A DNA stretch of 42,148 nt from an uncultured Gemmiger sp. (GTDB taxonomy: Bacteria > Bacillota > Clostridia > Oscillospirales > Ruminococcaceae). The stretch lies in contig CALXHS010000015.1 in assembly GCA_944388165.1 (NCBI GenBank), forward strand, positions 1 to 42,148, in the 5' to 3' direction. Below, piece by piece: positions 1-42,148 of this stretch. Position 1 is the first letter of the stretch. Every line of letters starts with the position of its first letter. The translations under genes and the position numbers were made by a program. Below the pieces are notes generated by a model. That model was not told where the DNA came from. It did not search any database and saw nothing but the letters and a program-made list of their open reading frames with translations.

Positions 1-76
1 GAACTTCGAGTTCAAGCTGCAGCAGGCGGAACGCTGGAAGCGGGACGCCGAAGCACTGGACCCTTCCATTCAGTAG
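1..76 (+). CDS. C-terminal end of an unidentified protein (partial)
   Basis: An open frame enters from the left edge (frame starting at base 2) and ends at a TAG at 74-76, giving about 24 residues ending in ALDPSIQ. It is rich in charged and Gln residues. The stop lies 12 bases before glf and overlaps its ribosome binding site, so the two are probably co-transcribed. A cell-surface polysaccharide gene would fit next to glf, but 24 residues do not allow a family call. Confidence 0.6.
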   Translation, partial: NFEFKLQQAERWKRDAEALDPSIQ

Positions 77-88
77 GAGGTTTTTCTG

Positions 89-1225
89 ATGGCAAAGCAG
101 TATGATTATCTCATCGTCGGCGCCGGTCTGTTCGGCGCGGTGTTCGCCCACGAAGCCACCAAGGCCGGCCGCACCTGCCTGGTGATCGACAAGCGGGACC
201 ACATCGCCGGCAACATCTACACCGAGAACGTGGAGGGCATCAACGTCCACCGCTATGGCGCCCATATCTTCCATACCAACGATAAAAAGGTGTGGGATTA
301 TGTGAACCGGTTCGCCGTGTTCAACCGCTACACCAACTCCCCCGTGGCCAACTACAAGGGCGAGCTGAACAACATACCCTTCAACATGAACACCTTCAAC
401 AAGATGTGGGGCGTGGTCACCCCCGCCGAGGCCCAGGCCAAGATCGAGGAACAGCGGGCGGCTCATTTCACCGCCGAGCCCAAGAACCTGGAAGAGCAGG
501 CCATCAACCTGGTGGGCACCGACATCTATGAGAAGCTGGTCAAGGGCTACACCGAAAAGCAGTGGGGCCGTCCCTGTGACCAGCTGCCCGCCTTCATCAT
601 CAAGCGGCTGCCGGTGCGCCTGACCTTCGACAACAACTACTTCAACGCTCTGTATCAGGGCATCCCCAACGGCGGCTATACCGCTATGGTGGAAAAGATG
701 CTGGCCGGCATCGAGGTACGCCTGGGCGTGAACTACCTGAAGGACAAGGCCGAGCTGGACGCCCTGGCCGGCCGGGTCATCTACACCGGTCCCATCGACG
801 CCTACTTCGACTATGCTCTGGGTGCGCTGCAGTACCGCAGCGTCCGATTCGAGACCGAACTGCTGGACTGCCCCAACTACCAGGGCAACGCGGTCATCAA
901 CTACACCGACGCCGAGACCCCCTACACCCGCATCATCGAGCACAAGCACTTTGAGTTCGGTTCCACCGAGCCCGGCACCAAGACGGTCATCAGCCGGGAA
1001 TATTCGGCGGAGTGGAAGCCTGGCGACGAGCCTTACTATCCGGTCAACGACGAGCAGAACAACGCCCTGTATGCACGCTACAAGGCGATGGCCGACGCCG
1101 AGCCCCATGTGGTTTTCGGCGGCCGACTGGGCGAATACCGCTACTACGACATGGACAAGGTCATCGAGAGCGCTCTGGAATGTGTCCGGGTGCAGCTGGA
1201 CAAGATCAACCAGTACGGCCAGTGA
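89..1225 (+). CDS. glf: UDP-galactopyranose mutase
   Basis: This flavoenzyme interconverts UDP-galactopyranose and UDP-galactofuranose in the cytoplasm, supplying galactofuranose for surface glycans. The 378-residue length is normal for bacterial Glf. The N-terminus is an FAD-binding Rossmann motif (VGAGLFGA, residues 10-17) followed by a second acidic strand, and family blocks such as RYGAHIFHTN and GYTEKQWGRP are clear. The ATG at 89 follows an AGGAGG overlapping the upstream stop codon. A terminator follows directly, so glf is the last gene of an operon that begins outside the window. The identification is firm; the glycan it feeds cannot be seen here. Confidence 0.96.
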   Translation: MAKQYDYLIVGAGLFGAVFAHEATKAGRTCLVIDKRDHIAGNIYTENVEGINVHRYGAHIFHTNDKKVWDYVNRFAVFNRYTNSPVANYKGELNNIPFNMNTFNKMWGVVTPAEAQAKIEEQRAAHFTAEPKNLEEQAINLVGTDIYEKLVKGYTEKQWGRPCDQLPAFIIKRLPVRLTFDNNYFNALYQGIPNGGYTAMVEKMLAGIEVRLGVNYLKDKAELDALAGRVIYTGPIDAYFDYALGALQYRSVRFETELLDCPNYQGNAVINYTDAETPYTRIIEHKHFEFGSTEPGTKTVISREYSAEWKPGDEPYYPVNDEQNNALYARYKAMADAEPHVVFGGRLGEYRYYDMDKVIESALECVRVQLDKINQYGQ

Positions 1226-1247
1226 TGCCTTTCTGAAATTTTCACAC

Positions 1248-1290
1248 AACCGGCGGCAGCCCCGTATCCATGGGGCTGCCGTCGGTTTTT
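1248..1290 (+). terminator. Rho-independent terminator after glf
   Basis: A long GC-rich stem (CGGCGGCAGCCCC paired with GGGGCTGCCGTCGG, one mismatch) closes a short loop and is followed by TTTTT. It separates the glf transcript from the rpe promoter downstream. Confidence 0.85.
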
Positions 1291-1315
1291 CTCGGGGACG
1301 GCGGGCGATAAAAAT

Positions 1316-1344
1316 TTGATTTTTGTGCTGTGTTACGGTACAAT
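1316..1344 (+). promoter_or_regulatory. Vegetative promoter for the rpe operon
   Basis: TTGATT at 1316-1321 and TACAAT at 1339-1344 are separated by exactly 17 bases. It lies about 70 bases before the rpe start, just after the glf terminator, and is the only convincing promoter seen before the terminator at 7421. Confidence 0.75.
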
Positions 1345-1412
1345 AAAGACTGTATGAGTATGCGCGGGTTGCCCGCGCGGGAAAGAGTATATAAGGATAA
1401 AGGAATTTTGCC

Positions 1413-2075
1413 ATGCAAACAAAACTGAGCGTGTCGGTCCTTTCGGCCGACCTGGCCAACCTGGCCCAGCAGAGCCGCGCCGCCCTGGACGCGGGCGCGG
1501 ACATGCTGCACATTGATGTGATGGACGGGCATTTTGTGCCCAACATCAGCTACGGTGCCCCGGTGCTCAAATGCCTGCACCGCGCTTTGCCCGATGCCTT
1601 CTATGACGTTCACCTGATGATCGAGGATCCGGCCTTCTACGCCAAGGACTTTGCCGCGGCGGGGGCCGACCTCATCACCGTTCACCTGGAAGCTGAGGGG
1701 GTGCGCAAGGACCCCCGGGCGGTGCTGCGCACCATCCGGGAACTGGGCTGCCGCACCGGGCTGAGCATCCGCCCCGGCACCCCGGTGGAGGAACTGTTCG
1801 ACTATCTGGATGATGTGGATCTGGTGCTCATCATGAGTGTGGAACCCGGTTTCGGCGGGCAGGCCTTCCTGCCCGGCACCCCCGAGCGCCTGGCAGCCGT
1901 GCGGGCGGAACTGGACCGCCGGGGCCTTTCGGTGATGCTGCAGGTGGACGGCGGCGTCAACACCCAGACCGCGCCCCTGTGCACCCGGGCCGGGGCCGAT
2001 GTCCTGGTGGTGGGCAGCGCCCTGTACAACGCACCCGATATGTCCGCCATGGCGGCGGGCATCCACGCCTTATAA
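1413..2075 (+). CDS. rpe: Ribulose-phosphate 3-epimerase
   Basis: Interconverts D-ribulose 5-phosphate and D-xylulose 5-phosphate in the non-oxidative pentose phosphate pathway. At 220 residues it has the normal length of this TIM-barrel enzyme. Visible hallmarks are the N-terminal SVLSADLANL strand, the metal-binding LHIDVMDGHFVPN block, HLMIEDP, the MSVEPGFGGQ loop and the phosphate-binding QVDGGVN near the C-terminus. The start follows AAGGATAAAGGA. It heads a probable seven-gene transcript; the next gene begins 39 bases downstream with no terminator between. Confidence 0.96.
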   Translation: MQTKLSVSVLSADLANLAQQSRAALDAGADMLHIDVMDGHFVPNISYGAPVLKCLHRALPDAFYDVHLMIEDPAFYAKDFAAAGADLITVHLEAEGVRKDPRAVLRTIRELGCRTGLSIRPGTPVEELFDYLDDVDLVLIMSVEPGFGGQAFLPGTPERLAAVRAELDRRGLSVMLQVDGGVNTQTAPLCTRAGADVLVVGSALYNAPDMSAMAAGIHAL

Positions 2076-2114
2076 GCAACCGCGGCCCGTCTGCCGGGCA
2101 GCAAAGGAGAGCTC

Positions 2115-3140
2115 ATGCCAAACCGAAACAAAATCGAGCGCAGCGCCAACTATAATTATTATGCAGATATTTTGTGGTGCTGTGTGCCGCTGATGGCCAT
2201 GGCCTGGTTTTTCTATGGCCCCCGGCCCATCCTGCTCATGCTGGTGGGCCTGTTCACCGCTTACGTGTGCGACTGCCTGGTCACCCCGCTGCACGGGGCA
2301 GGGTATCGTCCCCACGAACCGTCCAGCGAATGTTTTGCCGCCCTCATCGTGCTAATGATGCCAGCGTCGGTGTCCTACTTCATGGTGGTGGCCGCGGTCA
2401 TCGTGGCGGTACTGGTCAAGGAGACCTTCGGCGGTGAAGGCCACTATCCCTTCCATCCCGCGGCGGCGGGCGTGGCGGTGGCGGCCCTTTCCTGGCCGGA
2501 CCAGCTCACCCGTTATCCCACCCCGGGCACCGTTCTGCCTTTGTGGGGCAACACCACCGATACCCTCACCACCGGTATGAACACCACTCTGTCCGGCGGC
2601 GGTCTGCCTTCCGCCACCACCATGAATCTGCTCACCGGCAACGTGGTGGGACCTTTGGGCACCGGGGCATTTCTGGTCATTGGGGCCTGCGGGCTGTTTC
2701 TGCTCTGCCGGGGCCATCTGAAGCTGTCCACGTTGCTGCCGTATCTCATCGTCTGCGTGGCGGTGCCCTGGCTGCTGCCCAACCTGAACGACCTGCCCAC
2801 GTTCAGCTTCCCCTGGGAGTTCGTGCGTCAGCGCGTCTATCTGGAAAAATTCATCATCCTCACCGGCGGTATGGCCTTCGGCGGGGTGTTCCTGATCTGT
2901 GAACCTGTTACCCAGCCCAACCGTTTTACCAGCCGTGTGATCTACGGCCTGCTGCTGGGCCTGGCCACCACCGTGTTCCGCTATAACACCGTCTACGAGG
3001 TGGGCGTCTGCTTTGCATTGCTCATCGTGGGTGCCGTGCCGGAATGGCTGGACCGCGTATCCCGCCGTGCCGAGCGCATGAAGTTTATGAAGAAGGAGGC
3101 GAAACGGATTGCAAAACGAGCAAAACCGGAAATCCTCTAA
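2115..3140 (+). CDS. RnfD-like membrane protein (second, divergent copy)
   Basis: A 341-residue polytopic protein of the RnfD/NqrB family. Stretches such as VKETFGGEG...FHPAAAG and the C-terminal GGMAFGGVFLICEPVTQP align with KQLFGG...NPALVG and GGLMFGAVFMATDYVTSP in the complete Rnf operon at 15.7-20.8 kb. In family members a Thr in a D-x-x-S-G-A-T motif carries covalent FMN attached by ApbE. Here the aligned site is GGLPSAT (residues 162-168): the AT remains but the Asp and Ser are gone, so flavinylation is uncertain. The C-terminal tail is strongly basic. The start has AAAGGAGA upstream, and the end overlaps the next gene by 32 bases. Role unknown; membrane location is secure. Confidence 0.82.
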   Translation: MPNRNKIERSANYNYYADILWCCVPLMAMAWFFYGPRPILLMLVGLFTAYVCDCLVTPLHGAGYRPHEPSSECFAALIVLMMPASVSYFMVVAAVIVAVLVKETFGGEGHYPFHPAAAGVAVAALSWPDQLTRYPTPGTVLPLWGNTTDTLTTGMNTTLSGGGLPSATTMNLLTGNVVGPLGTGAFLVIGACGLFLLCRGHLKLSTLLPYLIVCVAVPWLLPNLNDLPTFSFPWEFVRQRVYLEKFIILTGGMAFGGVFLICEPVTQPNRFTSRVIYGLLLGLATTVFRYNTVYEVGVCFALLIVGAVPEWLDRVSRRAERMKFMKKEAKRIAKRAKPEIL

Positions 3141-4041
3141 ACCCGCCGGGCGTCCGGTCCGTAAGAAAAAGAACCAGCCGGAACAGTCCCAGACCGTTAT
3201 CATTCCCCAGATTTCTCCCGAAGTGCTGGAACGTGCCCGCTGCGCTGCTGCCGAGGGCAAGACTCCCCAGCAGATCGACCAGGAGGCCGCCCAGGCTGCT
3301 GCCGAACAGGCAGCCCAGACCCAGGCCGCCCCGGCGGAAGCTGTCCGTCCCGCCCCTCAGCCCAAACCCAGCCGCCCCGCCCGCAAGACCCGGGCAGAGG
3401 CCGAAGCCGAACTGGCCCAGAACATCCACGACGATCACCTGTGGCTGAACAACCCGGTCATGGTCCGCGGCCTGGGCCTGGCGCCCATTGTGGCCATGGC
3501 CAGTGACGGCGACCGCGCGCTGATGCTCTGCGTGCTGTCCATTCTGCTGCTCACCGCCACCCGCATGCTGGCGGTGGCCATCTGCCACATCACAGGCAAC
3601 CGTTTCCGCCCCGTGGTGTACGCCTATTCCGCCGCCCTCATCTATATCCCGGTGTACATCCTCATGTACAATATCTTCGGCAACAACCTGTCCATTATGG
3701 GTATCTATCTGCCCATGATGGTGGTGGAGCCGGTCATTATCAAACGTATGGAAGCCACCGAGCTGGAATCCATCGGCGAGGCGTTCCGCCGCGGCATCAA
3801 CAACACCGTGGGCCTCTGTGTGGCCATTATGCTGGTGGGCGTCCTGCGGGAACTGCTGGCTTACGGCACCGTTTTTGAAAATCCGGTTCTGTCGGTGGGG
3901 CTGCTGCCTCTGGCCGCCCAGCCCGCCGGCGGTTTCCTGCTGCTGGGCCTGATCGCCGCCGGCTGGACCGCTGTGGGCAATGCCTATGTGCATTATAAAC
4001 AGGAGGAGGTGCGTCACCTGTATGCTGACCGCAAGCACTGA
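3109..4041 (+). CDS. RnfE-like membrane protein with long N-terminal extension, lacking Fe-S cysteines
   Basis: A 310-residue protein starting with TTG, chosen because AAGGAGG lies 9 bases upstream. Residues 1 to about 108 are a hydrophilic Ala/Gln/Pro-rich extension with basic patches, absent from ordinary RnfE (about 200-230 residues). From residue 115 (NPVM) it aligns with the RnfE encoded at 18586-19272. In RnfE/NqrD the two membrane-helix cysteines (C28/29 and C112 in the local RnfE) hold a [2Fe-2S] cluster. Here they align with GLA (123-125) and EP (207-208), so both are lost. It overlaps both neighbours, suggesting translational coupling. It may scaffold or be a repurposed Rnf subunit; electron transfer through the known cluster looks impossible. 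Confidence 0.8.
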   Translation: MQNEQNRKSSKPAGRPVRKKKNQPEQSQTVIIPQISPEVLERARCAAAEGKTPQQIDQEAAQAAAEQAAQTQAAPAEAVRPAPQPKPSRPARKTRAEAEAELAQNIHDDHLWLNNPVMVRGLGLAPIVAMASDGDRALMLCVLSILLLTATRMLAVAICHITGNRFRPVVYAYSAALIYIPVYILMYNIFGNNLSIMGIYLPMMVVEPVIIKRMEATELESIGEAFRRGINNTVGLCVAIMLVGVLRELLAYGTVFENPVLSVGLLPLAAQPAGGFLLLGLIAAGWTAVGNAYVHYKQEEVRHLYADRKH

Positions 4042-4672
4042 TCTGACGGTTTTCCAGGGCGTGGCGCAGTTCATCTCCTATGCCATCCTGGCCATCTTTG
4101 CGGAAAACGTGGTTTTCTCCCGGGCCATGGGCGTGTCCCGCCTGATCAAGCTGGTGGGCGACCCCGACGTGCGTACCTGGCAGTACTGCACCCCCGTGAT
4201 TCTGGTGCAGCTGCTCAGTGCCCCCCTGGGCTGGGCCTGCATGGTCTATGTCTCCCCGGTGGTGCGGGATGCTTTGCCGGAATGGCTGCCCCTCGCCGCA
4301 CTTCGTCCCATTCTGTATCTGACCTGCGCGGTCATTGCCATGGGCGTGGTGTGGTTGCTGCTGGCTTTCCTGCCGGCGGCCCACCGTGCGGCCTGCCGGG
4401 AACAGCTGCCCCTGGCCACCTGCACCTGCAGTGTGCTGGGTACCTTGCTGCTGTGCGCCAACCAGAACTATGACCTGCTGCAAAGCACCGCTTTCGGCTT
4501 CGGCAGCGGTGTGGGCTACCTGTTTGCCGTGCTGGTGGTGGACGAAGGCCGCCGCCGTCTGGGCAGTAAGGACGTGCCCGCCATCTTCCGCGGCCTGCCC
4601 AGCTCGCTGATTTATATCGGCATCCTGTCCCTGGCCATCTATGGCCTGGTGGGGCATGGCGTGGCACGGTAA
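4022..4672 (+). CDS. RnfA-like membrane protein (divergent copy)
   Basis: A 216-residue polytopic protein resembling RnfA/NqrE. I chose the ATG at 4022, 12 bases after AGGAGGAGG, rather than an in-frame ATG at 3980 that has no ribosome binding site. The N-terminal helix (FAENVVFSRAMGVSRLI) aligns with NNYVLVQFLGICPFLGV of the RnfA at 19269, and SVLG matches CVLG. The first cluster-ligand cysteine (C29 in RnfA) is replaced by Ser39. A Cys aligned with the second remains (C136, in the ATCTCSVLG stretch). It overlaps the preceding gene by 20 bases. With its D- and E-like neighbours it would form an Rnf-like membrane core without the B, C and G subunits. Confidence 0.78.
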   Translation: MLTASTDLTVFQGVAQFISYAILAIFAENVVFSRAMGVSRLIKLVGDPDVRTWQYCTPVILVQLLSAPLGWACMVYVSPVVRDALPEWLPLAALRPILYLTCAVIAMGVVWLLLAFLPAAHRAACREQLPLATCTCSVLGTLLLCANQNYDLLQSTAFGFGSGVGYLFAVLVVDEGRRRLGSKDVPAIFRGLPSSLIYIGILSLAIYGLVGHGVAR

Positions 4673-4709
4673 AGCCATCGCTATCTTGATTTGATCGGAG
4701 TTGATATCC

Positions 4710-5981
4710 ATGTCCAACTGCTTTCTGCCGGCGGATATCCTGCTGCCCCCGGCATCGGTCCCTCTGGACCCCTGGGCCAGCATTGCGGTAGACCAGTTCA
4801 CCTCCCAGCCGGAATATTGGCAGCGGGCGGAGGAACTGGCCGCCGGGCAGCCCAGCACCCTGCACATCGTTCTGCCCGAAGCCTATCTGGGCACCCCCGG
4901 GCAGGCAGAACGGCTGGCGCAGATCCGGGCTGCCATGACCGAATACCGCCGCAGCCTGCTCACCCGCACCGTGCACGGGTATGTGTATGTGGAGCGCACC
5001 CAGATGGACGGTACCGTCCGCCAGGGTCTGGTGGGCATGGTGGACCTGGAAACCTACAGCTACGAAAAAGGCGCCAAGACCGCCATCCGTCCCAGTGAGA
5101 ACACAGTGGTGGAGCGCATTCCGCCCCGGCTGGCCATCCGCCGGGGAGCCGAACTGGAAACCCCCCATGTGATGATGCTGGCCGACGACGAAGCCTGCAC
5201 CCTCATTGAGCCCATCGGCCGCTGCAAGGACAGCCTGCCCCTTCTCTATGACGGGGACCTGATGCTGGGCGGCGGCCATCTGGCCGGCTGGGCGGTGGAA
5301 GACCCCGCCCTCATCGGCCAGATCGACGCTGCCCTGGCCGCGCTGGGGGACGCCGACGCCTTTGCCGCCCGCTGGCCCGCTGCTGCCGGGCAGCCGCCCA
5401 TGGTGCTGGCAGTGGGGGATGGCAACCACTCTCTGGCCACCGCCAAAGCCTGCTGGGAGGAACTGAAAGCCACCCTCACCCCCGAGGAACAAGCCAGCCA
5501 CCCCGCCCGCTACTGCCTGGCGGAGGTTTGCAACGTCCATTCTCCCGCCATCGAGATCGAACCCATCCACCGGGTGGTGTTCGGCATGGATGCCGGGGCT
5601 TTGTGCAAAGCCATGGATACCTGGCTGGCGGCCAGTGGGGGAGAGGAAACCGCCCCGGCGCAGACCTTCACCGTCTGCGGCCCGTCTTTCACCAGGGACT
5701 ATACCCTGACCCGGGCGCCCCGGCCGCTGGCTGTGGGCACGGTGGAAGCCTTCCTCACCGACCTGTGTGCCGACGGCCGCTGCCGCGTGGACTATATCCA
5801 CGGGGAGGATGCTGCCCGCAGCCTGGCAGGGGAGAACGCCGCCGCCATCCTGCTGCCGCCCTTTGAGAAGGCGGACCTGTTCCGGGGCGTGGTGCTGGGC
5901 GGAGTGCTGCCCCGCAAGACCTTCAGCATGGGTCACGCCGAGGAAAAACGCTACTATAACGAATGCCGCGCCCTGGTGTAA
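4710..5981 (+). CDS. DUF1015 family protein
   Basis: A 423-residue cytoplasmic protein matching the DUF1015 family: an N-terminal PADILLPPASV...LDPWASIAVDQ region, the invariant-looking GDGNHSLATAK block in the middle, EVCNVHSPAIEIEPIHRVV, and a C-terminal FSMGHAEEKRYYNE. ATG at 4710 was chosen over a TTG at 4701 because CGGAG lies 9 bases before it. The biochemical function of the family is not established; it is often found near serine-biosynthesis genes in other Firmicutes, but no such gene is next to it here. It follows the Rnf-like trio by 37 bases in the same transcript. Confidence 0.9.
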   Translation: MSNCFLPADILLPPASVPLDPWASIAVDQFTSQPEYWQRAEELAAGQPSTLHIVLPEAYLGTPGQAERLAQIRAAMTEYRRSLLTRTVHGYVYVERTQMDGTVRQGLVGMVDLETYSYEKGAKTAIRPSENTVVERIPPRLAIRRGAELETPHVMMLADDEACTLIEPIGRCKDSLPLLYDGDLMLGGGHLAGWAVEDPALIGQIDAALAALGDADAFAARWPAAAGQPPMVLAVGDGNHSLATAKACWEELKATLTPEEQASHPARYCLAEVCNVHSPAIEIEPIHRVVFGMDAGALCKAMDTWLAASGGEETAPAQTFTVCGPSFTRDYTLTRAPRPLAVGTVEAFLTDLCADGRCRVDYIHGEDAARSLAGENAAAILLPPFEKADLFRGVVLGGVLPRKTFSMGHAEEKRYYNECRALV

Positions 5982-6020
5982 GGGCCCGGTTTTGGAGAAC
6001 CCATTGCAGGAAGAAGAGGA

Positions 6021-6581
6021 ATGAGCATGCCGAACAACAAACCCGCCCAACCCCAGCAGAATCAGAATAAGGAGAAAGCCTCCGGCGAACAGGAACAGCA
6101 CCGCCGCCGTCGCCGCCGTTCCCGCGGCGGGCAAGGTGGTGCCCAGCAGGGCCAGGCCGCAGCCAAGACGGCCCAGCAGCCCCAGGGCAAAAACGCCCCT
6201 GCCGCCGAGAAGAACGCCCCCGCCAAAAAGAGCCGGGGCGGCCAGAATAACGGGCAGAACAACGGCCAGACCGGCAGCCAGAACAATAACGGCCGCCGCC
6301 AGCCGCAGAAGCCCCAGGAACCCAAGAACCAGCGCCGTACCGGGACGGAACAACAGCAGCGTCCTGCCCGTCAGCCGGAAAATCAGCCCGGCCGCCGGGC
6401 CAATGCCTCCCGTCCCCGCCGGGAATCCCAGGCGGAGGATGTGGGCCTGCTGCTCATCACCCGCCGCCCGCCCAAGCAGAAGTTTGCCAATTTTGAAGAG
6501 TACATTGCTGCCCACGGCGGCGTGACCGTGCCGGTGGAGGGGGACACTGTGCCCGCCGAGACCCCGGCTGACGCCGAATGA
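6021..6581 (+). CDS. Basic low-complexity Q/N/RG-rich protein
   Basis: A 186-residue protein of unknown function. It has no membrane segment. Residues about 1-140 are low complexity: Pro/Gln/Asn start, a run of six arginines followed by SRGG, RGG-like and QNNGQN repeats, then Arg/Gln/Pro mixtures. The last 45 residues look folded and less biased (VGLLLITRRPPKQ, FANFEEYIAAHGG). Such composition is typical of RNA-binding disordered tails, which is an inference only. It starts behind AGGAAGAAGAGG, 39 bases after the DUF1015 gene, and its stop overlaps the rlmA start (ATGA), so it is translated with an rRNA methyltransferase. Confidence 0.8.
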   Translation: MSMPNNKPAQPQQNQNKEKASGEQEQHRRRRRRSRGGQGGAQQGQAAAKTAQQPQGKNAPAAEKNAPAKKSRGGQNNGQNNGQTGSQNNNGRRQPQKPQEPKNQRRTGTEQQQRPARQPENQPGRRANASRPRRESQAEDVGLLLITRRPPKQKFANFEEYIAAHGGVTVPVEGDTVPAETPADAE

Positions 6582-7417
6582 ACGCCGCACTGGCAGCCGG
6601 GCTGCGCTGCCCGGTGTGCGGCGGTGCCCTGGGTGTGTGGGGGACCTCTCTGCGCTGCGCCAAAAACCACAGCTTTGATATTGCCAAGGAAGGCTATGTG
6701 AACCTGCTGCCCATCCAGAAACGCCACGCCGCCGACCCCGGCGACGGCAAGGCTATGGTGGCCGCCCGCCGGGCCTTTCTGCAAAGCGGCGGGTATGATG
6801 CCTTCCGCCATGCCCTGGCACAGCTCTGCCTGCAAGCCGGAAAAGAAACGCCCAACATCGTGGACGCCGGCTGCGGGGAAGGCAGCTACGACCGCACGGT
6901 GCTGGACGCCTTTGCCGCTGCCGGACGGCAGGTCAACCTCATCGGGTTCGACCTGTCTAAGCCCGCCGTGCGCCTGGCGGCCAAGCTGGCGCCCCAGGGT
7001 GCCTTTGCGGTGGGGGGCAGTTTCTGCGCCCCGGTGGCCGACGGCTGGGCGGATATCCTCCTGAACGTCTTTTCGCCCTTTGCGGCGGCGGAGTTTTCCC
7101 GTATGCTGCGCCCGGGCGGGCTGCTGATCTACGCGGTGCCCACCCCGCGGCATCTGTTCGGGCTGAAAGAGATCCTGTACGACCAGCCCTATGAAAATCC
7201 GGCGGTGCGCACCGAATATCCGGGTTTTGTGCAGGAAGATGAGCGAATCGTCACCGACACCATCACCCTGAACAACGCCATGGCCCAGGCGCTGTTCACC
7301 ATGACCCCCTACTACTTCAACACCCCGCCGGAAGGCGCGGCCCGCCTGGCCGCCTGCCCGGAACTGACCACCGAGATCGGTTTCAGGTTCCTGTTGTACC
7401 GCCGGGAAAACACCTGA
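6578..7417 (+). CDS. rlmA: 23S rRNA (guanine-N1)-methyltransferase RlmA family
   Basis: An S-adenosylmethionine-dependent methyltransferase that modifies a guanine in 23S rRNA helix 35. The N-terminal zinc-binding module is visible as CPVCGG near residue 11 and RCAKNHSFD about 15 residues later (three Cys, one His), followed by the family phrase EGYVNLLPIQ. The SAM-binding motif is VDAGCGEGSYD. The 279-residue length is normal. Its ATG overlaps the preceding TGA, and a terminator follows at once, so it ends the rpe operon. Whether the target is the RlmA(I) or RlmA(II) guanine cannot be decided from sequence alone. Confidence 0.9.
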   Translation: MNAALAAGLRCPVCGGALGVWGTSLRCAKNHSFDIAKEGYVNLLPIQKRHAADPGDGKAMVAARRAFLQSGGYDAFRHALAQLCLQAGKETPNIVDAGCGEGSYDRTVLDAFAAAGRQVNLIGFDLSKPAVRLAAKLAPQGAFAVGGSFCAPVADGWADILLNVFSPFAAAEFSRMLRPGGLLIYAVPTPRHLFGLKEILYDQPYENPAVRTEYPGFVQEDERIVTDTITLNNAMAQALFTMTPYYFNTPPEGAARLAACPELTTEIGFRFLLYRRENT

Positions 7418-7420
7418 TCC

Positions 7421-7447
7421 AAGGCCCCTGCCAGGGGCCTTTTTTCT
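7421..7447 (+). terminator. Rho-independent terminator after rlmA
   Basis: AAGGCCCCTG-CCAGGGGCCTT forms a near-perfect hairpin with almost no loop and is followed by TTTTTTCTTT. It ends the rpe-to-rlmA transcript. Confidence 0.88.
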
Positions 7448-7461
7448 TTGCCGAAGCGCCA

Positions 7462-7490
7462 TTTACAAAGCCCTGGTTTTGGGCTACAAT
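7462..7490 (+). promoter_or_regulatory. Promoter for cardiolipin synthase
   Basis: TTTACA at 7462-7467 and TACAAT at 7485-7490 with 17-base spacing, directly after the rlmA terminator and about 45 bases before the cls start. Confidence 0.75.
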
Positions 7491-7534
7491 GGCAGCATGG
7501 CCCCGCTTTTGGCGGGACGAAAGGAAGTGTTCCC

Positions 7535-9088
7535 ATGCAGACTGAAGAAAAACGCCAGCAGATCCCCAACAGCATCGGCCGGGCCGTATTCGTGGCCCTG
7601 TCCTTTCTTTTGCAGGTGGGGTGGATCCTGGGCTTTGCCCTGTACCTGACCCGGTACTATGCTATCATCCAGCTGGCGTCCAGTCTGCTGGCATTGCTGC
7701 TGGTCTTTTCGGTGTACGGCCGCAACATGAACTCCGCCTTCCGCCTCAGCTGGATCATCGTGATCCTGCTTTTCCCGGTATTGGGGGCGTGCCTGTATCT
7801 GCTGTTCGGCCACCCGGTGGCCCTGTGGCCACTGCGCCGACGGTTCCGCGCCGCCGACCTGGCCCTGGAACCCGCCCGCCGCCGGGAGGTGGAAGCGGGA
7901 CGCCCCAACACCGAAACCCTCCGCCGCGCAGACCCCGCCCTGGCCGGGCAGGTGACCTATCTGCAGGATACCGCCGGTTATCCCGTCTACCGCAACACCG
8001 AGGTGCGGTTTTACGGCGACACCAACCAGGCCCTGGAAGCCCAGAAGGAAGCTTTGCGGGGGGCGCAGCAGTTCATTTTCATGGAATACCACGCCATTGA
8101 GGATTCCACCGCCTGGCAAGGTCTGGAGGAAATTCTGGCAGAACGGGCCGCCGCCGGGGTGGATGTGCGGGTGTTTTACGACGATGTGGGCAGCATGGGC
8201 TTTATCAGCCCGCCTTTTGCCCGACGGCTGCGGGAACGGGGCATCCAGTGCCGGGTGTTCAACCCCCTGGTGCCTGCCATGAACATCATCATGAACAACC
8301 GGGACCACCGCAAGATCACGGTGGTGGACGGCAAGATCGGCTTTACCGGCGGGTATAACCTGGCGGATGAATACTTCAACCTCACCCACCCCTACGGCCA
8401 GTGGAAGGACACCGGCCTGCGGCTGGAAGGGGAGGCCGTCCGCGGCCTGACCCTGATCTTTCTGCAGATGTGGGGCGCCACTCAGAAGGACCCCATCGAC
8501 CCCGAACCCTTCCTGAGACCGGCGCATTCCCCAGGACCTTCCGAAGCCGTGGTGGTGCCCTATGCCGATACCCCTCTGGACGAGGAACCGGTGGGGGAAA
8601 ATGTGTACATCAATCTCATCAGCCACGCCGATGAATACGTGTACCTGACCACCCCGTATCTCATCATCAGTGACGAGATGCAGCGGGCGCTGACCCTGGC
8701 CGCCCGCCGGGGTGTGGACGTGCGCATCGTTACCCCCGGCATCCCGGACAAAAAGATGGTGTTCCGGGTCACCCGCAGCCACTATGCCCGTCTGGCAGCC
8801 CACGGGGTGCGTATCTTTGAATTTACCCCCGGTTTTATCCACGCCAAACAGGCGGTGGCCGACGGAAAAGCCGCGGTGGTGGGCACCATCAATCTGGATT
8901 ACCGCAGTCTGTATCTCCACTTCGAAAACGCCTGCTGGTTCAGCGGCTGCGAAGGGGTGGGGGACGTGAAAGCCGACTTTGAAGACCTGTTTGCCCAGAG
9001 CCGGGAAGTCACCGGGCAGTACCGGGTGCGCACGGTGGCGGTGCGCGGTCTGGACTGCCTGCTGCGCCTGTTCAGCCCCCTGATGTGA
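7535..9088 (+). CDS. cls: Cardiolipin synthase (phospholipase D family)
   Basis: Joins two phosphatidylglycerol molecules into cardiolipin at the membrane. The protein has 517 residues from the ATG at 7535, which sits 7 bases after AAGGAAG and downstream of the promoter; a longer in-frame start at 7448 would lie upstream of it. Two N-terminal transmembrane helices are evident (residues about 15-65), followed by two HKD motifs: HRKITVVDGKIGFTGG and HAKQAVADGKAAVVGT, each with His, Lys and Asp in place. Length and layout match the gram-positive Cls family. It is a single-gene transcript closed by a terminator. Confidence 0.95.
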   Translation: MQTEEKRQQIPNSIGRAVFVALSFLLQVGWILGFALYLTRYYAIIQLASSLLALLLVFSVYGRNMNSAFRLSWIIVILLFPVLGACLYLLFGHPVALWPLRRRFRAADLALEPARRREVEAGRPNTETLRRADPALAGQVTYLQDTAGYPVYRNTEVRFYGDTNQALEAQKEALRGAQQFIFMEYHAIEDSTAWQGLEEILAERAAAGVDVRVFYDDVGSMGFISPPFARRLRERGIQCRVFNPLVPAMNIIMNNRDHRKITVVDGKIGFTGGYNLADEYFNLTHPYGQWKDTGLRLEGEAVRGLTLIFLQMWGATQKDPIDPEPFLRPAHSPGPSEAVVVPYADTPLDEEPVGENVYINLISHADEYVYLTTPYLIISDEMQRALTLAARRGVDVRIVTPGIPDKKMVFRVTRSHYARLAAHGVRIFEFTPGFIHAKQAVADGKAAVVGTINLDYRSLYLHFENACWFSGCEGVGDVKADFEDLFAQSREVTGQYRVRTVAVRGLDCLLRLFSPLM

Positions 9089-9097
9089 TAAAACAGC

Positions 9098-9135
9098 AAC
9101 GGCGGAGACCCTGTCACGGGTTCTCCGCCGTTTTT
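9098..9135 (+). terminator. Terminator after cls
   Basis: AACGGCGGAGACCC pairs with GGGTTCTCCGCCGTT around a small loop and is followed by TTTTT. Its reverse strand begins with an A-run and ends without T-rich sequence, so it mainly serves cls, although it could also stop the opposing 72-aa gene. Confidence 0.82.
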
Positions 9136-9149
9136 GCGTGGATTTTGGG

Positions 9150-9368
9150 TCAGTAATCTTCTTCTTCCGTCTTGTCGGACATCTCAAACCACTCCCGGTC
9201 TTCCTCTTCGGTGGTCTCGTCCTCCTCAACGGTGTCCATCTGCCCCGGTTCGGTGGGGACCATGCCGGGCATCATGCCGGGGAGCATGTCGCTGCCTTCC
9301 ATGATATCGGTCCAGAAATCGTCCTGTTCGCTTTCGGCGCCTTTGGGGCCGTACGGTGCATGATACAT
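9150..9368 (-). CDS. Small acidic protein, unknown function
   Basis: A 72-residue protein starting MYHAPYGPKG. The ATG at 9368 has GGAGG about 8 bases upstream on the minus strand, which supports this start over longer in-frame extensions into the divergent gene. It has three visible parts: a short Tyr/Pro/Gly head, a Met/Pro-rich centre (MLPGMMPGMVP) and a highly acidic tail with TEEED repeats. There is no signal peptide or membrane helix. No family is recognised. It is divergent from the gene at 9450. Confidence 0.6.
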   Translation of the reverse strand: MYHAPYGPKGAESEQDDFWTDIMEGSDMLPGMMPGMVPTEPGQMDTVEEDETTEEEDREWFEMSDKTEEEDY

Positions 9369-9449
9369 AAACGGTTGCCTCCTTTTTGCATAAGGCCGGG
9401 CCTGTTTGCCCAAGCTATGGTTACATTTTGCAGCAAAGAGGTGTCCTTT

Positions 9450-10331
9450 ATGCACAAACGCCGCGGACTTTTTTTTCAGAGCCTGGTCCTGACCTTGCTT
9501 CTGGTCATTCCCATGATGGGCATGGTGGTCTTTTTTGCGTCTCAGCGTACCGAACAGCAGATGCTTCAGCAGGCGGCCGCCGGGCAGACGATGGTCAGCG
9601 AACCGGCAGGGGCGCGCAACACCCACCGGCTGCTGCTGGCGGTCCAGGCCGAGTCTCCGGCCTTTCTGCTGCTGCGGCTGGACGGCCCCCAACAGGCGGC
9701 GATCTTCTGCGCGCTGCCCGGGGAACTGGAACTGAAAGCGCCTTCCGGCACCACCACACTGGGGGACTGCTACCTCACCGCCGGTCCCGCCCGGGCGTCG
9801 GAACTGCTGACCGATACCCTGGGCGTCGCCCCCGATGCCTATCTGGCTGCTACCGCCAACACCTTTGCGTCCATCTGGGGGGAGGATGCGGATATCCGTT
9901 TTGATACCGCCTCGGTGCTCAGCGCCGAGGAACGCAAGGAACTGGACTGCGCCGAAGAGACGGTGCTGGAACTGACCCCCGCCCAGGGAACGGAGTTCCT
10001 GGAGCAGGCGGCCAAATTGCCGGGGCAGCAGCCCGCGGCAATGGCCAAGGTCCGGGGGGCGCTGTGGGCGGCTTTCTTCCGCCAGAATCCCCAGCATCTG
10101 GCCACACTGGCGGACGGGGTGCGGGGGGCCAGCAGCCAGACCCTCACCGACCTGCGGGCCCAGGACCTGTATGACCTGGAAGATACCCTCACCTGGCTTT
10201 CCACCGCCACCGGCTACCATGTGGATTATCAGACACTGGAACTGAGCAGGACCGCCGGGGGCTGGCAGCTCACCGCCGACGACCTGGAACTGGTGCAAAC
10301 TCTGCTGGAAGGGGGCAGCGCGGCGGAATAA
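9450..10331 (+). CDS. Membrane-anchored protein with remote LCP-like features
   Basis: A 293-residue protein with an N-terminal membrane anchor (residues about 8-30) and an extracytoplasmic remainder. ATG at 9450 is chosen because AAAGAGG precedes it and the basic MHKRR-hydrophobic start is typical of a type II membrane protein. Residues about 60-150 (LLLRLDGPQQAAIFCALPGE ... LLTDTLGVAPDAYLAATANT) follow the order of elements seen in LytR-CpsA-Psr phosphotransferases, but the arginine-rich catalytic positions of LCP enzymes are not evident. It may be an inactive LCP relative, or unrelated. It is alone between divergent and convergent neighbours. Confidence 0.7.
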   Translation: MHKRRGLFFQSLVLTLLLVIPMMGMVVFFASQRTEQQMLQQAAAGQTMVSEPAGARNTHRLLLAVQAESPAFLLLRLDGPQQAAIFCALPGELELKAPSGTTTLGDCYLTAGPARASELLTDTLGVAPDAYLAATANTFASIWGEDADIRFDTASVLSAEERKELDCAEETVLELTPAQGTEFLEQAAKLPGQQPAAMAKVRGALWAAFFRQNPQHLATLADGVRGASSQTLTDLRAQDLYDLEDTLTWLSTATGYHVDYQTLELSRTAGGWQLTADDLELVQTLLEGGSAAE

Positions 10332-10335
10332 AGGC

Positions 10336-11736
10336 TCACGCCCCGCCCCAGGCCCGGCCCAGGGCAGCCGCCACGGCGGGAATGTCCTCGCTGCGCAGGG
10401 CGGCATAGCCCGCCACCACCGTGTCGGGGCGGCAGGTCTCGGGGCGGGCCATATAGTATTCACTCAGCCCCCGCAGCTGCACTCCCTGGGCCTGGGCGGC
10501 GGCAACCATGGCCTGTTCACCCCCGGCGCCGGGCAGGGTCAGCAGAAAATGCAGTCCCGAATGGGTGCCCCCCAGCGCCAGGTGGGGGCCCAGTTCGGCG
10601 CGCAGGGCGGCGGCGAAGGTCTCCATCCGCCGCTTGTAGGCCAGGCGCATGCGGGCAATGTGCCGGGTAAAATGCCCCTGGGCCATGAACCGGCACAGGG
10701 TCTGCTGTTCAAACCGGCTGACGGTATTGGCGTACACAGCAAAGTCCCGGCGGTAGCGTTCCGGCAGGTCGGGGGGCAGCACCATGCAGGCAATACGGAT
10801 GCCGGGGGCCAGGCTTTTGGAGAAGGTGGTCAGATACACCACCGGCCCGCCCTGCCCTGCCATCCCTTGCAGGCTGGGCAAAGGCCGGGTGCTGAACCGG
10901 AATTCCGAGTCGTAGTCGTCTTCCAGAATATACCGCCCCGGCGCGGCGGCGGCCCAGGCCAGCAGCTGGGCCCGGCGGGGGGCGGGCATGGTCACCCCGG
11001 TGGGGAAGTGGTGGCTGGGGGTCACGTAACACAGGTTGGCCCCGCTTTCTTCCAGCCCCGCCACCGGCAGACCGTGGCGGTCAATGTCCACCAGACGGCA
11101 GGGGATACCGCTGTTTTCCAAAATGGTGCGGGTGCGGGAATAGCCGGGATTTTCCACAGCGGCCACCGACCCCGCAAAGAGATGGGCCACGCATCCCAGC
11201 AGATACTCGATGCCCGCGCCCACAATGACCTGTTCCGGGGTGCACACCACCCCGCGGTAGGCCGCCAGATACCGGGCGATCTCCGCCCGCAGGTCCTCGT
11301 CCCCCTGCATGGGGCCGCGCTGCAATAGTTCCGGCGCCTGATACAGCAGTTCCTTCTGGATGCGTCCCCAGCTGCGGGCGGGGAACAGCTGGGTGTCGAT
11401 GCTGCCGGTGGAAAGATCATACCGGGGCGCCGGGGTCTGAGCCGGGGCGGCGTCCGGCACCTGGGGCGCCGGGGCGGCAGGGGCCGGGCAGAGCATGCCC
11501 CCGGTGTCCTGTACATAAAACCCGCTGCGGGGCCGCGCTTCGGCCAGGCCCTCGGCGGCCAGCATCTGATAGGCCGCATCCACCGTATTCACGCTTACCC
11601 CCAGCTGGTTGGCCATAGTGCGCCGCCCCGGCAAGGGGCTGCCCGGGGCCAGTTCGCTGCTGCGGATCTGGGCGGCCAGCTGGGCATACAGCTGTTCGTA
11701 CAGGGGCGTGCGGTTCTGGGCAGATAAGGTGATCAC
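10336..11736 (-). CDS. MocR/PdxR-type transcriptional regulator (GntR HTH plus aminotransferase domain)
   Basis: A 466-residue regulator. Residues about 1-75 form a GntR winged helix (LYEQLYAQLAAQI...LPGRRTMANQLGVSVNTVDAAYQML), and the rest is a class I aminotransferase fold with the PLP-lysine region TTFSKSLAPGIRIA and the upstream LEDDYDSEF block. Family members sense pyridoxal phosphate or related amines. The GTG at 11736 is preceded by AGGGAGGG at 7-base spacing, better than an upstream ATG. It is transcribed divergently from an ECF S-component, which together suggests control of vitamin B6 or a related nutrient; that substrate is inferred. Its stop faces the end of the 9450 gene, only 4 bases apart. 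Confidence 0.92.
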   Translation of the reverse strand: MITLSAQNRTPLYEQLYAQLAAQIRSSELAPGSPLPGRRTMANQLGVSVNTVDAAYQMLAAEGLAEARPRSGFYVQDTGGMLCPAPAAPAPQVPDAAPAQTPAPRYDLSTGSIDTQLFPARSWGRIQKELLYQAPELLQRGPMQGDEDLRAEIARYLAAYRGVVCTPEQVIVGAGIEYLLGCVAHLFAGSVAAVENPGYSRTRTILENSGIPCRLVDIDRHGLPVAGLEESGANLCYVTPSHHFPTGVTMPAPRRAQLLAWAAAAPGRYILEDDYDSEFRFSTRPLPSLQGMAGQGGPVVYLTTFSKSLAPGIRIACMVLPPDLPERYRRDFAVYANTVSRFEQQTLCRFMAQGHFTRHIARMRLAYKRRMETFAAALRAELGPHLALGGTHSGLHFLLTLPGAGGEQAMVAAAQAQGVQLRGLSEYYMARPETCRPDTVVAGYAALRSEDIPAVAAALGRAWGGA

Positions 11737-11755
11737 AAGTTTCCCTCCCTTGAAT

Positions 11756-11784
11756 TGGATAAACTGGCCCCATGAAAAATTCAA
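11756..11784 (-). promoter_or_regulatory. Candidate promoter of the MocR-type regulator
   Basis: On the minus strand TTGAAT (11784-11779) and TATCCA (11761-11756) are spaced by 17 bases. The -10 is weak. The spacer contains GGCCAG (minus strand, 11769-11764), which is also present in the divergent promoter. Confidence 0.5.
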
Positions 11785-11794
11785 ATTCTGGATA

Positions 11795-11822
11795 TTCACA
11801 CAAGGCCAGAAACGATTATAAT
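11795..11822 (+). promoter_or_regulatory. Promoter of the ECF S-component gene
   Basis: TTCACA at 11795-11800 and a perfect TATAAT at 11817-11822, 16 bases apart. GGCCAG at 11804-11809 lies in the spacer. A short ACCCC-GGC-GGGGT hairpin follows at the start of the leader (about 11829-11841). Confidence 0.7.
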
Positions 11823-11925
11823 GAGAGCATACCCCGGCGGGGTGCAATTGTCAAGCCGCCGGGAGTTTCAACGCCTTTCCGGTACAGGCGCCGTGCGGGG
11901 AGGGCTAAGAGGGGAGAGTTTTTCT

Positions 11926-12606
11926 ATGCAGCCTGCCATGATCTGGCTTTTGTTTTTCTGTGTGGTGGCCTTCACCCTGGTGTTCGCCGCTTTGTCCCGC
12001 ACCCGGTTCACGGTGCAGAAGATCGCCGTCATCGGCGTGATGGCCGCCCTCAGCTTTGTGGCCTATGAGTTCTTCCGCATCCCCAACGTGCTGGGTACCG
12101 GTTCCTCCTTCCATCTGGGCAACACTTTCACCGCCCTCACCGCCATGCTGCTGGACGGCGTTTCCGGCGGTCTGGCCGGTGCCATCGGCCTGTCCCTGGC
12201 GGATATCGTGGCCGGGGACCCGGGCTATGCGGTCACCACCTTCCTGCTCAAGTTCATCATCGGTCTGGTGTGTGGTGCTGCCAGCCACCGTCTGTTCCAC
12301 CTGGCCGACCGTCACCCCGACCGAAAGAAAGGCCCGGACCTGAAGTATCTGTCCATGGTCACCGGCAGTGCCTTCAGCGGTCTGCTGGTCAACGTCTTCA
12401 CCGACCCCTTCATCGGCTATTTCCGCAACCGCTACATCTTCGGGCAGGATGTGGAACTGGCCTCGGTGGTGGCCAAGGTGGCCAGCGGCGTCACCCTGGT
12501 GAACTCCCTGCTGTCCACCGTCTGCGCGGTGGCGCTGTACCTGGCCCTGCGCCCGGCCCTGGAAAAGGCCCGTCTGCTGCCCGGCACCCGCCGCATGCAC
12601 GCCTGA
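11926..12606 (+). CDS. ECF transporter S component (substrate-binding membrane protein)
   Basis: A 226-residue integral membrane protein with about six hydrophobic helices, the size and pattern of energy-coupling factor S components: an initial helix, ALSFVAYEFFRIPN, then a substrate-pocket stretch LGNTFTALTAMLLDGVSGGL and GAIGLSLADIVAGDPG. It would join shared ECF-A/A'/T subunits encoded elsewhere. The ATG at 11926 follows GGGGAGAG; an earlier in-frame ATG at 11821 overlaps the promoter -10. Divergence from a MocR/PdxR regulator suggests a B6 vitamer or related compound as substrate, an inference from context only. Confidence 0.85.
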   Translation: MQPAMIWLLFFCVVAFTLVFAALSRTRFTVQKIAVIGVMAALSFVAYEFFRIPNVLGTGSSFHLGNTFTALTAMLLDGVSGGLAGAIGLSLADIVAGDPGYAVTTFLLKFIIGLVCGAASHRLFHLADRHPDRKKGPDLKYLSMVTGSAFSGLLVNVFTDPFIGYFRNRYIFGQDVELASVVAKVASGVTLVNSLLSTVCAVALYLALRPALEKARLLPGTRRMHA

Positions 12607-12620
12607 ACAACACAAAGCAA

Positions 12621-12656
12621 AACGCCGGACCCTGCAAAAGGGCCCGGCGCTTTTTC
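12621..12656. terminator. Bidirectional terminator between ECF S gene and TetR gene
   Basis: AACGCCGGACCCT pairs with AGGGCCCGGCG across a small CAAAA-type loop and is followed by CTTTTT on the plus strand; the minus strand runs into TTTTGCTTTG. It can serve both converging genes. Confidence 0.8.
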
Positions 12657-12665
12657 TGTGCGGGA

Positions 12666-13205
12666 TCAGTTCCCCGGCTTGGCGGTGATGCGGTCGGTGA
12701 TCTCATCCAGCGCCGACATCACTTCCTCGGCGCCGAATTTCTGCTGGTTCTCCATGTAGGCGTAATAAGCCCCCTGTACCTGATAGGTCAGCAGGATGTT
12801 GAACCGGGCGTCTTCCCGTGTCCCGGGCATCAGGGAAAAGATATGTTCCTTGATGCCCCGCTCAATGCGGATGGGCAGCACCGCCGCCTGTGTGCCGGAA
12901 AACAGGATGTTGGTCAGGTTTTCGTGGGCGATGAAGGCGGAAAACAGATCCCGGGTGAACCGCTTGCGGTCGGTGAGAAAGCTGTCCGGTTTTTCCAGGC
13001 TGTCCAGCAAAGAGCGGATGACCTCGTTCTGCATCTGTTCCGAAAGATCGTACACGTCGTGGTAATGCAGGTAGAAGGTGGCTTTGCTGATCTGGGCCAG
13101 TTCGGCCAGTTCCTTCACCGTGATGCGCTCCAGCGGTTTACGGGCCCGCAGCTGCAGAAATGCATTGCGGATACTCTGCCGTGTTTTTTTCTCTCTCAGA
13201 TCCAT
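12666..13205 (-). CDS. TetR family transcriptional regulator
   Basis: A 179-residue repressor. The N-terminal helix-turn-helix is clear: ITVKELAELAQISKATFYLH followed by YHDVYDL, the classic TetR pattern. The C-terminal domain is of the TetR_C type with YMENQQKFGAEEV near the end and is not diagnostic of a ligand. The ATG at 13205 follows GAGGGAG at 8 bases; the track of longer starts (13235) has none. It is divergent from glgB, and the 145-base gap contains a palindrome that looks like its operator. Control of itself and of glgB is likely but inferred. Confidence 0.9.
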   Translation of the reverse strand: MDLREKKTRQSIRNAFLQLRARKPLERITVKELAELAQISKATFYLHYHDVYDLSEQMQNEVIRSLLDSLEKPDSFLTDRKRFTRDLFSAFIAHENLTNILFSGTQAAVLPIRIERGIKEHIFSLMPGTREDARFNILLTYQVQGAYYAYMENQQKFGAEEVMSALDEITDRITAKPGN

Positions 13206-13259
13206 GGTCTGCTCCCTCACTTGTCGATTTTGCAAAACCGTCCAGTATTGTACCCTTTC

Positions 13260-13281
13260 GCAAAACCGCAGATGGTTTTGC
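13260..13281. promoter_or_regulatory. Candidate TetR operator (palindrome)
   Basis: A perfect 8-base inverted repeat, GCAAAACC-N6-GGTTTTGC, lies in the tetR-glgB gap. A third half-site GCAAAACC occurs at 13232-13239, itself overlapping the palindrome TTTTGCAAAA (13228-13237). The positions fall in the 5' leader of the TetR gene and just upstream of a possible glgB -10 (TATATT, 13296-13301). Confidence 0.6.
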
Positions 13282-13302
13282 CCTCCGGGCTCTGCTATAT
13301 TG

Positions 13303-13331
13303 ATTATAGTAAAATATTAGACGATAGTCAA
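13303..13331 (-). promoter_or_regulatory. Promoter of the TetR gene
   Basis: On the minus strand TTGACT (13331-13326) and a perfect TATAAT (13308-13303) are separated by 17 bases. Transcription would start near 13296 and read through the palindrome at 13260-13281 before the gene. Confidence 0.75.
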
Positions 13332-13350
13332 TTAGCCGGGAGGGGACCTT

Positions 13351-15117
13351 ATGGACTTTTACGGATTCTATACCGGGCAGATGTTTGATGCCTATGAATT
13401 TTTAGGGGCGCATCCTGTTCTGGGGGGCACGGTGTTCCGCACCTTTGCCCCCGGTGCGGCAGGGGTGGACCTGCTGCTGAACGGACAGCCCCGCCCCATG
13501 CAGAAGATGGGGGACGGCAACTTCTACGAACTGACGGTGCCGGATGCACCCCCGGGCACCCCTTACGAATACCGCATCTACACCCGGGACGGCGGGTACA
13601 CCGACCACTGCGACCCTTACGGTTTCGGCATGGAACTGCGCCCGGCCCACCGTTCCATCGTGCGGGACCTGAACGAATACACCTTCACCGATTCCCGTTG
13701 GATGCGCAGCCGCAGCGACCGCCGCAGCGGCCCGCTGAATATCTACGAGATGCACCTGGGCTCCTGGCGGCGCAAGCCGGACGGCGGGGTGTATACCTAC
13801 GATGAACTGGCAGAACCTCTGGCGGATTATCTCTGCGAGAGCGGCTACAATTATGTGGAGTTCCTGCCCTTGGCGGAGCATCCCTGTGACGAAAGCTGGG
13901 GCTACCAGATCACCGGCTTTTTCGCCCCCACCAGCCGGTACGGCACCGCCGCCCAGCTGATGGCGCTGGTGGATACGCTGCACCGCCGGGGCATCGGGGT
14001 CATTCTGGATTTTGTGCCCGCCCATTTTGCCCTGGACCCCTACGCCCTCATCAAGTACGACGGCACCGCTCTGTATGAGTATCCTCATCAGGATGTGGGG
14101 GTCAGCGAATGGGGCAGCTGCAACTTCATGCACTCCCGGGGGGAGGTGCGCAGCTTCCTGCAGTCGGCGGGGCATTACTGGATGGAAAAATTCCACTTCG
14201 ACGGCCTGCGGTATGACGCCATCAGCCGTATCATCTACTGGCAAGGAGATGAACGCCGTGGCGTGAACGGCAACGGCGTGGAGTTTTTGCGCACCATGAA
14301 CCGGGGGCTGAAACAGCGTCACCCCGGCTGCATCCTGGCGGCGGAGGATTCCACCAGCTTCGAGGGCGTCACCCGCCCGGCGGAGCAGGGGGGACTGGGC
14401 TTTGACTACAAGTGGGACCTGGGCTGGATGCACGACACCCTCTCTTTCATGCAGACCGACCCCGTCTACCGCCCGGACAACTACCACAAGCTGACCTTCT
14501 CCATGATGTATTATTATAAGGAAAGGTATCTGCTGCCCTTCTCCCACGACGAGGTGGTCCACGGCAAAGCCACCGTCCTGCAGAAGATGAACGGCGAGTA
14601 TGAGGGCAAGTTCCCCCAGGGGCGGGCGCTGTATCTGTACATGATGACCCATCCGGGCAAGAAACTGAACTTCATGGGCAGCGAGATCGGTCAGCTGCGG
14701 GAATGGGACCCTGCCCGGGAACAGGACTGGTGCCTGCGCCGCTATCCCAACCACGACGGTTTCTATCACTATATCCAGGCCCTCAACCGGCTGTACCTGG
14801 AGGACCCGGCTCTCTGGCAGGAGGACGAAAGCCCCGACGGCTTCCAGTGGCTGGACTGTCACCGGGAAGGCCAGTGTGTCTATGTGTTTGAGCGCCGGGC
14901 CGGGCAGCACCGGGCGGCAGCTGCCTTCAATTTCAGCGATCAGACCCAGACCTTCGCTGTGACGGTGCAGGCGGAAAAAGCCTGTACCCTTCTGTACAGT
15001 GACTGGCAGCCCTACGGCGGGCAGACCCCGTCCGAAGCGGAACCCTGCACTCTGGGGCAGGGAACCCTGGAAGGCACCCTGGCGCCTTTCTCCGCCGTGC
15101 TGCTGCGGCTGGAATGA
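13351..15117 (+). CDS. glgB: 1,4-alpha-glucan branching enzyme
   Basis: Makes alpha-1,6 branches in glycogen. The 588 residues comprise an N-terminal CBM48 domain (about 1-110, LGAHP...TVFRTFAPGA), a GH13 catalytic barrel with IYEMHLGSWRR, LDFVPAHFA, the nucleophile region FDGLRYDAISRIIYW, the acid/base region LAAEDSTSFEGV and the transition-state motif FSHDEVVHGK, and a C-terminal beta domain. The ATG follows GGGAGGGG. The length is short for GlgB because only one N-terminal domain is present, as in many Firmicutes. No other glycogen genes are adjacent, and the divergent TetR gene shares its control region. Confidence 0.95.
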   Translation: MDFYGFYTGQMFDAYEFLGAHPVLGGTVFRTFAPGAAGVDLLLNGQPRPMQKMGDGNFYELTVPDAPPGTPYEYRIYTRDGGYTDHCDPYGFGMELRPAHRSIVRDLNEYTFTDSRWMRSRSDRRSGPLNIYEMHLGSWRRKPDGGVYTYDELAEPLADYLCESGYNYVEFLPLAEHPCDESWGYQITGFFAPTSRYGTAAQLMALVDTLHRRGIGVILDFVPAHFALDPYALIKYDGTALYEYPHQDVGVSEWGSCNFMHSRGEVRSFLQSAGHYWMEKFHFDGLRYDAISRIIYWQGDERRGVNGNGVEFLRTMNRGLKQRHPGCILAAEDSTSFEGVTRPAEQGGLGFDYKWDLGWMHDTLSFMQTDPVYRPDNYHKLTFSMMYYYKERYLLPFSHDEVVHGKATVLQKMNGEYEGKFPQGRALYLYMMTHPGKKLNFMGSEIGQLREWDPAREQDWCLRRYPNHDGFYHYIQALNRLYLEDPALWQEDESPDGFQWLDCHREGQCVYVFERRAGQHRAAAAFNFSDQTQTFAVTVQAEKACTLLYSDWQPYGGQTPSEAEPCTLGQGTLEGTLAPFSAVLLRLE

Positions 15118-15160
15118 TGTTGCTTTGATGTTGCTTTTTAGAGGGAAATTTATATAGGGA

Positions 15161-15202
15161 AAGCGCGCCCCGCGGCGGCCGGAAGGCCAGCGGGGCGCGC
15201 TT
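15161..15202. terminator. Strong hairpin between glgB and the 47-aa gene
   Basis: A 13-base perfect stem, AAGCGCGCCCCGC with GCGGGGCGCGCTT, surrounds a GC-rich loop. It sits between converging genes. Neither side has a clean T-run, so it may terminate by structure or protect 3' ends. Confidence 0.5.
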
Positions 15203-15261
15203 GACTTTGCATTTCTTGCTCCACAAATTCTTGCGGATATTGCCGAAATAAACGGCGCCGA

Positions 15262-15405
15262 TCAGGCGTCCGCTTCGTCCGGGCCGCCGTACAGGGTGAT
15301 GTAATCGGCGGTTTCCGGCTGGCGTTTGCCGAACAGGGCGGCAGCCAGTGCCAAAACAGCGGCCGCCACAGCCAGCACAGCAAACAGTTTCAAAAGGGTC
15401 TTCAT
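15262..15405 (-). CDS. 47-residue single-pass membrane protein
   Basis: MKTLLKLF starts a 47-residue protein with one hydrophobic, Ala/Leu/Val-rich helix (residues about 4-29), a short basic KR and an acidic tail ending DEADA. Support for it being real: GGAGG 8 bases before the ATG, a promoter with ideal spacing upstream, and a strong hairpin downstream. It is divergent from the Rnf operon. No family is recognised. It could be a small regulatory subunit or a membrane microprotein. Confidence 0.6.
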   Translation of the reverse strand: MKTLLKLFAVLAVAAAVLALAAALFGKRQPETADYITLYGGPDEADA

Positions 15406-15459
15406 CTGGCATACCTCCATGCCCCGGCGGGGCGTTGATCTTGCACTTGGCCTATCCTT

Positions 15460-15488
15460 ACTATACCACACCCGCCGGCAAAAGGCAA
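15460..15488 (-). promoter_or_regulatory. Promoter of the 47-aa membrane protein
   Basis: On the minus strand TTGCCT (15488-15483) and TATAGT (15465-15460) are 17 bases apart, with a TGG directly before the -10 that gives an extended -10. Confidence 0.7.
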
Positions 15489-15529
15489 TCGAAAGCCGCA
15501 GCAAATCCCACAGAGGGGCGTAAACAGGC

Positions 15530-15554
15530 TTACACAATTGTATACATTGTGTAA
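15530..15554. promoter_or_regulatory. 25-bp palindrome between the 47-aa gene and rnf promoters
   Basis: Perfect 9-base arms TTACACAAT and ATTGTGTAA flank a 7-base centre. It lies 20 bases upstream of the rnf -35 and 41 bases upstream of the opposite promoter -35, a position suited to an activator or to a repressor looping between both. The binding protein is unknown. Confidence 0.65.
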
Positions 15555-15574
15555 AAATTGACGATCCGCGCGCC

Positions 15575-15603
15575 TTGACTTGTCCTTGCGGGCGGATTAA
15601 AAT
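15575..15603 (+). promoter_or_regulatory. Promoter of the rnf operon
   Basis: TTGACT at 15575-15580 and TAAAAT at 15598-15603 with 17-base spacing, giving a leader of about 70 bases before rnfC. Confidence 0.8.
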
Positions 15604-15678
15604 AACCATGTATAATTTTGTCTTTTCGGCGGAAAATGGCCCGTCGGAAAGAGAAACAAGAATGGGGGAACAGGATAC

Positions 15679-17013
15679 ATGTTAAAGATCCTGAAGCGTT
15701 CCGCCAAAGGCGCCCATGTCCCGCATGAGAAAGCAACGGCCGATATGCCCACCGTACGCATGCCGGTACCGGAAAACGTTGTCATTCCCATGTCGATGCA
15801 CATCGGCGCACCGGCGGAGCCCGTCGTCAAAAAGGGCGATCAGGTGTTCGTGGGCACTCTGATCGGCAAAGCCGGCGGCTTTGTCAGCGCCAACATCCAC
15901 TCCAGCGTTTCGGGCGTTGTGGTTGACGTTGCGCCTATGCGGATGGTCAACGGCCCGGTGTGCCAGGCAGTGGCCATCAAGTGCGACGGCAACCAGACGG
16001 TGGACCCGGCCTGCGTGCCGCCCACCGTCACCGATAAAGAGTCGCTGCTGGCGGCGGTACAGGCCTGCGGCCTGGTGGGCGTGGGCGGCGCAGGCTTCCC
16101 GACCCATGTGAAGCTGATGGCCAAGGTGGACACTCTGCTCATCAACGCGGCGGAGTGCGAACCCTACCTGACCACCGACGCCCGGGAAATGCTGGAATGC
16201 AGCGAGACCATCCTCTCCGGCATTGAAGCGGTGATGAAGTACTGCGAGATCCCGCACTGCATCATCGGCATCGAGCGCAACAAGCCCGCCTGCATCGACC
16301 TGATGTGCTCCCTGACCCGGGACATGAAGGGCGTTTCGGTCAAGCCGCTGCCCATGCGGTACCCCCAGGGCGCTGAAAAGACCCTGGTGGAGACCTGCAC
16401 CGGCCGGGAAGTGCCCCAGATCAACAAGGCGGGCAAACCGGGCCTGCCCGCGGACTGCGGCTGCATCGTCATGAACGTCACTTCCGTGTCCACCCTGGGC
16501 AAGTACCTCAAGACCGGCATTCCTCTGGTCAGCAAGCGCGTTACCGTGGACGGCGACGCCATTGCCAAGCCCCAGAACATCGAAGTGCCCATCGGCACTT
16601 TGTACCGCGATGTGATCGAAGCCTGCGGCGGCATCAAGCCCGACGTGGAACTGGGCAAGATCATCTTCGGCGGTCCCATGATGGGCGGTGCTTCGCCCAG
16701 TGCCGACTTCCCGGTGCTCAAGCAGAACAACGGCCTGCTGCTGTTCAGCCGCAAAGCCGCCATTCTGCCCGCTCCCCAGCCCTGCATCCGCTGCGGCCGG
16801 TGCATCAGCGCCTGCCCCATGGGTCTGGAGCCTGTGGTCATTGTGGAAAATCATACCAAGAAGGATACCGACGCCCTGAAAAAGCTCTGCGTGGATCTGT
16901 GCGTGGCCTGCGGCAGCTGCACCTATGTCTGCCCGGCCAAGCGGCCTGTTTCCCAGGCTGTGACCCAGGCCAAGGGCTGGTATCTGAACGAAATGCGCAA
17001 GGGAGGTAAGTAA
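15679..17013 (+). CDS. rnfC: Rnf complex subunit C (NADH-binding, Fe-S)
   Basis: The NADH-facing peripheral subunit of the Rnf ferredoxin:NAD+ oxidoreductase, which couples electron flow to Na+ or H+ export. The 444 residues include a NADH/FMN-binding part (GVGGAGFPTHVKL near 135-150) and two ferredoxin-type clusters near the C-terminus, CIRCGRCISACP and CVACGSCTYVCP, each with a full set of cysteines. It is the first gene of rnfCDGEAB, behind a strong promoter and palindrome. The length matches the shorter clostridial RnfC without the long repeat tail of proteobacterial forms. Confidence 0.96.
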   Translation: MLKILKRSAKGAHVPHEKATADMPTVRMPVPENVVIPMSMHIGAPAEPVVKKGDQVFVGTLIGKAGGFVSANIHSSVSGVVVDVAPMRMVNGPVCQAVAIKCDGNQTVDPACVPPTVTDKESLLAAVQACGLVGVGGAGFPTHVKLMAKVDTLLINAAECEPYLTTDAREMLECSETILSGIEAVMKYCEIPHCIIGIERNKPACIDLMCSLTRDMKGVSVKPLPMRYPQGAEKTLVETCTGREVPQINKAGKPGLPADCGCIVMNVTSVSTLGKYLKTGIPLVSKRVTVDGDAIAKPQNIEVPIGTLYRDVIEACGGIKPDVELGKIIFGGPMMGGASPSADFPVLKQNNGLLLFSRKAAILPAPQPCIRCGRCISACPMGLEPVVIVENHTKKDTDALKKLCVDLCVACGSCTYVCPAKRPVSQAVTQAKGWYLNEMRKGGK

Positions 17014-17015
17014 CG

Positions 17016-17999
17016 ATGGACCAGGTTTTGTTCGTAACTGCCTCGCCCCACATTCGGGACGATTCCAGCACCCGCGGCCTGATGGGCAATGTGCTCAAGG
17101 CCCTGGTGCCCTGTGTCATCGCGGCGGCCATGATCTTCGGCTACGAAGCTCTCATCAGCGTGGCCGTCACCACGCTGGCCTGCGTGGCTTTTGAGTATCT
17201 GTACTGCCTGATTATGAAGAAACCCAACCCGGTGGGCGACCTTTCCGCCTGTGTCACCGGCGTGATCCTGGCGCTGAACTTCCCCGTGGGCCTGCCCCTG
17301 TGGATCGGCGTGGTGGGTGCCTTTGTGGCCATCGTCATCATCAAGCAGCTGTTCGGCGGCATCGGCTTCAACTTTGCCAACCCCGCTCTGGTGGGCCGTA
17401 TCGTGCTGTTCCTGGGCTTCACCGCCCGTATGACCGCTTACGTCTACCCCGATATGGCGGTGGACGCCCTGGCCGAAGCCACCCCGCTGGCCGACACCGT
17501 GGACAAGGCTTCCGTCAGCCTGATGGACCTGTTCCTGGGCCTGCACGGCGGCATGATGGGTGAGACCTGCATCCTGGCCATCCTGCTGGGCCTGGCCTAT
17601 CTGCTGGCCACTGGCACCATCGGCTTTGCCATTCCGGGCAGCATCGTTGGCACCGTCTTCGTTCTGTCCTGGCTGGCTACCGGCAGCCTGCACGCCGCTG
17701 TGGCCGAGATCATGGCTGGCGGCCTGATGTTCGGCGCCGTCTTTATGGCCACCGACTACGTCACCAGCCCCTTCACTACTAAGGGCAAGCTGATGTACGG
17801 CATCTTCATCGGCCTGGTCACCTTCGCCATCCGCTACTTCGGCAGCATGAACGAAGGCATGAGCTTCGCCATCCTGCTGGGCAACCTGATGGTGCCCTGG
17901 TTCAACGCCTGGGGCCACCAGATCCCGCTGGGCTTCAAGAAAGCCAAGAAACAGAAGAAGGCCGCCAAAGAAGCGGCCAAGGAAGGGGGCAACGCCTGA
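17016..17999 (+). CDS. rnfD: Rnf complex subunit D (membrane flavoprotein)
   Basis: A 327-residue polytopic subunit that carries a covalent FMN in characterised complexes. The flavinylation region reads DALAEATPL (near residues 150-158): the acceptor Thr is kept, while the usual S-G before A-T is A-E. NPALVGRIVLF and YVTSPFTTKGKLMYG are typical family blocks. The C-terminus is a basic Lys/Ala tail. It starts 2 bases after rnfC behind GGGAGG and overlaps rnfG by one base. Confidence 0.95.
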   Translation: MDQVLFVTASPHIRDDSSTRGLMGNVLKALVPCVIAAAMIFGYEALISVAVTTLACVAFEYLYCLIMKKPNPVGDLSACVTGVILALNFPVGLPLWIGVVGAFVAIVIIKQLFGGIGFNFANPALVGRIVLFLGFTARMTAYVYPDMAVDALAEATPLADTVDKASVSLMDLFLGLHGGMMGETCILAILLGLAYLLATGTIGFAIPGSIVGTVFVLSWLATGSLHAAVAEIMAGGLMFGAVFMATDYVTSPFTTKGKLMYGIFIGLVTFAIRYFGSMNEGMSFAILLGNLMVPWFNAWGHQIPLGFKKAKKQKKAAKEAAKEGGNA

Positions 18000-18583
18000 T
18001 GTCTGAGAACAATGCGAAGACCCCTGCGCAGGAATCCGCCTTCAAGGCAATGATCTACCCGGTCATTATCCTGGTAGTCATCTGCGTGGTGTGCAGCGCG
18101 GCCCTGGCGGCTCTGAATGATGTGACCAAGCCCATCATCGCCGCCAACCAGGAAGCCGCCACCCAGGCCGCCTACATGGGCGTTCTGCCCGGTGTGACCG
18201 ATGCTTCCACCCTGACCACCGTGGAAAACCTGCAGACCGCCGGTGTGCAGGGCGCCGTCACCACCCCCGACGGGCTGGTGGCCATCAAGGTTTCCGCCGC
18301 CGGTTACAGCGGCAAGGAAGTGGTGGTCTATGTTTCCTTTGACGCTTCCGGCAAGATCCTGGCCACCAGCGTGGACGCTTCCACCCAGACCACCGGCATC
18401 GGTTCCAAGACCCAGGACGAGAACTTCTGGTCCGGTTTCCTGGGCTGGGATGCCTCCGAACATGTGTCTGCCGGCAACCCGGTGGATACCATCGCCGGTG
18501 CGACTGTGTCCTCCAACGCGGTCATCTCCGCTTACAACAGCGCCATTGACTGCTACAACAATGAGATCAAGGGGGTGGCCTGA
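17999..18583 (+). CDS. rnfG: Rnf complex subunit G (FMN-binding)
   Basis: A 194-residue protein with one N-terminal membrane helix (about 17-40) and an extracytoplasmic FMN-binding domain. The covalent FMN site is DTIAGATVSS near residue 161-170, with the acceptor Thr in place and Ala where Ser is usual. GIGSKTQDENFW is another family hallmark. The ATG overlaps the rnfD stop and is preceded by GGAAGGGGG. No apbE gene for attaching FMN is present in the window, so it must be encoded elsewhere. Confidence 0.94.
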   Translation: MSENNAKTPAQESAFKAMIYPVIILVVICVVCSAALAALNDVTKPIIAANQEAATQAAYMGVLPGVTDASTLTTVENLQTAGVQGAVTTPDGLVAIKVSAAGYSGKEVVVYVSFDASGKILATSVDASTQTTGIGSKTQDENFWSGFLGWDASEHVSAGNPVDTIAGATVSSNAVISAYNSAIDCYNNEIKGVA

Positions 18584-18585
18584 CC

Positions 18586-19272
18586 ATGAGCGAAAAGCAA
18601 AGCCTGTGGAAGATTTTCACCGCCGGTATCATTCGTGAAAACCCGGTTCTGCGCCTGGTGCTGGGCTGCTGCTCGGTGCTGGCCGTTACCACCACCGTGT
18701 CCGGCGCTCTGGGCATGGGTCTGGCCATGACCTTTGTTCTGGTCTGCTCCAACATCGTGATTTCCGCCTTGCGCAAGGTTATTCCCGCCAAGGTGCACCT
18801 GCCCTGCTACATCGTCATCATCGCCACCTTCGTGACGGTGGTGCAGATGGTGCTGGAAGCCTATGCCCAGGACCTGTACAACACCCTGGGCGTGTTCCTG
18901 GCCCTGATCGTGGTCAACTGCATCATTCTGGGCCGTGCCGAAATGTTCGCCTGCAAGCACACCGTGCTGGAATCCGCCGTGGACGGTATCGGCATGGGCG
19001 TGGGCTACATCATCACCATGCTGCTCATGTCCTCCATCCGTGAGATCATCGGCAACGGTTCCTGGATGGGCATCACCATCATTCCCGAGAGCGTGGACCG
19101 TATGGGCCTGATGAACCAGGCCCCCGGCGGCTTCTTCGTCTTCGGCTGCCTGATGGCCCTGTGCGTGTTCATTGAGAAAAAGACCAACCATCCCATTGAG
19201 CGCAAGACCTGCGGCGAAGTGATGATGGATGAGATCGACGCCGCCAAAACCGAAGGGGGTGACCAGGCATGA
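18586..19272 (+). CDS. rnfE: Rnf complex subunit E
   Basis: A 228-residue polytopic subunit that with RnfA holds an intramembrane [2Fe-2S] cluster. The ligand cysteines are visible in LVLGCCSVLAV (C28/C29) and VVNCIILGRAE (C112). The ATG follows GGGGGTGG in the rnfG end and overlaps rnfA by four bases at its own end. It is the intact counterpart of the RnfE-like gene at 3109, which lacks these cysteines. Confidence 0.95.
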   Translation: MSEKQSLWKIFTAGIIRENPVLRLVLGCCSVLAVTTTVSGALGMGLAMTFVLVCSNIVISALRKVIPAKVHLPCYIVIIATFVTVVQMVLEAYAQDLYNTLGVFLALIVVNCIILGRAEMFACKHTVLESAVDGIGMGVGYIITMLLMSSIREIIGNGSWMGITIIPESVDRMGLMNQAPGGFFVFGCLMALCVFIEKKTNHPIERKTCGEVMMDEIDAAKTEGGDQA

Positions 19273-19907
19273 GCAACTTTGCGGTATTTGCGACCATCTT
19301 CTTTAACCTGATCCTGGTCAACAACTACGTTCTGGTCCAGTTCCTGGGCATCTGCCCCTTCCTGGGCGTTTCCAAAAAGGTGGACTCCTCCACCGGCATG
19401 GGCCTGGCGGTCATCTTCGTCATGGTCATTGCCACGGCGGTCACCTTCCCGCTGCAGATCTTCCTGCTGGATGCCTATGACCTGGGCTACATGCAGACCG
19501 TTATCTTCATCCTGGTCATCGCCGTGCTGGTCCAGCTCATCGAGATCACCCTGAAGAAGTACGTGCCTGCCCTGTACACCGCTCTGGGTGTTTACCTGCC
19601 CCTGATCACCACCAACTGCTGCGTGCTGGGCGTGACCATTCTGGCTGTGCAGGACTACTCCAAGATCGTGGAAAGCCAGGGCTTCGGCCTGGCTTACGCC
19701 GAAGCTCTGATCTGCGCCGCCGGTGCCGGCGTGGGCTTCCTGGTTGCCATGCTGCTGTTCTGCGGTGTGCGCCAGCGTGTGGAATCCGCCAACCCGCCGG
19801 AAAGTTTCAAGGGTCTGCCCATCACCCTGGTGGCTGCTGCCATCACTTCCATGAGCTTCATGGGCTTCGGCGGCCTGGTTGAAAACATCATCAACGCACT
19901 GGTCTGA
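19269..19907 (+). CDS. rnfA: Rnf complex subunit A
   Basis: A 212-residue six-helix membrane subunit. The signature NNYVLVQFLGICPFLGVS contains the ligand Cys29, and TTNCCVLGV contains Cys117/118; these pair with those of RnfE around the [2Fe-2S] cluster. It is translationally coupled to rnfE (ATG within the last codons of rnfE, behind GGGGGTGA). Length and motifs are entirely standard. Confidence 0.96.
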   Translation: MSNFAVFATIFFNLILVNNYVLVQFLGICPFLGVSKKVDSSTGMGLAVIFVMVIATAVTFPLQIFLLDAYDLGYMQTVIFILVIAVLVQLIEITLKKYVPALYTALGVYLPLITTNCCVLGVTILAVQDYSKIVESQGFGLAYAEALICAAGAGVGFLVAMLLFCGVRQRVESANPPESFKGLPITLVAAAITSMSFMGFGGLVENIINALV

Positions 19908-19928
19908 TAGAAGGAGGGGGACTAAGAT

Positions 19929-20765
19929 ATGAATCCGATCATTCTTGCGGTCGCCGTCCTGGCGGTGCTGGGCCTTGTGGGCAGCATCGTGCTGGTGCTG
20001 GCTTCCAAGTTCATGGCGGTGTACGAAGATCCGCGCATCGCCCAGATCACCGACTGTCTGGCCGGTGCCAACTGCGGCGGCTGCGGCTATGCCGGCTGTG
20101 CCGACTACGCCAAGGCCATTGTAGAAGACGGCGCGCCCACCTTCAAGTGCGCGCCCGGCGGCGACAAGGCTGCCGATGCCATCAACACCATCATGGGTAC
20201 CGAGACCAGCGACCGTCCCAGCCTGAAGGCTGTGGTGCTGTGCAACGGCGGCGAAAACTGCGGCAAGCGCTTCAACTACCAGGGCATCCAGACCTGCGCC
20301 GCGGCGGCTTCTGTGGCCGGCGGCCCCAGCGCCTGCTCTTTCGGCTGCCTGGGCCTGGGTGACTGCACCCGCGCCTGCATGTTCGACGCCATCCATGTGA
20401 AGAACGGCGTGGCCGTGGTGGACCGTACCAAGTGCACCGGCTGCTCCGCCTGCATGAACGTCTGCCCGCGCCATGTCATCGACATGAAGCCCATCGCGCC
20501 CCAGCCGGTGGTGGAATGCTCCAACACCGAACGCGGCGCCGCGGTGAACAAGACCTGCAAGGTGGGCTGCATCGCCTGCGGTCTGTGCGTCAAGAACTGC
20601 CCGCAGCAGGCCGTCTTCCTCAAGAACAACGTGGCCGTCATCGACTACACCAAGTGCAACGGCTGTGGTACCTGCGTGACCAAGTGCCCGAAAAAGGTCA
20701 TCCACTGGGTGGAAGGCAAACCCACCTCCGTGGACGCCCCGGTGCCCGAACACCAGGTCCTGTAA
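19929..20765 (+). CDS. rnfB: Rnf complex subunit B (ferredoxin-interacting polyferredoxin)
   Basis: A 278-residue protein with an N-terminal membrane anchor (about 3-28), then the RnfB-type cluster motif CLAGANCGGCGYAGC, and several ferredoxin clusters including CTGCSACMNVCP, CIACGLCVKNCP and CNGCGTCVTKCP, plus an extra Cys-rich CSFGCLGLGDCTRAC. It accepts electrons from reduced ferredoxin at the cytoplasmic face. A strong AGGAGGGGG precedes the ATG. It ends the operon, which closes with a terminator. The C-terminal tail is short compared with some clostridial RnfB. Confidence 0.95.
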   Translation: MNPIILAVAVLAVLGLVGSIVLVLASKFMAVYEDPRIAQITDCLAGANCGGCGYAGCADYAKAIVEDGAPTFKCAPGGDKAADAINTIMGTETSDRPSLKAVVLCNGGENCGKRFNYQGIQTCAAAASVAGGPSACSFGCLGLGDCTRACMFDAIHVKNGVAVVDRTKCTGCSACMNVCPRHVIDMKPIAPQPVVECSNTERGAAVNKTCKVGCIACGLCVKNCPQQAVFLKNNVAVIDYTKCNGCGTCVTKCPKKVIHWVEGKPTSVDAPVPEHQVL

Positions 20766-20787
20766 TTCCGTTGGTCTGAACCAAATA

Positions 20788-20836
20788 AAACGCCGCCCCG
20801 GCGGGGAGTGATCCCTGCGCCGGGGCGGCGTTTTTA
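20788..20836. terminator. Bidirectional terminator after rnfB
   Basis: AAACGCCGCCCCGGCG pairs with CGCCGGGGCGGCGTTT and is followed by TTTTT; the loop also contains GGGGAGTGATCCC. The opposing strand ends in TTTTATTTGG, so it can also stop the converging nucleotidyltransferase gene. Confidence 0.88.
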
Positions 20837-20847
20837 TGTTTGTGTTT

Positions 20848-21780
20848 TCAGAACAGCCGGTCTTTGGGGTATAGCCCTTCCTCGCTCATGCGGCGCAGGG
20901 CTTCCACCAGTTCGGGCTTGTCTTCCCGATAGGTGATGCCGTGCCAGCGGTCGGCGCTGGTCAGCACTGTCACCTGGGCGGTGCCCTTTTCCAGGGCGGC
21001 GGTCACCACGCTGGGCAGATAGTATTCGCACTTCAGCGGGTTCACCGGCAGGCTGGCATCCAGGAACGCGGCAAAGCCTTCCCGGGCGCGGTCCAGAAAA
21101 TCGGGGGTGAAGCCCCACAGGTTCATGGACACCACCGCATCGGCGGGCAGGTCGGTCCAGGAAGCCCCGTCGTTCTCGGTGTAATGGATGCCGCCCTCAT
21201 AGGTCTCGATGCGGGTGCGCTCGGTGACTTTGACAAGGCGGTTTTCCTCGTCCAGCTCACACACGCCCCGGGATACCGACCCGTTGGCGCTCACCGTGTT
21301 GCCCAAAAGGAAGCCCACCATGGCCCAGGGGGCGGGGGCGCCTTCCTGGGTTTCGGCCTTGGCCAGATGCTCGTAGATCAGGCGGAAGCCCTGGGGGCCG
21401 TAATAGTCATCGGCGTTGATCACCGCAAAGGGGGCGTCGATGACATCCGCCGCCGACAGGATGGCGTGGGCGGTGCCCCAGGGCTTTACCCGGCCTTCCG
21501 GTACCGCAAAGCCATCGGGCAGTTTGTCCAGGGTCTGGTAGGCGTAGCGCACCTCCAGCCCGGCTTTCTCCGCCCGGGCGCCCACACTGGCGCGGAAGGC
21601 TTCGTCGATCTCCGGCTTGATGATGAACACCACTGTCTCGAACCCGGCACGCCGGGCATCATACAGGCTGTAATCCAGAATTGCTTCGCCGCTCGGCCCC
21701 ACCGGGTCGATCTGCTTCAGGCCGCCGTACCGGCTGCCCATACCGGCCGCCATCACGGCCAGGATCGGTTTGTTAGTCAT
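20848..21780 (-). CDS. Sugar-phosphate nucleotidyltransferase
   Basis: A 310-residue cytoplasmic enzyme of the NTP-transferase superfamily, which activates a sugar 1-phosphate with a nucleotide. The N-terminal signature is AVMAAGMGSRYGGLKQID, and the metal-binding VINADDYYG near residue 110 is clear. It differs from typical GalU or RmlA motifs (LKQ instead of LPK), so the sugar and nucleotide are not assigned. The ATG follows GGGGAGG. It has its own promoter and converges on the rnf operon terminator. Confidence 0.85.
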   Translation of the reverse strand: MTNKPILAVMAAGMGSRYGGLKQIDPVGPSGEAILDYSLYDARRAGFETVVFIIKPEIDEAFRASVGARAEKAGLEVRYAYQTLDKLPDGFAVPEGRVKPWGTAHAILSAADVIDAPFAVINADDYYGPQGFRLIYEHLAKAETQEGAPAPWAMVGFLLGNTVSANGSVSRGVCELDEENRLVKVTERTRIETYEGGIHYTENDGASWTDLPADAVVSMNLWGFTPDFLDRAREGFAAFLDASLPVNPLKCEYYLPSVVTAALEKGTAQVTVLTSADRWHGITYREDKPELVEALRRMSEEGLYPKDRLF

Positions 21781-21819
21781 GGTTGACCTCCCCGTTGATT
21801 GTTAGGTTTTCTGCCTACT

Positions 21820-21848
21820 ATTGTATACGCTTGGCCCCACGGATGCAA
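21820..21848 (-). promoter_or_regulatory. Promoter of the nucleotidyltransferase gene
   Basis: On the minus strand TTGCAT (21848-21843) and TACAAT (21825-21820) are 17 bases apart, about 40 bases before the start codon. Confidence 0.6.
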
Positions 21849-21915
21849 GCGGTGTTGCGCAGAGGTGAACAGTTGGTTAAATTCCAGTAAATTGCGGCGA
21901 AAACCGATAGTATTT

Positions 21916-21943
21916 TTGACACAGGCATGGTATAATGTATACC
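21916..21943 (+). promoter_or_regulatory. Promoter region of the patatin gene
   Basis: A perfect TTGACA at 21916-21921 pairs with TATACC at 21938-21943 (16 bases). A perfect TATAAT at 21931-21936 with TGG before it could instead act as an extended -10 without a -35. Both give starts 50-75 bases before the gene. Confidence 0.6.
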
Positions 21944-22017
21944 AACCTTATCAAGACACAATGGCTTTCGGGCAGTCCGTCCAGCGGACGCGCCCCTTTC
22001 TATACGGAGGAACGGGA

Positions 22018-23199
22018 ATGGCTACACCTTGCAGGGGACTGGTCCTGGCCGGCGGCGGTGCCAAAGGCAGCTATCAGGTCGGCGCATACCGCGCGCTGCG
22101 GGAGCTGGGCTGGCATCCCCATATCATCACCGGCACCAGCGTGGGCTGCCTGAACGCGGCGCTGTTTGTGCTGGACAAACTCAGCGAAGCCGAGGAACTG
22201 TGGAAAAACCTGGACATCCACGGCGTGCTGGAAACACCCTCCGGCAAAAGCCCTGAGGAACTGCAGAATTTCCTCCTGGACACGGTGCGCAGCGGCGGGC
22301 TGGATCTGGAACCCCTGGGGGACGTGATCGACAAGTATCTGGACGAGGACGCTCTCCGCGCCGCCCCGGTGCGCTACGGTCTGGTCATGACCGAGATGAA
22401 CACCCTGAAAAGCCGTCAGCTGCCTCTGGAACAGATCCCTTACGGCAAGCTGAAAGAATATATGATGGCTTCCAGCGCCTGTTTCCCGGCGCTGCGCCCC
22501 CGCACCATCGACGGTGTGAAATACATCGACGGCGGCTGGCGGGACAACATGCCTCTGGATCTGGCCGCCAACATGGGCGCCACCGAACTGGTGGCGGTGG
22601 ACATCGAAGGTGTGGGCTACAATAAGCCCAACCGCACCGGCCTGCCCACACGGGTCATCCGCAGTCACTGGGACCTGGGGCCCATGTTCGACTTTGACGG
22701 TGTGCGGGCAGCCCGGAATATGTCCATCGGCTATCTGGACACCCTGCGTGCCTTCGGCCGGGTAGGGGGCACGGCCTACGCCCTGCTGCCCGACCAGGAC
22801 GGTTTCCTGGCCAAGTTCGCGGCGGCCTACCAGCAGGAATTTTCTGCCGCTGTTTCCCGGGCGCCCACCCTGGCCCTGGCCGAAAACATGGCCCGACAGC
22901 GCAGGGGGTACCCGGCGCCCTTCTCCCAGAATCTGCTGGCACCCACCAAAGGGGCATCGGCTCCCCTGGAACTGGCGGCGGAAAAGATGAACGTGCCGCC
23001 GGAAGAACCCTACACCCCGCGCCTGCTGGCGCTGACCTTCCTGGGCAGCTTTGACCGGGACCCCGCCGACCGCTTCCGTGTGCTTCTGGGCATGGAGGAA
23101 GGCAACCAGATCGGGGAAACCGCCATGGCCGCCGCCGCGCCGGATGATTTCGTCATGGCGCTGGTGTCCCGGACGCTGCAAAAGATGCAGTTTATCTGA
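22018..23199 (+). CDS. Patatin-like phospholipase
   Basis: A 393-residue serine lipid acyl hydrolase. The oxyanion-hole motif GGGAKGSYQVGA lies near residues 13-24, the nucleophile motif GTSVGCLNAA near 40-49, and the catalytic Asp motif YIDGGWRDNMPL near 165-176, completing the Ser-Asp dyad. No signal peptide is seen, so it acts in the cytoplasm or at the inner membrane face. ATG at 22018 is 7 bases after CGGAGG; an upstream in-frame ATG would lie before the promoter. The enzyme I-like gene follows 67 bases later, possibly in one transcript. Confidence 0.92.
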   Translation: MATPCRGLVLAGGGAKGSYQVGAYRALRELGWHPHIITGTSVGCLNAALFVLDKLSEAEELWKNLDIHGVLETPSGKSPEELQNFLLDTVRSGGLDLEPLGDVIDKYLDEDALRAAPVRYGLVMTEMNTLKSRQLPLEQIPYGKLKEYMMASSACFPALRPRTIDGVKYIDGGWRDNMPLDLAANMGATELVAVDIEGVGYNKPNRTGLPTRVIRSHWDLGPMFDFDGVRAARNMSIGYLDTLRAFGRVGGTAYALLPDQDGFLAKFAAAYQQEFSAAVSRAPTLALAENMARQRRGYPAPFSQNLLAPTKGASAPLELAAEKMNVPPEEPYTPRLLALTFLGSFDRDPADRFRVLLGMEEGNQIGETAMAAAAPDDFVMALVSRTLQKMQFI

Positions 23200-23266
23200 T
23201 CCGGGCGCCCGGTCCCCCGGGACCAACTTTACCATTTGCGTATGCTACGAAAGGAGTGTGCAGCCT

Positions 23267-24862
23267 ATGCGTACTTACACAGGGACCACCGCATCCGGCG
23301 GGCTGACCATCGGCCCGGTGGTGCGCATCGACCGCGGCCTCATCGGGCTGCACCGCATCGTCAGCGACCCCTACCACGAGCGGGCTTTGTACGATGCCGC
23401 CATCGTGCTGGCCAAGGATGAACTGACCCTGCTGCGCAAGCGGGCCCAGGACCCCAAGGACGCCGATATCCTTCTGTTCCAGATGGCGCTGCTGGAGGAT
23501 GAATCCTTCACCAACGAAATCGGGGACTATATTGCCGCCGGGGCAGGCAGTGCCGCCGCCGTGGAACGGGCGGAACGCATCTTTGCCGGACGCATCAGCA
23601 ACATTGACGACGACTATATCCGGGAGCGCAGCGTGGACGTGTGCGACGCCTGCCGCCGGGTGGTGGATATCCTGGACGGCCGTTCCCGCCGCCCTCTGCA
23701 GCTGGAAAAGCCCAGCATCCTGGCGGCGGACCTGTTCTATCCCAGCGACCTGTTCAGCCTGGACCGCAGCATGATCCTGGGCCTTGTCTCCGACCGGGAC
23801 AGCGTCACCAGCCATGCGGCCATCATGGCCCGCAGCATGGGCATCCCGGCGCTGTGCCGCATGGGAGAGGGCGTGTCCCAAAATGCCGAGGGCCACACCG
23901 TGGTTCTGGATGCGGAAAAAAGCAGCTTGATCGTGGACCCCACTCCCGAACAGACCGAAGCGGCCCGCCGCCGTATGGCCCGGCTGGAACGCCGCCGCCG
24001 TCAGCCCGACCCGCTGGTCAACAAGCCCAGCCGCACCCGGGACGGCACGGCCTTCGTCATGCTGGGGTCCGCCAACTCCAGCGAACCCAGCGAGATCCGG
24101 GCCGCGCTGGAAAGCGGCGCCAACGGCGGTATCGGCCTGGTGCGTACCGAATCCATGATCCTGAACGACTACGACGAGGAACGCCAGGTGGCGGAATACC
24201 GCAAAATGCTGGAATGTGCCAACGGCTGGCCGGTGGTGGTGCGTTTGTATGATCCCGGCGCCGACGACTGTGCTCCCTGGGTGCAGACAGTGCAGACCCT
24301 GGCTGCCCGTGATTCCCTCTACAAGACCCAGACCCGGGCCCTGCTCCGGGCGGGCAGTTCCGGGGCGCTGCGTGTGGTGGTTCCCATGATCTGCGGCGTG
24401 CAGGGCTGGGATGACTGGCTGAATAACTTTGAAGAATGCAAGAAAGAACTGCGCCGGGAAGGTATCCCCTTTGAGGAGGACCTGCCGGTGGGCTGCATGA
24501 TCGAAGTACCCGCCTCCGCCCTGGAAGCAGGGGAGATCATCGACCACGGGGCACAGTTTTTGTACATAGACCTGGACGATCTGGCCAACTTCATTTATGT
24601 GCAGCCCCAGAACGAGCGGGAAGAACGCCGCAAGACCGACACACCGGTGGTCAAGCGTCTGGTACGGGATGTGCTGGACGCCGCCGCGGCCCGCCGCACC
24701 GATGTGACCCTGTGCGGTATTCCCCTGAACCAGCTGGACGCCATGCCGGCGTACATGTGCCTGGGCGCCCGGGGCTTCTGTGTGGAAAACGCCTGCCTGA
24801 CCGAACTCAAGGCCACCCTGATGAAGTTGGACCTGTCCCGGCAGCGTGAACAGGAAGCCTGA
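23267..24862 (+). CDS. PTS enzyme I-like protein (divergent)
   Basis: A 531-residue relative of phosphoenolpyruvate-protein phosphotransferase, shorter than ordinary enzyme I (about 570). The phospho-His region DSVTSHAAIMARSMGIP has His183, matching the usual position near 189, and the PEP-domain motif GIGLVRTESMILN is clear. Other catalytic blocks deviate: RTLDIGGDK is VRLYDPGADD and the TNDL stretch is LDDL; a Cys is kept in TLCGIPLNQ. It may be a genuine but divergent enzyme I or a specialised paralog. ATG 23267 follows AAGGAG. No HPr gene is nearby. Confidence 0.85.
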   Translation: MRTYTGTTASGGLTIGPVVRIDRGLIGLHRIVSDPYHERALYDAAIVLAKDELTLLRKRAQDPKDADILLFQMALLEDESFTNEIGDYIAAGAGSAAAVERAERIFAGRISNIDDDYIRERSVDVCDACRRVVDILDGRSRRPLQLEKPSILAADLFYPSDLFSLDRSMILGLVSDRDSVTSHAAIMARSMGIPALCRMGEGVSQNAEGHTVVLDAEKSSLIVDPTPEQTEAARRRMARLERRRRQPDPLVNKPSRTRDGTAFVMLGSANSSEPSEIRAALESGANGGIGLVRTESMILNDYDEERQVAEYRKMLECANGWPVVVRLYDPGADDCAPWVQTVQTLAARDSLYKTQTRALLRAGSSGALRVVVPMICGVQGWDDWLNNFEECKKELRREGIPFEEDLPVGCMIEVPASALEAGEIIDHGAQFLYIDLDDLANFIYVQPQNEREERRKTDTPVVKRLVRDVLDAAAARRTDVTLCGIPLNQLDAMPAYMCLGARGFCVENACLTELKATLMKLDLSRQREQEA

Positions 24863-24913
24863 AAACAGCAGAAAATCCATGCCTGCCGCATATACTGACC
24901 GGGGGCATGCAAA

Positions 24914-24949
24914 ACGGGGGATGCCGTCAGGCATCCCCCGAAGTTTTTT
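24914..24949 (+). terminator. Terminator after the enzyme I-like gene
   Basis: CGGGGGATGCC pairs with GGCATCCCCCG around a GTCA loop, then AAGTTTTTTCC. It separates this gene from the converging rsmE. Confidence 0.87.
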
Positions 24950-24959
24950 CCTGTTCGGT

Positions 24960-25691
24960 TTATTCCAGGTCCCCCGTCAGGGTCATGACGGCGGCCAGGG
25001 CGGCCAGAGGCGCCGTCTCGCACCGCAGGATGCGGGGCCCCAGCCCCACCGTCACCGCACCGGACCGGGCGGCCAGCTCGGCTTCCTCGGGGGCAAACCC
25101 TCCCTCGCTGCCGGTGACCAGGGCGATGCGGGCGGCATCGGGGGCGTCGGCCATGATCTGGCGCAGCGACCGTCCGCCGCCCTCAAAGAAGAAGAGTACC
25201 AGGTCGTACTGGCCAAACTGCCCGCAGACCGAAGCAAAATCCGGCAGGGGCATGGCCACTTCCGGCACCCGGCCCCGTCCGCACTGCTTGGCGGCTTCGG
25301 CGGCGATGCGGTTGTACCGCTCGTTCTTGGCCTCCTCCTTTTTGGGGGCGGCCACACAGTACCGGCTGAAGAAGGGAACCACCTCGGCCACGCCCAGCTC
25401 CACGCCGTGGCGGATGACCTCTTCCAGCTTGCCCTGTTTGGGGTAGGCGGCGTACAAGGTCACCTGTGCCTTGGGTTCGGCGGTGCTGGGATACCCCTCA
25501 CTCACCGAAAAAATCACCCGGTCCCCCTCGATGCTCTCGATACGGCCGGTGTATTCCAGGGCGTCCGGGCCGCACAGCACCACTTCGTCGCCGATACCCG
25601 CCCGCATCACATGCACCAGATGGTGGGCGTCGGTGCCCTGCAGCACCGCTTGCCCGCCGGAAACTTCCCGGGTAAAATAGCGGTGGGGCAT
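24960..25691 (-). CDS. rsmE: 16S rRNA m3U1498 methyltransferase
   Basis: Methylates N3 of U1498 in 16S rRNA. The 243 residues show the N-terminal PUA-like domain (MPHRYF...GGQAVLQGTDAHHLVHVMRAG) and a C-terminal SPOUT knot with LVTGSEGGFAPEEAELA and LGPRILRCETAPLAAL, the expected SAM-binding motifs. The start lies 3 bases after the prmA stop, the common prmA-rsmE arrangement in Firmicutes. Confidence 0.95.
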   Translation of the reverse strand: MPHRYFTREVSGGQAVLQGTDAHHLVHVMRAGIGDEVVLCGPDALEYTGRIESIEGDRVIFSVSEGYPSTAEPKAQVTLYAAYPKQGKLEEVIRHGVELGVAEVVPFFSRYCVAAPKKEEAKNERYNRIAAEAAKQCGRGRVPEVAMPLPDFASVCGQFGQYDLVLFFFEGGGRSLRQIMADAPDAARIALVTGSEGGFAPEEAELAARSGAVTVGLGPRILRCETAPLAALAAVMTLTGDLE

Positions 25692-25694
25692 TTT

Positions 25695-26612
25695 TTAGCC
25701 CTCCTTGCGGCAGACGATGCAGACCCAGCCGCGCTTTTCGTGTACCTCGATGGGGTCCAGCCCGGCGGCGCGCAGGCCTTCCAGCACCTCGTCCTTGCGG
25801 GTGTCGATGATACCGGAAGCGATGAACACCGCGTCCGGGGCCATCAGGGCGGGCACATGGGGCGCCAGGGAGAGGATGGCCGCCGCCACGATGTTGGCGG
25901 TGATGATGTTGTACACGCCGGTGGCCTTGTCCGAAAGGTCGCCCACCAGCACCTTCAGGCGGTCCTGCACCCCGTTGCGTTCGGCGTTTTCCCCGGCGGT
26001 GCGCACGCACATGGGGTCGATGTCCACGCCTTCCGCTTCAGCGGCGCCCAGCTTCAGGGCTGCAATGGCCAGAATGCCCGACCCGGTGCCGATGTCCAGC
26101 ATCCGTTCGCCGCCCTTGACCCGCTCATCCAGCACTTCCAGGCACAGGGAAGTGGTCTCGTGGGTGCCGGTGCCGAAGGCCATGCCCGGGTCCATAGTGA
26201 TGACGGTGCGGTCGGTCTGGTATTCCTCCCAGCCGGGTACAATGGCCAGGCGTTTGCCGATGTCCATGGCATGGTAGTATTTTTTCCAGGCGTTCTGCCA
26301 ATCCTCCTGTTCCACACCGGCGGTGGACAGGGTATACTCAATGCCGGAAGACTCCAGCCGTTCCCGGAACAGGGGCAGAACCTCGGCCAGGTTTTCGTCC
26401 GGGGCCAGGTACATGTGTACCTTCACGATATCCCGGGGCTGGTCCAGCAGATCCTGTTCGATCAGGTCCACATGGGCGATCTCCCAGGCCTGCTGTTCCA
26501 GGTCGCTGTAATCTTCAATGTAAATGCCGCCGTTGGCCACCATAGTGGCGATGGCTTCCGCCGTGTCGGCGTACTTCTGGGGCACGGTGATGGTAATATC
26601 GGTCCATTCCAT
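25695..26612 (-). CDS. prmA: Ribosomal protein L11 methyltransferase
   Basis: Methylates lysines of ribosomal protein L11. The 305-residue protein starts MEWTDITITV; the ATG at 26612 follows AGGAGG at 11 bases and an upstream promoter, so much longer open-frame starts are rejected. The N-terminal L11-recognition domain (about 1-100) is followed by the methyltransferase domain with PGMAFGTGTHETT, DIGTGSGILAIAALKLG and an Asp-containing ANIVAAAI (NxxxA-type) block. It forms an operon with rsmE and is divergent from a GNAT gene. Confidence 0.94.
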   Translation of the reverse strand: MEWTDITITVPQKYADTAEAIATMVANGGIYIEDYSDLEQQAWEIAHVDLIEQDLLDQPRDIVKVHMYLAPDENLAEVLPLFRERLESSGIEYTLSTAGVEQEDWQNAWKKYYHAMDIGKRLAIVPGWEEYQTDRTVITMDPGMAFGTGTHETTSLCLEVLDERVKGGERMLDIGTGSGILAIAALKLGAAEAEGVDIDPMCVRTAGENAERNGVQDRLKVLVGDLSDKATGVYNIITANIVAAAILSLAPHVPALMAPDAVFIASGIIDTRKDEVLEGLRAAGLDPIEVHEKRGWVCIVCRKEG

Positions 26613-26646
26613 AAATTCAGGAACCTCCTGCTGCAAATTTAGTTGT

Positions 26647-26675
26647 ATTATACCGCATCCCACGCGGCTTGGAAA
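26647..26675 (-). promoter_or_regulatory. Promoter of prmA-rsmE
   Basis: On the minus strand TTTCCA (26675-26670) and a perfect TATAAT (26652-26647) are 17 bases apart. It overlaps the ribosome binding site of the divergent GNAT gene. Confidence 0.65.
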
Positions 26676-26687
26676 GGGGCGCTTTGC

Positions 26688-27266
26688 ATGAACCTGCGGA
26701 TTCTGCCGCTGAACGCGGCGCAGACAAAGGATGTGTATGACCGTTGGATGAAAACGGATTTCCCGCCGGAGGAACTCAAACCCTACGACGGCATGGCAAA
26801 GATGATGGCCAAAGGCTGGTATGAACCCCTGGCCCTGGTGGATGAGGAGACCGGGGAAATGCGGGCCTATGCCTTCCAGACGGTGGTGCCCGGCTGCCGC
26901 TGCGCCTTGCTGGACTACTTCGCCGTTCTGCCCGCTTTGCGGGGCAAGGGGGCGGGCACTGCCGCCCTGGGGGCGCTGGCGGCCCATTATGCCGGGCGGA
27001 TGGATGCCCTTATCATTGAGTGCGAGCACCCCGCCGAAGCCCCCGACCCGGCAGTGGCCCGGCGGCGCATCGGCTTCTATCTGCGGGCAGGGGCCCGCAC
27101 CACCGCCATCGAAAGCCGGTTGTTCGGGGTGCGGTATATGGTGCTGGCTCTGTCCTGCGGCGGGGCTGTGTCCGATGCGGCGGTGAGCGCCGACCTGCGC
27201 CGCATCTACGGCCAGACGGTGCCGGAACCCTATTACCGGGGCAATGTAATATTTTACGGCGGCTGA
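26688..27266 (+). CDS. GNAT family N-acetyltransferase
   Basis: A 192-residue protein. The acetyl-CoA binding motif is LPALRGKGAGTAALGAL (about residues 80-96), which matches the R-x-x-G-x-G/A pyrophosphate loop, and later FYLRAGARTT resembles the C-terminal motif B. The substrate is unknown. The ATG at 26688 is 8 bases after GGAAAGGGG. It is divergent from prmA and lies immediately upstream of the spoVA operon, with only 46 bases between. Confidence 0.88.
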   Translation: MNLRILPLNAAQTKDVYDRWMKTDFPPEELKPYDGMAKMMAKGWYEPLALVDEETGEMRAYAFQTVVPGCRCALLDYFAVLPALRGKGAGTAALGALAAHYAGRMDALIIECEHPAEAPDPAVARRRIGFYLRAGARTTAIESRLFGVRYMVLALSCGGAVSDAAVSADLRRIYGQTVPEPYYRGNVIFYGG

Positions 27267-27276
27267 GGGCATACTG
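27246..27276 (+). promoter_or_regulatory. Candidate sigma-G promoter of spoVACDE
   Basis: GTAATA at 27246-27251 and CATACTG at 27270-27276 are 18 bases apart, near the sigma-G consensus (TGAATA, 17-18, CATACTA; the -10 matches 6 of 7, the -35 4 of 6). It overlaps the end of the GNAT gene. SpoVA operons are known sigma-G targets. This is pattern matching by eye. Confidence 0.4.
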
Positions 27277-27312
27277 GGAACATCCACCATCTTATTAAAA
27301 GGAAGTGTTCCC

Positions 27313-27756
27313 GTGAAACTGGACCCCAAAAGCTATGCCAAGATGGTCCGCAGGGCCTCGCCCCCGTCACCCGTGGGCAAGGATTGTCTGTGGGCCTTTT
27401 TTGTGGGGGGCGGTATCTGCCTGGCGGGGGAGGTGCTGCGCCAGACTTACCTTACCTGGTATGATGCCGAGATGGCCGGTACCCTCACCAGCATCACTCT
27501 GATTTTTGCTTCCGCCGTGGCTACCCTGCTGGGGTGGTACCAGAAACTGGCCGCCCATGCCGGGGCTGGTACTCTGGTGCCCATCACCGGCTTTGCCAAC
27601 TCGGTGGTCAGCCCGGCCATTGAGTTCAAGACCGAAGGCTGGGTCACCGGCGTCGGTGCCCACATCTTCGGCATTGCAGGGCCGGTCATCGCCTACGGCA
27701 CCCTGGCCAGCTGGGTGTGGGGCGCTCTCTACTGGGCCATGAGCAAAGGGGGGTGA
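27313..27756 (+). CDS. spoVAC: Stage V sporulation protein AC
   Basis: A 147-residue membrane protein of the SpoVA channel, which moves calcium dipicolinate into the forespore and out on germination. MKLDPKSYAKMV and WAFFVGGGICLAGE start are typical, as is the GFANSVVSPAIEFKTEGW block. About four hydrophobic helices are seen. It starts with GTG, 7 bases after GGAAG; the 15 bases before the start are identical to those before cls. It opens the clostridial-style spoVAC-spoVAD-spoVAE operon; spoVAA, AB and AF are absent. Confidence 0.94.
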   Translation: MKLDPKSYAKMVRRASPPSPVGKDCLWAFFVGGGICLAGEVLRQTYLTWYDAEMAGTLTSITLIFASAVATLLGWYQKLAAHAGAGTLVPITGFANSVVSPAIEFKTEGWVTGVGAHIFGIAGPVIAYGTLASWVWGALYWAMSKGG

Positions 27757-27761
27757 GAACT

Positions 27762-28796
27762 ATGTCCATCCGCCGGAAAGATACCCTGGTATTTGAAAAG
27801 CCCCCGGTCATAGCTGCCTGGGCAGCGGTGGGAGGCAAACGGGAAGGGGAGGGGCCTCTCGCTTCCGGGTTTGACCTGCTGGTGGAGGATTCCGCCTTCC
27901 GGGCCGAGAACTGCCCCGGCTGGGAAAACGCCGAGACCCTTCTGCAGACAAAATGCGCCGGGCTCTGCCTGCGCAAGGCGGGGATTTCCGCCGACCAGGT
28001 CACCCTGGCTTTTGCGGGGGACCTGCAGGCCCAGTGCACCGCCAGCGCCTACGCCATGCGGGGACTGGGGATTCCCTTTGCCGGGCTGTACGGCGCCTGC
28101 AGCACCATGGCCGAGGGACTGTGCCTGGGGGCCGCCTTTGCAGGGGCTGGGTACAGTGAAAGAACGCTGGTGATGACCAGCAGCCACTTCTGCGCAGCCG
28201 AACGGCAGTTCCGCACCCCGCTGGTCTACGGCGGCAAGCGTACCCCCACGGCCCAGTGGACCGCCACCGCCGCCGGGGCCTGCCTGCTGCGCCCGGCGGG
28301 AGCGGCGGGGGTGCCGGTGCTCTCGGTGACCTTCGGCCGGGTGCAGGACTATGGGATACGGGATATCAACAATATGGGCGCTGCCATGATGCCCGCGGCG
28401 GCTTCCACCCTGCTGGCCTATTTTCACACCTTTGACGCCGTACCCGGGGATTTCGACGCTGTCATCACCGGCGACCTGGGGGTGGTGGGCAGTGAACTGC
28501 TGCGGGCCCAGATGGCCCGGGAAGGCTACGACCTGTTCAATCACCTGGACTGCGGCTGCCTGCTCTATGACCGGAACCGGCAGGACGTGCAGGCCGGGGG
28601 CAGCGGTCCGGGGTGCAGCGCCTCGGTGCTCTGTTCCTGGATCTTACCCCAGCTGCGGCGGGGGGAGTGGAAGCGGGTGCTGTTCCTGGCCACCGGGGCG
28701 CTGATGAGCCAGACCACCTTTCTGCAGGGAGAAAGCATCCCCGGCATCGCCCATGCGGTGGAACTGGGGACACCGAAAGGGGAGAAGAACGGATGA
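27762..28796 (+). CDS. spoVAD: Stage V sporulation protein AD
   Basis: A 344-residue thiolase-fold protein that binds dipicolinic acid at the inner face of the SpoVA channel. Family blocks include LAGDLQAQ-like FAGDLQAQC, GLYGACSTMAEGL, MTSSHFCAAERQFR, VITGDLGVVGSELL and the late GALMSQTTFLQGESIPGIAHAV. Length is normal. The ATG at 27762 is six bases after the spoVAC stop. Its end overlaps spoVAE (ATGA), so the three channel proteins are translationally coupled. Confidence 0.95.
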   Translation: MSIRRKDTLVFEKPPVIAAWAAVGGKREGEGPLASGFDLLVEDSAFRAENCPGWENAETLLQTKCAGLCLRKAGISADQVTLAFAGDLQAQCTASAYAMRGLGIPFAGLYGACSTMAEGLCLGAAFAGAGYSERTLVMTSSHFCAAERQFRTPLVYGGKRTPTAQWTATAAGACLLRPAGAAGVPVLSVTFGRVQDYGIRDINNMGAAMMPAAASTLLAYFHTFDAVPGDFDAVITGDLGVVGSELLRAQMAREGYDLFNHLDCGCLLYDRNRQDVQAGGSGPGCSASVLCSWILPQLRRGEWKRVLFLATGALMSQTTFLQGESIPGIAHAVELGTPKGEKNG

Positions 28797-29149
28797 ATTA
28801 TCTGTGGGCGTTCCTGGTGGGCGGCGGCATCTGTGTTGTGGGGCAGCTGCTCATTGACTATACCTCCCTGAGCCCGGCCCGCATCCTCACCGGCTATGTG
28901 GTGGCGGGGGTGGTGCTCAGCGCGGCGGGGCTGTATGCCCCGCTGGCGGACCTGGCGGGGGCGGGGGCCAGCGTGCCCCTGCTGGGGTTCGGGCATCTGC
29001 TGGCCCAGGGCGTTTGCCGGGCGGTGGACGAGACCGGCCTGCCGGGGATTTTCACCGGGGGGCTGTGCGCCGCTGCAGGGGGCATTGCGGCCAGCCTGGT
29101 CTTTGCCCTGCTGGCGGCGCTGGTGGGCCGCAGCCGGGACCAAAGCTGA
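28793..29149 (+). CDS. spoVAE: Stage V sporulation protein AE
   Basis: A 118-residue membrane protein with about three to four helices, the short SpoVAEb form of the channel. WAFLVGGGICVVGQLLID opens the protein much as in SpoVAC, and LLGFGHLLAQGV is a family stretch. ATG 28793 overlaps the spoVAD stop and follows GGGGAGAAG. It is the last gene; a hairpin follows 20 bases on. Confidence 0.94.
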   Translation: MNYLWAFLVGGGICVVGQLLIDYTSLSPARILTGYVVAGVVLSAAGLYAPLADLAGAGASVPLLGFGHLLAQGVCRAVDETGLPGIFTGGLCAAAGGIAASLVFALLAALVGRSRDQS

Positions 29150-29167
29150 CAAAATACCATATAAACG

Positions 29168-29206
29168 AAAATTCCCGCCTCAGGGGAAAGCCCTGGGGCG
29201 GGAATT
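29168..29206. terminator. Bidirectional terminator between spoVAE and rpsT
   Basis: AATTCCCGCC and GGCGGGAATT form a perfect outer stem, with CAGGG/CCCTG inside. The minus strand runs into TTTTCG, which suits rpsT; the plus strand into GTTCTT. Confidence 0.82.
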
Positions 29207-29220
29207 GTTCTTGCGGGAAA

Positions 29221-29490
29221 TTACTGCGCAGCGTTGGCCTTGTTGTTGCGCTTGGCCATGCGGCTGACCTTGCGGGAAGCAGTGTTCTTATGGATGACAC
29301 CCTTGCTCTTGGCAGAGTCAATCGCGGCGACAGCCGCGCGGATGGCGGCGTCCTTGTCAGCAGCATTGCTGTCGATGGCAGCGTCTGCCTTCTTGATCAC
29401 TGTCTTCAGGCTGGTCTTGATGGCCTTGTTGTGCGCGGCTTCTTTCTTAGCCTGCACGACCCGGTCCTTCTGGGATTTAATGTTAGGCAT
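29221..29490 (-). CDS. rpsT: 30S ribosomal protein S20
   Basis: An 89-residue basic ribosomal protein that binds 16S rRNA. MPNIKSQKDRV at the start, the ATSLKTVIKKA-like TSLKTVIKK stretch, and GVIHKNTASRKVSRMAKR near the end are diagnostic. ATG at 29490 has AGGAGGT about 8 bases upstream, which rejects the 12-residue-longer in-frame start. It is a single-gene transcript. Confidence 0.97.
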   Translation of the reverse strand: MPNIKSQKDRVVQAKKEAAHNKAIKTSLKTVIKKADAAIDSNAADKDAAIRAAVAAIDSAKSKGVIHKNTASRKVSRMAKRNNKANAAQ

Positions 29491-29632
29491 TCGTTCCACC
29501 TCCTTGGTTGACCCATAACAGTACAAATTATACTAGCATACTTTTGGGGCGGTTGCAAGACCTTTTTGAAATTTTTTGCCGCCTTTTTTTCGATTTTCGC
29601 CGCCAGGCGGGCGGTTTTCTTCTCCTTGGGGG

Positions 29633-29661
29633 GCAAATTCCGGCCTCCCGCCGCATATACT
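29633..29661 (+). promoter_or_regulatory. Candidate sigma-E promoter of spoIIP
   Basis: GCAAATT at 29633-29639 and CATATACT at 29654-29661 with a 14-base spacer agree with the sigma-E consensus KMATATT-N14/15-CATACAHT at 6 of 7 and 7 of 8 positions. spoIIP is sigma-E dependent in Bacillus subtilis. It lies 26 bases before the start codon. Confidence 0.55.
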
Positions 29662-29687
29662 CAAATTCAGGAGAGGAGGGGATGGTC

Positions 29688-30827
29688 ATGCTGGATCTGC
29701 GCCGTGGGCTGGCCCGGCTGGGTGCCGGGGCGCTGGCGGGGGCCATAGGGCTGATGGGGGTGCTGGCGGCATCCCGCCTGCCGCCGGGGGATTGGGGCCT
29801 GCGGGCCGCGGCCTGGCTGGTGGCACCCAAGGCTGCCGTGTCGGCCTGGCAGGCGGAGAACGCCCCGGCAGAGGACACCGCCCGCACCATGGCGGTTTCC
29901 CCGGCGGCCACCGCCACCCCGGTACCCGCCCCTTCGCCGGAACCCCAGCCCACTCCCGCGGCTGCCGACCCCACACCCTCGCCGGAACCCACAGTCCTTT
30001 CCACCGCGCCGCCGGACCTGGAAAATGCAGGGGAGATACAGTCCCGCTTTTACAGTCAGGGCAGCGGGGACGGTTATGTGGAACTGGCGGCGGGCAGCAT
30101 CAAGAACTCCACCCAGCGCACCGACGCCGAACTGGCCGAAGCCGCGGCGGCGGGGCTGCCCTTTGAAGTGGAGCTGAACGCCGACGAACCCCAGGTGCTG
30201 ATCCTGCACACCCACGCCACCGAGACCTACCAGACATGGGATGAGCTGGTGTACGACCCGGATTTCTCCGCCCGCACCACCGACACCGCCCAGAATATGT
30301 GCGCGGTGGGGGACCGCATGACCGAAATCCTCAATGAAGCGGGCATCAACACCGTTCACGACACCACCCTCCACGATTCCCCCAGCTATACCGAAAGTTA
30401 TGCCCGCAGTGCCCAGACCGCCCGCAGCTGGCTGGAAAAGTACCCCGGCATCAAGGTCATTCTGGACGTTCACCGGGACGCCATCGAGACCACCGACGGG
30501 GTGCGGCTGAAACCATTGTGTGAGATCGAAGGGCAGGATACCGCCCAGGTGATGATCATTGCGGGGTGCGACAACGGCAGCACCGTCAACCTGCCCAACT
30601 GGAAAAAGAACCTGAGCTTTGCCGCCGCCTGGGAAGCGGAGATGGAGACTTTGTACCCCGGTCTGACCCGGCCGGTGCTGTGCGGGTACCGCTTCTATAA
30701 CCAGGACGTGACCACCGGCAGCCTGCTCATCGAGATCGGCGGCCACGCCAACACCCTAACCGAGGCTGTGCGAGCGGGAGAGTATGCCGCCCGGGCCCTG
30801 GCATCCCTGTTTGGAGCCGCTATGTGA
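29688..30827 (+). CDS. spoIIP: Stage II sporulation protein P (engulfment peptidoglycan hydrolase)
   Basis: A 379-residue amidase/endopeptidase which, with SpoIID and SpoIIM, dissolves septal peptidoglycan during engulfment. One N-terminal membrane helix (about 12-30) is followed by a Pro/Thr/Ala-rich linker (about 60-110) and the SpoIIP domain with ILHTHATE (HTH at 174-176) and LDVHRDA (260-264), the metal-ligand motifs. ATG 29688 is set by GAGGAGGGG; the ATG at 29682 is too close to it. The final [16 protein letters not shown] block is conserved. It precedes asnS by 74 bases with a separate promoter. Confidence 0.96.
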
Positions 30828-30836
30828 AAATTTTGC

Positions 30837-30865
30837 TGTACATTCCCGCTCCGATGCGCTATAAT
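30837..30865 (+). promoter_or_regulatory. Promoter of asnS-mutY
   Basis: TGTACA at 30837-30842 and a perfect TATAAT at 30860-30865, 17 bases apart, directly after spoIIP and about 37 bases before asnS. Confidence 0.7.
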
Positions 30866-30901
30866 ACCCGTATCTATACTGATAGAGGAGAGGGAAGTCC
30901 C

Positions 30902-32299
30902 ATGGAATATCTGAAAAACCGGACCGAGTTGTCCAAGCTCTATACCGACACCCCCGCCGACGGAACCATCGTCACTGTCTGCGGCTGGGCCAAAACGGTG
31001 CGTGACTCCAAAAACATCGGGTTCATCTCGCTGACCGACGGCAGCTGCTACAAACCCGTTCAGATCGTGTTCGAGGCTGCCCGCCTGGAAAATTACGCCC
31101 AGATCGCCAAGTGCGGCCTGTACACCAGCTTTGCGGTCACCGGCCGTCTGGTGCTGACCCCCGGCGCCCGCCAGCCCTTTGAGATCAACGCCGACGAGAT
31201 CGAAGTGCTGGGCACCTGCGGCCCCGAATACCCGCTGCAGAAGAAAAAGATGAGCACCGAGTACCTGCGTACCATGACCCATCTGCGCCCCCGCACCAAC
31301 ACCTTCCTGGCGGCCTTCCGCCTGCGCGGTCAGGCAGCTTACGCCCTGCACCACTTCTTCAACGAGAACGGCTTCACCTATGTGAACACCCCCATCTTCA
31401 CCGGTTCCGACTGCGAGGGCGCCGGCGAGATGTTCCAGGTCACCACCATGAACCTCTGCGACATCCCCCGGGATGAGGAGGGCAAGGTGGACTTCACCCA
31501 GGACTTCTTCAAGTGCCCGGTGAACCTGACCGTTTCCGGCCAGCTGGAAGCCGAAGCCCTGGCCATGGCCCTGGGCAAGGTCTACACCTTCGGCCCCACC
31601 TTCCGCGCCGAAAAGAGCTACGACACCCGCCATGCCGCGGAATTCTGGATGATCGAGCCGGAAATGGCCTTCGCCGACCTGAACACCTACATGGATACCG
31701 CCGAAGCCATGACCAAGTACGTCATCCGCTATCTGCTGGACCACTGCGCCGACGAGCTGGCCTTCTTCAACCAGTTCTTTGACAAGGGCCTGCTGGAACG
31801 CCTGAACCTGGTGGCCAACAGCGACTTTGCCCGTGTCAGCTACACCGACGCCATCGAACTGCTCAAGCAGAACGACGCCAACTTCCAGTACAAGGTGTCC
31901 TGGGGCATGGACCTGCAGACCGAGCACGAACGCTACCTCACCGAGCAGGTGTTCAAGAAGCCGGTCTTCGTCACCGATTACCCCAAGGAGATCAAGGCTT
32001 TCTATATGCGCATCAACGACGACGGCAAGACCGTGGCCGCGGCCGATATGCTGGTGCCGGGCATCGGCGAGCTGATCGGCGGTTCCCAGCGTGAGGAACG
32101 TCTGGATGTGCTCACCGCCCGCCTGCATGAGCTGGGCCTGAAGGAATCCGACTACGACTGGTATCTGGACCTGCGCCGTTTCGGCAGCGTCAAGCATGCG
32201 GGCTACGGCCTGGGCTTTGAGCGTCTGCTGATGTATGTCACCGGCATTCCCAACATCCGCGACGTCATCCCCTTCCCCCGCACCTGCGGTGGTTTCTGA
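30902..32299 (+). CDS. asnS: Asparaginyl-tRNA synthetase
   Basis: A 465-residue class IIb synthetase that charges tRNA-Asn. The N-terminal OB-fold anticodon-binding domain (about 15-105, [19 protein letters not shown]) is followed by the catalytic core with motif 1 ([15 protein letters not shown] region), motif 2 ([20 protein letters not shown]) and motif 3 near the end ([15 protein letters not shown]). The ATG at 30902 follows AGGAGAGGGA and the promoter; a start at 30824 would overlap it. Its stop overlaps the mutY start. Confidence 0.97.
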
Positions 32300-33339
32300 T
32301 GCGGGGCGTTGCCGCAAAACTGCTGCCTTGGTTTGAACAGAATCGAAGGCTTCTGCCGTTTCGGCAGGAGCCTTCGGCTTACCATATCTGGGTCAGCGAG
32401 ATCATGCTCCAGCAGACCCGGGTAGCCGCCGCCCTGCCGTACTATGAGCGGTTCGTGGCCGAGCTGCCCACCCCTGCGGACTTGGCCGCCTGCCCGCCCG
32501 ACCGCCTGCGCAAGCTGTGGCAGGGCCTTGGGTATTACAGCCGGGCCGCCAACATGCAGAAAGCCGCCCGGCAGGTGGTGGACCTGTACGGGGGTGAACT
32601 GCCCGCCGACTGGGATGCGCTGCGGGCGCTGCCCGGCATCGGGGATTATACCGCCGGTGCGGTGGCCAGCATCGCCTTCGGCATTCCCGCCCCGGCGGTG
32701 GACGGCAACGTGCTGCGGGTGTTCGCCCGTCTGTTTGACGATGACGCCGACATCACCCGCCCCGCTACCAAACAGCTGTTTACCCGGCGTGTGATGGAGG
32801 AGATGCCCAAAGAGACCCCCGGCCCCTACAACGAAGCCCTGATGGAACTGGGGGCGCTGGTCTGCGTGCCGGGTACCCCTCAGTGCGAAGTCTGCCCTTT
32901 GCAGGAGATCTGCCTGGGATACACCTCGGGCCGGGCGGCGTCCCTGCCGGTCAAGCCTCCCAAAAAGGAGAAGAAGAAGGTCCCGGTGACGGTGGCCCTC
33001 ATCGAAAGCCCCACGGGCCTGCTTTTGCAGCGCCGCCCGGCCAAAGGATTGCTGGCCAACCTGTGGCAGCCCCTGTGCTTTGAGGGGCAGAGCCTGACCC
33101 GGGAAGAGCTGAACGCCGAACTGGCAAAGCTGGGGGTGGCGGTGACCTGGGGCGAAGCCCTGGACCCGGCCCGGCATGTGTTCACCCACCGCATCTGGGA
33201 GCTGTCCGGCTGGCGGGGCACCGCCCAAGCCTGCTCTCTGCCCGAAGGCCTGGCCTGGGGCCGCGCCGACGATGCAGCGGGAAATTTCACCGTGCCAAGC
33301 GCTTTCTCAGCCTACGTGCCCGGAGCGGGGAACGGTTAA
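32299..33339 (+). CDS. mutY: A/G-specific adenine glycosylase
   Basis: A 346-residue base-excision repair enzyme that removes adenine mispaired with 8-oxoguanine. The catalytic Glu region is VSEIMLQQTRV, the helix-hairpin-helix with catalytic Asp is LPGIGDYTAGAVASIAFG...VDGNV, and the [4Fe-4S] motif is C-X6-C-X2-C-X5-C in CVPGTPQCEVCPLQEIC. A C-terminal NUDIX-like domain for 8-oxoG recognition follows (about 230-340). The ATG overlaps the asnS stop (TGATG). Confidence 0.96.
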   Translation: MRGVAAKLLPWFEQNRRLLPFRQEPSAYHIWVSEIMLQQTRVAAALPYYERFVAELPTPADLAACPPDRLRKLWQGLGYYSRAANMQKAARQVVDLYGGELPADWDALRALPGIGDYTAGAVASIAFGIPAPAVDGNVLRVFARLFDDDADITRPATKQLFTRRVMEEMPKETPGPYNEALMELGALVCVPGTPQCEVCPLQEICLGYTSGRAASLPVKPPKKEKKKVPVTVALIESPTGLLLQRRPAKGLLANLWQPLCFEGQSLTREELNAELAKLGVAVTWGEALDPARHVFTHRIWELSGWRGTAQACSLPEGLAWGRADDAAGNFTVPSAFSAYVPGAGNG

Positions 33340-33391
33340 TTTTTCACAGGATTTTCGCCCGGTCGGGTGGTAAAATTTTACTTCTCTGTTG

Positions 33392-33420
33392 TTGTATTCT
33401 AAACCGGCGTCGGTTATAAT
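33392..33420 (+). promoter_or_regulatory. Promoter of the 78-aa membrane protein gene
   Basis: TTGTAT at 33392-33397 and a perfect TATAAT at 33415-33420, 17 bases apart. Just upstream is a perfect 12-base palindrome, GTAAAATTTTAC, at 33370-33381, a possible operator. The transcript has a GC-rich leader of about 90 bases holding a direct repeat of GCGGTCCGC (about 33479-33499). Confidence 0.65.
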
Positions 33421-33517
33421 AAAAGCAGTTGACCCCGGTGCGCGGGCTTTAAGTGCCGCGTGCCAACCCAACACAACGCGGTCCGCTGCGCGGTCCGCCT
33501 GTTCGGAGGAATGTATT

Positions 33518-33754
33518 ATGATGAAGAAATCCACCTTTGGCGTTGCTCTGGCTTTCATCGCGGCTGCGGCCGGCGTCCTGACCGCCGTTGCGCTGTATCT
33601 GCGCCGCCGCGAAAAGGAACTGGATGAGTACGAGCGTCTGCTGTACAGCGACAACGACTTCGAAGATGAGGATGACGACACCATCTACGAGCCCATCGAG
33701 ACCGAGGAGCCCAAGGCGAAGGACGGCGCAGAGGACGAGGAAATTTCCTTCTGA
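33518..33754 (+). CDS. Small single-pass membrane protein with acidic tail
   Basis: A 78-residue protein of unknown function. A basic start MMKKST leads into one membrane helix (about 5-27), then RRREKELDEYERLLY, and a very acidic cytoplasmic tail (DNDFEDEDDDTIYEP and many Glu). CGGAGGA sits 7 bases before ATG 33518. It has its own promoter, and the LytM-like genes follow, so they may form one transcript despite a GC-rich stem between. Confidence 0.75.
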   Translation: MMKKSTFGVALAFIAAAAGVLTAVALYLRRREKELDEYERLLYSDNDFEDEDDDTIYEPIETEEPKAKDGAEDEEISF

Positions 33755-33877
33755 TTTTTCTCTGCCGCATAAGACCTGTGCAAAAAAGGCCAGGTGCGGC
33801 CGGCGTGCCCCTCGTGGGACGCCGGATCGTACCCGGCTTTTGCTTTCGGGCCCCGACCGCAACAGGAAGGAGCGAGT

Positions 33878-35131
33878 ATGAAAAAACTGCTGCTTTGGCT
33901 GCTGATGGTCGTGTTGATGGTCGCGCTGCTTCTGGGCGGCACGGCCGCGGCGCTGTATGCCATCACAGGCGAAAACAAGCTGCCGCAGTCACACCCCACT
34001 CTGGGCGAAACCGCTCTGGAACCCAACGGGTACGAATGGACGGTGCCGGTGTTGGGAAATGTGGTGGAGCGCGAATTTACCAGCCTGGCCAACCTGACGG
34101 TGCAGAAGCTGGGGGACCTGGGCGATACCACCCCTGTGCTGACCCTGCCCGATTGGGTCAACCGCTCGGAACTGACCCTGACTGGTCCCGACGGTTCGGT
34201 GGTGCTGCAGGGCAGCGCCTCCGACTATGAGGCCTATACCTATACACAAAACGGCCAGTATCAACTGGACCTGACTCTCTACCGTGACCCGGTGGAAGGG
34301 GTCAACGGTGTTTCCACCGGCTGGTACGGCTACCGGGCCAACTTTACGGTGAACATTCAGCCCAAGGCGACCCTGAGCACCACCAGTGCGCCCCAGGGTA
34401 CGGTAGTGGCGGTGCTGGTCACCGGCATTCTGGACGGCAGTACCCCCACCCTGGAAAGCGACCTGGGCACCATCTGGTTCCGCAAGACTACCGATGGCTT
34501 CATGGGCTACATTCCCGTCAGCTACAACACCACCGGCGGCGAACATCTGCTGACGCTGACCTGCGGGGAACTGGTGCAGGAACTGAGTCTTTCGGTCACC
34601 GAGAGCAAGGTTGCCACCGTGCAGGTGGAAGCCGAGGAGGAAACGAACATACCCGGCGCGTCGGATCAGTACAAGAATGCCATCTGGCCGCTGTACACCC
34701 AGGGCAGCAGCGATAAACTGTGGCAGGGTGCCTTTGCCGCCCCCTGCACCAGCCTGCCTTCCGCCGAATATGGCGACCGCCTGATGACCGACGGTACCGT
34801 CACCGGCCGTTCCACCGGCCTGACCTACGCCAACGCCGAACCGGGCAGCGATGTCAGCGCACCCAGCAGCGGCACTGTGGCCTATGCGGGGGAACTGTCC
34901 CTCACCGGCGGCACCGTGGTCATCGACCACGGCTGCGGCGTCAAGAGTTATCTGTTCGGCCTGGGCACCGTCACGGTGCAGACAGGCCAGACGGTGAACC
35001 GCGGGGATACCGTGGGCACCACCACCGATGTGCACGACTTGATCTATGAACTGCGCATCGGCAACAAATCCGTCGATCCCGCCGCAGCCATCAAGGGCTC
35101 CAGCGGTCTGCAATACCAGGAGAACAAATAA
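33878..35131 (+). CDS. Membrane-anchored degenerate LytM (M23-like) protein, copy 1
   Basis: A 417-residue type II membrane protein: an N-terminal helix (about 3-27), then about 280 extracytoplasmic residues of Ig-like beta-rich repeat character (YEWTVPVLGNV ... LTLTGPDGSVV ... TLSTTSAPQGTVVAV), and a C-terminal LytM domain (about 315-405) with VSAPSSGTVAYAGE, VVIDHGCGVKSYLFGL and VQTGQTVNRGDTVG. Active M23 peptidases need an early His/Asp and a late HLHFE. Here the late site is DLIYELR and the early one is absent, so it is very probably inactive. ATG 33878 follows AGGAAGGAG. The next gene is a homolog. A SpoIIQ-like role is one possibility, not demonstrated. Confidence 0.82.
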   Translation: MKKLLLWLLMVVLMVALLLGGTAAALYAITGENKLPQSHPTLGETALEPNGYEWTVPVLGNVVEREFTSLANLTVQKLGDLGDTTPVLTLPDWVNRSELTLTGPDGSVVLQGSASDYEAYTYTQNGQYQLDLTLYRDPVEGVNGVSTGWYGYRANFTVNIQPKATLSTTSAPQGTVVAVLVTGILDGSTPTLESDLGTIWFRKTTDGFMGYIPVSYNTTGGEHLLTLTCGELVQELSLSVTESKVATVQVEAEEETNIPGASDQYKNAIWPLYTQGSSDKLWQGAFAAPCTSLPSAEYGDRLMTDGTVTGRSTGLTYANAEPGSDVSAPSSGTVAYAGELSLTGGTVVIDHGCGVKSYLFGLGTVTVQTGQTVNRGDTVGTTTDVHDLIYELRIGNKSVDPAAAIKGSSGLQYQENK

Positions 35132-35189
35132 GGAACCCTGTACAGGGACTGCATTTGTTCGCTGCATATAGATATGGGATGGGTTAGAT

Positions 35190-37256
35190 ATGGAGGACAA
35201 GACTTTCGAAAAAGACAAAGCCCCGGCCGCGGAGGAAAAGACTCCGCAGGCCGGGCATAACAGGCGTCGGCGCCGCCGCAAAAAGAGCGGGACCCGGCAG
35301 GGCACCCAGGCCGCACCGGCACAGCAGGTGAAGGCGGAAGAAAAGCTCTCTTCGGCACCGGAGGAAAAAGAAGCCCCCTTGCCAGAGGAGGAGAAAGCCC
35401 CCGCTGCCGTGACTGCGCCCGAAACGGCGGAGCCGGCCAAAGAAGCGGAACCAGAAGCTGCTACCGCCGAATCCGCCCCGGCGGAAGCGGCGCCCGAAGC
35501 GCCGCAGCCCACGGAAGAAAATTCCGCGCCGCAGCAGCCGGAAAGCCCGGAACCTCCGGAAAAGCCCGAAACCGCGGAAGAAGCGGAGAAGGCCGAAAAA
35601 GCGGAGGAGCCCGAGAGCGCGGAGGAAGCGGAACCTTCCCATCCGGCAGGACCGGAAAAAGGGGAACAGACAGAGCCCGCACCGGAACCCAAGACCTCTG
35701 AAGAACCTGCATCCGACGCTGAAGAAAGCGAACCCGACGGAACCTCGTCTTCCGGAGAGGAAGAAGGGGGAGAACAGACGGCGGAACAGCGCCGCCGTGC
35801 CGCCGAAATGACCCGCACGGTGCAGATCTCCATTGAGAAGATCGTGGAGAGCATCGAGGAAAATGTGGAAGCCCAGGAATCGGAGGAAGAACCCGACAGC
35901 ACCGATACCGCCGGAAATGTGCCTCTAAGCCGCTTGGAGCAGCTGCACCAGACGGTGGGCGACAGCGCCTGGGCTTTGCTGAAATGGCTGGCCTTTGTGC
36001 TGGCTTTCGTGGCGGTGGTGGCCGGTGCCGGTATTGCCTGGCTGTACAAGGGCGCCACGCCCGATTCCATCCCCCAGGTGTCGGCTGTCTTCAATGGCCA
36101 GGAACTGCAGGCCACTTCCTACAGCTGGCATGTGCCGGTGGTGGCCAACGTGTTCAAGCGCACCTACGCCAAGACCATTTCCAAGGACCCTGTCCAGATC
36201 GAGGAAACCATCCAGACAGCTCAGGTGCAGCTGGATGTGGAACACACCAGCTGCGACACCCTGCTGACCGTGGAGGACAGCACCGGTGAGGTAGTCTTTG
36301 AAGGCACTGCCGAGGAGTTCGGCAATTTCACCTTTGCCCAGAACGACACCTACACCGCTGAACTGGAAGTGTTCCGCAACGAAAAGCAGATCAGTCACAC
36401 GGCGGAAGTTTCCGGCAAGCAGACCTACCTGTTCACCTTCACGGTCAGCCTGCGGCCTTCCATCCGGCTGAACACCGTGTCCACTACCCAGGGCGGCGTG
36501 GCGGCGGTGCGCATCAGCAGCGGCATCTCCGACGGAACCTCCCCGGTGCTCAGCACCGAACTTTCCGCCACAGCCTTCCAGCAAAGCGAAAGCGGCTGGG
36601 TCTGCTATCTGCCCATCCCGGTGGATCAGGAACCCGGCACCTACAATATCAGCGTCAGTTATGCGGGTTATACCCAGGAACTGAGCCTGACGGTAAAGGA
36701 ACGTTCCAACGTTTATAAGGATTACTCCTACAAGAGCCAGCTCACCAGCCCCTATATTGCGGAGGAAGATACCCCTGCCAAGGTCCTGGCTGTGCTGAGT
36801 AAGGGCAGTCAGAACGCTGCGTGGGGCGATGACGGCTTCATGATCCCCTTTGCCGATAAGGCGGAAGTGGAACTGGCTTACGGCACCACCGAATATGTGG
36901 GCCGTACCCGCAGTGAGCGCATCGCCGGTACCGGCACCGGGCGGGTGAGCACCAATGCGGTGATCTCCACCACCCGCGGCGGCGACCTGGTCGCCCCTGC
37001 TGCCGGTACGGTGCTTCTGGCCGAGGACCTGGGCGATACGGCGGGGTACACCATCGTCATCGACCACGGCGCCGGCGTCAAGAGCATCTTCTACTGCCTG
37101 CGGGAAATCTCGGTCAAGGCGGGCGCCACCGTCAAGGCGGGCCAGGTCATTGCCGAAACCGACCGCACCACCATCGGAGAAGTCCGGATCGGGGATGTGC
37201 CGGTGGAGCCCCTGGCCGTCTGGCGCGGCGAGTGTGACGCACTGAACCACTATTGA
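35190..37256 (+). CDS. Degenerate LytM protein with long acidic cytoplasmic domain, copy 2
   Basis: A 688-residue protein. Residues about 1-250 are low complexity: a basic RRRRRRKKS patch at 25-33, then Glu/Pro/Ala-rich sequence, then a helical segment TVQISIEKIVESIEENVE (about 210-227). A membrane helix follows at about 262-285. The extracytoplasmic part repeats the plan of copy 1 (YSWHVPVVANVF, LRPSIRLNTVSTTQGGVAAV, YTQELSLTVKE), ending in a LytM domain (about 570-680) with LVAPAAGTVLLAEDL and IVIDHGAGVKSIFYCL, where the HLHFE site reads TIGEVRIG. No metal-binding set remains. The start has GGGATGGG upstream. A terminator follows. Function unknown. Confidence 0.8.
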   Translation: MEDKTFEKDKAPAAEEKTPQAGHNRRRRRRKKSGTRQGTQAAPAQQVKAEEKLSSAPEEKEAPLPEEEKAPAAVTAPETAEPAKEAEPEAATAESAPAEAAPEAPQPTEENSAPQQPESPEPPEKPETAEEAEKAEKAEEPESAEEAEPSHPAGPEKGEQTEPAPEPKTSEEPASDAEESEPDGTSSSGEEEGGEQTAEQRRRAAEMTRTVQISIEKIVESIEENVEAQESEEEPDSTDTAGNVPLSRLEQLHQTVGDSAWALLKWLAFVLAFVAVVAGAGIAWLYKGATPDSIPQVSAVFNGQELQATSYSWHVPVVANVFKRTYAKTISKDPVQIEETIQTAQVQLDVEHTSCDTLLTVEDSTGEVVFEGTAEEFGNFTFAQNDTYTAELEVFRNEKQISHTAEVSGKQTYLFTFTVSLRPSIRLNTVSTTQGGVAAVRISSGISDGTSPVLSTELSATAFQQSESGWVCYLPIPVDQEPGTYNISVSYAGYTQELSLTVKERSNVYKDYSYKSQLTSPYIAEEDTPAKVLAVLSKGSQNAAWGDDGFMIPFADKAEVELAYGTTEYVGRTRSERIAGTGTGRVSTNAVISTTRGGDLVAPAAGTVLLAEDLGDTAGYTIVIDHGAGVKSIFYCLREISVKAGATVKAGQVIAETDRTTIGEVRIGDVPVEPLAVWRGECDALNHY

Positions 37257-37272
37257 TCCCAACCCATCTTCA

Positions 37273-37300
37273 AAGCCTCTGCTTCGGCAGGGGCTTTTTT
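37273..37300 (+). terminator. Terminator after the LytM pair
   Basis: AAGCCTCTGC-TTCG-GCAGGGGCTT hairpin with a stable UUCG-type loop followed by TTTTTT. Confidence 0.9.
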
Positions 37301-37344
37301 GTATGCTCTTTTTTCGCAAGCGGTCGGTTTGGCGTTTTTTTCGT

Positions 37345-37373
37345 CACCCGGCGGGGGTTCCGGGCATAAGATG
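37345..37373 (+). promoter_or_regulatory. Candidate sigma-K promoter of dpaAB
   Basis: CACC at 37345-37348 and CATAAGATG at 37365-37373 match the sigma-K pattern mACm, 16-17 bases, CATANNNTA except for the last base; the spacer from AC is 17. dpaAB (spoVF) is sigma-K dependent in Bacillus subtilis. The start codon is 24 bases further on. Confidence 0.5.
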
Positions 37374-37397
37374 GCTCAGAATACGGGGGGTGGGAAT

Positions 37398-38180
37398 ATG
37401 TCCTATACATTTTGTACGGCGGAGGGCGACGCCCGCCAACAGGCGGCTTCCCGGGCATTGCGGGAGGCAGGCTGCCTTCGCGGCGGACCGGAGCGGGCAG
37501 ACTTTCTCCTTTTGCCCATGCCGCTGCGCACCATCACGCCCGGGCAGCTGGATCTGCTGCACCGGGCCAGACCGGGGGTTCCGGTTTTCGGGGGATTGAT
37601 GTCACCCCAGGCGGTCAGCACCATCCGGCGCACCGGCCTGGTTCCGGTGGACTATTATGCCCGCAGTGAATTGGCCAGCCTGAACGCGGTGCCCACCGCT
37701 GAAGGCTGCTTGTGCCTGCTTATGCAGATGCGCACCCGTACCCTGTGGGAAAGCCCGGTGCTGGTGCTGGGCTTCGGCCGGGTGGGGCAGGCGGTGGCCC
37801 GGCGGCTGTCCGCGTTGGGAGCACGGGTCACGGTGGCGGCCCGCAGCCCGGACCAGCGGGCGGAAGCGCGATGCTGCGGCTGCCATGCGGCGCCCCTCAC
37901 GGCACTGGAACGGCTTCTGCCTGGATTTGACGCGGTGGTCAATACCATTCCAGCCATGGTCCTGCCTGCAGAACTGCTGGGGCGGCTGCCCCGGGGCGCG
38001 GTGGTCATCGACCTGGCCAGTGCTCCCGGCGGGGTGGATTTCGATGCCGCCCAGGCCATGGGCCTGCAGGCCCGTCTGGCCTCAGGGCTGCCGGGGCGGT
38101 GCGCGCCGGACACGGCGGGCGAACTCATCGCTCAGACCATCATGAATATTCTGACGGAACAGGGGAGGGCGGAATCATGA
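37398..38180 (+). CDS. dpaA: Dipicolinate synthase subunit A
   Basis: With DpaB it converts the diaminopimelate-pathway intermediate to dipicolinic acid in the mother cell late in sporulation. The 260-residue protein has a central Rossmann motif, LGFGRVGQAVARRLSALG (about 110-130), and a family stretch VNTIPAMVLPAELL. The ATG at 37398 is preceded by GGGGGGTGGG; a start at 37299 would overlap the terminator. The length is slightly short of the usual 290-300, mostly in the N-terminal region. Its stop overlaps dpaB. Confidence 0.93.
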   Translation: MSYTFCTAEGDARQQAASRALREAGCLRGGPERADFLLLPMPLRTITPGQLDLLHRARPGVPVFGGLMSPQAVSTIRRTGLVPVDYYARSELASLNAVPTAEGCLCLLMQMRTRTLWESPVLVLGFGRVGQAVARRLSALGARVTVAARSPDQRAEARCCGCHAAPLTALERLLPGFDAVVNTIPAMVLPAELLGRLPRGAVVIDLASAPGGVDFDAAQAMGLQARLASGLPGRCAPDTAGELIAQTIMNILTEQGRAES

Positions 38181-38767
38181 CACAGATCTGGCAGGATACA
38201 CCCCGCGCAGTGGTGTTTGCACTGTGCGGCAGTTTTTGCAGTTTCGGGGCGGTGCTGCCCCAGATCCGGCGCCTTTGCGGGGACGGGTGGGACGTTCTTC
38301 CTCTGCTCAGTGCCAGCGCCGCATCCCAGGATACCCGCTTCGGCACGGCGGCGTCCCTGGCGGCTACCCTGGAAGAGATGACCGGCCACCCGCCCATGAC
38401 CACCCTGCAGCAGGCGGAACCCCTGGGCCCGCAGAAACTGGCCCGGGCTATGGTCATTGCCCCCTGCACCGGCACCACCATGGGGCTGCTGGCCAACGGC
38501 ATCAGCAGCACGGCGGTCACCCTGGCGGCCAAAAGCATGCTGCGGGGCGGGCGGCCCCTGGTGCTGGCCCCCTCCACCAACGACGGCCTTTCGGGCAGTG
38601 CCGCCAGCCTGGCTGCGCTGCTTCAGCGCAAAAACATCTATTTTGTGCCTTTTGGGCAGGACGACAGCTTCAAGAAGCCCCACAGTCTGAAAAGCGATTT
38701 CACCCTGCTGCCGGATGCCCTGGAAAGTGCTCTGCGGGGTGTGCAGCTTCAGCCGCTGCTTTTGTAA
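38177..38767 (+). CDS. dpaB: Dipicolinate synthase subunit B
   Basis: The flavoprotein-like partner of DpaA, of the UbiX/PPCDC fold. The 196 residues include FALCGSFCSFGAVLPQI near the N-terminus, VIAPCTGTTMGLLANGI, the TLAAKSMLR stretch and VLAPSTNDGLSGSA, then IYFVPFGQDD, all typical. ATG 38177 overlaps the dpaA stop and follows AGGGGAGGG. It ends 63 bases before a MurA-family gene. Confidence 0.94.
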   Translation: MTQIWQDTPRAVVFALCGSFCSFGAVLPQIRRLCGDGWDVLPLLSASAASQDTRFGTAASLAATLEEMTGHPPMTTLQQAEPLGPQKLARAMVIAPCTGTTMGLLANGISSTAVTLAAKSMLRGGRPLVLAPSTNDGLSGSAASLAALLQRKNIYFVPFGQDDSFKKPHSLKSDFTLLPDALESALRGVQLQPLLL

Positions 38768-38830
38768 CTTCCGGCAAAACGGCGCATATATTGGTATGGT
38801 GTGACGGATATTTCGAAAGGCGGTGCGGCG

Positions 38831-40144
38831 ATGGAACGGATCAGGATCACGGGCGGGCGGGTATTGACGGGCAAAATTCGTCCCGCCGCGGCCAAAAACA
38901 GTGTGCTGCCCCTTCTGGCGGCCAGCCTTTTGTGTGCAAAGCCCTGTGTGCTGCGGGGCGTGCCCCGGCTTTCGGATGTGGATGCCAGCCTGGCTTTGCT
39001 CCGAGCGGTGGGGGCCAATCCGGTGCGCCGGGGGCCGGATATCCTGCTGCCGCCCGCCGCGGTCACCGGCCGGGTCCCCCCGGAACTGGCGGGGGCCATG
39101 CGGGGGTCGGTATTCTATCTGGCGCCCCTGCTGGTGCGGGCGGGAACGGTGGAAATGCCCCTGCCCGGCGGTTGCCGCCTGGGGCCCCGGCCCATCGACA
39201 TCCATCTGGCAGGGCTGGGGGCCATGGGGGCCGAGATCACCGAGGAAGAAGGGGCAGTCCGCCTTTCCTGCCCCGGTGGGCTGAAGGGCACCGAATTTGT
39301 CCTGCGTCTGCCCAGCGTGGGAGCCACCCTGACCCTGCTCATGGCCGCCGCCTGCGCCCGGGGGATCACCGTTTTGCGGGGAGCGGCCTGCGAACCGGAG
39401 ATCGCCGATACCGCTGCCTTTTTGCGCATGGCCGGGGCGGAGATAGAGGGGGCGGGCACGCCGGTGATCACGGTGCGGGGGTCGGATGGCCCTTTGCCCG
39501 GAGGCGGGGTGCATCTGCCGCTGCCCGACCGTATCGCCGCAGCCACTTATGCGGCAGCCGCCGCGGTGGCCGGGGGAAGGGTCACGGTGGAACAGTGCCG
39601 CCCGGGGCATCTGGCGTCCTTTCTGCGGTTTTTGCGCACCGCCGGGTGCGAGGTGAGCGCCGGGCCGGACAGCTTTACGGTGGTGCGAGACCCGGAAACG
39701 CCCTTGTGGGGCGGCATCCGGTTGTGTACCGGGGCCTGGCCGGGATTTGCCACCGACACCGCCCCCCTGGCGGCGGCTGTGCTGCTGCAGGCCGGGGGAG
39801 AGAGCCGCATCCACGACGCCCTGTTCCAGAACCGTTTTGCCTGTGCCGATGGTTTTGCCGCCATGGGCGCAAAGGTGCACGCTGACGGCCGGGACCTGCA
39901 CATCTGGGGCGGCGCCCGGCTGCACGGCGCTGCCGTGAACGCCCCGGATCTGCGGGGCGGGGCAGCCCTGGTCCTGGCGGGGCTGGCGGCGCGGGGGACC
40001 ACGATTGTTGCCGATCCCGGTCACATCCGCAGGGGGTATCAGGACCTGGCCGCAGACCTCAAGACCCTGGGCGCACACTGTGCTTCCCTCAAAACAATAA
40101 GCGATGCCACGCGAAAAACTGTGGGCGCTATGCAAATGCGATAA
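38831..40144 (+). CDS. murA: UDP-N-acetylglucosamine 1-carboxyvinyltransferase (MurA family)
   Basis: Adds enolpyruvate to UDP-GlcNAc, the first step of peptidoglycan synthesis. The 437-residue protein keeps the Lys-Asn of AAKNSVLPLL (22-23), the catalytic Cys at residue 115 in LPGGCRLGPRPIDIHL, RGSVFYLAPLLVRAG, and WPGFATDTAPLAAA near the substrate loop. ATG 38831 follows GAAAGG. A CATATATT at 38785-38792 resembles a sigma-E -10, but its -35 is poor. Standing after dpaAB it may be the sporulation-linked copy of a two-MurA genome, which is inference; an essential role cannot be excluded. Confidence 0.9.
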   Translation: MERIRITGGRVLTGKIRPAAAKNSVLPLLAASLLCAKPCVLRGVPRLSDVDASLALLRAVGANPVRRGPDILLPPAAVTGRVPPELAGAMRGSVFYLAPLLVRAGTVEMPLPGGCRLGPRPIDIHLAGLGAMGAEITEEEGAVRLSCPGGLKGTEFVLRLPSVGATLTLLMAAACARGITVLRGAACEPEIADTAAFLRMAGAEIEGAGTPVITVRGSDGPLPGGGVHLPLPDRIAAATYAAAAAVAGGRVTVEQCRPGHLASFLRFLRTAGCEVSAGPDSFTVVRDPETPLWGGIRLCTGAWPGFATDTAPLAAAVLLQAGGESRIHDALFQNRFACADGFAAMGAKVHADGRDLHIWGGARLHGAAVNAPDLRGGAALVLAGLAARGTTIVADPGHIRRGYQDLAADLKTLGAHCASLKTISDATRKTVGAMQMR

Positions 40145-40185
40145 AATCCGCGCTGGCATGTGAAGTCTTTTGGATATTTCTACGG

Positions 40186-40220
40186 GCTGCGGCGCAAATT
40201 TTGTTTTTTTGCGCCGCAGC
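40186..40220. repeat. Strong hairpin between murA and ftsZ
   Basis: GCTGCGGCGCAAA and TTTGCGCCGCAGC form a perfect 13-base stem around a T-rich loop. There is no T-run after it on the plus strand. It lies just 3 bases before the ftsZ -35, so it may terminate murA by structure or bind a regulator. Confidence 0.55.
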
Positions 40221-40222
40221 TA

Positions 40223-40251
40223 TTGAAATTGTGTTATGGATTTGGTATTCT
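40223..40251 (+). promoter_or_regulatory. Promoter of ftsZ
   Basis: TTGAAA at 40223-40228 and TATTCT at 40246-40251, 17 bases apart. It gives a leader of about 110 bases containing a GC-rich hairpin around 40301-40340. Confidence 0.6.
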
Positions 40252-40368
40252 AATAATCAGTTATATGTAAAAAATACAGGGTCAGTGTGCCTGTGGGTCA
40301 CAGCCGCAATGCGGCGGCCCGGGTTGTCGGACCCGTCGAAACTAACAACTGTTTAGGGGGATACACTC

Positions 40369-41592
40369 ATGGCGTTCGTTCTCGATGAAGAGATGCAGAA
40401 TGTAACAAACATCAAGGTGATCGGCGTCGGCGGCGGCGGCGGCAACGCTGTCAACCGCATGGTGGACGCAGGCCTTGGCGGCGTGGAATTCGTTGCGATG
40501 AACACCGACCAGCAGGCCCTGATCAATTCCAAGGCGACCCAGAAGGTCCAGCTTGGCGCCAAGCTGACCAAGGGCCGCGGCGCCGGCGCCGACCCCGAAG
40601 TGGGCCAGCGTGCCGCTGAGGAAAGCAAGGACGAGATCGCCAACGCCCTGAAAGGCGCTCAGATGGTCTTCATCACCGCCGGCATGGGCGGCGGCACCGG
40701 CACCGGTGCGGCTCCCGTGGTGGCCGAAACTGCCCATGACCTGGGCATCCTGACCGTCGGCATCGTCACCAAGCCCTTCAGCTTCGAAGGCAAGCGCAAG
40801 ATGAGCCTGGCCGAACAGGGCATCGCCAACCTGATGATGCATGTGGACAGCCTGATCGTGATTCCCAACGAGCGTCTGAAGCTCATCAGCCAGGAAAAGA
40901 TCACCCTGATGAACGCCTTTGAAGCCGCGGACAACGTTCTGCGCCAGGGCGTGGAAAGCATCTCCAGCCTGATCAACATTCCGGCTTTCATCAACCTGGA
41001 CTTTGCCGACGTGCGCTCCATCATGAAGGACGCCGGCTTTGCCCACATGGGCGTCGGTGTGGCCAAGGGCGCCGGCAAGGCCGAAAACGCCGCCAAGGCC
41101 GCCATCTCCAGCCCGCTGCTGGAAACCAGCATCGCCGGTGCCCGCGGCGTCATCATCAACATCACCTCCAGCCCGGATATCGGCCTGGACGATGTGGAGA
41201 CCGCTGCTTCCATGATCACCCAGTCCGCTCACCCCGATGCGAACATCATCTGGGGTACTGCTTTCGACGAACGCCTGGCCGACGAGATGAACATTACCGT
41301 CGTGGCCACCGGCTTCGAGAACACTCCCGGTGTGGACGAACCCATCCAGGCTGCTATGAACGCCCAGATGGCCGCCAAGAGCGCCGCTGCTTCTGCCGTG
41401 CAGCCGGAACCCGCTGTGCAGCAGCCTGCCGCTCCCACTCCGCCCCCCGCCGTGGACCCCGTCATCCCCAGCCCGGTGATCTTCAACACCGAGGTCGCCC
41501 CCGCTGCCAGCTCTAAGGCTGCCGAGCCGGAAGATGAGGATGATGGCGATTACTTCAACGATCTGCTCAGCATTCTGAACAAGCGTTCCTGA
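40369..41592 (+). CDS. ftsZ: Cell division protein FtsZ
   Basis: The tubulin-like GTPase that forms the division ring. The 407 residues show the N-terminal nucleotide motif GVGGGGGNAVNRM (about 19-31), the tubulin signature GMGGGTGTGAAPV (near 104-116), the T7-loop region NLDFADVRSIM, a variable Pro/Ala-rich linker (about 325-390) and the C-terminal tail NDLLSILNKRS. ATG 40369 follows TTAGGGGG. A divIVA-like gene follows 105 bases later. Confidence 0.98.
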   Translation: MAFVLDEEMQNVTNIKVIGVGGGGGNAVNRMVDAGLGGVEFVAMNTDQQALINSKATQKVQLGAKLTKGRGAGADPEVGQRAAEESKDEIANALKGAQMVFITAGMGGGTGTGAAPVVAETAHDLGILTVGIVTKPFSFEGKRKMSLAEQGIANLMMHVDSLIVIPNERLKLISQEKITLMNAFEAADNVLRQGVESISSLINIPAFINLDFADVRSIMKDAGFAHMGVGVAKGAGKAENAAKAAISSPLLETSIAGARGVIINITSSPDIGLDDVETAASMITQSAHPDANIIWGTAFDERLADEMNITVVATGFENTPGVDEPIQAAMNAQMAAKSAAASAVQPEPAVQQPAAPTPPPAVDPVIPSPVIFNTEVAPAASSKAAEPEDEDDGDYFNDLLSILNKRS

Positions 41593-41697
41593 TAGGAGGG
41601 ACCGTGCGCTGCCCGGTCTTGCGGATGTTGAAATGCCGGGCTGCCTTCCGCTGCATGCCAGCGGGGATTGTCCCTGTTACACAGGAGGAGGAAAGCT

Positions 41698-42148
41698 ATG
41701 CCGTCCATGGAACCGCCCGTTCAGGAGAAGGGGTTCCGCACGAGCATGCTGGGCTTTGACAAGAATGATGTGCTGGCCTACATGAACGCGCTGGCCAACG
41801 AAACCCAGCAGCGGGAGCTGGAATACCAGCAGACTATTGATGAGCTCAACGCTCAGATCGAAAAACTGAAAAAGGACCAGTCCAATGCGCGCCGCTGTGT
41901 GGAAAAGCTGCAGGCGGAGCTGAATCTGGCCACCCAGCGTGCCGAAACCGCCGAAAAAGCGGGCAGCGACGCCGTGACCAAGCTCCGCGATGCGGAGGAA
42001 CGCGCCGCCGGTTACCAGGGCAAGTACAAGGAATGCCAGCAGTCCATTCTGGAGCTGCAGTTCCAGAAGCGTGACCTGGAAAAGCAGGTGGAGGAGATGG
42101 AGGCTATGATCCCCAAAGGGGGCATGCCCACCATGGCCGCCACCCCGG
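41698..42148 (+). CDS. DivIVA-like protein (N-terminal part, cut by window edge)
   Basis: At least 150 residues. After a short head, GFRTSMLGFDKNDVLAYM (about 12-29) is the DivIVA N-terminal lipid-binding pattern, here with F-R-T-S-M instead of the usual FR-R-S-F-R-GY. Residues about 35-140 are a long coiled coil rich in Glu, Gln, Lys and Leu heptads (IDELNAQIEKLKK, LRDAEERAAGYQ). The ATG follows AGGAGGAGG. Its place after ftsZ suits a polar or septal scaffold; whether it is true DivIVA or a relative needs the missing C-terminus. Confidence 0.85.
   Translation, partial: MPSMEPPVQEKGFRTSMLGFDKNDVLAYMNALANETQQRELEYQQTIDELNAQIEKLKKDQSNARRCVEKLQAELNLATQRAETAEKAGSDAVTKLRDAEERAAGYQGKYKECQQSILELQFQKRDLEKQVEEMEAMIPKGGMPTMAATP

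Follow-up and report, generated by a model that had tools for sequence, protein, structure and literature searches.

An RnfD-RnfE-RnfA-like membrane module in Gemmiger and other Oscillospirales that has lost cluster ligands of Rnf

The DNA analysed here, called the window, is a 42,148-nucleotide stretch from an uncultured Gemmiger sp. Positions 2115-4672 carry intact RnfD-, RnfE- and RnfA-like open reading frames (D2, E2 and A2) on the same contig as a complete rnfCDGEAB operon. That the redox path of this module is broken is well supported by sequence comparison. In Gemmiger-related gut bacteria the module probably does a new, non-respiratory job, because its redox sites are lost yet it is protected by selection. 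The first-pass annotation of the window proposed a preserved paralogous core for which the known electron path is impossible, and this proposal is upheld by ligand loss in 50 of 50 loci readable at all four ligand positions, by selection in the compared pairs, by a common clade, by the predicted fold of E2 and by genomes that carry the module without canonical RnfA/E. As to its function, we tentatively favour, at clearly less than even confidence, an Rnf-derived membrane device without redox chemistry, probably ion-coupled and related to the cell envelope.

D2 (2115-3140, 341 aa; RnfD/NqrB-like), E2 (3109-4041, 310 aa; RnfE/NqrD-like) and A2 (3980-4672, 230 aa; RnfA/NqrE-like) are membrane proteins encoded on the forward strand, and their genes overlap by 32 bases (D2/E2) and 62 bases (E2/A2). 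E2 starts with TTG, preceded by AAGGAGG, and has a low-complexity N-terminal extension of about 100 residues ahead of its membrane core (3418-4038). The three overlapping D/E/A-like genes that had been annotated are thus present, and all of them exceed Pfam gathering cut-offs. D2 matched PF03116, its only Pfam domain (E = 2.8e-44, 152.1 bits against 27.7), and E2 and A2 matched PF02508 (E = 1.7e-25, 90.5 bits and E = 3.6e-20, 73.1 bits, respectively, against 23.8). A2 also matched the NqrE chain in phmmer (3.8e-16). D2, E2 and A2 fell below the NCBIfam cut-offs for rnfD (99.6 of 207.05 bits), rnfE (61.2 of 213.4 bits) and rnfA (69.9 of 229.3 bits), where only the size of the shortfall is informative because, among the canonical proteins of the window, RnfD and RnfE exceeded their cut-offs but RnfA was narrowly short (229.0 of 229.3 bits) and RnfG clearly short (75.9 of 102 bits). 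Scores for nqrD (35.7 of 244.85 bits) and nqrE (68.1 of 247.55 bits) were also below cut-off. The AlphaFold2 model of E2 (mean pLDDT 79.9) resembled RnfE (9eri_E; TM 0.71/0.74) and retained the split helices 13-19/22-27 and 97-102/105-110; the A2 model was weaker (mean pLDDT 65). The canonical operon lies at 15679-20765 on the forward strand, its genes starting at 15679 (C), 17016 (D), 17999 (G), 18586 (E), 19269 (A) and 19929 (B), and all four cluster ligands are present in its E and A. Its D, G, E and A were assigned by Pfam, B by the rnfB model, and C by a C-like profile and sequence.

In Rnf, four cysteines of RnfA and RnfE hold the central [2Fe-2S] cluster, and the A/E electron step is obligatory. 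The alignment agrees with the annotation that E2 has lost both of its ligand cysteines (CC to LA and NC to EP): Ala125 (3481-3483) stands at the first ligand position, and Glu207-Pro208 (3727-3732), a candidate new ion or proton site, replaces the Asn-Cys pair, with Pro208 at the second. It also bears out the change of the first A2 ligand to serine, Ser53 (4136-4138; codon position counted by hand), and the retention of the second, Cys150 (4427-4429). Across the family, cysteine was found at the first E position in 1 of 53 divergent loci (84/84 canonical), at the second E position in 0 of 53 (84/84), at the first A position in 0 of 52 (70/70) and at the second A position in 30 of 52 (69/69). 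One of the 50 loci readable at all four positions had two cysteines, and the rest had one or none. The general label "cysteine-poor" was wrong, as D2 and A2 contain ten cysteines each and E2 four; it is the ligands that vanished. Other cysteines at the cluster site, which the annotation would have taken to indicate an ordinary Rnf, were searched for, and no new conserved cysteine column occurred at the ligand sites. Among new cysteines, D2 Cys192 is the best conserved (44/53), but no new metal site is proposed for it because canonical proteins have glycine there and it is absent from all four f7 rows (see below).

The flavin sites of D2 are also altered. In A. woodii RnfD, the attachment residue for covalent FMN is T156. 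D2 has no FMN-Thr motif, and Gly154-Met155 (2574-2579) lies at this site, the counterpart of the threonine being Met155 in one alignment and Gly154 in another. This column, in a gappy stretch, holds Thr in 3 of 53 divergent rows versus 85 of 87 canonical rows plus two with Ser. The annotation named lost Asp and Ser at the flavinylation site, but the decisive residue is the attachment threonine. Riboflavin is bound by N123 and D249 in A. woodii RnfD, and in the alignment D2 has His114 (2454-2456) and Glu263 (2901-2903), respectively, at these positions. The ligand Asn is found in 25 of 53 divergent and 87 of 87 canonical rows, and the ligand Asp in 24 of 53 and 86 of 87.

Relatives of the module recur through the Oscillospirales in several families, and nowhere else at the strict scan thresholds used (1e-36 and 1e-46), which were set to exclude canonical Rnf and can therefore miss remoter members. 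Carriers include named gut commensals, such as Gemmiger formicilis ATCC 27749. One carrier genome (G103, read as L100) gave no match at 1e-46. The 70 matches at 1e-36 include canonical ones; 20 were fetched, of which 19 were divergent and one (L104) was canonical. Removal of identical or contained sequences reduced 62 loci to 53, the window included, and L104, L129 and L131 were left out of both the divergent and the canonical sets. Counts given here refer to sequences rather than to independent events: the Gemmiger group accounts for 20 of the 53 loci, and the four f7 loci are close copies from one genus.

Judged from these loci, C-D-E-A, with neither B nor G, is the older arrangement; a gene for DUF4015 (PF13200), a putative glycosyl hydrolase, usually comes next. 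A C-like gene is present in 12 of the 53 loci. With the B and G of the window as phmmer queries, neither was detected beside the module in any of the 53 stretches; the G query fails to detect some genuine rnfG genes of canonical loci (e.g. L138 and L142), and in most divergent loci D directly adjoins or overlaps E, leaving no room for G between them. The annotated absence of B, C and G therefore holds for the window but, as regards C, not across the family. Partner genes beside orthologs had been thought to argue for an ordinary Rnf; the partners found were C-like only, and they lack the FMN/NADH loop. Of the 30 loci outside Gemmiger whose sequence extends far enough, 25 have DUF4015 after the module (23 of 30 no more than 150 bp downstream) and 5 lack it, as do all 19 Gemmiger-group loci. 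Clostridium methylpentosum DSM 5476 (L123) is one DUF4015-bearing strain. The domain was confirmed by Pfam in all four cases tested, and an N-terminal hydrophobic stretch (anchor) was seen in the 24 rows examined. Searches of the window's genome found no DUF4015 gene anywhere and no second RnfC-like gene besides the canonical one; this genome has only D-E-A left from the layout C-D-E-A plus DUF4015. The annotation had suggested rpe and DUF1015 as conserved neighbours. A gene for rpe is indeed a frequent neighbour, but in many loci an opposite-strand mecA separates it from the module, and we rejected it as a functional partner. DUF1015 was also rejected, as DUF4015, where present, comes after A2 instead and is the operon-like partner outside Gemmiger. 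The literature passage that names DUF4015 does not mention an association with Rnf.

The divergent set formed one clade in the E tree (support 0.996), the A tree (0.943) and the D+E+A tree (1.0). The result for D alone was less clear. FastTree separated the four f7 rows from the other 49 and grouped them with two canonical rows (support 0.913), whereas a mixture model, run on 32 of 53 divergent and 24 of 87 canonical rows, placed all divergent rows on one side of a branch with an SH-aLRT of 90.9, below the starred level. Purifying selection was found in the compared pairs: 24 dN/dS values (NG86) from eight pairs, hand-picked from close relatives and with overlapping-frame stretches included, ranged from 0.061 to 0.371, and D2 gave 0.08 and 0.19 against two relatives.

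C-D-E-A is carried by four genomes of a single genus (f7; 90-98% complete). In these four genomes, searches detected neither canonical RnfA/E nor an RnfG domain (FMN_bind) nor ApbE, and nothing matched the RnfB-specific stretch of the rnfB model. Their rnfB-model matches covered the ferredoxin part only (model positions 103 and up) and none exceeded the cut-off; the RnfB call rests on the part of the model matched, because at least one likely canonical RnfB (G265) also scores below the cut-off. The module there therefore neither draws on a canonical Rnf nor assists one. Among the roles first proposed (transporter, chaperone or scaffold), a chaperone-like helper of canonical Rnf is excluded for this genus; transporter and scaffold remain candidates. 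Of the redox parts, these genomes retain only the Fe-S motifs of the C-like protein and, in D, the riboflavin ligands. The same genomes exceed the PF02508 cut-off, and matches to PF02508 or PF03116 alone are no proof of an energy-conserving Rnf.

The module shares with Rnf (RnfABCDGE) its homologous D, E and A (and C in the loci that have it), the predicted fold of E2, and the gene order C-D-E-A, which is rnfCDGEA minus G. Unlike Rnf, it lacks neighbouring B and G, the A/E ligands, the FMN/NADH loop of C and mostly the FMN-Thr of D, and it occurs in genomes without canonical RnfA/E. Na+-NQR (NqrABCDEF), according to passages of PMC4014512 and PMC12174285, likewise derives from rnf, with rnfB lost and an RnfC homologue devoid of cofactors. 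It retains the D/E [2Fe-2S] cluster and the NqrB/NqrC flavins, and gained NqrF. The module is the reverse case, as its C keeps the Fe-S motifs whereas its membrane part lost the sites. Passages on flavinylated two-subunit Nqr/Rnf-like systems (Meheust et al. 2021; mSystems 2024; PMC8238504, PMC11334425) describe a PF03116 subunit without FMN-Thr. Those systems have just two subunits, with an NqrC/RnfG-type FMN subunit and a NAD-binding domain (PF03116-PF00175 fusion), neither of which occurs in the module, and the module has E and A. No described system of this form was found in the open-access literature searched.

In the reading that we favour, the module would be an Rnf membrane-core paralogue withdrawn from electron transfer and kept for another job. 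D2, E2 and A2 presumably assemble into the membrane heterotrimer seen in Rnf, and its A/E half may move an ion, or a solute coupled to one, independently of redox reactions. One model of Rnf makes the A/E half an alternating-access Na+ path. A point against this reading is that Na+ affinity in A. woodii is set by the reduced cluster. Among 51 loci there are 26 in which Glu or Asp replaces the Asn of the E Asn-Cys pair (E107); all 26 lack the second C and have an altered riboflavin ligand in D, and the change counts as one event because it is confined to one clade. In this clade of Gemmiger and Ruthenibacterium, the acid by the vacated site might replace the negative charge of the reduced cluster. 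The cargo or benefit may concern the cell envelope, a guess that comes from the partner DUF4015 being a membrane-anchored glycosidase-like protein and that is weakened by the loci lacking DUF4015. In C-bearing lineages, we further guess that the Fe-S subunit could gate the core by its redox state. The module may then represent a third fate of rnf besides Rnf and Nqr: a redox-free machine, ancestrally C-D-E-A plus DUF4015, in which A/E serves the envelope as an ion-coupled transporter or conduit, a carboxylate substitutes for the cluster, and C was formerly a redox-sensing gate. This fuller scheme is doubtful.

Residues of the ion path were compared with A. woodii RnfE, in which R67 and E115 form an ion pair tied to Na+ entry. 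R67 is kept in 51 and E115 in 40 of 53 E subunits, and the gates are mostly hydrophobic; this retention is weak evidence, because just 62 of 84 canonical rows have Arg at the R67 position and A. woodii E115A grew like wild type (E115Q and E115K did not). In the A subunit, N112 is kept in 41 of 52. RnfA residues said to contact the B8 domain of RnfB are E158, K32 and R154. In the divergent A proteins E158 has been replaced, mostly by Arg, and Lys seldom occupies the K32 position. The loss of these contacts is not clean, however, because 24 of 52 divergent A proteins still have R154, and even among canonical rows just 39 of 70 have Lys at K32. The electron-ion coupling of Rnf/Nqr is disputed, with the ion path placed in RnfA/E or in RnfD/NqrB. 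A cofactor-free D-E-A core preserved over a bacterial order offers a natural "minus redox" control, and if the module still moves ions, the A/E or D path could be studied without electrons.

The other A-side Na+-path residues are mostly not kept (E88 4/52, T110 18/52 and T111 1/52, the last position being mostly Phe, Cys, Leu or Tyr), and the core could therefore be closed rather than conducting. This would suit an inert platform in the membrane whose task is to anchor or position DUF4015, and the Fe-S C protein where present, without any transport, as would the loss of cofactor sites throughout and the place of DUF4015 directly downstream at most non-Gemmiger loci. NqrA is a precedent for a cofactor-free subunit retained with no known direct function. 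We nevertheless consider such a platform rather doubtful, since D, E and A are all under purifying selection in Gemmiger, where the locus is without DUF4015, and the window's genome has neither DUF4015 nor a second C. A version in which the module assists Rnf assembly or acts as a decoy fails in the four genomes without canonical RnfA/E.

Residual electron transfer, in which a soluble donor would feed the two [4Fe-4S] clusters of C, these the riboflavin of D, and this in turn an acceptor, with C-less loci as later derivatives, appears unlikely. All eight [4Fe-4S] cysteines (two motifs) are kept in 12 of 12 C-like proteins, and N123 and D249 are both retained in 10 of the 12 C-bearing loci. One of these, L037, has Thr-Pro at the FMN site in one alignment, a state that changes with the alignment. 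According to the passages cited above, the two-subunit systems also lack the membrane FMN-Thr and are thought to use a non-covalent flavin. However, the FMN/NADH glycine loop of C is replaced and A/E have no cluster, and in the four f7 genomes the absence of ApbE and FMN_bind leaves no known onward path. Both riboflavin ligands also persist in 12 C-less loci (22/53 in total) and so do not strictly track C. The scheme does not apply to the window, because there is no second C.

An ordinary Rnf core that borrows the RnfB, RnfC and RnfG of the same cell is very improbable: most carriers do encode a canonical Rnf (a strong PF02508 pair in 27 of the 32 carrier genomes examined), but the cluster ligands for the obligatory A/E step are missing, and borrowed partners, like help to Rnf, are refuted for the four genomes of one genus without them. 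A decaying duplicate heading for loss, which the stepwise loss of cofactor sites and then of C and DUF4015 might suggest, is barely credible, as the module is carried by several Oscillospirales families and a pseudogene is contradicted by the open reading frames and by dN/dS of 0.06-0.37 in 24 comparisons.

The divergent RnfD-, RnfE- and RnfA-like proteins of the window (D2, E2 and A2) are encoded by three overlapping forward-strand ORFs at positions 2115-3140, 3109-4041 and 3980-4672, with PF03116, PF02508 and PF02508 domains, respectively, all above the Pfam cut-offs. This agrees with the first-pass annotation, as does the complete Rnf that it placed nearby, a full rnfCDGEAB operon 11 kb downstream of D2-E2-A2. 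Its label "cysteine-poor" misfits D2 and A2, which contain ten Cys apiece. All three proteins scored far under the NCBIfam rnfD, rnfE and rnfA cut-offs. The control for these cut-offs is only fair: the canonical RnfD and RnfE of the window pass, and its RnfA and RnfG fall short by 0.3 and 26 bits. The window genome (2.38 Mb, 94% complete), whose order, shared with its relatives, we take to be GTDB Oscillospirales, has exactly four PF02508 matches, two each in the divergent and canonical sets. Among named genomes, records of Gemmiger, Subdoligranulum and Oscillospiraceae stand nearest to it. A search of this genome for DUF4015 (PF13200, glycosidase-like) and for a second C gene found neither.

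Residues at the cofactor sites were assigned by alignment to solved structures and to 31 canonical relatives. The claimed loss of both cluster cysteines from the RnfE-like protein and of the first from the RnfA-like protein was borne out, with Ala and Pro in E2 and Ser and a retained Cys in A2. In Acetobacterium woodii RnfD, FMN is covalently bound to T156 and riboflavin lies on N123 and D249, according to an excerpt of PMC11889175; the corresponding D2 residues are Met or Gly, His and Glu. Among 53 non-redundant divergent loci including the window, the first and second RnfE cysteines were present in 1/53 and 0/53 (84/84 for both in canonical rows), the first RnfA cysteine in 0/52 (canonical 70/70), and the second in 30/52 (canonical 69/69; rows with a letter). 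Fifty loci could be read at all four cluster positions; the best, L096, keeps two Cys, and the others have one or none. The FMN-binding Thr of RnfD, in a gappy stretch, appeared in 3/53 divergent and 85/87 canonical rows; the D protein of locus L037 has Thr there in another alignment. RnfC-like proteins of relatives (C2) keep all eight [4Fe-4S] cysteines (12/12), and their GxGGAGF loop is replaced. These counts indicate that redox sites are gone from the membrane part and that C retains Fe-S motifs without the flavin/NADH loop. As the first-pass annotation supposed, the Rnf electron path very probably cannot operate in the D2-E2-A2 module of the window. Separately, D2 residue 192 (2688-2690) is Cys in 44/53 divergent D proteins and Gly in 85/87 canonical RnfD; the Cys is missing from all four rows of f7, a single genus with four genomes.

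The D2-E2-A2 type is a conserved family rather than an oddity. In the first relatives scan, 29 of 35 same-genus genomes, window genome included, had four PF02508 genes. A divergent-A profile at 1e-36 matched 70/394 genomes of the order, with canonical matches mixed in near the threshold, and only G000 and G059 among 398 phylum genomes. An E profile at 1e-46, which misses at least one known carrier (G103), matched 5/391 genomes of the class, all within Oscillospirales. Twenty loci chosen from the same-genus scan and 20 from the order-wide scan were fetched, and 20/20 and 19/20 were divergent. Among the best 80 of 563 D relatives in named genomes, added members came from records named Gemmiger, Subdoligranulum, Ruthenibacterium, Oscillospiraceae and Clostridium methylpentosum, and from other Clostridia, Eubacteriales, Bacillota or unnamed bacteria; the other rows that were sorted were canonical or G-less Rnf operons of other phyla.

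Outside Gemmiger, the usual layout is rpe, [C2]-D2-E2-A2 and a DUF4015 gene, with an opposite-strand mecA gene between rpe and the module in many loci; no rpe adjoins the f7 loci. The module had been described as lacking B, C and G, which is right for the window. Neither B nor G was found in the fetched stretches of the 53 loci (canonical operon of the window set aside; G query not fully sensitive); 12/53 loci have a C-like gene. The D and E genes of divergent loci mostly adjoin or overlap one another, leaving no space for G. Where A2 is present and the sequence extends far enough downstream, DUF4015 follows on the same strand in 25/30 non-Gemmiger loci (within 150 bp in 23/30) and in 0/19 Gemmiger-group loci; the remaining 4/53 loci, without A2 or enough sequence, were left out. 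A hydrophobic segment close to the N-terminus (hydropathy ≥2.0 over 19 residues) occurs in each of the 24 DUF4015 proteins inspected. In PMC12700454, a figure legend depicts a fusion of DUF4015 with YkyA, a domain also fused to polysaccharide deacetylases; from these fusions one might guess at a cell envelope role for the module. In two loci a phosphoglucomutase-like protein, recognized by eye, follows DUF4015 (L097:4160-5923 and L102:8599-10455).

Divergent sequences formed a single clade in trees of E (0.996), A (0.943) and D+E+A (1.0; 50 divergent and 70 canonical rows). The D tree alone was ambiguous with FastTree, f7 rows standing apart from the other divergent rows; under a mixture model on a subset, divergent rows fell on one side of a branch (SH-aLRT 90.9). 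C is present on the earliest branches and absent from the crown; its losses were left uncounted because one key fork lacks support (0.005). The dN/dS check proposed by the first-pass annotation gave NG86 ratios of 0.061-0.371 in 24 comparisons (D, E and A in eight chosen pairs, short overlapping-frame stretches left in), indicating purifying selection on all three.

Modelled with AlphaFold2 (mean pLDDT 79.9), E2 retains two interrupted helices that break where the cluster ligands once were, and A. woodii RnfE is its closest match in the PDB (E 7.2e-6, TM 0.71/0.74). R67 of E is kept in 51/53 divergent and 62/84 canonical rows, and E115 in 40/53 divergent rows. According to an excerpt of PMC11889175, A. 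woodii grows poorly or not at all with R67A, E115Q or E115K, but E115A has no such effect. In A, N112 is kept in 41/52 divergent rows, and E88 (4/52), T110 (18/52) and T111 (1/52) are mostly lost. Among the reported RnfB-contacting residues, E158 is gone, K32 is mostly replaced and R154 is missing from about half of the rows. Position 107 of E (E107), adjoining the lost Cys108, is Glu or Asp in 26/51 loci; none of these has C2, and in all of them a riboflavin ligand of D is altered. We read this acid as a putative new fixed charge at the vacated cluster site, and because its carriers form one clade it counts as one event. From the fold and the retained residues, we tentatively suggest that the membrane core now moves ions or solutes by alternating access, without redox chemistry. 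An inert scaffold is a somewhat less likely alternative, and residual electron transfer via C and riboflavin in C-bearing relatives is slightly less likely again. The eight Fe-S cysteines of every C2 are the strongest sign that redox chemistry or sensing lasted for part of the history.

In the f7 genomes (G042, G066, G085 and G130; 90-98% complete), PF02508 occurs only as the divergent pair, FMN_bind and ApbE were not found, and the rnfB model gave nothing over its cut-off, all matches starting at position 103 or later, in the ferredoxin part. Borrowing of canonical partners, flavinylation by ApbE and a helper role for canonical Rnf are thus ruled out in these four genomes. G035 (84% complete) has only a weak PF02508 pair, yet it was not used as evidence because ApbE and a below-cut-off RnfB-like match are present. 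A canonical PF02508 pair accompanied the divergent one in 27/32 carrier genomes checked.

The first-pass annotation knew of no described system of this form, and our search of open-access literature likewise turned up no published account of C-D-E-A or D-E-A systems that lack B and G. Excerpts of PMC4014512 and PMC12174285 present Nqr as derived from rnf through loss of rnfB, with a C homologue that lacks cofactors, whereas C2 keeps its eight [4Fe-4S] cysteines; two-subunit Nqr/Rnf-like systems are already described in parts of PMC8238504 and PMC11334425. Since each part has a known homologue, we count the module as a variant of known Rnf-type systems, which may be functionally a new kind.

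Reduced Rnf layouts were also seen in records of NPL-UPA2, Bacillota HKB212 and Firmicutes UBA994, namely C-D-E-A-B in L131:3643-7937 and L144:4621-8915 and only C-D-E-A in L129:631-4104. Their D and E are back to back with no rnfG between, and the four cluster Cys and the ATP-type FMN-Thr motif are kept.

The RnfD flavinylation motif usually has Ser/Thr-Gly ahead of Ala-Thr; the canonical RnfD of the window (17016-17999) has LAEATPL there, without it. At its N-terminus the E-like protein carries a charged extension of low complexity, rich in Ala and Pro, which spans about 100 residues in the window (3109-3417) and about 300 in L035 (6857-7759). A low-complexity 186-aa ORF at 6021-6581, without Pfam match, matches ORFs of 566-662 aa in six loci of other genera; the one tested (L088) contains DEAD and Helicase_C domains, which raises the possibility that the ORF in the window is a helicase tail that has become detached.
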